Shown piece after piece: positions 1-64,000 of a stretch of DNA of 64,000 nt. Location of the stretch: the NCBI GenBank assembly GCA_019787685.1, contig JAHNUO010000004.1:2542001-2606000 (forward strand). The letters run 5' to 3'. The stretch is from Chiua virens (lineage: Eukaryota > Basidiomycota > Agaricomycetes > Boletales > Boletaceae). The notes below the pieces were generated by a model. The model searched no databases and was not told the DNA's origin. It saw nothing but the letters and a program-made list of their open reading frames with translations. Position 1 is the stretch's first letter. Every line of letters starts with the position of its first letter. The translations under genes were made by a program, and so were the position numbers.

Positions 1-712
1 GATGATAACAAAGGAATCCTTCTCATGGATCCATCTAAAATCAGATTAGCCGTCACTCTTCTCTATAATGGTGATCAATTTCTATCAGACATACAACATG
101 AAACTATGAAATTATCACCTAATGCCATGAAACATCTATTATCTATTGGATACAAAGTTGAGGACGCCTTCCTTAGAAAGGGGGATAGAATCTTCATTCC
201 CAATGCTTTACGCACGAAATCAATAACCATGTTTCATGACATACCTGAAGCCAGACATCCCGGATATGACAAAACTCTAGAACTTCTTTCATGAACCTAC
301 ATTTGGCCCCGCATGAATGAAGAAGTCAAAAATTATGTCTTACACTGTGAAAGATGCGCTCGATTCAAAGGTTCTAATCAGAAAACAGCAGGACTCCTGC
401 AACCTTTAGAAATGCCATCATTACCATGGGAAGATATCTCAGCAGATTTCATTACAGATCTCCCACTTTCACACTCCTATGACTTCATTCTCACGGTTGT
501 GGATTGCTTCTCCAAAGAAGTCAAATTCATTCCCTGCCACAAAATGTGTTCATCAATGAATCTCGCTAAATTATATCTCTCACATATATGGAAACATCAT
601 GGCCTCCCTAAGACTATCATATCCCATAGAGGACCACAATTTGCTTCCCAACTTATGAAAGATATATGCTCAGGGTTAAAAATAACCCCTAAACTAAGCA
701 CCACACACCATC
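1..712 (+). mobile_element. Ty3/gypsy copy A, left fragment (integrase part of pol)
   Basis: The translation matches the integrase of copy B (bases 5567-6277): an HHCC zinc-binding segment, then the start of the DDE core with the first two catalytic aspartate regions. It is decayed. An in-frame TGA near 292 stands where B has CGA, and the second Asp motif is altered (SHRG instead of SDRG). The fragment stops at 712 because copy B is inserted there, and the coding sequence resumes at 7627. The left end lies outside the window. Most differences from B are C-to-T or G-to-A changes at CpG sites. Confidence 0.9.
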
Positions 713-1142
713 TGTTACGATACCAACTTTTCCTCACTTCTCAACTCCTACATTCAACTTATTCTAAACATACACGCCTCATGTCAAGGCTGTCCAAAGG
801 ATCATATCCGATTGGCTGCCACAATAACACAGCATCCATCACCTCATGTTCTTATCTATTCATTTCCCTTATCACTGACTCATCATCGGCAGTGCAAGGC
901 TATGCTCTTATCTATGACTCATACCGATTCACACCTTATCATCCAATAGGATACATTATGCTTATCTACATACTTCATACTCAGATTAGAACTCCGATAT
1001 CCATGTAGTATATAAACCCCATGAATGACAGCCAGAGAGCTCTAACAAAGTTCTCTTGGAGTTTTCGCCTCTTCACTGGACTGAACCCCCTCTACACTCA
1101 ACCACTACACTTTAACAGTCTAGGTTGTTCTAGGTTGTTTCA
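713..1142 (+). repeat. 5' LTR of copy B
   Basis: 430 bp, beginning TGTTACGATACC and ending TTGTTTCA (TG...CA). Comparison by eye with the 3' LTR at 7192-7621 found no difference. The U3/R boundary is inferred at about 1044, from the TATA box and the self-primer match. That gives an R region of about 99 bp and little or no U5. Confidence 0.96.
1009..1016 (+). promoter_or_regulatory. TATA box of the copy B LTR
   Basis: TATATAAA lies 35 bp upstream of the inferred RNA start at 1044. The motif and its spacing are kept in the LTRs of G (38597-39026) and C (40433-40440, with the primer-complement at 40468). Two ATGs at 1021 and 1025 lie just upstream of the inferred start, and none follow for over 900 bp, which supports a start near 1044. 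Confidence 0.8.
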
Positions 1143-1155
1143 TTAGAACTTTGTT
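1044..1155 (+). other. Tf1-type self-priming pair: RNA 5' end and primer-binding site
   Basis: AACAAAGTTCT at 1044-1054 is the exact reverse complement of AGAACTTTGTT at 1145-1155, two bases after the LTR end. In Tf1/sushi-type elements the first ~11 nt of the RNA fold back onto the primer-binding site and prime minus-strand synthesis in place of a tRNA. No TGG tRNA-type site follows the LTR. The same pair is present in copy G (38685-38695 with 38584-38594). Confidence 0.85.
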
Positions 1156-1236
1156 GTTTATCTTCGCCGTTGACCGACTACTGTCAAGTCCCAACCTCGT
1201 CGTAGCCCCTACTACAAAATAACACAACCGGGCCCA

Positions 1237-1940
1237 AGTAAGTCCCAAGTTTGAAAAGTAGTTGGAACATTTGCTACCAATAAGCCGAATTGCAAAAGAC
1301 TCAAGGTCTAGCAATCGCAGAAGCAGATAGCGCACCCCTTGACCAGAAAGGAGATCTTAACTGACCTGCCCAATCAGTGTCGAACCTACCCCTCTCTGCC
1401 ATCGCAGCAGCTTCAGAAGCTTTCCCTGACCTCGTCGACGAACCTTACGTCCTCGACACAGCTTATCTCGCAGAAATCGTCACTCTCGAGGACCTTGATC
1501 CCGAAGACCGCACCGACACAGAAATTTTCCACGCCTTACTAGGCCACTTCATAGGGGAAACTACTCCCTTATCAGACTACTCTAGTGAACGAGAGTCAAC
1601 CCGGTCCGACAGCCCGGCACTTAGGTATCCAACCGAGGAAGTTGAGGTCAAGCGCGAATATTTTCCCGCTCCCATTCCCGAAAGAGAACCGTCACCTTTC
1701 CCACCAGCTCCTTTGAGAGAACCATCGGAGGAAAGCCTAGGAGACCCAAACGATTGGCTCCCACCCAGAGAAATTGAGAGGAGAAACGCCAGGACAGATC
1801 TTGAGAGAAAGAGAATCCTGAGACGATACAAGGCTAACAGAGTACCGACTCGTATACGCCCATACTCCCAATACGATAACGCCGAATTCCCTTACTTTAG
1901 ACCTAGGAATACTCTTAGGATCCCTTCCAGATTCCTCTAG
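1237..1940 (+). CDS. ORF1: accessory protein of unknown function, start codon made by splicing
   Basis: The predicted CDS is base 1237 joined to 1378-1940, giving 187 aa beginning MSNLPLSAIAA. No ATG exists anywhere in this ORF or its leader in the DNA. The protein is acidic in its first third (LEDLDPEDRTDTEIF), proline/glutamate-rich in the middle and Arg-rich near the end. It has no signal peptide or membrane span, and I recognise no domain. It is not gag, which lies downstream. A related ORF1 is found in copy G (about three quarters identical by eye) and, decayed, in copy C. This conservation suggests a real protein. It may be a regulator or an assembly partner, but the function is not known. 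Confidence 0.72.
1238..1377 (+). other. Predicted intron that creates the ORF1 start codon
   Basis: Donor GTAAGT at 1238-1243, a CTGAC branch-like motif at 1361-1365, and acceptor CAG ending at 1377. Splicing joins A1237 to T1378-G1379, giving an ATG in frame with ORF1. Copy G has the same arrangement on the - strand: donor GTAAGT at 38498-38493, acceptor TAG ending at 38364, joining A38499 to T38363-G38362. The intron is present in genomic copies, so the RNA that is reverse-transcribed must be the unspliced form. Confidence 0.75.
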
Positions 1941-1954
1941 ATAGAAAATCTTTT

Positions 1955-2200
1955 ATGTCTTGGGAACTCGTCACACTCGCATCCATTATCTCTTGCACAA
2001 TAATCACCTTTTACTTCGGTTACATCGCATTCTACCTTACAAACAAGGTACAAGAATCGCAACGACCAATCTACGTCTCTATCAAACGACGAGACTATCC
2101 CTTCGCAATCACATTCGGCCTTTTCTCACCTTACGAAGAATACGGCACAGCAACCACTAACGCTTGGGGAGCACCAGAACCAGCAGCAGACGACTGGTAA
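1955..2200 (+). CDS. ORF2: small single-span membrane protein
   Basis: 81 aa beginning with the first ATG of the predicted unspliced RNA. Residues about 5-29 form a hydrophobic segment (SWELVTLASIISCTIITFYF and on), followed by a polar tail with YLTNKVQESQRPIYVS. It ends in a conserved GAPEP...W motif and a stop 16 nt before the gag ATG. Copy C keeps an intact 81-aa version and copy G a version with one TGA. In all three the tail and the final Trp are kept. The short spacing to gag suggests that gag is reached by termination-reinitiation. It might be a membrane-anchoring or viroporin-like protein; I find no evidence that it is an env glycoprotein. Confidence 0.75.
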   Translation: MSWELVTLASIISCTIITFYFGYIAFYLTNKVQESQRPIYVSIKRRDYPFAITFGLFSPYEEYGTATTNAWGAPEPAADDW

Positions 2201-2216
2201 ATAAAAACAAACAAGC

Positions 2217-3404
2217 ATGGATTACCACACCGCACTCGGAGTCCTTAACGACACTTCTCGCACGAATGGAGATCGTCTAATGGCCGCCTTCACTCTCGTT
2301 GCAGAACAAGCAACCCTTATTGCCGCCCTAGAAGGGCAACTCAATGCTTTACCCGTTATTCCCCCGCAGGCAGCTGCATCATCCTCTAAAGTCGAAATCT
2401 TCGCAGACCCAGGGTCATATGACGGAGAAATGTCCAAATTCGAAGAATGGTGGGCCAAAATGAAAGGATGGCTCGAAGTAAACAATCTCGCCATTCCCAA
2501 GGGCTCATACAGGGCCGTACAAGCCGTACTCTCACGGTTGAAAGGAAAGAAAGCGGCGCAATTCGCAGAAACGCGCTTAGCTAAAGGCTCCGCTCTTACA
2601 TGGGCAACATTAGTACAGGACATCGAAGGGATGTTCCGACAAAACAACAAGGTCGATTGGGCTAGATCCCAATTGGAAAATCTAAGACAAGGAACGATGA
2701 GAGTAGAGGACTATATTGTCCAATGGGAGGCACTGTGGCTACAAGCACACATCGACCCTACCCATGCGATAAGACTCCTCGAGGCAAACACTGCCCACTC
2801 CATCATTTATCAAATCTTCCGTGACAGACACAGGGTGGACCCCTTCCACGCCATGTACACGGACCCCAAACATGCAGAATACGAACCTGACCGTGATCAC
2901 GCGGTCATAACTTACCTTTCCTGGATTCGAACAGCGGGAAATGCCATGGAAGCACTCAATTACGTGCGACCAGACCGCTACAAAAAGTATAAGGATCCCA
3001 ATGCTATGGACATTGGCCAAGCCACTTACGCCGAAAGAGACGAAGATGGCTGGTTCACAGGAAAAGAAGTTAGAGCATTTGGTCAAAAGAAGACCAATAA
3101 CTCAAACAAGTGCTACAACTGCGGCGGTGCAGGTCACAGAACCAACGACTGCACCAAACCCAAAAACCAGTGCAGTGAATGCAAGTGGTACGGCGGATCT
3201 CATAAAACGCAATGTTCGCGCAAAGTCCGCTCGACAAACAAGGAAGAAAAGAAAACCATATCTTCTACTTCCACCACTTCCCCATCTGTACCGGCTAAAG
3301 ACCCCTTTGCCGCCATCCGAGGGATGTCCCCTGAGGAAGTTCAGGCATACTACTTCGATATGTATGAAAACAAGAACGGAAAGGGAAAAGGCAAGGCGAA
3401 CTGA
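2217..3404 (+). CDS. gag: Gag structural protein (capsid and nucleocapsid)
   Basis: 395 aa from ATG 2217. The middle (about residues 65-220) is a Retrotrans_gag-type helical capsid region with KVEIFADPGSYDGEM, EWWAKMKGWL and AIRLLEANTA motifs. A nucleocapsid follows: a CCHC knuckle, CYNCGGAGHRTNDC (C-x2-C-x4-H-x4-C), then a second Cys/His cluster C-x2-C-x6-H-x3-C. The C-terminus is Lys/Gly-rich and contains the frameshift site. Gag forms the particle in which reverse transcription takes place and binds the RNA through the knuckles. The reading frame is intact. Confidence 0.94.
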   Translation: MDYHTALGVLNDTSRTNGDRLMAAFTLVAEQATLIAALEGQLNALPVIPPQAAASSSKVEIFADPGSYDGEMSKFEEWWAKMKGWLEVNNLAIPKGSYRAVQAVLSRLKGKKAAQFAETRLAKGSALTWATLVQDIEGMFRQNNKVDWARSQLENLRQGTMRVEDYIVQWEALWLQAHIDPTHAIRLLEANTAHSIIYQIFRDRHRVDPFHAMYTDPKHAEYEPDRDHAVITYLSWIRTAGNAMEALNYVRPDRYKKYKDPNAMDIGQATYAERDEDGWFTGKEVRAFGQKKTNNSNKCYNCGGAGHRTNDCTKPKNQCSECKWYGGSHKTQCSRKVRSTNKEEKKTISSTSTTSPSVPAKDPFAAIRGMSPEEVQAYYFDMYENKNGKGKGKAN

Positions 3405-3430
3405 GTAAACTGGGATCTCACGTTCGCGCC
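3383..3430 (+). promoter_or_regulatory. -1 ribosomal frameshift site between gag and pol
   Basis: The heptamer GGGAAAA at 3383-3389 is phased G GGA AAA in the gag frame, the canonical X XXY YYZ form. The pol frame is -1 to gag and is open from 3368. Six nt later GCGAAC (3396-3401) can pair with GTTCGC (3422-3427), a possible stimulatory stem. The heptamer is kept in copy C (12378-12384) and, on the - strand, in copy G (19244-19250), even though the gag of G is diverged. The stem is eroded in those older copies. Confidence 0.78.
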
Positions 3431-6400
3431 ACCCTTCCAAAAGAATATGAAAACTCTATTTCTTTGAAATTCGACTTTAACTATTCAGAAATACCTCCCT
3501 GGCAAGAGGATAAACTACCTAAATCACCAAAAACAACAGAAAACGAAAGCGTTGACAGCGTCTCTGCGGAGCGCGGCGGACACGATAGTTCCGTGCTTAA
3601 TTCTGTCCCAAAACAAATACCCGATGGGTCTTTCATTAGATCTACATCGGTAGAAAAAGAAATTATTTTACCAATTTTGGTATCCCCAGTAAACCAAATT
3701 GGTTATGTTGGAGCAAAAGCGCTTCTTGATAGTGGAGCTAACGCGATCTTCATACACGAGGATTACGTCGCTAAGCATAAAATTCCCACATACGCGCTTC
3801 CACACCCAATACAAGTCTTCAATGTCGACGGAACCAAAAATCAAGCAGGCTCTATTACTCACGCCACCCAGATCCTAGTAGATTACAAAGGACACAGGGA
3901 AATAATGGTTGCTGAAGTTACCAACCTTGGAAAGAACGATCTGATCCTCGGATATACTTGGTTAAAGCACCACAACCCCCATATAGACTGGTCCACAGGA
4001 TCAGTTGTAATGCGGAGATGCCCCGAAGCATGTCATTCTCAAGAAGAAGACGATTTCTTGGATTCCATTATCGCAGAAGAACTTAACTATGCAAACTCTA
4101 TCGCGGAATCTCGTATTTTTACCGCAAACATGGAAACTCCACCTTCTCCTCCTAAGGAACGCACTCTTGAAGAGATGGTCCCACGAGAATATATGAAATA
4201 TGCTAAAGTATTTGGAAAGACGGAATCCGAAAGGATACCACTACGCAAACCATGGGATCACCATATTGACCTAAAAGAGTCTTTCGTTCCAGAGAAGGGT
4301 CGCTTAATACCCCTCTCTGTCACAGAACAAGAGGAGGTTTCCGCATTTATCGATGACCAATTAAAGAAAGGTTACATCAGACCCTCTAAGTCCGAACAAA
4401 CATCTCCGGACTTCTTTGTCCCAAAGAAAGATGGAAAGAAGCGTATGGTCCAGGATTACCGATACTTAAACGAACACACGACTAAGAATAACTACCCCTT
4501 GCCGCTCATTTCGCAGCTTGTGGATAAATTAAAAGACGCTAAACTTTTCACGAAAATGGATCTCCGATGGGGATACAATAACGTACGCATCAAAGAAGGC
4601 GACGAATGGAAAGCAGCATTTGTCTGTCACCGCGGGTCTTTCGAACCCATCGTCATGTACTTCGGATTATGTAACTCACCAGCAACGTTTCAAACCATGA
4701 TGAACGAAATCTTTGCCGATATGAACGGCGTCGTTGTCGTCTACATCGATGACCTTATGATCTTTACGAACACAGATGATTATGAAACTCATGACAAAAT
4801 CGTACTCGAAGTGCTTAAACGCCTCGAAGAAAACGATCTATACGTAAAACCAGAAAAATGCTTCTTCTGCGTAAAAGAAGTGGACTTCCTCGGAATGATC
4901 GTGGGAACTGATGGGATTAAAATGGATAACGAAAAGACCAAAGCAGTAGCCGAATGGCCAACCCCCACATCAGTCAAACACATCAGAAGTTTCCTCGGAC
5001 TTGCCAACTTCTATCGCAGATTCATTAAAGATTATGGAAAAATAGCACGACCCTTACACGACCTTACTAAAAAGGATCAAAAATTCGAATGGACCTTCGC
5101 TTGTGACGAAGCATTCACTATGCTCAAAAAGGCTTTTACGACAGCCCCCATCCTTGCTTATCCGGATCAGAATGCCAAATATCGCCTAGAATGCGATTCA
5201 TCGGATTTCGCTACAGGAGCAGTTCTATCTTTAGAAAAAGAAGGACTTTGGCACCCCGTCGCTTACAATAGCCACTCTATGACACCAGAAGAACGGAATT
5301 ACCCTATAGCCGATAAAGAAATGCTTTCGGTTATCCGCTCTCTAGAACTATGGCGCCACTATCTTGAGGGTGCAAAACATGAATTTGAAATATAGAATGA
5401 CCACCAGAACCTTACGTGGTTTATGACACGCCAAGATCTCAACCGAAGACAAGCGAGATGGGCTCAATATCTATCACGCTTTAACTTCACTTGGCACCAC
5501 AAGGCTGGAGTCACTATGGGAAAAGCAGATGCTCTAAGCAGACGAGAAGATCACATGATCGGAATCGAAGATGATAACAAAGGAATCCTTCTCATGGATC
5601 CATCTAAGATCAGATCAGCCGTCACTCTCCTATACAATGGTGATCAATTCTTATCTGACGTACAACATGAAACAATGAAACTATCACCTAATGCCATGAA
5701 ACACTTACTTTCTATCGGATACAAAGTCGAGGACGCCTTCCTTAGAAAGGGGGATAGGATCTTCATTCCGGACGCTTTACGCACCAAATCCATAACCATG
5801 TTTCATGACACACCCGAAGCCGGACATCCTGGCTATGACAAAACCTTAGAACTTCTATCTCGAACCTACATTTGGCCTCGAATGAACGAAGAAGTCAAAA
5901 ATTATGTCTCACATTGTGAAAGATGCGCTCGCTTCAAGGGTTCTAATCAGAAAACAGCAGGACTCCTGCAACCCTTAGAAACACCGTCATTACCATGGGA
6001 AAATATCTCAGCAGATTTCATTACAGATCTCCCACTTTCACACTCCTATGATTCCATTCTCACGGTTGTGGATCGCTTCTCCAAAGAAGTCGAATTCATC
6101 CCCTGCCACAAAACGTGTACATCTATGGATCTCGCTAAATTATATCTCTCACACATATGGAAACATCATGGCCTCCCGAAAACAATCATATCGGATAGAG
6201 GACCACAATTCGCCTCCCAACTTATGAAAGATATATGCTCAGGGCTAAAAATAACACCCAAATTAAGCACCGCACATCACCCACAAACAGACGGACAATC
6301 GGAACGAATGAACCGAGAAGTGCAACAATATCTTCGCATGTTCTGTGCCGAGAAGGATAACACATGGGCCGATTGGCTTCCTCTCGCACAATTCTCATAC

Positions 6401-7176
6401 AACAGCAAGAAACACACTGCCACTAAATTCTCACCATTCGAAATTACACGTTCCTACGTCCCCAGAATGGGAATTATGCCACAATCCATGAAAAACCCAG
6501 CTGCTCAGAACTACATTACGGATTTCTCCGAAGTTCTAGAACAAACCAAATCTAATATAGATAAAGCCGCAGAAAATATGAAAAACATTGCAGATAGATC
6601 GAGATCAGAACCCCCTTCCTATTCAATTGGAGATAAGGTCTGGCTCTCTACGGCAAACCTAAAAATAAGACAACATCCAAAATTCACGGATAAATGGATT
6701 GGCCCTTATGACATAATATCCATGCACGGTCCAAATGCTTTAAAGCTTCGACTCCCACGCACTATGCGAATACATCCAGTAGTAAATATTTCTCAGGTCA
6801 AACCTTATAAGGAACATCTACCAGAACAGCCGGTATACAAACCGAGGCCTGTCGTAATCGGAGATGACCGAGAAGAAGAATTCGAAGCAGACTATATTGT
6901 CGATTCCCGAATGAGAGGACGACGTTTAGAATATCTTATACACTGGAAAGGTTATGATGATGACGAAAGAACCTGGGAACCACCAAAGAATCTAAAGAAT
7001 GCTCCAGATCTCATATCTGACTTCCACGAAGCACATCCAGATGCCCCAAGGAAACTAAAAGTCACACAAACCGAATTTAACTCTATGTTCCGAACTTATG
7101 ACGATAAAACCTTACACGAAGATGAGGATAGTCTCCATCGTCTCAATTATGAAATAGATCATCCGGAGTTTGATCA

Positions 7177-7191
7177 ACAGAAGGGGGATAG
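7177..7191 (+). other. Polypurine tract of copy B
   Basis: A purine-rich stretch (AACAGAAGGGGGATA followed by G) directly before the 3' LTR, the expected plus-strand primer. It is the same in A (before 8536) and G (after 15522, - strand). Confidence 0.8.
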
Positions 7192-7621
7192 TGTTACGAT
7201 ACCAACTTTTCCTCACTTCTCAACTCCTACATTCAACTTATTCTAAACATACACGCCTCATGTCAAGGCTGTCCAAAGGATCATATCCGATTGGCTGCCA
7301 CAATAACACAGCATCCATCACCTCATGTTCTTATCTATTCATTTCCCTTATCACTGACTCATCATCGGCAGTGCAAGGCTATGCTCTTATCTATGACTCA
7401 TACCGATTCACACCTTATCATCCAATAGGATACATTATGCTTATCTACATACTTCATACTCAGATTAGAACTCCGATATCCATGTAGTATATAAACCCCA
7501 TGAATGACAGCCAGAGAGCTCTAACAAAGTTCTCTTGGAGTTTTCGCCTCTTCACTGGACTGAACCCCCTCTACACTCAACCACTACACTTTAACAGTCT
7601 AGGTTGTTCTAGGTTGTTTCA
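7192..7621 (+). repeat. 3' LTR of copy B
   Basis: 430 bp, same ends as the 5' LTR and no difference seen against it. It is followed directly by the TSD copy CCATC (7622-7626), after which the integrase of copy A resumes with the segment that continues from base 712. Confidence 0.96.
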
Positions 7622-7626
7622 CCATC

Positions 7627-8590
7627 CACAAACAGATGGACAATCAGAACGAATGAATCGAGAAGTGCAACAATATCTTCACATGTTCTGTGCTGAGAAA
7701 GATAACACTTGGGCCGATTGGCTTCCACTTGCACAATTCTCTTACAACAGCAAGAAACACACTGCCACTAAATTCTCACCATTCGAAATCACACACTCTT
7801 ATGTCCCCAGGATGGGAATATGCCTCAACCTATGAAAAACCCGGCTGCTCAAAACTACATCACGGATTTCTCCGAAATTCTAGAACAAACCAAATCTAAT
7901 ATAGATAAAGCCACAGAACATATGAAAAACGTCGCAGATAGATCAAGATCAGAACCACCTTCTTATTCAATTGGAGACAAGGTCTGGCTCTCTACAGCAA
8001 ACCTAAAAATAAAACAACACCCCAAATTCACAGACAAGTGGATCGGACCTTATGACATAATATCCATGCACGGCCCAAATGCTTTAAAGCTTTGACTCCC
8101 ACACACTATGAGAATACACCCAGTCATAAATATTTCTCAGGTCAAACCTTACAAAAAACATCTCCCACAACAGCCGGTTTACAAACCGCAACCTGTCATA
8201 ATCAGAGATGACCGAGAAAAAGAATTCGAAGCAGACTACATTGTCGATTCCCAAATGAAAGGACGACACTTAGAATATCTCATACACTGGAAGGGTTATG
8301 ATGATGACGAGAGAACTTGGGAACCACTAAAGAATCTGAAGAACGCTCCAGATCTCATATCTGATTTCCACGAAGCACATCCAGATGCCCCAAGAAAACT
8401 AAAAGTCACACAAACCGAATTCAACTCTATGTTTCACACATATGATTATAAAACGGAAAACAAACATGAGGATAGTCTCCATCATCTCAATTATGAAACA
8501 GATCATTTGGAGTCTGATCAACAGAAGGGGGATAGTGTTACGATATCAACTTTTCCTCACTTGACAACTGCAACGTTTAACCTATTCTAA
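7627..8590 (+). pseudogene. pol: Copy A, right fragment: integrase C-terminus and chromodomain
   Basis: Continues copy A from the integrase HHPQTDGQSERMN motif (the catalytic Glu region) through the integrase C-terminal region to a chromodomain (about 8220-8390). It is broken by a frameshift near 7830 and a TGA near 8093. The coding tail runs into the 3' LTR as in B. Compared with B, CpG sites are widely changed to TpG or CpA. Confidence 0.9.
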
Positions 8591-8965
8591 TGATACACGC
8601 CTCATGCCAAGGCTGTCCAAAGGATCATATCTGATTGGCTGCCACAATAACACAGCATCCATCAAACACATGACCTTATCTTTCATTTACCTTATCACTG
8701 ACTCATCATCGGCAGTGCAAGGCTATGCTCTTATCTATGACTCATATCTATTCATACCTTATCATCCAATAGGATATATTATGCTTATCTACGTAGTTCA
8801 TACTCAGATTAGAACTCCGACATCCATGTAGTATATAAACCCCATGAATCAAAGCCAGAGAGCTCTAACAAAGTTCTCTTGGAGTTTTCACCTCTTCACT
8901 GGACTGAACCCCCCTCATCTTAACCACTACACTTTAACAGTCTAGTATTGTTCTAGGTTGTTTCA
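8536..8965 (+). repeat. 3' LTR of copy A
   Basis: 430 bp, TGTTACGATATC...TTTCA, diverged from the LTRs of B. The next five bases are CTCAT (8966-8970), which should be the TSD. Its partner lies outside the window. The flank is the inside of an H-type element, so A landed in H2. Confidence 0.88.
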
Positions 8966-9730
8966 CTCATCCTCCGACTCGTTCTCCATCACAATGGGAC
9001 ACTGTGCACATAACCTAGTTAGCATCACATGTACTGGACATGTATCTAGACATGCACCTTCTGTTTCTCTCTCCCCTCTGGTGCTTTCCCCTTCTTCTTG
9101 TACCTTCCTTGCACCTTCTCATCTCCCACATCCTCCCTTTCCTCACTCTCGTGCACTGCCACCATCACCTTCACCACATCATTAGCCGCCTTTCATAGCT
9201 TCTTGGCCGCATCCCACCATTGCCTTCTGCAACTCTTGAATTGTAAGGGTGACCACGTTGTCAACCCGAGCCTTGATGCCAGCATCCCAAGCCTGTCAAA
9301 GGCAGTCGCTGAGATGTTTCTGTAAAAACGAATTGTTCATGGTTAGTACACAACAAGACGTGATCGGTTAACTATGTACCAGGATCTTATCCCATTCCTC
9401 TCACAACATCCTCTGCTCCTTGGCCAGGTCCTCTCTATCATCCAGGATCATCTTTGTGAAGTCCCTGGTGCATCTGTTTGCATGCTTCAGCTCCATCTTG
9501 GCAAAGACGCGTGGTTTATACAGATTGACTGCTTTCTGTGTGTCCATGTATTTGAGGATTGACTTGGCATACAACATAGTGGAAGTTAAAAAGATAAAAG
9601 GAAAGGAAGAGCAGTGTGGATGCAATGCATTCAAGTAATGTCCAGTGGCACATTGTTCAGTTTTCAAACTCCGCTCACATGTACATCATGTGACCGACTG
9701 AGGACAGTTGGCATCCAAGTTCCCCTCAGG
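8966..9730 (-). pseudogene. H2 element, 3' internal part with decayed antisense gene
   Basis: Aligns with 27880-28649 of element H. On the - strand it keeps the first exon of the H antisense gene (9667-9401, with SILKYMDTQKAVNLYKPRVF), now ended by a TGA where H has CGA. The next intron, with its GTACATAG-like donor and TTTTTACAG acceptor, is still visible around 9320-9385. C-to-T and G-to-A decay is heavy. This shows that the antisense gene is a stable part of the family and not a one-off capture. Confidence 0.75.
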
Positions 9731-10432
9731 TGTAGGAGTTAGATACTCCTCATGGTTGTAGGATACCTTTTCCTCACTCTTTGTCATGTCCTATCACCTC
9801 CCATCTCATCTGCCATTGACTTCATGCCAGCCCGGTTTCATTCCTAGTGTTTACAGATCATCCGAATCCATCCGAGTCCAATCCGAGTCAATGCAATCCA
9901 ATCTGGTTTCATTGTACGTATTCCACTTCATCTGATTTGACTCGTTCTATTCAATTTGGTCTTATTAAGGTCATTACTATCCTAACAACTTTTCTTTCTT
10001 TGTCATCTACAAGGTTTGACACTCCTTCTTAGCATACTCACCCTACATCAATCCTGTACACTTACCTAGGGTCAGATTACCTTTAACAGTCCTGGGTTAT
10101 GCCCAGGACTATAAAACCATGTTTCTAACATAAAATATCATCTTTCTGCATTCAGGAGATGTCCTGTTTACTCTCCCATGTGTGAGTGAGCTGGATAGCT
10201 TTCCTTTTACCTCATCCTATCATTCCTCTGCATCTCATCCACTTGGATCAATCATCTCATCGCCTCAACTCCACCCGGATACTTTTTCATCAACCACTTT
10301 TCATTCCGGATCGTTCAACAGCCTCTGGGACTCCTAGACAAACCCGAATCCTTCATTCCTTCAAGTATAACCCCCTTGGGATGAACTTATCACCCCACCT
10401 TTCTTCATTACACCTTTTATTAGTTTTCTACA
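9731..10432 (+). repeat. 3' LTR of element H2
   Basis: 702 bp, TGTAGGAGTTAG...TTTTCTACA, matching the 706-bp LTRs at 23616-24321 and 28650-29355 but more diverged. It has a TATA-like ACTATAAAACC near 10110. It ends inside ORF1 of copy C, whose coding resumes at 10433 (CTGC would be the right TSD copy). The rest of H2 lies outside the window beyond copy A. Confidence 0.85.
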
Positions 10433-10436
10433 CTGC

Positions 10437-11002
10437 TATCCATTGTTGCAGCAGCACAGGAAGCATTCCCAGGTCTCGAGGACTCACCATACATTCTTGA
10501 CACCACCTACCTCACCAAAGTTGTCGCTCTCGAGGACCTTGATCCCGAAGACTGCACAGACACAGAAATCTTCCATGCCTCACTAGGCCACTTCATAGGA
10601 GACCATGTGTCCCTATCTGACTACAAGTCAACCTGGTCCAACAGTCCAGAATTAAGATATCCAACCGAGGAAGTTGAGGTAAAGCGCAAATACTTTCCCA
10701 CTCCCCTTCCTGAATGAGAACCTTCCCACTCTCTGAAAAGAGAAGTATCATCACCGCTCCCGGAACTCACACTGAGTAGAGCATTATCTGAAGAAAGTGA
10801 AGGAGACTCAAACAATTGGATCCCACCCAGAGAGCTAGAAAGAAGAGCCAATAGAACGGCTTTTCAGCAGAGGAGGATACAAAGACGAAACAGGGCATAC
10901 TTAGTTCCTGAACGAATCCGTCCTTACTCACAGTACGACATCATTGACTTCCCCGCTCTTAGGCCGAGAAATACTCTCTGCACTCCCTCCAAATACCTTT
11001 AG
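10437..11002 (+). pseudogene. ORF1 of copy C, 5'-truncated and decayed
   Basis: Reads in line with ORF1 of B and G from the SIVAAAQEAFPGLEDSPY region to the end (LRPRNTLCTPSKYL). It has a TGA near 10717 and an insertion in the Pro/Glu-rich part. The LEDLDPED and TDTEIFHA segments are kept. The start region and intron were lost with the H2 insertion. Confidence 0.8.
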
Positions 11003-11017
11003 AAAATAAATACTTTT

Positions 11018-11263
11018 ATGTCTTGGGAACTTGTTGCAATCATCTACATCACCGCCTGCACTCTTATGACATTTCTCTTTTCATACATCGCATTCTACTT
11101 GACCAACAAGGTACAAGAATCTCAGCAACCAATTTATGTCTCTATCAAACAACAAGACTACCCATTCGCAGTTACATTCAGTCTCTTCTTACCCTACAAA
11201 GAATACGGGACAGCCACTGCTAACACTTGGGGAGCACCAGAACCAACCACAGACACCTGGTAA
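11018..11263 (+). CDS. ORF2 of copy C: small single-span membrane protein
   Basis: 81 aa, the same length as in copy B, with intact ATG and stop although the elements around it are full of stops. The hydrophobic segment (residues about 5-29) is changed in sequence but stays hydrophobic. The tail FYLTNKVQESQ and the end GAPEP...W are kept. The gag ATG follows 6 nt after the stop. Survival of this small frame may be chance or past selection. Function unknown. Confidence 0.65.
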   Translation: MSWELVAIIYITACTLMTFLFSYIAFYLTNKVQESQQPIYVSIKQQDYPFAVTFSLFLPYKEYGTATANTWGAPEPTTDTW

Positions 11264-11269
11264 ACAAAT

Positions 11270-12399
11270 ATGGATTACCAAACTGCACTTGGAGTCATCA
11301 ATGACCCAAACCAATCAAATGGGAACAGAATCACTGCCTCATTTGCAATAATAAACCAACAAGAAACCATGATTGCAGCCCTTCAGGGTCAACTAAATAA
11401 TATACCATCCCCTATGCCACAAGCACAGGCTGCTTCTTCATCCAAAGTAGAAATATTCACAGACCCTGGTTCCTATGATGGAGAGATGGCCCGGTTTGAA
11501 AAATGGTGGGCAAAAATGAAAGCATGGCTCAAAGTCAACAACCAAGCTATCCCCGCCAATTCTCACACTGTGGTCCAAGCAGTACTCTCACACCTAAAAG
11601 GAAAGAAGGCTACACAATTTGCCGAAATGTGCTTAGCTAGAGGCACAATGCTCACATGGGCACAATTGGTCCAGGACATGGAAGGCACGTTCAGACAAAA
11701 CAACAAGGTCAATTGGGCTAGATCCCAATTAGAAAATCTCAAACAAGGAATGATGAGAGTAGAGGACTCCTTGAGGCTAACATAGCCCACTCTATCATCT
11801 ATCAGATCTTCTGTGATGGGCACAGAGTTGACCCCTTTCATGCAATATATATACACAGACGACTCACATCCAGATTTCATTAAAGATCGCAACCACATGG
11901 TCATCACATACCTTTCCTGGATCCAGCAAGCAGGAAATGCTATGAAAGCACTCAATTTCATGCGACCAGACCGCTGGAGAATGAATAACAAGGACCCTAA
12001 CACCATGGATATAGGTGCAGCCACTTATGCAAAAGACGAAGATGGCTAGTGAACAGGTGAACAGGTCAGAGCAATTGGTCAGAAGAAGACCAATAATACC
12101 AATAAATGTTTCAACTGCAACGAGTCTGGACACCAGACTAACAATTGCACAAAGACAAAAACCAATGCAGTGAATGCAAATGGTATGGTGGCAGACATAA
12201 ATTGCAATGCTCACGAAAAGTCCACACCACCAAAAAGGAAGAAAAGAAGACAATATCTTCTACTTCCACCTCTTCTCCCTCCGTACCAGCTATGGACCCT
12301 TTTGCCACTATTCGGGGAATGAACCCTGAACAAGTCCAGGCTTATTATTTTGACATGTACAACACCAAGAACAGAAAGGGAAAAGGCAAGGTGAACTGA
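11270..12399 (+). pseudogene. gag: Gag of copy C, disrupted
   Basis: Similar to gag of B from MDYQTALGVIND onward. The frame breaks near 11775, where the IVQWEALW...HAIRL segment is missing, and again near 12048 and 12145. The CCHC knuckle is recognisable as CFNCNESGHQTNNC. The C-terminal Lys/Gly tail and the GGGAAAA frameshift heptamer (12378-12384) are intact. Confidence 0.88.
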
Positions 12400-12401
12400 G
12401 T

Positions 12402-15092
12402 AAACTGGGATCTCACATTTGCACTTTCATTCCTAAAGAATATGAAAACTCTATTTCTCTCGGCTTTCATTTCTCTTACTCATCCAATAAATGTCCCTGG
12501 CAAGACATAAAAAGGCCTAAATCACCAAAAACAACAGAAAACGAAAGTGTTGATAGTGTCTCTGCAGAGCGTGGTGGACACGATAGTTCCATGCTTAATT
12601 CTGTCACAAAACAAATACCCAATGCTTTTATTAGGTCTACATCTATGGAAAAAGAAATTATATTACCAATTTTGGTATCCCCAGTAAACCAAATTGGCTA
12701 TGTTGGAGCAAAAGCACTCTTAGACAGTGGAGCTAATGTGATCTTCATACACAAAGACTACGTTGCTAAACATAAACTCCCACATCATGCACTTCCTCAC
12801 CTAATCCAAGTTTTCAGCATGGATGGTACTAAGAACCAAGCAGGCTCAATAACTCACGCCACACAGATCCTGATCAATTTCAAAGGTCACAGGGAAATAG
12901 TGGATGCCGAAATTACCAACCTTGGATAGAATGATCTTATCCTCAGATTCACATGGTTAAAGCACCACAATCCCCATATAGACTGGACAACAGGAATAGT
13001 AATGATGAGAAGATGCCCAGAGTCATGCCATTCGCAGGACGAAGACAATTTCTTGGATTCCATCATCGCAGAAGAAATCTCCTATGCAAACTCTATTGCC
13101 GAATCCTGTATTTTTTCCGCTCACATGGAAACTCCACCTTCTCCTCCTAAGGAACACACTCTTGAAGAGATGGTCCCTAAGCCATTTATGAAATATGCTA
13201 AAGTATTCGGAAAAACGGAATCTGAAAAAATACCATTATGTAAACCATGGAATCATGCCATTGACCTAAAAGAGTCTTTCGTTCCCAAGAAGGGTCGCTT
13301 AATACCCCTCTCTGTCACAGAACAAGAGAAGGTCTCTGCATTCATTGATGACCAATTAAAGCAAGGTTATATCAGACCCTCTAAATCAGAACAGACATCT
13401 CTGGTCTTCTTCATCCCAAAGAAAGATGGAAAGAAATGTATGGTTCAAGATTACTGATATCTAAATGAACACACATGCAAAAATAACTACCCTCTACTGC
13501 TTATTTCACAGCTGGTGGATAAACTAAAGGATGCTAAACTATTTACCAAAATGAATCTCCGATGGGGATACAATAATGTACACATCAAAGAAGGCGATGA
13601 ATGGAAGGCAGCATTTGTTTGTCACCACGGCTCTTTCAAACCGATTGTCATGTACTTCAGATTATGCAACTCACCGGCCATGTTCCAAACTATGATGAAC
13701 AAAATCTTTGCCGATATGAACAATGTTATTGTCGTATACATTGATGACCTTATGATATTCACTAAAACTGATGATCATGAAACCCATAACAAAATTGTAC
13801 TCCAGGTTCTCAAATGCCTTGAAGATAACAACCTTTATGTAAAACCAGAAAAATGCTTCTTCCATGTAAAAGAAGTGGACTTCCTTGGAATGATCATGGG
13901 AACTGATGGATTTAAAATGGATAACGAAAAGACCACAGCAGTAGCCGAATGGCCAACTCCCTCATCAGTCAAACACATCAGAAGTTTCCTCGGACTTGCC
14001 AACTTCTATCGCAGATTCATTAAAGATTATGGAAAAATAGCACACCCTTTACATGACCTTACTAAAAAGGATCAAAAATTTGAATGGACCTTCACTTGTG
14101 ATGAAGCCTTCACCATGCTTAAAAAGGCATTTACAACAGCCCCTATCCTTGCTTATCCAGATCAGAATGCCAAATATCACTTAGAATGTGATTCATTGGA
14201 TTTCGCAATGGGAGCAGTTCTATCTTTAGAAAAAGAAGGACTCTGGCACCCTGTTGCTTACAATAGCCACTCTATGACCCCAGAGGAATGGAACTACCCA
14301 ATAGCCGACAAAGAAATGCTCTCGGTTATCCGTTCACTTGAACTATGGTGCCACTATCTTGAGGGTGCAAAATATGAATTTGAAATATGGAATGACCACC
14401 AGAACCTTACATGGTTTATGACATGCCAAGATCTTAACTGAAGACAAGCGAGATGAGCACAATATCTCTTATGCTTTAACTTTACTTGGCATCACAAGGC
14501 TGGAGTCACTATGGGAAAAGCAAACACTTTAAGCAGGAGGGAGGACCACATGATCAGTATTGAAGATGATAACAAGGGAATACTCCTTATGGACCCTGCA
14601 AAAATCAGATCAGCCATCACTCTCCTATACAATGGCGATCAATTTCTATCTGACGTACAACATGAAACTATGAAATTATCACCTAATGCCATGAAACACC
14701 TTACTTCTATTGGATATGCAGTCGAGGACACCTTCCTTAGAAAGGGGGGTAAGATCTTCATTCCTGATGCTTTATGCACCAAATCCATCACCATGTTTCA
14801 TGATACACCAGAAGCTGGACATCCCAGTTATGACAAAACTTTAGAACTTCTCTCTTGCAACTACATATGGCCTCAAATGAAGGATAACGTAAAAACATAT
14901 GTATCTCATTGTGAAAGATGCACACAATTCAAGGGTTCAAACCAGAAAACAGCAGGTCTCTTACAACCCTTAGAAACCCCTAACGCTCTGTGGGAAGATA
15001 TTTCAGCAGATTTCATCACAGATCTTCCACTTTCACAATTCCATTCTCACAGTCATGGATCGCTTCTCCAAAGAAGTTGAATTCATCCCATG
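12402..15092 (+). pseudogene. pol: Pol of copy C, left part (protease to integrase)
   Basis: Protease LLDSGANV near 12720, RT with YIDDLMIF near 13740, RNase H, then the HHCC zinc segment and the first integrase Asp. Stops interrupt it near 12926, 13455 and 14439. The coding stops at 15087 in the segment that reads EFIPC in B, where copy G is inserted. The same reading resumes at 39032. Confidence 0.9.
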
Positions 15093-15522
15093 TGAAACAA
15101 CCTAGAACAAGACTAGACTGTTAAGTATAGTGGCTGAGTGGAGAGGGGGTTCAGTCCAGTGAAGAGGCGAAAACTCCAAGAGAACTTTGTTAGAGCTCTC
15201 TGGCTATGATTCATGGGGTTTATATACTACATGGATATCAGAGTTCTAATCTGAGTATGAACTATGTAGATAAGCATAATGTATCCTATTGGATGATAAG
15301 GTGTGAATAGATATGAGTCATAGATAAGAGCATAGCCTTGCACTGCCGGTGATGAGTCAGTGATAAGGGAAATGAATTGATAAGGGCATGAGGTAATGGA
15401 TGCTGTGTTATTGTGGCAGCCAATCAGATATGATCCTTTGGACAGCCTTGACATGAGGCGTTTATCTTTAGAATAGGTTGAACGTTGGAGTTATTAACTG
15501 AGGAAAAGTTGGTATTGTAACA
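15093..15522 (-). repeat. 3' LTR of copy G
   Basis: 430 bp. Read on the - strand it begins TGTTACAATACC and ends TTTCA. It differs from the partner LTR at 38597-39026 at about eight positions, all transitions and most at CpG. CCATG lies directly outside it at 15088-15092. Confidence 0.93.
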
Positions 15523-18500
15523 CTATCCCCCTTTTGTTGATCAAGCTCCGAATGATCTATTTCGTAATTGAGACAATTGAGACCATCCTCATGTTCGTTT
15601 TCTGTTTTATCATCATATGTGCAAAACATGGAGTTAAATTCAGTTTGTGTGACTTTTAACTTTCTTGGGGCATCTGGATGTGCTTCGTGGAAATCAGATA
15701 TGAGATCTGGAGCGTTCTTTAGATTCTTTAATGGTTCCCAAGTTCTTTCGTCATCATTGTAACCTTTCCAGTGTATGAGATATTCTAAGTGGCGCCCTTT
15801 CATTCGGGAATCGACGATATAGTCTGCTTCAAATTCTTCTTCTCAGTCTTCTCCAATCACAATAGGTCATAGTTTGTATATCGGCTGATTTGGTAGATGT
15901 TCCTTATAAGGTTTGACCTGAGAAATATTTACAACTGGATGTATTCTCATAGTGCGTGGGAGTCAAAGCTTTAAAGCATTTGGACTGTGCATGGATATTA
16001 TGTCATAGGGTCCAATCCACTTGTCTGTGAATTTGGGGTGTTGTTTTATTTTTAGATTTGTTGTAGAGAGCCAGACCTTTTCTCTGATGGAATAGGAAGG
16101 GGGTTCTGATCTTGATCTATCTGCAATGTCTTTCATGTGTTCTGCGGCTTTATCTATATTAGATTTGGTTTGCTCTAGAACTTCGGAGAAGTCCGTGATG
16201 TAATTTTGAGCGGCTGGGTTTTTCATGGATTGTGGCATAATTCCCATCCTAGGGACGTAGGAACGTGTGATTTCAAATGGTGAGAATTTAGTGGCAGTGT
16301 GTTTCTTGCTGTTATAGGAGAATTGTGCGAGAGGGAGCCAATCGGCCCAAGTGTTATCTTTCTCGGCACAGAACATGTGAAGATACTGTTGCACTTCTTG
16401 GTTCATTCGTTCCGATTGTCCATCTGTTTGTGGATGATGTGCGGTGCTTAATTTGGGTGTTATGTTTAACCCTGAGCATATATCTTTCATAAGTTGGGAA
16501 GCGAATTGTGGTCCTCTATCTGATATGATGGTTTTAGGGAGGCCATGACGTTTCCATATGTGTAAGAGATATAATTTAGCAAGATCCATAGATGAACACG
16601 TTTTGTGACAGGGAATGAATTCAACTTCTTTGGAGAAGCGATCCACAACCGTGAGAATGGAATCATAGGAGTGTGAAAGTGGAAGATCTGTAATGAAATC
16701 TGCTGAGATATCTTCCCATGGTAATGATGGTGTTTCTAAGGGTTGCAGGAGTCCTGCTGTTTTCTGATTTGAACCCTTAAATTGAGTGCATCTTTCACAG
16801 TGTGAGACATAATTTTTGACTTCTTCGTTCATGCGAGGCCAAATGTAGGTTCGAGATAGAAGTTCTAAAGTAACCGGGATGTCCGGCTTCAGGTGTGTCA
16901 TGAAACATAGTTATAGATTTGGTGCGTAAAGTTTTCGGTATGAAGATCCTATCCCCCTTTCTAAGGAAGGCATCCTCAACTTTATATCTGATAGATAGTA
17001 GGTGTTTCATGGCATTAGGTGATAGTTTCATAGTTTCATGTTGTATATCTGATAAGAATTGATCACCATTATAGAGGAGAGTGACGGCTGATCTGATCTT
17101 GGATGGATCCATGAGAAGGATTCCTTTGTTATCATCTTCAATTCCAATCATGTGGTCTTCCCTCCTGCTTAAAGCATCAGCCTTTCCCATAGTGACTCCA
17201 GCCTTATGGTGCCAGGTGAAGTTAAAGCGTGAGAGATATTGTGCCCATCTCGCTTGTCTTCAGTTAAGATCTTGGCATGTCATAAACCATGTAAGGTTCT
17301 GGTGGTCATTCCATATTTCAAATTCATATTTTGCACCTTCAAGATAGTGGCGCCATAGTTCTAGAGAGCGAATAACCGAGAGCATTTCTTTGTCAGCAAT
17401 TGGGTAATTCCATTCTTCTGGTGTCATAGAGTGGCTGTTATAAGCGACAGGGTGCCAAAGTCCTTCTTTTTCTAAAGATAGAACTGCTCCCGTTGCGAAA
17501 TCTGATGAATCGCATTCTAGGCGATATTTGGCATTTTGATCCGGATAAGCAAGGATAGGGGCTGTCGTAAATGCCTTTTTAATCATAGTGATGCTTCGTC
17601 ACAAGCGAAGGTCCATACAAATTTTTGATCCTTTTTAGTAAGGTCGTGTAAAGGTCATGCTATTTTTCCATAATCTTTAATGAATCTTCAATAGAAGTTG
17701 GCAAGTCCAAGGAAACTTCTGATGTGTTTGACTGATGTGGGAGTTGGCCATTTGGCTACTGCTTTGGTCTTTTCGTTATCCATTTTGATTCCATCAGTTC
17801 CCACAATCATTCCAAGGAAGTCCACTTCTTTTACACAAAAGAAGCATTTTTCTGGTTTTACGTAGAGATTGTTTTCTTCGAGGCGTTTGAGCACTTCGAG
17901 TACGATTTTGTCATGAGTTTCATAATCGTCAGTGTTAGTGAATATCATAAGGTCATCAATGTATATGACAACAACGCCGTTCATATCGGCAAAGATTTCG
18001 TTCATCATGGTTTGAAACCTTGCTAGGGAGTTGCATAATCCAAAGTACATGACAATGGGTTCGAAAGACCCACGGTGGCAAACAAATGCTGCTTTCCATT
18101 CGTCGCCTTCTTTGTTGTGTACGTTATTGTATCCCCATCGGAGATCCATTTTTGTAAATAGCTTAGCATCTTGTAGTTTATCCACAAGTTGTGAAATGAG
18201 CGGTAAGGGATAATTATTTTTGGTTGTATGTTCGTTTAGGTATCAGTAGTCCTGGACCATACGCTTCTTTCCATCTTTCTTAGGGACAAAGAAGACCGGA
18301 GATGTCTGTTCGGATTTAGAGGGTCTGATGTAACCTTTCTTTAATTGGTCATTGATAAATGTGGAAACCTCCTCTTGTTCTATGACAGAGAGGGGTATTA
18401 AGCAACCCTTCTTTGGAATGAAAGACTCTTTTAGGTCAATGCTATGATCCCATGGTTTGCGTAATGGTATCCTTTCAGATTCCATTTTTCCAAATACTTT

Positions 18501-19247
18501 GGCATATTTCATATACTCTTGTGGGACCATCTCTTCAAGAGTGCGTTCCTTAGGAGGAGGAGGTGGAGTTTCCATGTTTGCGGTAAAAATACGTGATTCA
18601 GCAATAGAGTTTGCATATTTAAGTTCTTCTGCAATTATGGAATCCAAGAAGTCGTCTTCGTCTTGCGTATGACATGATTCCGGGCATCTCTGCATTACAA
18701 CTGATCCTGTAGTCCAGTCTATATGGGGATTGTGGTGTCCCTGTGTCCTTTGTAATTGATCAGGATCTGTGTTGCATGAGTGATAGAACCTGCTTGATTC
18801 TTGGTTCCGTCAACGTTGAAGACTTGAATGGCATGAGGTAGTGCGTCTGTGGGGAGTTTGTGCTTTGCGACATAATCTTCGTGTATGAAGATGGCATTAG
18901 CTCCACTATCTAAAAGCGCTTTTGCTCCAACATAACCAATTTGGTTTACTGGGGATACCAAAATTGGTAATACTATTTCTTTTTCTACCGATGTTGATCT
19001 TGAAAGACCCATCGGGTATTTGTTTTGGGACAGAATTAAGCACAGAACTATCGTGTCCGCCGCGCTCTGCAGAGATGCTGTCAACGCTTTCGTTTTCTGT
19101 TGTTTTTGGTTTAGGCAGTTTATTCTCTTGCTTGGGAGGTTTTTTCGAATATTGAAAATTGAAGTTTAGAGAAATAGAATTTTCATAGTACTTTGGAAGG
19201 GTAGTGTGAATGTGAGATCCCAGTTTACTCAGTTCGCCTTGCCTTTT
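15468..19247 (-). pseudogene. pol: Pol of copy G, with several breaks
   Basis: On the - strand: protease LLDSGANAIF near 18900, RT with YIDD near 17955, RNase H near 17500, HHCC and integrase core 16901-15963, and a chromodomain near 15800-15690. Frameshifts or stops lie near 18715, 18242, 17690, 17590, 17260, 16880 and 15962. The protein is very close to B. At the position of B's TAG this copy has TGG, showing that the Trp is ancestral. Confidence 0.92.
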
Positions 19248-20380
19248 CCCTTCTTTTTGGTTTCATATTTGTTGTAATAATATGCTTGTACTTCTTCAGG
19301 GTTCATTCTGCGAATGGCTGCAAAGGGGTCCTTTTTGGGTACTGAAGAAGTTGAAGCTTTAGGGGCTTCTTTTTGTTGTGTGGTAGATCTTGTTTTTCGA
19401 GATTTCCCACATGAGGCTTTGTGATTGCCGGCATAATATTTGCAGTTGGGGCACTGCACTTTGGGTTTAGGACACTCTTTTGGAACATGTCCTGTGTTCC
19501 CACAGTTGTAGCATTTATTATTGGGGTTGACCTTCTTTTGGCCAACTGCCCTGACTTCTTTGCCAGTGAACCAGCCATCTTCGTCAACTTCATATCATGA
19601 CGTGGAGCCGATGTCCATTGCATTAGGGTCCTTCTTTTTGGTCCTTTCTCCGCGGACATATTGGAGTTGCTCCAGTGAATTTCCTGCCTGTCTTATCAAG
19701 GCGAGGTATGCCATCATGGCCTTGTTGCAATCACTCTCATATTTTGGTGCGAGTGGATTGTTCCACATTGGTTCTTGCAGGGTGATTCTTGTTCTATCCC
19801 TGAAGATTTGGTGTATTAATCCTCATGCTGTATTTGCCTCAAGGAGTCTTATGGCATGTGAAGGGTCTATTTTGGCTTGGTGCCATAACGCTTCCCATTG
19901 AATTAGGAAGTCTTCGACCCGCATGTTTCCTTGTTCAAGATGTTCTAGCTCCGTGCGAGCCCAGTCAACCTTGTTGTTCTGGCAGAACATCCCTTCTACA
20001 TCAATGACCAATTGTCCCCATGTGAGGTTGGTCCCTTGTGCTAAGCGAGTTTCAGTGAACTGCGAAGCGCGTTTTCCTTTTAAGCGAGATAACATGGCAA
20101 GTACAGCGGTGTATGAGCTGGGTGTGATAGTGTTCTGGTTTACATCTATCCATCCTTTAATTTTAGCCCACCATTCTTTGAATCAGGCCAGTTCTCCATC
20201 ATAGGATCCAGGGTCGGTGAAGATTTCAACCTTTCCCATGGATGGGGGTTTGTTTTGTAGAGCGGCAACGGCTCCAGACATTTGTGTGATAATAAATATG
20301 GCCACTTGCAGCCGATCAGAGTCTTTTTCTTTTGGGTCATTCATGACCAAGGTTGCATTGGTGATGTCTTGTGCAGACAT
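19229..20380 (-). pseudogene. gag: Gag of copy G, diverged type with in-frame stops
   Basis: Begins at ATG 20380-20378, 2 nt after the ORF2 stop. The capsid region is recognisable (KVEIFTDPGSYDGE, EWWAKIKGW, AIRLLEANTA), as is the CCHC knuckle CYNCGNTGHVPKEC. Stops lie near 20183, 19823 and 19600. By eye it is only about 60% identical to gag of B, and its N-terminal ~60 residues are unrelated, while pol of the same copy is nearly identical to B. This mismatch suggests a recombinant element. Confidence 0.85.
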
Positions 20381-20392
20381 ATTTACCAACAT

Positions 20393-20405
20393 CAGCAAAC
20401 CAACC
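20393..20405 (+). repeat. Left terminal inverted repeat of the Plavaka-type element
   Basis: CAGCAAACCAACC, preceded by AT (20391-20392). It pairs with 37542-37554 with one mismatch. A second inverted match lies 46 bp further in at 20439-20451. Confidence 0.75.
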
Positions 20406-20819
20406 TTTTTGAACTACAGAGTCACATGTCTGCATAGGCCACACAGATCTCCCTAATCCATACAATCCCTTACAGATGTCATAAACACAGGGTCCATAAT
20501 TCCACTTGGGTGTCACACACTACACAGGCTCCCCCTCTCTATGCAGTCCTTCATGGATCCCATAAAACACAGCAAACTGTGAAGTCCACCATGACTGAAG
20601 TCACACACAGCTGAACACGGATACATTGCAGATTATCATTAGCAACCAGGACTGCAAGTTTGGCTTGCCAATGGCCCAGCTGCAGGATCTACTATACTAC
20701 TAGTAGCACGTGTGATCAAATTTGTACGAAAATCACCATCGTGAGCAGCACCAGTGTCTTCTCCCATGTTCCACCACTGGGTGACAGCCTGACAATGACT
20801 GTTCACTACGGACCATCAG
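20406..20819. other. Left subterminal region, non-coding
   Basis: No convincing ORF. It contains several copies of a CACAGATCT/CACAGG-like motif, resembling the subterminal transposase-binding repeats common in CACTA-like elements. Similar motifs in the opposite sense occur at 37320-37545. Confidence 0.45.
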
Positions 20820-21247
20820 AAATGAAGTGCTAGGATATACATAGAGAAGAACGAACCGTCCGCATCCACACCAGCTTCGCTGTATGGTTGAAGAGCGTCA
20901 CGATCCGAACATGCTAGTGAGGGATAATACCCACTCTTCCTGATGGCCAGCCATACCCATCCAACGTAAAACTCTGTCTCTATGACACTTTGACGAGCTT
21001 GTTCGACCTGCAAGTGGTTGTACTGGAGTCATAGCAGGTCGCGCTGGACCATCTGATCTGCGAGGTCCTTCTGAAGGATACTGATGTGATAGTCAGTTTG
21101 CACGGTTGCTATCAAGAGCTGGGCTTCCGACGAAGTGCACGGAGGAGGTATTTCTTGGTTGTTAATAGGTGGTTGCACAGTGGTTGGCTGGACATTGAGG
21201 AGAGCATAAGTCTTAGACAAGCATTGAAGAAATGAGATATGATCCAC
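20816..21247 (-). pseudogene. Small hypothetical protein next to the transposase, one TGA
   Basis: On the - strand an ORF from 21247 reads to a TGA near 21029 and continues in the same frame to 20816, together about 144 codons. The region around the stop (LLIATVQTDYHISILQKDLA, then VEQARQSVIETEFYVGWVWL) looks like one continuous helical protein. The TGA is probably a decayed CGA. It is transcribed divergently from the transposase about 290 bp away. I do not recognise the family. It could be a second transposon protein. Confidence 0.45.
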
Positions 21248-23615
21248 TTACCTTGTCAGGGACCGGTGCCTGGCTAAGGCTGGTACCTCCTAGAATAGGC
21301 ACTGTGGACTCCTGCTTGGGGCTCAATTGATACATGTTGGAGGGAGTAAAATTCGAGTGGGGTGTGTGTGTCGTGTCATTGGGATTCTTTGATGGAAATA
21401 TGTGCTAACACATGTGTACATAATTGGCTGCGATCATGATGTCACTTTCACAGTGCTTCAAGTGGCCGGCTATTTGCATGCAGTAAGTATATCAACGCAA
21501 CCGCTAAGGTCCAATGTTGTCCTCGAGAGCACTAACAACATGCCCAAAGTGAAAAAGAAATTGCAATGTACAGAAAAACTCTCCTTTTGTCCTGATTGCG
21601 GTAAACATTTTTTGAGCGAAACGAATGTGCTCCGTCACATGAACCAACCCTCAAACACTTGTGGTTCTCTCATTCATGATGACTCGCCAGTCCTGGACCA
21701 AGCCCAGACCCACCAACAACCTGTCTATCCCAATCACAACGCCTCAACTGAAGCGACCAGACTATTCCATCCAAACTCATCACCAGATCAGTTCCACTCT
21801 CAGTCAAGGTCCCGCATCGACACTGCTTCCGACTCGGAATCAGGTACCTTCTATGATGAGAATCATACCGCAGGATTTGCAGATTTCAGTTCAGATCGGA
21901 TGCACCCGGAATTCCCTTCCTCACCTCCCCCAGACTTAGACTCGGACTTGCTTCTGAACGTGGAATACCATCCAAACACACCTCAAGTGTTCCCTGGTGG
22001 TAAGACGTTCATGGATGAGTTCTTCTCGGATAAGTATGGACCATTGCGTCAGGAGAACTTACATTATCCTTTCGCTTCGTGGGAAGACTGGCAACTCGGG
22101 TCATGGCTATTGCGCTCAGGTCTCAGCATGGCAGTGATCGACAAGTTTTTGTGGCTGGACCTGGTGAGCAACAACTTCGTTCTCCATTTTATTTCAATTC
22201 ATTGAGATCAGAATCCCATAGATCAAGATGCTACCAGTTTCTTTCTGCTCCGCAAAGAAGCTACACCTACTCTCGGAGATCCTGCCAACCGGACCTCGTT
22301 GGAAATCTCTTTCAATCCACCCGTCAGTCCCAACTAAGCATGCCATGATACTCTATTACAGAGACCCCATCGAGTGCCTTCAAGCGTTACTTAGCCATCC
22401 ACTCTTCGAGCGACACATTTCCTTCATTCCTCGTAAAGTATGGACGACTGCCGCTCAATCAGTTCGTATCTACGAGGACTGGCTCTCAGGGAACCATCCT
22501 TGGGAATAACAGGTGAGGTTCAGGTTCAAATACGAGTAGTCCTAGTGTATCTCACCTCCTCTCCTTCAGGATGCTCTACCAGTTGGGTCCATGTTGCTAG
22601 GTGTTACGCCGTCATCCAACAAGACTAACATTTCTGTCATGTCCGGGAATCGCATGGCGCACCTGTTGCTCATCAGTCTCGCCAACCTTGAACCTGACAT
22701 TCGCAGTAAAGGCTCTCTCCATGGCCACCTTCTTCTCGTGCTCCTACCAGTCCCCTCTTTTATTCACAAGAAATCACGCGTCTGTGGGCTTTTGTCCGAT
22801 CGTTTATTCCACCAATGCCTGCACATTGTCTTGCATCCGTTGAAAGTTGCCACCACTGTTGGTGTTATGATGAGTGACCCAGTTGGTAATTTACGGTATT
22901 GTTACACTCCCCTTGCCGCATGCACCGCTGACACTCCAGAACAAAGTTCACTTGCAGGTACTAGTACTTGAGCGTCCCCCATCTCCACGGCAACATACAA
23001 GCAGTTCAGCGATAACATCCTTTACCCACGTCACAACGGCGACGAAACTAGATGCCAAATCCTTGCAATATGCTTGAAATCATCTCCGGACAATTACATC
23101 AACTTTCTCAAATATGCAAAGTCATACGGCCTTAACGGGGTCGATGTTCCATTCTGGATAGACTGGCCCCTGGCGAATCCGGGGAGATTTTTGAAGCTGG
23201 AGGTTCTTCACCATTTTCACAGGTTCTTTTTCGATCATAATCTACGATGGTGCATCATTGCGCTAGGCAATGCTGAGCTCGATTACCGTTTCACCCTTAT
23301 TTGCACACTCATCGGATATCGCGCCTTTAGGGAGGGAGTTTCAAAGTTGAAACAAGTGACCAGATGGGACCATCATTCGATGCAACGGTACATCGTCGGA
23401 GCCATCTCCAGTGCAGTTCCTCAGCGTTTCCTGATTGTGGTCCGTGCACTCATGGACTTCCGATACATTGCTCAACTACCTTCCTTCAATGACCATGTCT
23501 TATCACGATTGGATGCTTCCCTCAAGTTATTTCACGACCACAAAGATTCGATTATTACTGCTGGTGCTTGTTCTGAACATTTCCACATTCCCAAACTGGA
23601 ACTTTTGCAGCACGT

Positions 23616-24321
23616 TGTAGGAGTTAGATACTCCCTACGGTTGTAGGATACATTTTCCTCACTCTTCATCATGTCATATCATCTCCCATCTCATCCGCCA
23701 TCGACTTTGTGCCAGCCCGGTTTCATTCCTAGCGTTTACAGATCATCCGAATCCAATCCGAGTCCAATCCGAGTCAATGCGATCCAATCTGGTTCTTTCG
23801 TATGTATTCTGCTTCATCCGATTTGACTTGTTCTACTCGATTTGGCCTTATTAAGGTCATTACTATCCTAACACCTTTCCTTTCTTTGTCATCTACAAGG
23901 TTTGACACCCCCTTCTTTCCATACTCACCCTACGTCAATCCTGTACACTTACTTAGGGTCGGATTACCTTTAACAGTCCTGGGTTATGCCCAGGACTATA
24001 AAACCATGTTTCTAACACAAAAATATTGCCTTTCTGCGTTCAGGAAGATCTCCTGTTTACTCTCCCGTGCATGAGTGAGCTGGATAGTTTCTCTTTTACC
24101 TCGTCCTATCGTTCCTTGGCATCTCATCTACTCGAATCAATACTCTCATCGCCTCGCCTCCACCCGGATACTTTACATCGACCACTTTTCATTCCGGATT
24201 GTCCAGCAGCCTCTAGGACTCTTAGACAAACCTGAATCCATCATCCCTTCAAACATAACCCCCCTTGGGACGAACCTATCGCCCCACCTTTCTTCTTATC
24301 ACCTATTATTACTTTTCTACA
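23616..24321 (+). repeat. 5' LTR of element H
   Basis: 706 bp, TGTAGGAGTTAG...TTTTCTACA, with a TATA-like ACTATAAAACC near 23995. It differs from the 3' LTR at roughly a dozen places, nearly all transitions at CpG. Confidence 0.9.
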
Positions 24322-24323
24322 AC

Positions 24324-24340
24324 TGGAGCCCACCGCGAGG
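24324..24340 (+). other. tRNA-type primer-binding site of element H
   Basis: TGGAGCCCACCGCGAGG starts 2 nt after the LTR. The leading TGG matches the complement of a tRNA CCA end. I did not identify the tRNA. Confidence 0.65.
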
Positions 24341-24631
24341 GGAGGTTTCAGAAGGTTCGGATTCGGACGTCTTTGCTCTCCTACTGCTTTCCCTTCATTT
24401 TGCCACGCACCTCGCCTACATCTGTCCCTGACTTGTGCCTTAGCTGGTTTCACAAACCTTATATTTTTTTTTGGATCCGGTTACGATACCTTCTGACTTT
24501 TAGTCCCCGTTCACCCTGCTCGCACCCCTGTACCGTTACTAACCCTTCTTCCGTGTCTCACGATACATCCGCCCTTAGCTACAAAGGTCACGAGCGCATC
24601 AGACAATCAACTGACACCATTTCCGTCCATC

Positions 24632-26404
24632 ATGATCGCGGCTAGCATAATCCGGATGCCATATCGAGGCACCCTGGATGCACCAACCTTCAGCGGAAAA
24701 GCTTCCCATCTCCAACCATATCTAGATGACGTCAACTTTCTTTGCACATGCGTTGGACTGCCCCAATCGAAGAAAGTACGGTATGCATTGCATTACATCA
24801 ATCCCAGTATATGCGACCTTTGGGAGACCCTACCTGAAGCGGTTGCTGATCCACCGGATTGGCAGGCGTTCGTTATAGCCATCAAGACACTCTACCCGGA
24901 ACTCAATAACCGGTACCGTTTTGAGGATCTCCAAAATCTCGTCAATCACTATCGATCCAAGTCAATGCGCTCCCTTGACAAGCTGGGGAAGTATATTCGG
25001 GAATTTACAAAAGTATCATCATTCCTTCTCACCCGACAACAAATAGCAACTCTTGATCGAGACTTTCTTTTTCTTAGTGGTTTCCCAGTCGATTTACAGT
25101 ACGAGATTCATCGATGGTTAGCGATCCTGCAACCGGATATCCACCCGGGTGCCTCGTATGCGCTCAATGACGTTTGTGACACAGCCGAGTTTCTTTTATC
25201 AGGATCACATTCTTATTTTACACCTACACCTTCGCTTTGCCTTCGATCACCTTCACTTTCGCTACCTGACACTTACAATCTGCTTCCGTATAAGCGACCC
25301 ATCTCTTCATCCGTTTTTATTTCACCATCAATCCAAGGACTGCCTACTAACTCATATAGTGCTGTGGTTATCGCACTGGTTACGGACATCAACCCGTGTG
25401 TTGCTCTGTCATCACGACCATCGGTTACAGAACGACCAACAGATTTTATTATCGATTCGACCGTGTTAACTGAACCGGTCTCACCACTCTCAATCCCGAT
25501 TGCACCTTGTACAACCGTCATCATGACACCTCTCAGCATCACGGATGCGCGGTCAGCCTGCCCTTGCGACCTACTTGACATCGAACCAGACACTCTGTCA
25601 TATTCGGTAACAACTCGGCTGGTAGTACATGACACAGCACCACGTCCAACCGAAACCGGTCGTGATTCGGACGATCCAAATGACAGATCGGTAGAACCTA
25701 TAATCAGCCCCGCCATTTCCCAGCTACGAAATACCCCCGTTGTCGTGTCCACACCCGGTCTCGCATCCGATCCGGCCTCTCGTCCCATTCCCCCGAAATC
25801 ACTCTCAAATGCTCCCTATCGACCCATCCCCCATTCGCGCCGATCATTTTCCCTTTTCCTACTACAGCTGCTCCATCCGTGGACTGCTATTGTACCGAGT
25901 CAGGCATTACCAGCCGGTAATATTGTTTCGATCCGCAGTATACACGAGCCCCCTCGGCTGTACCCTGACCGTCCCAGGCATTCATTTTTATCTATTTTTG
26001 TTTCATACCCGCGCAAGACTAACATTTTAGGACGAACGAGGGTCAGCTGGTTTGTAAGGGATCGTCATGATCCGCTGGCTGAGACAGTCCCAACCGGTCG
26101 TATCCGGATTGCTGCCGTTTTCATACTCCCAAGGCCCACGAAACATCTGAACGTTCGTGCGGGCACCTTTCGACTACTCATTCTACCTACACACGAGTCC
26201 TTATCCCATTTTAATCCGCCTCCTTCTTGCATTCGTTCATCCGCGTTTCTGTCGTTTACTATTCAAGTTCCCCTCGTTCACATCCGGTCTTCTGTTACAG
26301 CCACTTTGCCTTCGTCCTCACCATCCGCCTGGGTAGCTGGTTTCACCACGGAGCCTTCAAAACTTAATCCGCCTATTCCTCATCTGTCACTGCTTAATCC
26401 ATGA
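24632..26404 (+). CDS. gag: Gag-like protein of element H
   Basis: 590 aa. The codon at 24632 is ATG, in context CCATCATGATC. The first ~190 residues are a Retrotrans_gag-like helical domain, with APTFSGKASHLQPYLDDVNF, then FVIAIKTLYPELNNRYRFED and LDKLGKYIREFTKVSSFL. The remaining ~400 residues are Ser/Thr/Pro-rich and of low complexity, without a CCHC knuckle. There is no pol frame after it. A second short ORF (26401-26679, 92 aa) follows with a 4-base overlap and may be a frame-shifted continuation. The reading frame is intact, so H could supply Gag while using pol from another element. Confidence 0.72.
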   Translation: MIAASIIRMPYRGTLDAPTFSGKASHLQPYLDDVNFLCTCVGLPQSKKVRYALHYINPSICDLWETLPEAVADPPDWQAFVIAIKTLYPELNNRYRFEDLQNLVNHYRSKSMRSLDKLGKYIREFTKVSSFLLTRQQIATLDRDFLFLSGFPVDLQYEIHRWLAILQPDIHPGASYALNDVCDTAEFLLSGSHSYFTPTPSLCLRSPSLSLPDTYNLLPYKRPISSSVFISPSIQGLPTNSYSAVVIALVTDINPCVALSSRPSVTERPTDFIIDSTVLTEPVSPLSIPIAPCTTVIMTPLSITDARSACPCDLLDIEPDTLSYSVTTRLVVHDTAPRPTETGRDSDDPNDRSVEPIISPAISQLRNTPVVVSTPGLASDPASRPIPPKSLSNAPYRPIPHSRRSFSLFLLQLLHPWTAIVPSQALPAGNIVSIRSIHEPPRLYPDRPRHSFLSIFVSYPRKTNILGRTRVSWFVRDRHDPLAETVPTGRIRIAAVFILPRPTKHLNVRAGTFRLLILPTHESLSHFNPPPSCIRSSAFLSFTIQVPLVHIRSSVTATLPSSSPSAWVAGFTTEPSKLNPPIPHLSLLNP

Positions 26405-26679
26405 GTACATATAACGCAGCCCTTGCGTACTTTCGATGCCCGGGAGGTCATCATTTCAGTTCCCCTCGGTGTGAGCTTGGTTGGTACCTAATACCAAGCT
26501 CAGTTTTTCACGTTTTTAGTCGCATAACACGCACTTTCGATGCCATCCGCTCGTATACGGATCCGTTTCTGCACATTACTAACCGGTTCATTGATTTTAT
26601 AGTTCAACCTGATGATCCGCCGTTGTTAGTCGACGTTGTGACTACTTGGCAATGGTCCAAGCATTGTCTCAAAGCATAA

Positions 26680-27209
26680 AACATAAAGTCAGCCACATGA
26701 TATGTATCCGTCTCTACCCCGGGATTCAACTGGTGCTCTCTATCTCACCCCGGGATTCGATCCGGTGACTCTAAAATAACGAAAACCGCCGCTAAACACA
26801 CAGACAATTCATATGATACACTCTTTCCTTCGATACAACAAGACAGAAAAATAAAACAATGAAACCAGTCGTATACCGCCAGTCCCTTTGCCTTCGATCA
26901 TAACCGTTGTTACTTAGATATTCACTTTCGCTACTACAAGTTCTTTTCTCTCATCCAAAACCGAATACTGTCATACACAATCCGGCCGCTTGGCGAAGCG
27001 ATTAGTGCAGGTATAGACTCGAAAGATGACCGAAGAAGACAAGCCGGATGGGCAACCACACCCCATATTAATTATTCTCGTTTCTTTTCACTCACATTTC
27101 GTTTTATTGATCACTTTCCATTCGTTGCTTAATTAGGGATCACGACTGGATTGGACAGAGGACACGGATCGATTGCTATACTACGACGCAGCAGGATCAA
27201 CGACTCTAT
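26680..27209. other. Element H, stretch without recognised genes
   Basis: No long ORF and no recognised motif. It lies between the gag-like ORFs and the 3' end of the antisense gene, so it may hold transcription ends for both directions. A short inexact repeat (ACCCCGGGATTC, at 26719 and 26755) is visible. Confidence 0.5.
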
Positions 27210-28496
27210 CTACAGAAGCTGTAGTACGGCCTTCACCTTCTCCAACTCAGCCTCCTTTGATGCAATTGCCGTCCCTTTATCCGCCAACTGCATCTCGAGC
27301 GTCTTGTACTCAGTTTTAGAGGCGAGCAGCTCTGCCTCCATAGCGAGCACGGCCCATTTGGCCGCGTCGACCTGAGAGCGCGTAGGTCCGTCTTGACCCA
27401 ACGTCTTCTGCTTCTTCTTAGGGCCCGTATCCTCTTCCTCCTCGTTGTCCACGATGGATGCCTTAGCCTTAGGATGCGGCTTCGGCCTTGCCTTGCGCAT
27501 ATCCGGAACCGGATTGGACAGTTCCACGAACAGTCGGCACGGTGGTATGAATACCACTGGTTTTTGTGAAGCTAAACCATGTATTAATACACATGGATTG
27601 ATGAGCAACGCATTATTACTCACCTGGGACCCTTGTCGCTTCTGCCTTCCCATCCGTCTTCGCCCTTTTGCCGCCACGTCCGCTTGAATATGTGCAGCTC
27701 TGGCGGTCCTTTCCGCAGCGTCTGCATACACAACTAGGAACCCCAAAGCAGGGGTACCCTGCACCCTCGCACCACTCGCATGGCACCTCGTGGTCGATGT
27801 CGCCTTCCTCCCGCAGCGAATCGGTATGGGTCGGCGGCGTGCTCTTGGCTGTGCTGCTTTCGACAATGATCGGCTCGTCCTCGCCCTCCGACTCATTCTC
27901 CATCACGATAGGATGCTGTGTGTATAACTTAGTTAGCATCGCGTGTACCGGATATGTATCCGGACACGCACCTTCCGTTTCTCTCTCCCCTCTGGCGCTT
28001 TCCCCTTCTTCTCGCACCTCCTTCGCATCTTCTCGTCCCCTGCGTCCTCTTGTTCCTCACTCTCGTGCACTGCCGCCGTTGCCTTTGCTGTGTCATCAGC
28101 CACCTTTTGTAGCTTCTTGGCCGCATCCCACCGTTCCATCGCCTTCTGTGACTCTTGAATCGTGAGGGTGACCGCATTGTCAACCCAAGCCTCGACGCCG
28201 GCGTCCCGAGCCTGTCGAAGGCAATCGCTGAGATGTTTCTGTAAAAACGAATAGTTCACGGTTAGTACACGACGAGACGCGATCGGTTAACTACATACCA
28301 GGATCTCATCCCATTCCTCTCGCCACATCATCTGCTCCTCGGCCAGGTCCTCCCTATCGTCTGGGATCGTCTTCACGAAGTCCCTAGTGTGTCCGTTCGC
28401 ATGCTTCAGCTCTGTCTCGGCGAAGACGTGTGGTTCGTACAGATTGACCGCTTTCTGCATGTCCACGTATTTGAGGATCGACTCGGCATACGACAT
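27210..28496 (-). CDS. Antisense spliced gene in element H: Cys-rich, coiled-coil protein
   Basis: Starts at ATG 28496 (MSYAESILKYVDMQ). Exon 1 ends near 28300 with GTATGTAG, and the acceptor TTTTTACAG lies near 28240. The next exon reads KHLSDCLRQARDAGVEAWVDNAVTL and a charged helical segment. A later exon has a Cys-rich motif, CEWCEGAGYPCFG followed by CVCRRCGKDRQSC. An intron (GTGAGT, near 27620) separates it from a last exon with a nuclear-type basic patch (GPKKKQKTLG) and a C-terminal coiled coil ending at 27210. The exact exon borders in the middle are uncertain. The same gene, decayed, lies in H2. A zinc-binding or DNA-binding role is a guess from the cysteines. Confidence 0.6.
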
Positions 28497-28649
28497 AGTG
28501 GAAGTGTAAAAGATAAAGAGAATGGAAGAGAAGTGTGGACACGACGCGTTCAAGTAATGTCCGGTGGCGCATTGTTCAGTTTTCAAACCCAGCTCACGTG
28601 TACATCACGTGACCAACTGAGGACAGTCGGCATCCAAGTTCCCCTTGGG

Positions 28650-29355
28650 TGTAGGAGTTAGATACTCCCTACGGTTGTAGGATACATTTTCCTCGCTCTT
28701 CATCATGTCATATCATCTCCCGTCTCATCCGCCATCGACTTTGTGCCAGCCCGGTTTCATTCCTAGCGTTTACAGATCATCCGAATCCAATCCGAGTCCA
28801 ATCCGAGTCAACGCGATCCAATCCGGTTCTTTCATATGTATTCCGCTTCATCCGATTTGACTTGTTCTACTCGATTTGGCCTTATTAAGGTCATTACTAT
28901 CCTAACACCTTTCCTTTCTTTGTCATCTACAAGGTTTGACACCCCCTTCTTTCCATACTCACCCTACGTCAATCCTGTACACTTACTTAGGGTCGGATTA
29001 CCTTTAACAGTCCTGGGTTATGCCCAGGACTATAAAACCATGTTTCTAACACAAAAATATTGCCTTTCTGTGTTCAGGAAGATCTCCTGTTTACTCTCCT
29101 GTGCGTGAGTGAGCTGGATAGTTTCTCTTTTACCTCGTCCTATCGTTCCTTGGTGTCTCATCTACTCGAATCAATACTCTCATCGCCTCGCCTCCACCCA
29201 GATACTTTACATCGACCGCTTTTCATTCCGGATTGTCCAGCAGCCTCTAGGACTCTTAGACAAACCTGAATCCATCATCCCTTCAAACATAACCCCCCTT
29301 GGGACGAACCTATCGCCCCACCTTTCTTCTTATCACCTATTATTACTTTTCTACA
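28650..29355 (+). repeat. 3' LTR of element H
   Basis: 706 bp, the same ends as the 5' LTR. Followed by ACGT (29356-29359), matching 23612-23615, after which the transposase reading resumes. Confidence 0.9.
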
Positions 29356-31723
29356 ACGTCGTACCTTCCATCCGAGATTCAGGTGCAGTGATGCAGTGGA
29401 GCACCAACGTCACGGAGCACACACATGTCACAGAGGTCAAGAATCCCACACGTGCTGGGAATAATCAAAACTATTATTCTCAGATCGCGCAGCATCTGGA
29501 TCATGCTGAGAAATGTTTTCGGTTTGACCTTGCAACAGAGATTGCAATCAAGCATAGGCTCGAAGATTGACCAGACGATGATGATGAGACGGAGGAAGTG
29601 AACGACGAGGAGAATGACGGGGAGCATGAGCCCAATGAGGAAACCCAGAATTTACTGCTCTACAACTCTCCCAATTGCAAAATCATGGACTACTTCAAAG
29701 TCACTGTTGCATTGGCCAACAATATGCGTCCCGGGGTACCACTACCTCTTCGAACGTTTGCGTCATCTACTATGGCTTTCCACTTAGCTCTCAAACCCTC
29801 TTTTAGCATGACCATAATGGAAGCTTCAGAATGTTTTAGCCTCCCCGACTTGAATGACGCCATCCGAGCGTGCCTAGATCGCTGTTCAAATGGCAAACCA
29901 CATGATCTGACAGGGCGAAGACTGGCTATGTTCGACTCTATCCTTTTGACGAACAGACTGCAAATTTGGTCTAAAATCCGGGTGCAACTGTGTACGTGGC
30001 ACAACCCGGAATCCGTCGAGCCCCCACAAACCCTCATAATTGCCCCCCCCTTGCAACAACATCCTTGTGGCTGTTATGATTGTGCAATCATCAGCCCTAC
30101 AGCCAGTAGTGATTGGCCTTGTGGAGGTTTGAATGGTACGTACATGCTTTCACGTCATCAACTCCCCCACATGGACTGAATCTAGTCACAGGGCATCTCG
30201 TCGTACAACTCTGTCTCATTTTCCATGTACCTGGTATCAACATGTTCTTTGCCTACATGCACCGCTTCAATGTCTCATCTGGAGCGGACTTTGCATCTGG
30301 TCTACATTCTCTGAAACGGGCAACGAGAAGGGACGGTTCACATCTCGGAGATATGATACCTCTGGACTGTATTCATTCACCCACTCACATTATCCCGCAG
30401 TTTGGTAAGGAAGCCAACTCGCACCTTACTGTCCACAATAGCTACAAGCTCTGCACCGACTTTTGGCTCAACAAATACTGGAATAAGCAAGCCTACTATT
30501 CCCTCACACTGTAGTAGATACGCAGACTTGGTTGCTATACACTACATTTGACATTTCAGGGCTGGTCGCGGAGTTCTAGAACTGTTTGTTGATATGATGA
30601 CATCAAGTCACTCAAATATGTGGCACGTAGACAGCAGATTGGCAATTGTACAGCATCCGTTTCATCCCCAACTTCAGCTCGATGAATGTCATACCACCAC
30701 CTCGAAATGCTATCACCTCGAACTCATTCACACCATTTATCCTGAAAACAGCATCAATACCCACTTCTGTGAAGCTCTACCAGGCCGTGCCTCTAGACCA
30801 GGACCTGCAAAACGAATTGCTCAATGCCACCCTCGAGGAGCCACCGCGGTGGAGGAGGGACAACAAGTTGAAGCATGACCTGCAATACGTCCAGTACATG
30901 TTTCGGATCTATCAGTCGCATATGAAGGTTCAAACCCCGGATCTCTTGCTGTTGAGTGAGGAACTTTATGACCATAAGTCTCACACTTGGCAGCCGCTTG
31001 TGATCCCATTCGTTCTTTGGGCCCGGGCACCTCGAGAATCTTCCACCGCCACAGCTACCAGTAGGGGGATGCGGAACAGGAGAGCATCCAAATTCAAGTT
31101 GTCGGAGGGTAGCTCATTGGGACGACATCGTAAGAACCACAGTCAGCAACAATTCACCATTACGAGGACAGTGCAAGACTCCGACCTTAATCCGGTGACG
31201 GAGAGCGAAGAAGGCACGTACATACCAAAGCCAGGGTCAGAGGAGATGAAGGTGGCATCGTGGCTAAACCATGTACTGGACGCTGTGCATCCGTCACACT
31301 CGATGGGCCCAACTTGACGGGCACGCACAAGACTGCAAACACAAGTTCTGGCCAATGAACAACGTCGCTGGTCTGCTGAATTCGCTATGAGACCTGCACC
31401 AGCGGATGTAGACTTGAAGATGAAACCTGACATCACGCTTCTCCAGAAGGATCCGTTTGACCCCAATGGGCCAAACTCGTGGCATCATGTTGTGTCTTTC
31501 ATCGAGCTCACTAGCTCGGAAGACTCATCCTCTCTGCGGAAGCAAGTCACGAGGAAAGCCTACACCGTTTTCGTGTCACAACCCGGCCATCGGTTTCTGA
31601 TCGCGCTATCCATCTTTCGCGGCCAGCAATTCCGCTTTCACCTTTTCAACCATTCCAGCATTGTTCACTCGTTAGCGTATTCTCTTCACCGTCAAGCTGA
31701 CGTTGAAGGTTATATATCCCGGC

Positions 31724-32318
31724 TGTAGTGCAATACTCAGGGGGATTGAAAGAAATAGAAAGAGGGTGAAGGAATGCGATTCCGTTCGACCCAGGGACAA
31801 CACTGAGTTGGTGAACGACGAATAATGGTTTTTGAGTAGTCCGAGATGAATCCGGGGCGAATCCGGATTAAAACGGATAGAAAAGCGGACACGGCAGTCC
31901 GATCCGGATTGAGAAAATACGAGGAGAGCGAGAGAAAACGAACGTCGACCGAAAACGATGTGAGACAGATGCACACAGGCAAAAGCTGCTGTATTTTGTC
32001 AATACAGTGAATTTATAGTCCTCGGGAATACCCTCAGACTTGTCCTAAGTAAGGATAATGATAAAAGAAGAAGGTTTTCGTACGGTATAAAGTTTGAGAG
32101 GCACCCGAACGTCCCTGCAAGGGCTGCGTGACGTGGTCTAGCCAATGCTAAGTACGAATAAGGAGCATCAAACATAAAATAAAAGAGTCCAAGGCAAAAC
32201 GGGTGTGGATACAGCAATCCGGATGAGTTCGCACAAGCAGACAGATCAGGATCGGGATCGGGTGACGACGGGGTGCGGAAACGTGCTATGTGAGCACAGG
32301 GAATACCTATTCCCTACA
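31724..32318 (-). repeat. Solo LTR inside the FunK1 gene
   Basis: A 595-bp segment with TGTAG...CTACA ends. On the - strand it has a TATA-like ACTATAAATTC and then C/T-rich sequence, similar in architecture to the LTRs of H but different in sequence. It interrupts the kinase between HSLAYSLHRQADVEG and the FAPKEF segment. I found no convincing TSD (CCGGC before, ACGTC after). Confidence 0.6.
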
Positions 32319-33016
32319 ACGTCCTTCTCCATGTACTTTACATGCTCACCTTCGCCCCCAAGGAGTTTGTTGGTTACGATCCCACGATCTTCTTCTCTCC
32401 CGTCATCGACCGATGCCTTCGACTTCGTCATTCTCCGACAATTCGAATTGGTGACGAAGAATACATCATCACGAGGCTCATTTTCAGCAGTGACTCTATC
32501 CGTGAAGAAAGCTGGTTCCACCAAAGAGTATGTTGTCAAGACCTCTTGGACTTGCGTCGGGCGCACCACAACTGAGGAACAGATGTTGGAGCGAATAAAG
32601 GAGAAAGGATTGGTGCATGGGCTTCCTACTCTCATCAGGGTGTGGACAGTTGTAATAAATGGGGTAGAGGATTCAACCGCCCTACGCCGACCCGATTATC
32701 TATACTCTACAGATGACACTGCAGAGGTTCGCATCCATCGTTGCTTACTTCTCGACCCCCTTGGCACCCCATTAGATGAATTCTGTTGCATCCAGGAACT
32801 TCTCAGCATCTTCATTGACATCATCGATGGTCAGTATCAAGCTGGTTGTGTGAGTTACGATGGCGCTAATAAAATAATAGTTCACGAGTTACTTGTCCAC
32901 GAATGTAACATTCTACATCGGGACATCAGCATTTGGAATTTGCTGATGTACGCATTTGATTACGGCTGTGGCGAAGAATGGCCATTTGCGTCAAAGAATT
33001 TGAACATTCTCAGCCG

Positions 33017-33116
33017 TCTAGCTAAGAGAGAACAAATACTCCGAAAGCACAAGTACCACCGCGGTCTCTAGCTAAGAGAGAACAAATACTCCGAAAGCAC
33101 AAGTACCACCGCGGTC
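33017..33116 (+). repeat. 50-bp perfect tandem duplication in FunK1
   Basis: Bases 33017-33066 are repeated at 33067-33116 (TCTAGCTAAGAGAG...CGCGGTC). Because 50 is not a multiple of three, the frame is lost right before the catalytic LIDFDYA motif. Confidence 0.93.
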
Positions 33117-33789
33117 TCTTGATCGATTTCGATTATGCCAAGCTAATGGAGGATGAATCAACCATATCTGAGGGTGAATGAACAGTACGTCGCTTTCGCT
33201 CATGTGCCACCATATTGAACTTACTCGCGTTCTCACCCAGGGCACAATTCCCTTCATGGCACTTGATATCTTACGTGCCTTTGGGCCTGAACCCTCGTAC
33301 AACACTGCTCATAAGCCAGAACATGATCTCGAATTGCTTATTTATGTCTTCATCTGGATTTGTGTTCTCTACACAGGTCCAGGAGAGAAGTCTCTCCCCA
33401 CTCACACCACGTGTTTGGAGCACTGGGTGAACTGTAAAATGCCTTCTGATATAGAATCCCTCTGGACTAAGAAGACTGGAGAAGTCTACATGCAAGTCAC
33501 ACTAAATCACTTCACGCCATACTTTCAGTGCCTCAAGCCTTGGGTTCAATAACTTTACGCTGTGATTGCTCGTAGCCATTCGGGTTCGAATCAGACGCCC
33601 CTCACTTATGACATTCTGAGAGAGATCTTTCTTGACAGCTTCTTCAACATGCAGGAGCCAGTAGCAGACAGCGGTGTCACCCCAGTGGAGCACACTCAGA
33701 AAATTTTGGGGATTAATCCACAAGCCCAGAACTTGAAGCGCAAAACCAACATTCACATGGCACGTACTTCGAAGCGACTTCACCGATAA

Positions 33790-34395
33790 ATGCCTTGGCT
33801 AGGGACCAACACGCAGGCCCAAGAGCATAAAACTGCGGCTGCCGACTTGATGCATATCTCGAAGCGAATACACCGATAAAATGTCCTGGCCTCGGCCTGA
33901 GTCATGCAATATGTCCAGATGGCTTAGATCCTTTCTATATCAATATCATATGTACTAGTGTTTGTCCTGTACATGTCCCCAATGTAAATGTAAACCTTAC
34001 TACCAATTTGGCAAGTCACATGAAGTCACACAGTCATACAAAGTCACTTCCCGAAACACGTTGCATGCTTAAGCCTACTACGTGTTCAGATCTTGCCTCT
34101 GACTCACCGGCACCTATGACTGGCTAGTATGAACATTCAAGATTATGGTTTGATGCCCAGCAATAATGCCTGCGTTGGTTTCTGCAGGGCGGCATGGATT
34201 TTAGCGGCGGTAATGTCATTCCAAGGTCAGCTTGTGGTCTGGTGTGTGTTTTGACGACTCATTGCAGAGTCATTCACATTGGCGATGTGGCTACATAAAT
34301 CTCATGCCACGACTGTTTCTAGTCATGCCTTCATCGACATCTCCTCCACCCCCTCCGTCATTCTACCTCTGAGTCTCTTCGTTTCTTGTTCATCA
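33790..34395. other. Spacer between FunK1 and DUF6532 genes
   Basis: No convincing ORF. It contains a near repeat of the FunK1 3' end (CGAAGCGACTTCACCGATAAATG and CGAAGCGAATACACCGATAAAATG, at 33771 and 33863). It presumably holds the promoter of the DUF6532 gene. Confidence 0.5.
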
Positions 34396-37217
34396 ATGGC
34401 AAAATTGGCTATGTCGCTGCAAAAACGCACGTCTCAAACATTGAACGAAGATGCCCAGGGGGCTGTTGACGCTCGTAAAAAAGTGAAAGCGACCGTCTCC
34501 AATCACGAAGGTATCAGACAACGTTCTTCCAAGTTTGTTGATAGTGACTGGTGACTATCGTGCACAGGTTTCGATACTGCACCTCATCGATCTTCCAGAT
34601 CAAACATTGGGAAGGGCGGACAGAAAGCTCAGCTGCAAAACATAGAATGCATCCAAACCCAGATGTCCGATAAGGCATCCAAGCTTGTGACTGCGACTAC
34701 GAATGAACCGATGAACCCTATGGCCCCATTGGCTCTAGATGCAGGATCTCAAGTTTCAAAGGAGTCTTCCAGTGGCGTGGTGTGCAAAGTACTATTATCC
34801 TTCATCTAGCTAGCTAACTTCAGTGACTCTTTACGCTGTTAGGTACACCCTAGCGTCCATACTGCACCTCTACCAACCTATTGAGAATCATTGGAGAACT
34901 CGCACTCTGGTTTCAACAGTTTCTTCGAAGAGAAATCCGTTACAAGCCACTAACAGCTGCTTCACTCGAGTACGTTAGATGCTCCTTTAACAGCCTCAGA
35001 CAAGTACTCTGGTCCTCCGCCTCTAGTTTCCGCTGCTGCTCGACACAGTTCAATCATTCCGACTATCCGTCGTTCTAGTTCTGGTGGTGCCTTCAGCACC
35101 CCATCCTACACTGATTCCAGATCCCCTTCTCACGGTGGTTCCATTGCACCCTCTCATGGTGGCTCCATCGCGCCATCCTCCCACGGTGGATCCACAGCGC
35201 CATCATCTCGGAGTAGCTCTGTAGTCAGACTTCGTCGTTCTCTTGGTTCTTCGCAAGCAATACAACGAGTCCATTTACCTTTGACGATAACTTACTCTGT
35301 GCGCAGCTTGGAAGAATTGAACCAACAATCACGTTACTCTTTTGACACGGCGCCAGAACATCCACCATCCTACCGGACTGACAGCATTGAGGACGGTTCG
35401 AAAGATGTGCGTATGGATGGTAAGGATCTTTATGGTTTGTAGTTCCCTCAGCAAGTTTTGATGATCATCGACCAGACGAGTCATCCATTAACATTGACGA
35501 GATCTCCCCTGATGAAGACAAACGAGAAGCCGAGAAGGGACTTCGAGGTAAGTGTGTGAATGTCTAGAGTGACCTCAGTGATAGCCTGTCATCTTAGGGC
35601 CAAATGCTCACCACATCCCAGACGATTGCGACATAGGTACCTCATCGTGTCGCGATGAGTAAATTACTCAATGTACTAACAGATCCTGTCTTGCTCACAG
35701 AGGAATGGCACCATAGTCACTCGGACAACCACGCTCGCCACATTCCTGAAAATCACATTGCAGGTGAGCTGCATCACATATAGAAAGATAGGCTAATGCT
35801 AACTATTCATACCTATATATCCAATTTTATTGATTCGGAAGAATATTCAGATGTCGGGGTTCGTGATGTGGTGAATGAGCACCATCAATGTAACTGTTTC
35901 CCTTGTCCTCTGCATCCAACGGCCCTTCGTGGTATCCAGCTCTAACAACAAAAATCATCGTCGTGATCCTAATGCACCATTGGCTGCATCTTCTGTCCCA
36001 TCCCTAGCCTTTCCCGTTGCTTCCCATGTCCTGCCTGTACCATCTCAGACCTCTGTCGTTTCTTCTCGGGCTTCCTCCGAGGTGTTGTTGGTACCCTCTC
36101 AAGACGCGTCTGTTCCATCTCATGGTCCGTCCATCCCACCTCAAGTACCAGCTCTTGATGTCCCCGCAGGACCGCTGGATGGCAATCCAACTAAACTCCG
36201 TGCTTACCCTGTCACCTTCCGGCCTGTAATCGAACATGCAAAGCTGATCGCACAGTGTGACTCTTCTTCCATCAACCCATTCATGTCGCGCGTCGAGTTC
36301 CTTGATGGGAAGGCCGTGGAGTATTTTAATGAAGCACTGGCTGAAACAGCGAATGTTCCGCAAGGTATGTACAACTACGATGGTTATTGATAACCGTTCA
36401 TTTCCAACTTCTACGCACCACAGGGTATTGGCCACACTATCAGAGAGACTTGTCCACTCTGGTAAGTGATACGGTTGGTAATATTCACGTGTTCTGATGA
36501 TATCAACAGCTTTGGGAAGCCATGATGACATGGCGCTCAACACTCAAAAACAAGGCCCACAAGATCGTGCTGTGTTTTTATTCGTTGGGTGAAGATCATC
36601 CTGCTGCGGAGAATAAAGCCCAAGCCCAGGCCTTGGTACAAGGCTCAACTTTTACCTTCAATGGTGTAGATGAAGAGGTATGTCAATGTGTTGTTTTGGT
36701 TTGTGACTGACACTCATCATAGGGATCCACCAACAATATGGCAGCCCCCGCACTAAGTGCTCTCATCCTTTCATTCTTCTACAATGGTTCTTCATCATTG
36801 GCTGTTGCCTTCCCTGATGTTTTCGCCGGCAAGGTTCCTCAAGTGACGGTGTGTTTGGCAGCAACTGCGGTATGTACTACATTGATATTTATGTTTCGGG
36901 AAAATTCCTACGTACTTTTTTGAAAGCTTCAGGCTGCAATCGACGAGTATACATCTACCGGAACTAGGGAGGATCGCAAGTTCGAGTATCAAGGTTATTC
37001 CAAGATTTTCGCCCACTTCTACACCATGCAGCTCACAATAAACGAAAATCTGAAGCACGCTGCAAAAACATGGGCACTGAGAATTGAATGGGCAAATTCT
37101 GCCGGGTAAGTTTTATTTGTCTTGAATATATGTTCTGACGTGTTTTTGTAGAGTACCTGCTAATGACCCTGGTAATATCATTGCGTTTGAAGATGATTTT
37201 CACCCGATTCTAGATTG
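34396..37217 (+). CDS. DUF6532-domain protein, multi-exon
   Basis: The N-terminus MAKLAMSLQKRTSQTLNEDA is followed by spliced exons with PHRSSRSNIGKGGQKAQLQN and TNEPMNPMAPLA, then Ser/Gly/His-rich repeats (35100-35210). The DUF6532 domain starts in the exon 35950-36365 (KLRAYPVTFRPVIEHAKLIAQC, SINPFMSRVEFLDG). It continues in exons near 36424-36465, 36511-36677 (LWEAMMTWRSTLKNKA, GVDEE), 36722-36869 (TNNMAAPALSALILSFFYNG), about 36933-37107 and 37152-37217, with GT-AG introns between them. Several upstream exon borders are uncertain and a stop near 34880 may indicate damage. DUF6532 is known from basidiomycetes and its function is unknown. It lies inside the transposon ends, so it may be cargo. 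Confidence 0.72.
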
Positions 37218-37541
37218 AGCTCAATCTGGGTCATGTCATGGTTTGGTAATGCAGGTTTTGGTTCCGAGTTGTTGTGTTATCCCTGGTACATTTCTATTGT
37301 GGTTGTATGCTGTGTTAGGATCCACAATATTACATCTGTGATACTATTTGCCCTCCTTATGGTCCTGTCAACAGTATGTGTGAGATCTGTGTGGTCTGCA
37401 CAGTGATATGGTTCTTATTCAAGGATAATTTGATTTCATTGTGCACAGAACTTGGATAGATCTATGGGGATCTGGAATACTAGGTACCTCACTATATGGC
37501 CTGTAAGACTATGTACATCTCTATAGATCTGCACAGGGTAT
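37218..37541. other. Right subterminal region of the Plavaka-type element
   Basis: Non-coding. It includes GAGATCTGTGTGG at 37382-37394, the exact inverted partner of 20439-20451, and further GATCTG/TGCACAG motifs up to the terminal repeat. Confidence 0.55.
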
Positions 37542-37554
37542 GGCTGGTTTGCTG
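37542..37554 (+). repeat. Right terminal inverted repeat of the Plavaka-type element
   Basis: GGCTGGTTTGCTG, inverted relative to 20393-20405 with one mismatch, followed by AT (37555-37556). Confidence 0.75.
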
Positions 37555-37797
37555 ATGAAGCGTCAGTAGATGGTTCAGGTGCTCCCCAAGCGTTAGCGGT
37601 GGCTGTTCCATATTCTTCGTAGGGTGAGAAGAGACCGAAGGTGACTGCAAAAGGATAGTCTCATCGTTTGATAGAGACATAAATTGGCCTTTGAGATTCT
37701 TGTACCTTGTTTGTAAGGTAGAATGCGAGGTAACCGAAAAAGTAGGTTGTGATCGTGCAGGAGATGATGAATGCAATTGCAACGAGTTCCCAAGACA
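37555..37797 (-). pseudogene. ORF2 of copy G, cut near its 3' end by the DNA transposon
   Basis: ATG at 37797-37795 (- strand), then the same membrane segment and YLTNKVQESQRPIY tail as in B. A TGA at 37663-37661 replaces the second Arg codon (CGA). The frame then continues to DAS at the insertion point. The remaining codons and the TGG TAA end lie at 20390-20381, on the other side of the 17-kb insert. Confidence 0.85.
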
Positions 37798-37812
37798 TAA
37801 AAGATTTTCTAT

Positions 37813-38499
37813 TTAGAGATATCTGGAAGGAATCCTAAGAGTATTTCTAGGACATAGTGTGGGGAATTCGAAGTTATCGTATTGGGAATACAGACGGATG
37901 CGGGAAGGAACTAAGTTAGCTCTGTGGCACCTAAGTATTCTTTTTCTTTCGATCTCCGTTCTCACGTTTCTCCTTTCAATCTCTCTGGGTGGGAGCCAAT
38001 TGTTAGGGTCTCCTAGACTTTCCTCAGAGGGCTCTTGTAGTGGAGCAGGTGGGAATGGTGACGGTTCTCTTTCAGGAATGGGAGTGGGGAAATACTCTCG
38101 CTTGACCTCAACTTCCTCAGTTGGATACCTTAATTCCAGGCTGTCGGACCGGGTTGACTCGTAGTCGGATAGGGACGCATCGTCTCCTATAAAGTGACCT
38201 AATAAGGCGTGGAAAATCTCTGTATCTGTCCTGTCCTCGGGATCAAGATCCTCTAAGGCAACTACCTCAGCGAGATAGGCGGCGTCAAGTACGTATGGTG
38301 AGTCTTCTAGACCCGGGAACGCTTCTTGAGCAGCGGTGACAATGGAGAGAGGGAGGGAGGTCACTATTTTTTGTGGTCTCAGTAAAGAGGACAATGAGTG
38401 ATGGGTGCACTTGTCAGCTGGTGTGCTATGTGGACCTTGAGTCTTGAGCGGCTTATTTGAAGCTAACAAAAATCTTCCGTTCAAAGGTTGCGACTTACT
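37813..38499 (-). CDS. ORF1 of copy G, start codon made by splicing
   Basis: The predicted CDS is base 38499 joined to 38363-37813 (184 aa, MTSLPLSIVTAAQEAFPG). The intron 38498-38364 has GTAAGT and TAG ends and joins A to TG. The exon frame is open to TAG at 37813, with no stop, although the rest of this element is decayed. Two ATGs occur in ORF1, both out of frame and both explicable by C-to-T change at a CpG. It aligns with ORF1 of B throughout (LEDLDPEDRTDTEIFHALLG, LRYPTEEVEVKREYFP). Function unknown. Confidence 0.7.
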   Translation of the reverse strand, partial: SKSQPLNGRFLLASNKPLKTQGPHSTPADKCTHHSLSSLLRPQKIVTSLPLSIVTAAQEAFPGLEDSPYVLDAAYLAEVVALEDLDPEDRTDTEIFHALLGHFIGDDASLSDYESTRSDSLELRYPTEEVEVKREYFPTPIPEREPSPFPPAPLQEPSEESLGDPNNWLPPREIERRNVRTEIERKRILRCHRANLVPSRIRLYSQYDNFEFPTLCPRNTLRIPSRYL

Positions 38500-38596
38500 T
38501 CTGGCGCTTGTTCCTTGTTTAGTGGTAAGACGGCTACGACGAGGTCAAGGGACTTGACAGTAGTTTCGACGGCAAAAAAGGGCAACAAAGTTCTAA

Positions 38597-39026
38597 TGAA
38601 ACAACCTAGAACAAGACTAGACTGTTAAGTGTAGTGGTTGAGTGGAGAGGGGGTTCAGTCCAGTGAAGAGGTGAAAACTCCAAGAGAACTTTGTTAGAGC
38701 TCTCTGGCTGTGATTCATGGGGTTTATATACTACATGGATATCAGAGTTCTAATCTGAGTATGAACTACGTAGATAAGCATAATGTATCCTATTGGATGA
38801 TAAGGTGTGAATAGATATGAGTCATAGATAAGAGCATAGCCTTGCACTGCCGGTGATGAGTCAGTGATAAGGGAAATGAATTGATAAGGGCATGAGGTAA
38901 TGGATGCCGTGTTATTGTGGCAGCCAATCAGATATGATCCTTTGGACAGCCTTGACATGAGGCATTTATCTTTAGAATAGGTTGAACGTTGGAGTTATTA
39001 ACTGAGGAAAAGTTGGTATCGTAACA
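38597..39026 (-). repeat. 5' LTR of copy G
   Basis: 430 bp. The - strand reads TGTTACGATACC...TTTCA. The self-primer complement lies at 38685-38695 and the primer site at 38584-38594 just beyond the LTR. Followed outside by CCATG (39027-39031). Confidence 0.93.
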
Positions 39027-39031
39027 CCATG

Positions 39032-40167
39032 CCACAAAACATGTACATCTATGGATCTCACTAAATTATATCTCTCTCACATATGGAAGCACCATGGCCT
39101 CCCTAACTTCATCATTTCCAATACAGGACCGCAATTTGCTTCACAACTTGTGAAAGACATATGCTCAGGGTTAAAAATAACACCCAAATTAAGCACTGCT
39201 AATCACCCACAAACTGACGGACAATCAGAGTGAATGAATCGAGAAGTAATATCTTCGCATGTTCTGTGCAGAGAAGAACACCACATGGTCCAACTGGCTC
39301 CCCTTAGCCCAGTTCTCATACAACAGCAAGAAACACACTGCTATGAAGTACTCTCCTTTTGAAATCACACGCTCTTATGTCCCTAGGATGGGACTCATGC
39401 CACATGATATGAAAAACCCTGCAGCTCAGAACTATATTATGGATTTCTCCAAAGTTCTAGAGCAGGCCAAATCAAATATAGATAAAGCCGCAGACCAACA
39501 TCAGGCAGACAAATCGAGATCAGAACCCCCTTCCTACTCAGTTGGCAATCAGGTCTGGCTCTCAACTGCCAATTTAAAAATAAAACAACACCCCAAATTC
39601 ACAGACAAGTGGATTGGACCCTATGACATAATATCCATGCATGGGCCAAATGCCATTAAGCTTCGCCTCCCACATTCCATGTGAATACATCCAGTTGTTA
39701 ATATTTCCCAGGTCAAGCCTTATAAGGAACACCCCCCCGATCAGCTGGTTTACAAACCGTGCCCTATTGTTATCGGAGATGACCGAGAGGAAGAATACGA
39801 AGTGGAATATATCATCAATTCTCACATGCAAGGACGCCGCCTGGAGTACCTTATTCATTGGAAAGGTTATGACGAAGATGAACGCACATGGGAACCATTG
39901 AAAAATCTCATGAATGCTCAGGAATTGATTAGCGACTTTCACGAAGCGCACCCTGAAGCACCCCATCGTCTAAAAGTCACCTTTACCGAATTCAACTCTA
40001 TGTTCCTAAATTATGAGAACATGACCAAATCAGAAGATGAGGATAGTCTCCATCATCTCAATCATGAAACATTAGATCATCTGGAGTCTGATCATCAGAC
40101 AGGGAATAGTGTTACGATCTTGACATTTTCACCCTCTTTACTGGTTACTACCTTCAATCTTTTCTAG
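39032..40167 (+). pseudogene. pol: Copy C, right segment: integrase and chromodomain
   Basis: Continues the integrase of C exactly where 15092 ends (CHKTCTSMDL in B). The second catalytic position is altered (ISNTGPQF instead of ISDRGPQF), the Glu region HPQTDGQSE is followed by a TGA, and there is a frameshift near 39240. The chromodomain is clear (LEYLIHWKGYDEDERTWEPL, near 39840-39900). The coding tail enters the LTR. Confidence 0.9.
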
Positions 40168-40566
40168 ATGCTATTACAGCATCCTATGCTAAGGCTATCC
40201 AAAGGATCATATCTGATTGGCTGCCACATATTCACATGCTGTCATCCTTTATGACTCAATTCCTACACGTGTATTCACACATGACTCATCATGACTCACA
40301 ACCCGCCAGATACCTGTGCAAGGCTATGCTCTTATCTATGACTCATATCTATTCACACCTTATCGACCAATAGGGTCTTGTATGGTTATCTATGTAGTTC
40401 ATACTCAGATTAGAAGCCCGACATCCATGTAGTATATAAACCCCATGAATCAATGCCAGAGGACTCTAACAAAGTTCTCTTGGAGTTTTTGCCTCTTCAC
40501 TGGACTGAACCCCTCTTCACTACACCACTACAACTTTAACAGTCTAGGTTGTTCTAGGTTGTTTCA
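40110..40566 (+). repeat. 3' LTR of copy C
   Basis: 457 bp, TGTTACGATCTT...TTTCA, more diverged than the LTRs of A, B and G and with an extra stretch near 40220-40300. It keeps TATATAAA (40433-40440) and the self-primer sequence AACAAAGTTCT (40468-40478). Its partner LTR is outside the window. Confidence 0.88.
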
Positions 40567-42879
40567 AATGTAATGACATAGGAAACTGAAATGTTCGTAG
40601 AGTGATCTGGGTATATACTACAAGGGTTAGGGATGAGGGTTTATCCTTGTAAGGCAATCTTCAAGGTCTAGCCTCAGTATCTATAGACTAAAGACTAAAG
40701 AAGGGAATTTGAATTTTCCTGACACCATTCATGGGTAATTGTTTGACTTTGTACTGCTACAGTCAATATTGGTCCATTGTACAAATGGTTGTATCTTGGA
40801 CCCAACCATCATCATTCTAAGTGTGACTCCTAAGGAAGTTGAGAACCTTCTACTAGCATTGTAATCAGTACCGTTAAACCTGATGACCTTTCGAACTCAT
40901 CATCTAGGGTTGCTCAGGACTAGTTGTTACAACTTTTCTTTTCTTGCCTTGTCAACTCCATTTTCCCAATGAACTCTTACCTAGCTCTTCCACTCTATGA
41001 CCCACTCCCCATACTTGCAGAGATCATATCACTCCATAGCATGGTAGCTTTCTTTGTTTGTTGTTCAGTCATCATATGACTCCCTCTTCTCACGAAGTAT
41101 CCCTACTTCACCTTTGTTCCCTTTGCTTGGTTCTACCCTTCTTTGGAACACCCCATTTATATCAATGTATATAATACCTTGCAGCAATACTCTTTGTACA
41201 TACTGCAATCTAGCCGAGTATCACTGCTCCACTCACCTCAGTACCTGTGACCACTTGACCAGACTACTCTTAGTCCTCCTTGAACACTCAGACTCCTCGT
41301 AGTCAACCCTCGACTATCCCAAGGGTATAGATTGCCAACCAGACAACTCTCAGCAATGCCTGAGTTTCACTTGACTCTCTGGTAGCAATCTGCTGACCAG
41401 ATCCCTTGTTCAACTCTTCAGCACACCATGTATCAAGTGGTGGTTGTTTGAGTTATCGCAGCCACTTGGTACTTAGTGCTTTTGCGGCTATGCTAGGTCC
41501 TACCCAGAAATTGTAACACTAGTACTGCCATTGCAGGGTGTTGAGATGACATATCCTGCAGATGTGAGAAGTGGGGGCAGTGTCATTGTGCAAGTTCTGA
41601 TTGGCTGGCATGTCGCTTAATACCTGTCCCAGCTGAGGCTTCACTGTGTCGATTTCTTGGGTGAGAATGGCTAGTTGTTCTCTCATCCAGCTTTCCAGGT
41701 GGTCACCATCAGCAGGACTGTGGTCACTGGCACATTCTAGGTGAGAACATTTTCGAGGGGGTTCAAGGTGTACTGTGGCATCTGAGAATGACTGAATCAG
41801 ATATTACTGTCATGGTGAGACATTAGTCTTGGTTACCTGGGCACCCAAGTGCTGCCATCAAACATTTTCGGTCAAGTGGTGGTTGTCTTGCCATGGCTGG
41901 GTGCAGATCTTGGATTTGAACTTGTCGACAGAGCCTGTCAGAGTGTGAAAAGGCAGTGAACAATTATGCAAGTAGAACAATCATACCTTTAAGTGATCTG
42001 TCGCTCTCCACTAAGGGTGACATAGTAGCAATGGGATGTGAAACTAGCTGCTCAGCGCATGCTAATTTAACTCAGGCAACTGAGGCAAGTGTGTCAGTCC
42101 TTTGGATTTTAAGCTCACAGGGGCTGACCCATTGTGGCTTTGAAATCAATTCAGTACTAGCCCTGTGCATGTTACAAATGAATTCAAATGAAAGGACGAC
42201 TCACCATTAAAGTGATGGGAAACTAACTTGGCCCAGGCTGAAGCTGTGAGTGGGACTAGTCACCAGTTCAAGTTGGTGATGGGAAACTAAAGTGGTGATT
42301 TATAAACCTTGAGGTGACATGAGGTGCATAATCTGTATGTGTCAATGACATGAGTAAGTTGCAAGAAACTCAAGCGGGCAGAGGGAGGTCCGAGTGCATC
42401 AATGAGTCGCACTAGTTTCGGTGGTGGGAATGTTGAATCTCAGCTACAGACCTTTAGCCAGTTGACATTGGAGATCGAGATTTCCAAACAGGGACTAGAG
42501 TCATAGGGACGGGAGACTAGAAACTTTCTCACCTGGCCCAGGTAACCAAAGGCCTCTGATTTCCTTGGACATCATTGCAAAGTGGGTCTATGCACTTATT
42601 GGCGCTGCATCCCTGCTGGTTCTCACCTTTCAGCCCCAGCAGCGAAATTGGTGACATATAAAAGGTTCGTTTACATCGTCCTTCATGTCTATTGATCCTT
42701 TGCTGTATCATGATGTTTTCTGCTTCTGCCTCTGCTGACAGCCCTACTTGAGACCAGCAGATGTCTGGCCAGAAGTGTGTGAGTTCCAACGCTTTGCAGC
42801 TGGGTCCAAGAAAAAAACCATAAATTGAACTTGCGCTGTCGCTGGCAGCGAGGAGAGGTTGTCTCTGACTTGTATTATT
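40567..42879. other. Gene-poor, CpG-poor stretch without recognised features
   Basis: No ORF longer than about 86 codons with recognisable similarity. CpG is scarce, as in the old transposon copies, so this is probably decayed repeat or former genic DNA. A short repeat, GTGATGGGAAACTAA-like, occurs near 42213 and 42277. Confidence 0.6.
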
Positions 42880-43290
42880 TTCAGTACTACTCAGGATCCC
42901 TTAGTACATCACAGGCGTCACTTCGGTAGGGCTGTACATGCATTTTGCAATGTGCAAACCCTTGTCATGAACAGTATTCAGTTTATGGCTGATGACGCCC
43001 CCGAAGCGAGCTTGACGGCTGCATGCGTTCCAACTAGGTCTCACTTCTTCAACCTCTGGCTAATTTAATTGCAGGGAGAGAAAAGAAAATGCCATTTTTC
43101 GAGAGTTGCTTCACATTGTGCCAGGTTTGGAAAGGCGCCTCATGTCTTCCTCGGAGGAGGTCATTGCGATCGCTGACCTGGTAAGTTCCGTTGCTACAAT
43201 GCCATATTAATCAGATCTTGAGTTTTGCAGATACAGAATGGTGCCAATGGTGCTAGGGCGCGGTCCGAGGAATGCATTCATATTGGTAAT
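42880..43290 (+). pseudogene. DUF6698-type protein remnant
   Basis: Reads HHRRHFGRAVHAFCNVQTLV, then in another frame ENAIFRELLHIVPGLERRLM and SSEEVIAIADL. Then comes a GTAAGT donor at 43181 and a TTTTGCAG acceptor ending at 43230, followed by IQNGANGARSEE. This order matches the DUF6698 family of basidiomycetes as I know it. The N- and C-terminal parts are missing and the frame changes once, so it is probably a fragment. The role of the family is unknown. Confidence 0.6.
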
Positions 43291-43574
43291 TGGATCCGAA
43301 CGATAACTTGGATGTAGACGAGTATCTCGCGGTCTTTTCCCAGTAGATTCTGGAGGCCAGTAAGACAAGTGCTTGCCTCAAGCAGTTATTTAGTTTCGAG
43401 TCTCCACGACTCAGTCCTTGTTTCAGAACGATATCCGCGGACGCCGAACAGGGGGTGTAAAGTGGCGGGGGATACTCAATAATATCGTGTCGGAGTCAGC
43501 ATTTCATTGCGATTAGAGTCTGCGCCATTGTTGAATAATACCTTTAGCTAGGATCCCTTTGATCCCGTATATAC
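43291..43574. other. Left flank of the inverted duplication
   Basis: No ORF and no recognised motif. It ends at the point (43574/43575) where homology to the right arm begins. Confidence 0.5.
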
Positions 43575-46500
43575 GCAGCCTGACTGGGAAGCTAGTTATC
43601 CGACAAGCCCTTCTTTTTTGTTGTAGTGCCATCAGGCGATCAAGATGCGACGGCTGCAGGGCTGGGACGCGGATTGGCGATCTCGGATAAAGCTCAATAT
43701 CACCAGAGAAACGCTACATGTGCCACCAGAGACCAACTGAGATGATCCCGGGCCTTGCTCACGTCCTCAGACTTTGCGACAATCTTGACTTGCATTAGAG
43801 TGAGGTATAGCGTATGTAAGTATCACAGACTGATCTAAGATACTTGAGTGACGACATTCTCGGATCGACGAAGTTTATGAGCCACTATCGTAGAGCGGTA
43901 TTCTTTTTCTGCTCTTTCAGCTTCTCAATACGCTACAATCGTTGTCGCCAGCGTCGAGATTGACTACTCGGGTAGAAAATACACACCAGACGCCGTTCCT
44001 CCTTCCTCCTCGCCATTTCGCTTGCTTTTTCTTCCTTGGAGATCCCGACAGTCGATTTCGAAAGGGATTCCAACTCTGCTAGCAATGGGGGTGACGACAT
44101 GGGTGTCGATCGAGAACTAGACACGGGCGACACGACGGCGGGTTTGGCGGGTTTGGCGGGGATGTGCGTCGTTTTTCGAGCGTGCGGATGGATATGATGT
44201 TGGGGCGTTAGGGTACGAGAAGGCGGCTGAGGAGAACCCAACAACGTCGACATTGCTGTATCTGAAGGACTGGCTCCTGTATCCATGTCGCCCCATTCGT
44301 CTTTGCCTACGTAGTCAGTAGTCAGATTAGTCGACGTACGTTTTTCAAGAGGAACCGGCGCACCCTGCGGGGGACTGGCAATTGAAACACGAAACCTGAG
44401 CTCGATCGTTGAGGTGAACTTTTCAGGCGCACTTTTGAACGCACCTGACAATGTACACATGAGTACTTATGCTGCGCGAGACACAAAAAACGTACTCCAG
44501 TCACCCTCGTCGGCATTCACGTCCATCAAATCATTGCCCCAGGAGTTGATTTTGCCTTCCTCAGCAACGATCTGTTCAGCCAATTGTGCCGCGACCGAGC
44601 TCCCGTTCATCTTACTTCCGAGTCGAAGGCCTTTCGGTTGTGCGAGGTCGGTCGAACGCAACTGGGAATCCGCACCACCAGTCAGTGCAGACCCGCCATT
44701 GGTAGGTGGTGTCGTACACTCATTCGTGGCATTAGCGATAGTGCTCTGCAAATCGCTCGGAGCAAGCTGTCGTAGAGATATTATCAGCAGAAGAGTGCTT
44801 GACTTCATATATTTTACCTTTTTCCCGAGAGATGGCCCATCCAGCGAATGCCCCCGGCACCTGTGGCTGAGTTGACGAGGCCCGCTTCACTGTCAACCAG
44901 TGCAGCCTCGGGCTGTAGGACGGTTGGTATCAAGATGGAGGGCGCACAGTGACAATACTGGATCTTACCACGGAATCTGCGTGTGTTTCTAAGCGCTTCA
45001 TAAATAGTTCCATCGCCTTGAATCGTATCACAACAAAATACGATCTCACTTTTCTTGATCAATCGTGGCTCCTACGATGTTTGAAATAACCTTGGCAGCG
45101 ACGTCTTCAGCGTTGAAACATTCGCCGGTCGCTGTAAACGCCACGAGACCCGCTACACGTGCGTGCACGAATGAATGCTTGAGAGCTTTTGAAAATGAGG
45201 GCACGAGGACTTTTTGCTTCGTATTGTAACCAAGCGTGGGCCCTAATCGTCCGACAAGAATACACGTGTTTGTTCTTATGGATGCTTCTGGGTCGCTCTG
45301 AAGGCGTGCGAGATGCAGCAGAAGGTCGTTGTTGAGAATGTGACCGCTAAGCTGCACTCATCATGTTTGAGAAGCATCGCAGAGAAAGAAGACGAGACAT
45401 ACCTCTGGGGAAAGAAGAACGATCGCGCGAATTGTTACTCCGCGAATGACAGGAACCGTGTCCGTAAAGCCAGATTGCTCGCCCGTCCCGATCAGGATAA
45501 TACGACCAGAAATGAAAAGGAGCATACGCGTACGAGATTGGGCCAGATCTTCTCCGTGACACCTTTTTTGTCGAGTCTGTCCACATATTCGGCGAAGTTA
45601 TGAAGGAGTGCGATTCGAGTACCTCGATCAGGCCTTGCAAAGAGTCTGGCGAGAGAAGCGAGAGTTATGTCCATGTACTCTTCGGGTCACACACTCCTGC
45701 CGAACTGTAGAATCAAAGGGACGATGGTAACTGCAGACGCGCCTCCATACTCGAGTGCAGTCACGAGGGAAGGGAGAATGCGGAAGGATCCAAATTCGGG
45801 AGGGAATGAGGAACCGGATTCTTTCAACACACTTCATGCGTATCGCTTTTAGTTCATAAGCTCATCACGAGAAATAAATTGTACTTACCGAAGAAGCATT
45901 GCCTTGTCCGATTCGCTGGCGAGGCTGAAGTTGTCGAGGCCAGAGCATGCTCTCACTAATCGATTACCAGAAAAATCCTGAACCGTCGCGAGCCGTCTCC
46001 GCCATTCTGCTAGTCAAGGACGCTTTCGGCGCCGTACGGCCGTTCGGATTCGGGTTGAGAAGTCTCTTGAATGATGGAAACACGGAAGGTGGGATAGAAC
46101 CACGAGACAAGGCTGAGGTGGGCTGAGGTGGTGGATGTGGTGATTCTGCGGTCTCCAGTGAGGGATGCGCAGGGTTGAAGACAGAGTGTAGAAGGAGGCC
46201 AAGTGGATAGCCGTCCACGGCAGACACTGGACTACTGGACACACCATTAATGTGGGGTTCAGCGAGGACACTGAACTGACTCACTCCTTGAACGCGGACC
46301 AGCCGCTCTTCTTGACCTCCGGCGGCACGGAGCTCATCGATCCCGGAAGCAAACTGGCACCCATCGTCTAGAGTGAATTACGTTAACGAAGGTGAGCATG
46401 CCTTGACTCACACGAACTTACATACCCCGGGTTGTCGCCTTTGGGGTTGCTCAAGACTTCAAAACCACCCAACTTCCACTCTTCGGACGGTGATATGAAG

Positions 46501-46884
46501 GTCGCGTTTGGCCTGATGCTGCCGTGGGTCGATCCAGCGGAGTCGTCGATGAATGCGATGGCGACCTATGTAGAACCATGTATTTCGTAACAATAGTATA
46601 GCATTGTAGAAGACGCACCGATGTTCGATGCAGCCCCCAAAGCAACCAGTCGTGTCGTTCCTGCTGGCTCTTGGATGCCCATGCCTGCAACATGGCTCAT
46701 AGCGGCCGGACGCGTTCCGTGATGATGAAAATTGTAGTTTCCGATTCGACGACGTCCATGAATTTGAGCACGTCAGGATGCCGGATGGTACCGTTGGTAC
46801 GTAGCTTGCGCAGCGCTTTCTTGGCGAGCGGGATCGTAGACTTGTTGAGGGGGTGTACGAAGTCGTACTCGAAAACTGAAGCAT
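43575..46884 (-). repeat. Left arm of a 3.3-kb inverted duplication
   Basis: The reverse complement of 48497-51806. Positions in the two arms sum to 95381. Every reading frame compared across the arms is identical in sequence, and I saw no mismatch in the stretches checked base by base. The inner edge is 46884 (homology ends after GAAGCAT) and the outer edge is 43575. Confidence 0.93.
43885..46884 (-). pseudogene. SCY1/CEX1-like pseudokinase gene, left copy, 5'-truncated
   Basis: The mirror image of the right copy at 48497-51496: the same exons, the same stops and the same frame breaks. Upstream of ASVFEYDF the sequence switches at 46884 to a different reading (- strand, DAVLIHPNSSFVRATSSGG) that does not look like a SCY1 N-terminus. 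The start and first part of the kinase-like domain are therefore missing. Confidence 0.75.
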
Positions 46885-48496
46885 ACACGAAGAATGCTTC
46901 GTCGTCCAAAAAATGGTTCCGCCTGAGCTTGTTGCTCTGACGAAGGAACTATTAGGATGGATCAGAACGGCGTCGGTCCAGATCTGAACAGGTGCGCTCT
47001 TTTTTGCCTTTCCCTCGGCACTTTGTTTGTGGCATTCTTCAATCAGCTCTTCAAGAGCAACACAGCGGACCCATATCTCAGCCTAAGCGCCAGTGACCCT
47101 TAGTGGCCGTCCTCGACGCAGCAAGGCATCGGCTTACCTTTTCATCGCCCATTGCTTCTGCTGCTGGAGTCGGCACCATGAAGCGCCCTGTTCAGACCGA
47201 GGATTCTACACCGGCACGAGCTGCGCGTTGCTCAAGTCCGTCACAACGTCGTGCGACTTGCAAGTTTTGAGCTGCGTTGGACGTGTCTGCGACGTGCAAT
47301 GAGCTGAGAAGTTGGCCAGCCCTACGTCTCAGCTTTGCTGAGACGCACCCGGAAGCGACTCGGGATACCTCTCGTCACAACGCACCTCGGACGGCCGGCT
47401 CGCGTCTTCGTCGCGGCGCGTTGTGCAAAAGTAGAGCTCCGAAAGCAAGGGGCGGGTTTGGGTTGAGGCCTGTCAGAGGCGCGACTTGGGTTCTCGAGCC
47501 CCGATCAGTAACCATCATTAGTGGCTGTGCCTTCTTGAACGCCCGAGTTTCTGTCTACACTTCAAGTAATTCGGCTCACCTACAGCTGTGCTGGCTCGAT
47601 TCAAGCAACGAATCGAGTTGCTGTTCGTCCGGGGAACCCTACATTGCGCTTCCGCACGCGCGAACGCCTATTAACGGCCCTCAAGGAGGCAGGTTCGATG
47701 TTGGGACCTTGGGGACGGGAACTAGTAATGTCGATGGATGCGATTTGAACCAAGCGACAGCCGCGGGTTCGTTGCGTGTGCTCGTCTATCACGGCTTACT
47801 GACTTTCAGCCCTGTTCATCAGCCGATGACGTAGACCCAAATCCAAGAACTACTTTGCTGGAGATGAAAACTGGGATCTCAAGGAAGGCCATCGGTCAGC
47901 TTAGGTGCATCAAACATCAACTCGACGGTCATTCTCGCCGGTTCGAGCGTCCTCTTGTTGCTTCACTTTTGTCCGCGTCATCAACGTCGGTTCGTTCGCA
48001 GAAACCTCGGTGACATTATGCCCACTTCCTTCGTTTTCACCTCTCACGAAACTCACCGAAGCAAAGGGCGCGATGTCCCTCGCGATTCATTCGAGCCTTT
48101 TCAATATGCCTGATCAGCGCACGAAGTGAGTTGAGTCTGCCTCGTCCGGGCGGTTTTCGAACGAAGTAGAGAGCGAACGGGAGTCGATACCAAATGCCAC
48201 TACAGCGACAACTCTGACACTTGGACGTCATCGGAAGGTCGTCTTGTGTGCCTGGAAAGACAGAGAGGCTCGCTGGCAAGAGGCCAAGGTGAGTTGACAC
48301 GGGACACATTCATTTGGCGGCTTATCGAGACAGTCCACAGATCAGGCGCTCCAACGTGACCCTACGCACAAGGCACGCTCGGTCCAAAGGTCGCCTCCTG
48401 CGAAACGCTTTGGGTCTTGCACGGTGCCACGAAACGTGTACAGTCACACACGTTCGAACTCTGATTCAAGCTAACCTCACCAGCACATTGGTAGCC
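46885..48496. other. Spacer between the inverted arms
   Basis: 1612 bp of unique sequence, rich in CpG, unlike the transposon-derived parts. On the - strand from 47099 to 46885 there is an open stretch (EELIEECHKQSAEGKAKKSA, then DAVLIHPNSSF) that looks coding but that I cannot name. An open frame at 47277-47834 (+) has no recognisable feature. No gene is supported with confidence. Confidence 0.5.
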
Positions 48497-51496
48497 ATGC
48501 TTCAGTTTTCGAGTACGACTTCGTACACCCCCTCAACAAGTCTACGATCCCGCTCGCCAAGAAAGCGCTGCGCAAGCTACGTACCAACGGTACCATCCGG
48601 CATCCTGACGTGCTCAAATTCATGGACGTCGTCGAATCGGAAACTACAATTTTCATCATCACGGAACGCGTCCGGCCGCTATGAGCCATGTTGCAGGCAT
48701 GGGCATCCAAGAGCCAGCAGGAACGACACGACTGGTTGCTTTGGGGGCTGCATCGAACATCGGTGCGTCTTCTACAATGCTATACTATTGTTACGAAATA
48801 CATGGTTCTACATAGGTCGCCATCGCATTCATCGACGACTCCGCTGGATCGACCCACGGCAGCATCAGGCCAAACGCGACCTTCATATCACCGTCCGAAG
48901 AGTGGAAGTTGGGTGGTTTTGAAGTCTTGAGCAACCCCAAAGGCGACAACCCGGGGTATGTAAGTTCGTGTGAGTCAAGGCATGCTCACCTTCGTTAACG
49001 TAATTCACTCTAGACGATGGGTGCCAGTTTGCTTCCGGGATCGATGAGCTCCGTGCCGCCGGAGGTCAAGAAGAGCGGCTGGTCCGCGTTCAAGGAGTGA
49101 GTCAGTTCAGTGTCCTCGCTGAACCCCACATTAATGGTGTGTCCAGTAGTCCAGTGTCTGCCGTGGACGGCTATCCACTTGGCCTCCTTCTACACTCTGT
49201 CTTCAACCCTGCGCATCCCTCACTGGAGACCGCAGAATCACCACATCCACCACCTCAGCCCACCTCAGCCTTGTCTCGTGGTTCTATCCCACCTTCCGTG
49301 TTTCCATCATTCAAGAGACTTCTCAACCCGAATCCGAACGGCCGTACGGCGCCGAAAGCGTCCTTGACTAGCAGAATGGCGGAGACGGCTCGCGACGGTT
49401 CAGGATTTTTCTGGTAATCGATTAGTGAGAGCATGCTCTGGCCTCGACAACTTCAGCCTCGCCAGCGAATCGGACAAGGCAATGCTTCTTCGGTAAGTAC
49501 AATTTATTTCTCGTGATGAGCTTATGAACTAAAAGCGATACGCATGAAGTGTGTTGAAAGAATCCGGTTCCTCATTCCCTCCCGAATTTGGATCCTTCCG
49601 CATTCTCCCTTCCCTCGTGACTGCACTCGAGTATGGAGGCGCGTCTGCAGTTACCATCGTCCCTTTGATTCTACAGTTCGGCAGGAGTGTGTGACCCGAA
49701 GAGTACATGGACATAACTCTCGCTTCTCTCGCCAGACTCTTTGCAAGGCCTGATCGAGGTACTCGAATCGCACTCCTTCATAACTTCGCCGAATATGTGG
49801 ACAGACTCGACAAAAAAGGTGTCACGGAGAAGATCTGGCCCAATCTCGTACGCGTATGCTCCTTTTCATTTCTGGTCGTATTATCCTGATCGGGACGGGC
49901 GAGCAATCTGGCTTTACGGACACGGTTCCTGTCATTCGCGGAGTAACAATTCGCGCGATCGTTCTTCTTTCCCCAGAGGTATGTCTCGTCTTCTTTCTCT
50001 GCGATGCTTCTCAAACATGATGAGTGCAGCTTAGCGGTCACATTCTCAACAACGACCTTCTGCTGCATCTCGCACGCCTTCAGAGCGACCCAGAAGCATC
50101 CATAAGAACAAACACGTGTATTCTTGTCGGACGATTAGGGCCCACGCTTGGTTACAATACGAAGCAAAAAGTCCTCGTGCCCTCATTTTCAAAAGCTCTC
50201 AAGCATTCATTCGTGCACGCACGTGTAGCGGGTCTCGTGGCGTTTACAGCGACCGGCGAATGTTTCAACGCTGAAGACGTCGCTGCCAAGGTTATTTCAA
50301 ACATCGTAGGAGCCACGATTGATCAAGAAAAGTGAGATCGTATTTTGTTGTGATACGATTCAAGGCGATGGAACTATTTATGAAGCGCTTAGAAACACAC
50401 GCAGATTCCGTGGTAAGATCCAGTATTGTCACTGTGCGCCCTCCATCTTGATACCAACCGTCCTACAGCCCGAGGCTGCACTGGTTGACAGTGAAGCGGG
50501 CCTCGTCAACTCAGCCACAGGTGCCGGGGGCATTCGCTGGATGGGCCATCTCTCGGGAAAAAGGTAAAATATATGAAGTCAAGCACTCTTCTGCTGATAA
50601 TATCTCTACGACAGCTTGCTCCGAGCGATTTGCAGAGCACTATCGCTAATGCCACGAATGAGTGTACGACACCACCTACCAATGGCGGGTCTGCACTGAC
50701 TGGTGGTGCGGATTCCCAGTTGCGTTCGACCGACCTCGCACAACCGAAAGGCCTTCGACTCGGAAGTAAGATGAACGGGAGCTCGGTCGCGGCACAATTG
50801 GCTGAACAGATCGTTGCTGAGGAAGGCAAAATCAACTCCTGGGGCAATGATTTGATGGACGTGAATGCCGACGAGGGTGACTGGAGTACGTTTTTTGTGT
50901 CTCGCGCAGCATAAGTACTCATGTGTACATTGTCAGGTGCGTTCAAAAGTGCGCCTGAAAAGTTCACCTCAACGATCGAGCTCAGGTTTCGTGTTTCAAT
51001 TGCCAGTCCCCCGCAGGGTGCGCCGGTTCCTCTTGAAAAACGTACGTCGACTAATCTGACTACTGACTACGTAGGCAAAGACGAATGGGGCGACATGGAT
51101 ACAGGAGCCAGTCCTTCAGATACAGCAATGTCGACGTTGTTGGGTTCTCCTCAGCCGCCTTCTCGTACCCTAACGCCCCAACATCATATCCATCCGCACG
51201 CTCGAAAAACGACGCACATCCCCGCCAAACCCGCCAAACCCGCCGTCGTGTCGCCCGTGTCTAGTTCTCGATCGACACCCATGTCGTCACCCCCATTGCT
51301 AGCAGAGTTGGAATCCCTTTCGAAATCGACTGTCGGGATCTCCAAGGAAGAAAAAGCAAGCGAAATGGCGAGGAGGAAGGAGGAACGGCGTCTGGTGTGT
51401 ATTTTCTACCCGAGTAGTCAATCTCGACGCTGGCGACAACGATTGTAGCGTATTGAGAAGCTGAAAGAGCAGAAAAAGAATACCGCTCTACGATAG
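48497..51496 (+). pseudogene. SCY1/CEX1-like pseudokinase gene, right copy, 5'-truncated
   Basis: Starts abruptly in the kinase-like domain (ASVFEYDF, then RHPDVLKFMDVVESETTIFI). Exons continue with WKLGGFEVLSNPKGDNPG, a Pro/Ser-rich loop, and HEAT-repeat-like helices (SFPPEFGSFRILPSLVTALE, then SGHILNNDLLLHLARLQSDP, NTCILVGRLGPTLGYNTKQK). The C-terminal tail SKEEKASEMARRKEERR is spliced to RIEKLKEQKKNTALR, with TAG at 51494-51496. SCY1-like proteins act in tRNA export and Golgi traffic (established for the family). Defects: TGA at 48682 after RVRPL, a frame break at GSGFFW (about 49413) and an extra G in a G-run near 50528. The same defects occur in the other arm. Confidence 0.78.
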
Positions 51497-51806
51497 TGGC
51501 TCATAAACTTCGTCGATCCGAGAATGTCGTCACTCAAGTATCTTAGATCAGTCTGTGATACTTACATACGCTATACCTCACTCTAATGCAAGTCAAGATT
51601 GTCGCAAAGTCTGAGGACGTGAGCAAGGCCCGGGATCATCTCAGTTGGTCTCTGGTGGCACATGTAGCGTTTCTCTGGTGATATTGAGCTTTATCCGAGA
51701 TCGCCAATCCGCGTCCCAGCCCTGCAGCCGTCGCATCTTGATCGCCTGATGGCACTACAACAAAAAAGAAGGGCTTGTCGGATAACTAGCTTCCCAGTCA
51801 GGCTGC
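48497..51806 (+). repeat. Right arm of the 3.3-kb inverted duplication
   Basis: The reverse complement of 43575-46884, no mismatch seen. The outer edge at 51806 falls inside a COQ6-like gene, whose exon sequence is cut exactly there. Confidence 0.93.
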
Positions 51807-52521
51807 CAGTTGACGAAGAAAAGCGCGTTGCAAATTGAGATTCTCCGTCAGCCTCGCCATCTCGCTGGACTCGGCGGAATTTGACAGAAGTCCAGCGGCA
51901 TCAAAGATGATGCGTGCATCCAAAATACCATCCCACACCTATGTCAGTTGTGTCAACCAGTCGCGGGCGTGACGAGACACGACGCACCTGCATCTCTCGT
52001 ATGGGGCTTGTGCGAGAATCACACACTGGCACACCCATGCACCAATGCCTACATGATACACGATGTCGAAGCAGCGTGTTTTTGCGATGTCATGAAAGCT
52101 CACCCTCTAGGAAGATTCTTGAAGAGTTTGTGATCGAACCAACATGATTCGAGAATGTATCGTGCGGGAGTGACCAGTCGCGAATTTTGGATAGGTCCCC
52201 GGCATCGATGAGGGCGACGTTGAGGGACTCACGCACGAGCGGGTTATACCCTGTCGTTCAAATACTCTCGCAGCACAGCCAATCCCGAGCAGACACGGAC
52301 TCACCGATTGCACTTGCTAGGGCCAACCCGGCTGGCCCACCTCCAACGATCACGATATCCTTGTCCTGGATTGACTCGGACACAAAAGATCGATGTAACA
52401 CTCTTCGTTGACACGAAATACGGTCGAGGACCCTCCTTGACAGTGAACGTTGCACGTACATAACTGGCCACCTTTTTCGATCACTTCTCGGCCTGCTTAC
52501 TATGTTTAGTAAGCAAGACAC
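51807..52521 (-). pseudogene. COQ6-like flavin monooxygenase, N-terminal fragment
   Basis: The N-terminus is Arg-rich (VQRSLSRRVLDRISCQRRVL), like a mitochondrial presequence. It is followed by the FAD-binding motif DIVIVGGGPAGLALASAI (GxGxxG; 52310-52365) and, after an intron, NVALIDAGDLSKIRDW, FSNHVGSITNSSRIFLE and, after two more introns, MQVWDGILDARIIFDAAGL. These match the order in COQ6, the ubiquinone-ring hydroxylase of mitochondria. The reading stops at 51806, where the inverted arm starts, so the rest of the enzyme is missing here. A complete copy would be expected elsewhere in the genome. Confidence 0.75.
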
Positions 52522-52984
52522 TAATCGCCAGCAGCACCGCCATGCGAAGGGTCGATTGTGCCACCTTCAGTTTTTTCGTGATGGGCCCTGCTAGCTGTTC
52601 CGCACAAGTATAAGTAGTCGACCTCGCACCTGTACATCCTTAGGTTTGGTATGATCATTCGCTCGCTCGCTTTGTGGTTCACTCCGAGTCATCGCTTGTG
52701 AGGTCCCTGGCACGTTTAGAGAGCGGCGGCTACGACCAGTCGTATGAAGACGGACGAATTATGTTAACTGACCCGGTGACTGGTATCGTGAACCACCACT
52801 CATAATCCCCTTATCATGCATCGAAATCAATCCAAATGTAAGTTGTTACAGATCTCTGGATGGCGATCTTGCGATCATAATCCAACAATGCCTTTGTGAG
52901 GCCCCCTCGATGACGTGGATTTCTGGTGAGTTAGTGCTCTGCCTACCTTTCCGATAAGATAACCAGTGTGACACTGAGCTGCCA
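52522..52984. other. Intergenic region between COQ6-like and TPR/HET genes
   Basis: No long ORF. It lies between two divergently read genes, so it may contain both promoters, but I see no clear TATA box. Part of it (52700-52980) may contain a short first exon of the next gene. Confidence 0.4.
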
Positions 52985-54476
52985 GTGATCACCCTATATC
53001 CGACTTTAAATTCAGATGCCCGCAGCAAACTAGAAGACCTGGGGGATAGTGATGTGAATAACAATCAATTCGACGAGGCGACCTCACAGTATACGGTGGC
53101 ACTGTCACTGAATCCTGCTGGCTCACAAGACCTGTTGATGAAGCGAAGCGACACATGGATGGGGAAGGGTGCACGGGAGCATGCCCTGAACGACACGAAG
53201 GAATGGGCAAGATTAATGCTGACGTCCGGCTCATGGAAAGATGCCTTGACTGCTAGCGTCAGTGTGAGTATTCTCTTGCCTTGGCATGCATTGCATGTCT
53301 AACATTTACTTGGCCGTAGTTTACGCTCGAAAGACTCTCGATTTACCAGGCTCTATGTGAGCATCTCGAAATGACCAGCCGTGTGACGGATGCTGTGGCG
53401 TGTTTCCACCAAATGCATAGCCAAGGAATCATTCGAACCTCCATCAGATAGATGCCATGACAAAATAGCGGATGTTGGAAATAGTGTTGTGAACGCTAGA
53501 CAATATGACGAGGCGGTCTCACAATATACGGCGGCGCTGTCGTTGGACCCTACTAGTCTGCAAGACCTGCTGGTCACTGGCAAGCAAAGCAAGGCATGCG
53601 CAGAAAAAGGAGAGTGGAAGAATCCTTCGAACGACGCAAATGAAGTAGTTTATTCAATTTATTCATGATTGACCATGATGCTAATTGGCACTATTCAGAC
53701 AATCAAACTTGATCCACCTTCTCCATTGGGTTGCGAGAGGAAATACGCGGTGTTGCTTAGCATGGAATACGCAATAGACGCGTTCGAAACCATGCTCTTG
53801 AAGATATCAAGATCATCTGATCCAGAAATTCGGGGTGAGAGGTAATCGCATCGTCCTGATATTCTTTCACTGATATTCCCTTGTAGAGCTCTCTCGCTAC
53901 TATGTTTGGCCAGAGCAGACAAAGGAAGTAATTCGTACATCTATCCAGGATGTTCTTCATGATTCGCCATTGGTGCTCATCAACGCCTTATCTGGTCGTC
54001 TGTGTGACAGATCGGGGCAGGCCGCCGCATTCAAATCAGCCCCAGCCTTTACGACACTCGTCACGCTCTTGCACACATGGGAAGGAAACGAACCATTGTA
54101 CGGAAAGGCCACCAAGATTTTGGTGTACGATCTCGAGGCGTCTCCCAGTCACAACAAGCTACAAATGTTCTGCAAGATTGTGCGGGACCAAGGGTTCAAT
54201 TGGGCATGGAGCGACACGTGCTACATCGACAAAGGGGATGATTTCATACTCCAGGAAGCCCTTGTTAGCATGTTTAAGTGGTACGAGGGGTCTGCGATGA
54301 CCATCATCTGCGGCGCTCTGATGATGAGCAAATGGAACTCGCGTAGGTGGACCTTGCAGGAATACCACGCATCTAAGGCGGTCCGAACCTGGATACGAGC
54401 ATCCTTGCATGGAGCGGGAGATCCGGCGGGTTCAATAGCTGTCTTCCAGCCGATATTGGCGTATTCGACCCCTTGA
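52985..54476 (+). pseudogene. TPR/HET-domain protein, interrupted
   Basis: Two TPR-like units: DVNNNQFDEATSQYTVALSL near 53050 and NARQYDEAVSQYTAALSLDP near 53500. After a GTGAGT intron near 53263-53318 comes FTLERLSIYQALCEHLEMTS. The C-terminal part (53970-54476) is HET-like: TKILVYDLEASPSHNKLQMF, the WAWSDTCYIDKGDD motif with the invariant CxID pattern, and WNSRRWTLQEYHASK. HET domains act in fungal nonself recognition and cell death. A TAG near 53447 and frame changes near 53665 and 53840 (the latter two may be introns) suggest that it is damaged or wrongly spliced in this view. Confidence 0.7.
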
Positions 54477-54943
54477 TTTCTTACATTCCGACAACCATTC
54501 CCGATGCCGAGATTGGCGGTCTGGATGCTTCCTCATTCGATCTTGGCTCGGCGTACTAGATCTTAATCAACAGCGCGAAGAGTTCTGACTACACTGTTAT
54601 CAATGAGGTAGATCTCTGAGAGTCCCGATCATCGGCGGCGTTCAGAAGCTTAAACAACAATATTGTCATACGCTTCTGATTGATTGTTTAGGTAAAAACA
54701 ATGCGAAAGGCACCACGAATGTCACCACCTCCTTTTGCCTATGCTAGCAGACCCAAATCCCACCTTTTCCCTGTTAGTACGAAGAAGTTTTCTAGGCGGC
54801 TCCGATTCGGTCCTAGAATGTCCACTTTGCGCAGCCATCGAGGAGACCTTTCTTGAGTGTTGAGGGCGAGGAGGACTATCCAATAAGTATAGCTTCTCAA
54901 CGTTTCTCTTCGAGTTGAGCTGGGTTGTTGGTTTGCTAGCATC

Positions 54944-55291
54944 ATGACAGAGTACTTCGCCTGCCACGACGTGGTGGAACTATACGTTAGTGACATCATG
55001 CACGATGGTTACATTATACCCACCGTCACCGCCCATGGGTTCCCACAAGTTGCGAGTATCCAAGGTGTCTTGGCTGTTGAACGAGGCGGCAATTTCGGCA
55101 TCGCCAGCTTCAATCACTTCATTCAACTGTCACAGACGAATATAGTCAATGTGCGCTATACTCACCAACCGTGGGCTCGGGTAATTCCTGAAGGACCAGT
55201 TCACCTTGTCGATAAGTGGATTGTTAGCGGTGATGGGTGCTACCAGAATACATTCCCATGCGTACCGGCTACAGGCTCAGAAGATTTGTGA
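54944..55291 (+). CDS. Hypothetical 115-aa ORF
   Basis: An ATG-started ORF (MTEYFACHDVVELYVSDIMH) with balanced composition and no recognised domain, signal or membrane span. It lies between the HET gene and the 3' end of the SNF2 gene, which it faces. The stretch 54480-54943 before it has nothing recognised. It may be a fragment of a larger gene or chance. Confidence 0.3.
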   Translation: MTEYFACHDVVELYVSDIMHDGYIIPTVTAHGFPQVASIQGVLAVERGGNFGIASFNHFIQLSQTNIVNVRYTHQPWARVIPEGPVHLVDKWIVSGDGCYQNTFPCVPATGSEDL

Positions 55292-55359
55292 CTATCTGGC
55301 TCCCCTGAATCGTTGGGCGGTTCAGGTGCTTCTGGTGGTGAAATATTGTTGCATAGAAA

Positions 55360-58300
55360 CTAATAAGAAATCGCAAACGCACCCTTTGTAGTCGTTTTCC
55401 CCTTGCAGGGACCTTTGCCATCACCCACGTTTTTGCCTCCACCATTTCGCTTGCCGGCAGACACAGATTCGATTTCCAAATCTGAATTCGAAGATGCTCC
55501 TGCCCCGTCGGGAGAGAGAATTTCAATCGGAGGTAGGCCAGATGCCAGTAGTGCTTTCGTGTCTATGCATGTGAAATTAGCTATCTTTCCGAAGAGCGCT
55601 TCATCGGGCTTACCTCTTCCATGCTGGGTGGCCAGAAATTGCTCTAACATGGAGGCCTTACCTCTGGCACAGTCTGTCATCAAACAGTCTACAGTCTGGT
55701 TGCAAACTAGGTTATACACGATGACCTCTTCGGTCTGACCCAGGCGCCAAGCGCGCCCAATGACTTGATTGACAAGCGTACTTGACCAGCATTGATCCTA
55801 CATATAGGTCGACATGGCTTGTACTGCAGCAAAATCATAATGGACTCACAAAGAGAATCACAACCGTGGCAGCGGTCAGGTTGAGACCGACGGAACCGAC
55901 ATTAGAGAGAAGGAGGACGCGGCACTTCTTGTCGGTCTGGAAAGCCATCACGATTCGATCACGTTCCTCTATGGTCTGTGTGCCGTTTATTGCCACAGCA
56001 TCGACACCATATATCCTGAGTATCTGCGGGAAGTGCGGGTAAGTTGATGACACGGATCTGCTGGATTTACTCACCGACAGGATCAATGGAGCCATCATGG
56101 CAAATTCATGATAAATCAAGATCTTCCGGGATCCCTTTTCTGATCGGGGGATTTGCACGTTTTCATCCTTCTCAAGCGGTGTCCAGAGAAGGTGGGGTGG
56201 CGTATTCTCGCCAAGGCCAGGTATCCATGGTCGGTTGAGTATGGCATAGTTATCCGCATTAATGGCGCATGGAAGCCCGGGGTGGTCATCAAACGATACA
56301 GGCACAAGCAAATCCGTGGACAGGTGATAACAGACTAAAGCCACCAACATGTCAGCCTTCGTCGAGCGGACCGTGGAGTATTCAACACGGGTATTGACAA
56401 CTGGATACGACGGGGATTCGTGAAATGGAAATGCTGCTTTGGTTCGTCCTTCAAGGTAAAACTTCTGATCGAGAAAGTCAAAAAAAAAGTGTAACGTAGC
56501 AAAACAGATCTACCGTGTTGAAGCCCTCCCCATCTTCAACTGTTTCCAGTGCGTCCCTGTCCAGAAGTTTAAGTTTTCTGTTGTAGAGGGGTTTGGGGGC
56601 TCACCCGCTGCTGAATCCGTCAAGGACATTGCGGATGACTGCCAACTCTCTCTCTGTCAGTGCGAGCTTTGCAATCACCATTTTGTACGGTGGAAGAGAA
56701 TCGTTGATCATTCGGCCGTCATATCGCTTGGACTCCACCGTGCGACGTATAATCCGGCCATTATAGGACACACGAATGAATTCAATCCACTCGCTGTGCA
56801 CTGCCCGCACCCTCTGGACAGAATCAGGTATGACTTGAGGATCGTCGTCGTCCTTGCCGACCATGGCGGCCACAGTCTTTTCTGCTGAGATGGCCTTATC
56901 CTGGCGGGTTATGCCACGGCGTGCAGACCTTATCTGCCTCACAAATGTACTCTCACGCTCATCGCCGGCCGTGCCACAAAACTGTGGGATGCGGAGCAAC
57001 CTTCCCAGGTTGCATAAATCCTATAGTAAAACCACATATCAATTCGACATGGACGAATTTAGTTCATTGCTTACCTGAGGTGAGGTGAAGAGCGGGGTAG
57101 CGGTGAGAAGCAGAGGGAGTCTTGAGGATTTTGCGAGCTCCAGCACAACATACCAGTTAGCGCTGGCATTGCGAAATTCATGAGCCTCGTCGACGATTAC
57201 CGCACTGAATGTTCGATTGTTAGATATAAAATTTTTATACAACACGGGGAGTTTGATGTGCCGCTGATCGTCGGTTGCTTTGTTTGCATTTTTCCCCCCA
57301 CGGTTTCGGCGTATGTCGAAGGCTCTCCCAAACGTCGTCATGACCTGTAAATTTGAATTCTTCCCGTACGTCCCAATGGCTTTGCAGCTTACCGAGTGAG
57401 GGACAAGTATGATGCGGCTAATATAAGGTGTCTTCGAGGTCTTCCAGTCACCCTCCCAAAACTGGCTAAATTTTGATTCGGCGGTAGGGAATATATAAAT
57501 TTCAATTTTTCCTGGAGCGAAGAATGTACGTAACTCGTTGGTCCATTGGCGAACCAACGAGTTTCCAACGACGATGACGTGAGGAAGGTCGGATATAGTG
57601 GCGCGCCCTGCAAAGTTGGGGGCGTTCTCTATCCGGCGTATTAGCATTATGTACCGGCGCGGAAACAAAGTGACGACCTATGATTGGAGAGAGCCTGATT
57701 TCGGCGCCAGACCGCTCGATTGCCTTGCCTGCAACCACACGACCCGCCATTCCCTCTTGCACATAAAATGCGTCAATAATAAACGCAATAACGCCCATAA
57801 TAAGGGCAGTCTTGCCCAACCCAACTGCATCTGCGACGAGGACACCAGGCGGCGACGTCTCGACAGGCTCAGCAGTGAAAGTCTTCTCAATGATGGAGGA
57901 AATACCAACAAGTTGGTGCCAGAGGAGGTGTAAGGGCTTCATATCCGGGTTTTCAGGGGAGAATTGCTTGGCCTTGTCGGCGTCCCATGCACATAATCCC
58001 GAAGCAGATCGAAATTGCGCGAATAACATGGGGCGTGCTCCCGGAAAATTCAATAGCCTTGACAATGTCTGTTCGTCGTGTTGCCTGAACTTTTCAACCC
58101 CTAGATCTGCGAGCTCCAGCCAGACGTCCTGTGCTCCGTCCTCAGAGTTGAGGACAGCTTGCAGTTGCTCATGACTGGTAATTTGAAGGTGAAATAGCTG
58201 AACATAGGTGGCCCAGATCTCTTCGACGTCACCAGGTGCTGCCGCCGCAATTCCCTTTACGTGCGCCACGCGTCGCCTGCCGCGAAGTTCTGCACTCTCG

Positions 58301-59269
58301 GAATAAATCTGTGCAGATGTAGCACCCAACAACTGATACTCACTGGTGTCTGTCACCGTTTCCTCAGGAAGTATAGTCTTGTCCGACGGTAGTCTCCTCG
58401 CAGTCTTGATCGCTGTCTGTAGTATACTCTCGAGTCCACCCATCATTTCTTGTATTCCGCCCTCCGCCTCTTCCTCCTTAGGGAACCAGTAAATCGAATC
58501 CCTGTAAGATTTTAGCGCCCTAATGGCACTTCGGATTTCGGTAGTTGTGGGTTCTTCCTTCTTCTCGATATCTAAGGTCACGTTAACGTCGACCCCCGAT
58601 GCATGTGATATCAAAAGACTTGCCGCGAAAGGCACTTTGGGCTATAAGTCTTTTATTGACAAGCGTCTTCGACGCTCGAATATACCTCTTCCGCTGGCGC
58701 TCCCATTCATGGTGAACTAGAGCCGTGACAGCGTCTTTGAATTCTCCCACAACCCGTGCATTGGCAAGACAATTGTCACCAAAAACTGTGCATGCAACAG
58801 TGTCGAGCGCGCCATCCGCGTCAGTACGTGGGGGGAAATCATCCAATTTGCGCTTGCGACTCCAAATGAGGTCATGCGGAGACAGTTCCTCGACCTCCAG
58901 GGCCTTTTGGACACAGCGATATAACTCCGGGTTAAATTTGTAGGCTCGATGCCACTTCAGTAGAGCGGCATGACCTGCTGGGTGCTGTCCCCCTTCGATG
59001 ACGCGCTGCTTGGCCTTCCCGCCGTGAGCATTCTGGACTGCAGAAATCAAGGAATTGATGGATTGGCGTTCACTGTCCGAGAGGACAGGATTCGGCTGCT
59101 CGAAGAAACGTTCCGTGAGATGCCAGAAATCCACTTGCGACTCGTCCGCGAATATGTCGTCGGGACGATCTAGGAGAGCAATAAGAAGAAGTGTTTGCAC
59201 CTTCATGGACATTTTGCAAGGAGGATGGAAAATTGAACGAAGCTTGGGAACATACCTAATTATAGACAT
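55360..59269 (-). CDS. SNF2-family DNA-dependent ATPase/helicase
   Basis: A multi-exon gene on the - strand, start probably ATG 59269. The N-terminal ~500 residues are family-specific (DRPDDIFADESQVDFWHLTE and on). Motif I, ADAVGLGKTALIMGVIAF, lies near 57804-57830. HVIVVGNSLVRQWTNEL follows, motif II DEAH at 57180-57191 (VIVDEAHEFRNA) and motif III LLLTATP just after it. The C-terminal helicase lobe has ILIYHEF, AINGTQTIEERDRIVMAFQ, LLLSNVGSVGLNLTAAT and motif VI QVIGRAWRLGQTEEV (55735-55767). The tail is Gly/Lys-rich. Short introns are visible, for example one near 57600-57650. SNF2 ATPases remodel chromatin or repair DNA. The first exon borders are uncertain. It is head-to-head with the 881-aa gene. 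Confidence 0.85.
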
Positions 59270-59299
59270 TGCGTCGGGGTTCTTCTCCAATGAGATATA

Positions 59300-60398
59300 G
59301 GTACAGCGGCGGATTGGTCCAGAACACGGAGCAGCGTGGTGCGGGAGACAGATCTAACCAGAAGAACCCCCTTTCGCGAGTGAACATCCCGAATGACCTC
59401 TTACAGAACGACTTACTGAAGGCACTTTACTTCCAAACGGAGATTACGCGCATTATTAGGGTCCCTGACATAATTCTAGTTGCAATTCTCCGTTGTCTCT
59501 GGCCGAGACGCCTATCGGCAGTAGGCACGGAGCTAACTGAATGGAGAAAAAGTGAGCAAAAGCGCCAAGGAGGTTTGGCAAGCACTGCCCACCGGCGCCG
59601 CGTTATTCCAAGGACGGTCAGAGTGTCAATGCGCGATGCCCGGCTAAGATCGAGATTAATTTCACGCATGCGCAGACCCCCGAACGTACGATGGTAAGCA
59701 CTTTCTCGCCAATCTGCCGGTGAAACTCGGAGTTGGACGCAGTTTGGTATTAGGGTAAAAGTCGGTTTTTCTCTTCATTGTGTAATTCTTTTCTTACCAT
59801 ACCAGTCGCCACTTGGGTGGCACAGGCTGCAACTTGAAGGACTCTTGGAAAAGTCTATCTATACTCCGGTTGTATCCACGAATTATCCTCGAGCAGACTT
59901 TGGTCGTTGCCCTTATGTTCTGTAGTAGTCAGATATCGACACTTGGCACAAGACCCCAATCCCACGTACGTGTTTGAAACCCTCAGCCTCTACACCGTTG
60001 ATGCAGACGTAACCCCTTCTCTCCATCAATAGGCGTTTCATCGCTGATATTCCCATCGGACGAGTCGTAGTTAGTTGGCTGGTTATAACCTATACACCTC
60101 AAATACTATCAGATCTCAGAGTCGGACAGTCGGACACACCTAAGTTACATGACACATGCCCACGCTTCCATGTTTTCAGATATAGGGTAAGTTCCCAACA
60201 AATATACAATCGAAGCCACAGGAATTGGTGATGTCTTGATTTAGAAATTGCAAGTCCATCTGAAATATTCTGTCCATGGAACTGCATTAGCGGGGGTCTG
60301 GACCGAAGTTACACCAACATGCATAGTTGGCAATCTTGGTTTTCTTGTCGATTTCCTGGTATTCTCCTGACTTGGCCCCACCCTCGCTTCTGAGCACT
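59300..60398. promoter_or_regulatory. Divergent intergenic region
   Basis: About 1.1 kb between the SNF2 gene (-) and the 881-aa gene (+). An open frame at 59269-59697 (+) has no recognisable feature. I see no clear TATA box. The region presumably carries the promoters of both genes, which could make them co-regulated. Confidence 0.4.
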
Positions 60399-63172
60399 AT
60401 GGCACTAGTTCACCCTTTTGACGCCCTTCCGGGGGAAAACGAACCCCTTGCTTTGAGCTTGTTGGAATTCAACAACATGTTTGTTGATTTAGATGCTCGT
60501 CGAGCCCAAGAAAATGACGAGCGGATTCTAGCCGCAGCGCAGTCGGACGCTCTCATGCTAGGGCTAATGGGTCTGAATGCTCCTGCACGCAGGCGGGTCG
60601 TTATTGAACCCCTCCGCAACCGTCTTCGCTGGCCATATCAATTGGACATTTCCCGGGACTTTGACAGCCTGATCTCCTTCACGGATGAGCTGCCTGTCAC
60701 CCAAGACCTGTACTTATACCGTGTTTTCCACCAAACGATGACGCTCACCAAGAGCTTGCATGTCAAGGTGCGCATGCAGACACGACCAGGACAAGTAGGT
60801 GTCGGTCCTATGAGACGTCGTCTATATTCACAAAGTATCATTCTTTGGCAGCCTCCCCAGCTTGTACACCCTCACAAGGTCCCTAACGTCTGCATTGCAC
60901 AAGTCGGGGCACGCCACAGTATCCGGCTTTTTTTCCCTGCCTTGATGGAGGCTGCAGAAGGTCGTGCAGACCTGACCGAAGATCAATTGTCAGCCGTTTA
61001 CGACCATGGTTTATATCCCGCAATCTGCAACCTTGCCCCTGAGTTGGCGACCAATTGGTCTCCGTCCTACGCTGCGGCCAAGCTGCGAGCACGAAATCTC
61101 AATGGCACCTATCAAATAGGAACACATCCATTCCCGGGCAATACTGCCAGTCTCTTAGGGCGTACGGTCAAACGCTACCTTCAAACCGCGCTTCCGTGGA
61201 CTAATGCTTGCGTATGGATGGTGCAAATCCAGGGGGTTAAGGAAGCGCATACGCATGCACCAAATGACATTTTGGACAGCTACACTTCCTTTGGAGCGCT
61301 TATGGCTGGCTTTTTGCTAGAGCTTATTCTTCGAGGGCAGTCATGGGTCGACGTAGGGTTGCAAATTTCGCAGGAGAATCATGTGCTCCAATGGCGCACC
61401 GATGCACACCATTTCTTAGCGAAAGAGTTTAGCGATCTCTCGCAGAACGGCGCGGCTCGCTTGTGTACGTTGCCTTCTCGTTCCTACCACCGCGACTACG
61501 TGGCTGGTCTTGTAGACTTGTCAGGTTTCCGTGCAACTCTCAACCCCCGTCATCCGGACACTGATTCAGCCTACATCCAGGCTTACACCACCGATAAATC
61601 ATTGATCGCTCACTTGGAGGCCGGGAGACATGGACTTTTCATGCGGGGTAGAGACACCCTTTGCGGAGATGGCGATGATCACACCCCTGCCTACTGCAAG
61701 AGGATGATGGACATCTATCAAGCTGGTGTTCGCCACACCACCGCTGCTCGGGTGGAGGCAAGAATTCCTGCGCGATCGGCTGTTCGTGCTATGCTTGATT
61801 TTCCTGAACGTTTGTTGGAACAAACTTTGTGCCGATACCCTGCTGTGGACTGGTGGTACGTGTGGAGTTCAACACCTGCCCAATCAATCTCGCTCACGTT
61901 CACACAAGGCAATGGCGACAGATTCGCATGATATGCATCTCAGAGACACTTGCGTTACAAAATAGCGCCCATCCTTCACTCAGGTACAAGAGAGAGGCAC
62001 TCAACCTGACCGCTGCGTTGGTGTGGCTTTCAAACGGATTGAACTCTCGCCCTGACGATGATCAGTATGGCCGCGACGTCATGATCACGTCGTGCATCAC
62101 GGCAGGCAATCGCGATCATGGTACTTTCTTGATCCCTCCTCCTGCCCAAGGCGAACCAGGGGAATTACCAGTTGTTCAGCAGGGTGCCATCTTTTTACGC
62201 GACATACTCTTTCCACCCACCTCCGGAGTGCCCCGTTTTTCATATGGGATGGAACTCAACGACGCGACGTGGATCCATTATTTTCACCAGACTCCCGATC
62301 AACTACGTTTGAAGGCATTGCCTCCACCATACGTGCCCCGCCGGCAACTTCTGGAAGCAGGGCGCGTCCCAACCCAAAAGCGAATGTCACGTCCTCAGGA
62401 GGCACCAGTCGATAACCCACTGCCGGAGCTCGCAAACCTTCGATTCACGCTCCCTCCTGTCCCTCAAGACGTCGCAGACGACCTACCGTATGAGGAACAA
62501 GTGGAATATTTAGGGGACATGGCGGACAATCTGCCGTTGGAGATGACCCGCCTTTGGCAACAATTCCTCTCGGACCTCTTGCAAAAATGTGGGAATTTAC
62601 GTGGGGCGAGAGCTGACGCCTCTCATTGTCGTCTTTCGATTCGCGAAAGGCAGAATATCACACAGGAGGCGATCGCGAACACCAACCTGGCCTTGATATT
62701 CAGACGGGTTCAATATCGCACCTCCACCCGGCAGGAGTGGGCAGCTGCCTTTGAGCGCTACTTCAGTCCCTTGGATGGAAAGAATCCAATTCAACCGCAA
62801 AATTTTCCAAATATGCTATACTGGATGCGCTGGGCAGAATTGAAGACATTGCTGCCCAATCGAATTGGACATCTGAGGCGACAGCTACGACTCCTTTTTA
62901 ACCAGCTTTGTTGGGTTCCTCAGCCGGTATCGGATCGGGTGTGGTTATATCAGAGGGACGACCGCTTTCAGATATTTCCACAGGGCTGCACGTCAAACGC
63001 TCCTCAGATTTTGATGAATCCATCTTTCGGTCGGCCGCATTGGAACCCACCTCCTGCCGTCGATGAGGACCGCGCCGATGCGGAGGAAGTGATACCGCAA
63101 CCAAGAGCTAGGAGACCGCAGCCTATTCCTTATGTGCATCTCCGACAGGAGGAGGAAGAAAGCTCCGAATGA
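60399..63172 (+). CDS. Conserved-looking 881-aa protein of unknown function
   Basis: CDS 60399-61855 joined to 61984-63172 (882 codons with the stop). The intron has a GTACGT donor and CTCAG acceptor and joins DWW to YKREALNLT in frame. The N-terminal half has NNMFVDLDARRAQENDERIL and a mixed alpha/beta composition, with the segment FLLELILRGQSWVDVGLQIS in its middle. The second half has DRVWLYQRDDRFQ near the end and a tail of acidic residues (RQEEEESSE). No signal peptide, zinc finger or known catalytic motif is seen. I recall similar large proteins as expanded families in mushroom-forming fungi but know of no function. Next to a SNF2 gene it may belong to a mobile or chromatin-related module; this is inference. 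Confidence 0.75.
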
Positions 63173-63320
63173 TTCAATGACGGATATTACCAGCCGACGC
63201 TCACAAATTACAATCTCACATAGATGTAAAGTAGTAGTCCGCAAATTGAATAAGAAGAAAGTTCTGGATGATTCAATTTATGGATATTACCAGCCAACGC
63301 TCACAAACTACAATGTCACA
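63169..63320 (+). repeat. Imperfect direct repeat of about 52 bp
   Basis: Bases 63169-63220 and 63268-63320 share GATTCAAT...GGATATTACCAGCC.ACGCTCACAAA.TACAAT.TCACA (about 85% identical by eye), spaced about 99 bp. The first copy begins at the stop codon of the 881-aa gene. Confidence 0.75.
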
Positions 63321-63722
63321 GAGCAAGGTCTTTGGACAAGCGACGCAAGCGAGAGGCACCGCTTCCGCTTTTGCCTCCACCACGTCGCTCATCCACGTTG
63401 CAGCGCTCGCTGCTCGTCCTTGCCCGTTTCAGCGCACCCCACTCCCTGGGCCTCCATGCTCCATTCCGGCTCCTTGCAGCTCACTCCCCTGGGGTCCGGG
63501 GCACGCGATCCCGACCACCCGGTACAATGCCATCTGCAAGGTTTCCCACCCACCAGCTCACACATACCCGGCGGCTCGGGCTCCGGTCCTGGGCCGAAGA
63601 GTGCTTCGCACTCTTGCCCAACCTCGTCCACCTTGTCCCTCTGCCTCCCTCTCCTCACAGCTCAAGGAGCAACTTCCAAAGAAGTTTGTTCCCTTTTGTC
63701 TTTTTTTTTCCCATCTCGTCAC
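63321..63722. other. C/T-rich stretch without a supported gene
   Basis: Strongly pyrimidine-rich on the + strand, with open frames on both strands that read as low-complexity Pro/Ser or Gly/Glu. No recognised motif. A run of nine T lies near 63700. Confidence 0.4.
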
Positions 63723-63986
63723 CTACGCCACGCAGGCACGCCCTCGATTTGAGATTAATGACCAGGAGGCGCATCGCAATTTTAGATGCGTCATATCCTC
63801 TCTTTCAAGGTGTAGTAGCACCTTCTGTGGGATCGGGAGATGGCTTCGGTTCACATCCAAGCGCGAACCTGGAGAGAATCGGCTTAGTGCCCATTCCAGA
63901 ATTTCCCATGCTTGTTCTTGACGCTGTCCGCGCAACATGTCCACATACGTCTGAGAGTGGAGAAAGAGGGCAACGGATTGCCCCAA
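63723..63986 (-). CDS. Possible 3' exon of a - strand gene
   Basis: An open stretch of 87 codons (SQTYVDMLRGQRQEQAWEIL, then EREDMTHLKLRCASW) with protein-like composition, ending in TAA or TGA near 63723. It may continue beyond the window edge. Family not recognised. Confidence 0.3.
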   Translation of the reverse strand: MGQSVALFLHSQTYVDMLRGQRQEQAWEILEWALSRFSPGSRLDVNRSHLPIPQKVLLHLEREDMTHLKLRCASWSLISNRGRACVA

Positions 63987-64000
63987 TTGATGTGGGTGTT

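Follow-up and report, generated by a model that had tools for sequence, protein, structure and literature searches.

We suggest that an LTR retrotransposon of Chiua virens probably has a start codon that is gated by splicing. This element lies in the window, by which we mean the whole 64,000-nucleotide stretch of DNA that was analysed. As read from its sequence, the spliced RNA would encode a protein that we call ORF1, and the unspliced RNA would encode ORF2 and Gag-Pol. The splice sites are conserved, the start codon is split between them, ORF1 is under selection, AUG is depleted in the region before gag, and the contexts of the start codons differ in a consistent way. We infer that splicing does occur, that the unspliced RNA is the messenger for Gag and that ORF1 acts in the nucleus on the RNA of the element.

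In the mechanism that we propose, a single primary transcript would start near position 1044. Removal of a 140-nt leader intron would join A1237 to T1378-G1379, and the first AUG of the spliced RNA would then be that of ORF1. Reverse transcription needs an RNA with the intron retained, and on such RNA there would be no AUG in the leader, in the intron or in ORF1. On this RNA, ribosomes would scan to the weak AUG of ORF2 and onward to the strong AUG of Gag, which could be reached past ORF2 by leaky scanning or by reinitiation over short gaps. Pol would be made by -1 frameshifting at GGGAAAA. By analogy, the ORF1 protein may act in the nucleus on the RNA of the element, for example in export or in the control of splicing.

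The element and its split start codon

The source assembly consists of 48.3 Mb in 136 contigs. It gave 18 matches to hydrophobins and 23 to exons of the STE3 receptor, on contigs C13, C2 and C7, and each of the two was matched in 0 of 14 control genomes, which speaks for a mushroom-type fungus and probably for Basidiomycota. The window element is found at 713-7621 on the forward strand (Table 1) and reads as a Ty3/gypsy chromovirus inside another copy of its own family. It has gag, protease, reverse transcriptase, RNase H, integrase and chromodomain in this order, with domain matches to Retrotrans_gag and CCHC, to RVP_2, RVT_1 and RNaseH, and to Integrase_H2C2, rve and Chromo. It is bounded by LTRs and by a short target-site duplication. 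Since the 5' and 3' LTRs are identical over the 429 columns compared, this is taken to be a young copy. Despite the identical LTRs, a TAG stands in frame at 5393-5395, in the RNase H part of pol. The gag and pol frames overlap, with pol in the -1 frame, and the candidate frameshift site lies shortly ahead of the stop codon of Gag and is followed by a fold with z = -2.8. ENA and JGI records hold 24 homologues of Gag, with local identities of 32-39%, and a scan of IMG/VR with the gag alignment gave no confirmed match. No Rfam family matched within the window at the gathering threshold.

Table 1. Features of the window element and of the diverged copy G, in window coordinates
Feature	Position	Strand	Basis
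5' LTR (TG...CA), 430 bp	713..1142	+	sequence
3' LTR	7192..7621	+	sequence, LTR comparison
Target-site duplication CCATC	708-712 and 7622-7626		sequence
TATA-like box	1009..1016	+	read directly
AACAAAGTTCT, predicted RNA 5' end and self-primer	1044..1054	+	11-nt complement of 1145-1155
AGAACTTTGTT, predicted self-priming primer-binding site	1145..1155	+	complementarity to 1044-1054
Last base of exon 1, A, first base of the ORF1 start codon	1237	+	A in 79/79 copies with a donor, 21/21 representatives
Predicted retained/spliced intron, 140 nt, GTAAGT...CTGAC...CAG	1238..1377	+	alignment of copies, AUG-depleted
ORF1: TG of the start codon, then 186 codons, TAG at 1938-1940	1378..1940	+	ORFs, alignment
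ORF2, 81 aa, hydrophobic N-terminal stretch (by eye), weak AUG (T at -3)	1955..2200	+	ORFs, start contexts
gag, Retrotrans_gag and CCHC knuckle, AUG in strong context	2217..3404	+	domain search, start contexts
pol part 1: protease, RT, start of RNase H; stops at in-frame TAG	3368..5395	+	ORFs, domain search
GGGAAAA, candidate -1 frameshift site, in phase with gag	3383..3389	+	stable fold downstream
pol part 2: remaining RNase H, integrase, chromodomain	5396..7246	+	domain search
Copy G intron, 135 nt; A38499 joins T38363-G38362	38364..38498	-	sequence
Copy G ORF1, 81% identical to window ORF1	37813..38363	-	sequence, identity

In self-priming of the Tf1 type, the 5' end of the RNA can pair with a site that directly follows the 5' LTR. 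The fungal element has this layout as an exact pair of 11-mers, the RNA 5' end being a predicted one, and both 11-mers were found as an exact pair on one strand in 20/20 long copies. The primer-site script returned no site for copies L100 and L103. Tf1 is not known to carry an upstream spliced ORF. Two LTR matches of more than 380 nt are present in 15 of the 20 long copies, with pair identities of 99.05-100%, and all 15 keep the split ATG. These recent copies (15/20 with LTR pairs of 99-100%) suggest that the system may still be running.

An earlier note on this DNA had claimed that ORF1 has no ATG of its own. This is borne out, as positions 1044-1954 hold no ATG in any sense frame. When A1237 and T1378-G1379 are joined across the GT-AG intron, an ATG in frame with ORF1 is formed. 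The intron had been placed exactly; GTAAGT stands at 1238-1243, CTGAC at 1361-1365 and CAG at 1375-1377. Copy G, on the other strand, has GTAAGT at 38498-38493, AG at 38365-38364 and TG at 38363-38362. Its donor, its acceptor and the in-frame result are as had been described, but the copy belongs to the family of the window element, from which it has diverged, and is not an independent element.

The core of the intron around ACTCAAGGTC is conserved in window positions 1238-1377 and in the introns of other copies, and it is perhaps a packaging or protein-binding signal. A search for conserved RNA structure in the intron gave only a 4-bp hairpin around GGTC (energy -2.1; 1/100 column shuffles as low), for which we do not claim a packaging role.

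Conservation of the splice sites in the family

A total of 82 copies were compared, consisting of the window element, two other copies in the window, 39 matches from a listing in which 40 of 136 candidates were scored, and 40 more copies from 151 matches. The last 40 were chosen chiefly because they were divergent and extended to the N terminus of ORF1; splice sites played no part in the choice. The most divergent ORF1s of the copies examined are 41-45% identical to that of the window element. A donor was found by script in 79/82 copies, it is preceded by A in 79/79, and an ATG is formed in 78. Thus, the arrangement A/GT...AG/TG (slashes mark the exon borders) is kept in 78/82 copies by script and in 80/82 when two copies with nested insertions are counted. 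The 79 donor hexamers are 75 GTAAGT, 2 GTTAAG, 1 GTATGT and 1 GTAAGC, and the introns measure 131-152 nt. The donor finder favours donors preceded by A. When this preference is removed, 75 of the 81 copies with an acceptor call have exactly one GTAAGT at 100-175 nt upstream, preceded by A; one (L066) has a GTAAGT preceded by T, together with A/GTATGT 4 nt upstream of it, and five have no GTAAGT. An alignment of copies gives the same columns.

As the copies are related to each other, they do not count as independent events. Out of 78 leaders that were aligned (winC, L073, L088 and L039 having been excluded beforehand), 21 representatives less than 85% identical were examined. Counted from the donor, A stands at -1 in 21/21, and no base at positions -2 to -8 reaches more than 15/21. 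The GT, the AG and the T after it are found in 21/21 and the following G in 20/21. Averaged over columns, conservation is 0.74 for exon 1, 0.70 for the inner part of the intron and 0.68 for early ORF1, but the branch-like motif reaches 0.96 and the donor 0.90-1.0. The A column scores just 0.62 in the gapped alignment, in contrast to 21/21 counted from the donor, because the aligner places this A in neighbouring columns. Since fungal donors usually have G at -1, the fixed A is better explained by a start codon. The GT, the AG and the split A/TG are thus conserved well above the surrounding bases, in line with what the earlier note had expected of the family.

An ordinary ATG for ORF1 in other copies, which that note would have counted against its reading, was not found, as in 79/79 copies the stretch from the upstream stop to the acceptor is free of in-frame ATGs. 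The intron carries an in-frame stop in 78/79 copies, with no in-frame ATG after that stop, so an N-terminal extension of ORF1 on unspliced RNA is closed off. Just past the TG, the N terminus of ORF1 is longer or shorter by whole codons from copy to copy, and the frame is kept.

Four of the 82 copies were missed by the script, namely L081, L073, L088 and the window copy at 10.4 kb, and only two of these are true exceptions: L081, which reads AG/TATC, and the 10.4 kb copy. Loss of the intron was considered for L073 and L088 and rejected, because both hold inserted repeats with the same bases flanking each insert. The repeat lies within ORF1 in L073, and another LTR element lies within the intron in L088; in each, the separated 5' half carries A/GTAAGT. 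The insert in the intron of L088 (with L109, C9:185-193 kb) is from a different and abundant LTR family and has GATAG on both sides. That family gives 423-nt matches, often paired about 7 kb apart. In the 10.4 kb copy, an unrelated high-copy repeat stands in place of the 5' part, with the change at about 10432, and no leader was found upstream of this repeat at 8970-10440. This copy, at 9900-15080 of the window, is an old one, with many changes of the C-to-T type by eye when compared to the window element.

Intronless retrocopies could have given genomic proof of splicing, and this line was dropped since none of the copies scored crosses the junction. An 83-base junction probe of the window type matched 59 pieces, none of which spans the junction among the 40 of 43 candidates scored; the junctions of other subfamilies were checked through the 82 copies only. 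A junction pattern of 18 bases was found at eight places, all with two mismatches, and its reversed control at one. One of the eight, L050, has no element features in 2,000 of its 3,018 bases. Because no contiguous intronless copy was found with the window-type probe among the candidates scored, it seems that the spliced RNA is not copied into DNA, which is compatible with its not being packaged. The same absence also fits a lack of splicing, but in that case ORF1 would be under selection and yet have no AUG. A second acceptor at gag was considered as well and is not conserved, as just 9/40 copies have an AG at 6 nt or less from the Gag ATG.

AUG depletion, start contexts and competing readings

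To measure AUG depletion, ATG was counted against 300 dinucleotide shuffles, and CAT, the same triplet on the other strand, was counted alongside. In the leader, 3 ATGs are observed where 53.2 are expected (75 copies; CAT 151), and in the intron 24 where 128.0 are expected (79 copies; CAT 119). ORF1 has 57 against 150.9 (50 copies; CAT 360), and ORF2 past its own start has 24 against 70.2 (42 copies; CAT 143). None of the 300 shuffles was as low in any of the four regions. Because the copies are related, the representatives were also counted, with 2 ATGs against 15.1 in the leader (n=19) and 13 against 31.7 in the intron (n=21). Positions 1046-1954 of the window hold none against 4.9, with 7 of 2,000 shuffles as low. 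The gag and pol of the window element are not depleted (25 against 17.7 and 44 against 29.5). When synonymous codons are shuffled, the 37 full ORF1s have a mean of 0.49 out-of-frame ATGs against 1.80 expected, and only 24/50 ORF1s are free of ATG in all frames, compared with 2.5 expected. Old divergent copies carry ATGs in the intron and in ORF1, often where their relatives have ACG by eye, and the intron ATGs are as expected of decay.

The intron lies within this AUG desert, and its depletion matters only if the unspliced RNA is scanned. This bears on the main competing reading, which we consider improbable but deserving of weight. It holds that splicing does make the ORF1 AUG but that there is no two-way switch: the spliced RNA would be the sole messenger, on which leaky scanning or reinitiation gives all three of ORF1, ORF2 and Gag, and the unspliced RNA would be genome only. 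The start contexts agree with such a series. The ORF1 AUG is weak, with C at -3 in 69/79 copies, the ORF2 AUG is weak, with T at -3 in 42/42, and the gag AUG is strong, with A or G at -3 in 42/42. Moreover, the ORF1 stop adjoins the ORF2 ATG, and an AUG-poor ORF1 would also aid leaky scanning. Yet the loss of AUG from the intron (24 against 128.0 in all copies, 13 against 31.7 in the representatives) would be needless if the unspliced RNA were never scanned.

We keep the reading in which both RNAs are translated. The earlier note had described a switch between two protein programmes, and this part is favoured by the AUG desert that includes the intron, by the weak context of ORF2 and the strong one of Gag, by the selection on ORF1 and by the absence of an intronless copy among those scored. 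The details are to be modified. Because ORF2 is between ORF1 and gag, the unspliced RNA would meet the ORF2 AUG before that of Gag, and because the context of the ORF1 AUG is weak, the spliced RNA could also give some Gag by leaky scanning. The switch may thus be partial.

Wherever AG/TG is kept, the unspliced triplet at the acceptor is GTG, and this could possibly serve as a weak non-AUG start in the unspliced RNA. Non-AUG starts exist in eukaryotes, and it could be argued that ORF1 begins on unspliced RNA at such a codon, for example the acceptor GTG, the intron-like signals being incidental or used otherwise. We judge this to be very unlikely. It leaves unexplained the A at -1 in 79/79 copies, the donor hexamer and the conserved branch-like motif, and the representatives differ from one another at bases -3 to -6 ahead of the exon.

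The upstream proteins and their known counterparts

The median dN/dS of ORF1 is 0.14 (994 of 1,225 pairs with dS>0.2, among the 50 intact ORF1s from 54 copies), and all pairs together show 41,892, 30,271 and 77,419 changes at the three codon positions, with an excess at the third. These substitution patterns show that purifying selection acts on ORF1. An ORF1 of 165-215 codons is lacking in 4/54 copies, and an ORF2 of 75-95 codons in 12/54. ORF1 is rich in P, E and R and has only 4 Met in 9,312 residues, with none in 46/50 ORF1s and one in the other four. Pfam gave no family for the ORF1 of the window copy; DUF5491 matched 3 of 13 ORF1s with a best E of 0.0013 and was not used. No homologue was found in a set of 5.8 billion proteins, either with the single sequence or with an alignment of 13, and no relative was found among solved structures. 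That ORF1 is dead or non-coding, with a frame open by accident, would agree with this lack of homologues and of a Pfam family, but it is hardly credible given the dN/dS, the third-position excess and the whole-codon length changes at the N terminus.

The structure model of ORF1 has a mean pLDDT of 52.9 and a pTM of 0.18, and only the helix at 130-153 is near 70. An arginine-rich helix is predicted here with low to moderate confidence. Since the fold is of low confidence, the role of ORF1 is a guess. It may lie in the nuclear handling of RNA, by analogy with CERV of Cer1 or Rev of HIV.

ORF2 has a median dN/dS of 0.18, with quartiles of 0.08-0.45 (777 of 861 pairs, 42 ORF2s), a wider spread than in ORF1. 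Most intact copies carry one of two strongly diverged versions, type A with 81 aa and type B with 88-89 aa, which are 26-29% identical (L104, L105, L106, L108 and others being included in this comparison). The ORF1 stop abuts the ORF2 ATG with a gap of 0 in 20/22 copies of type B, and the gap is 11-20 nt in 20/20 of type A. The types of leader and intron, ORF1, ORF2 and gag occur in differing combinations (L096-L108, L009-L047), where the gag types are distinguished by MDYHTAL or MSGYTYA starts. These mixed combinations suggest mosaic recombination within the family.

Spliced accessory genes are already known in retroelements; for example, some insect errantiviruses express env from spliced RNA. 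What appears to be new here is the predicted split start codon upstream of gag. The earlier note knew of no retrotransposon with this arrangement, and none with a start codon made by splicing was found in the accessible text of open-licence papers. A survey of fungal chromoviruses names, in a figure legend, additional ORFs of unknown function (PMC2864245).

A close likeness is to Cer1, a Ty3/gypsy element of C. elegans. According to the sections of the report available, Cer1 makes the accessory protein CERV from a spliced mRNA and Gag-Pol from the unspliced genomic RNA, and CERV is without obvious homology outside nematodes (PMC10309623). The same source indicates that this spliced accessory protein can be required for the export of unspliced RNA (PMC10309623). 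The fungal element has conserved splice sites, and its ORF1 may likewise come from a spliced RNA. In contrast to Cer1, its gene precedes gag and the start codon itself is split; those sections on Cer1 describe no split start codon (PMC10309623). The likeness to HIV-1 Rev (PMC7776567) is an analogy of role for ORF1, and no sequence relation is claimed.

The layout of two small ORFs upstream of gag is shared with the MDG1 group of Drosophila (412, mdg1 and Stalker2), which has sORF1 and sORF2 before gag (PMC11952523). There, sORF1 is nuclear in 412, sORF2 is a small transmembrane protein, both are reported to have low non-synonymous to synonymous rates, the full-length RNA shows no sign of splicing, and a short RNA ends just past sORF1 (PMC11952523). 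The sORF2 described there has an ectodomain of about 30 residues and mostly an N-myristoylation motif, with an MGxxxS/T start (PMC11952523). The fungal ORF2 is nearly devoid of an ectodomain and lacks such a start. Intact fungal ORF2s are hydrophobic by eye from the first few residues and begin with MSW, MLA, MFA or MFL. The Ogre elements of plants (Tat lineage, Ty3/gypsy) have a putative intron between Gag and Pol, and partial splicing of pea Ogre appears in the title of a work cited by the same source (PMC9289625). The fungal element differs, as its intron lies before ORF1 and its gag and pol overlap in the -1 frame.

As a tentative proposal, which we hold with somewhat less than even confidence, this may be a new form of gene control in which intron retention sets the first AUG. 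ORF1, as a regulator whose start codon is put together by splicing, would act back on the unspliced RNA, and this RNA, free of AUG in leader, intron and ORF1, would give Gag as well as a small membrane protein. With two ORFs ahead of gag, the element would be a fungal and probably convergent counterpart of the MDG1 elements with sORF1 and sORF2, and of the regulators Rev and CERV. Where a single RNA of an LTR element is genome and messenger alike, a choice has to be made as to which protein is started, and the split start codon seems to be a simple device for that decision. If true, the fungal case would join the spliced regulators of retroviruses and Cer1, and gene finders that demand an ATG would miss ORF1. 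This suggests that hidden ORFs started by splicing before gag are worth seeking in other elements.
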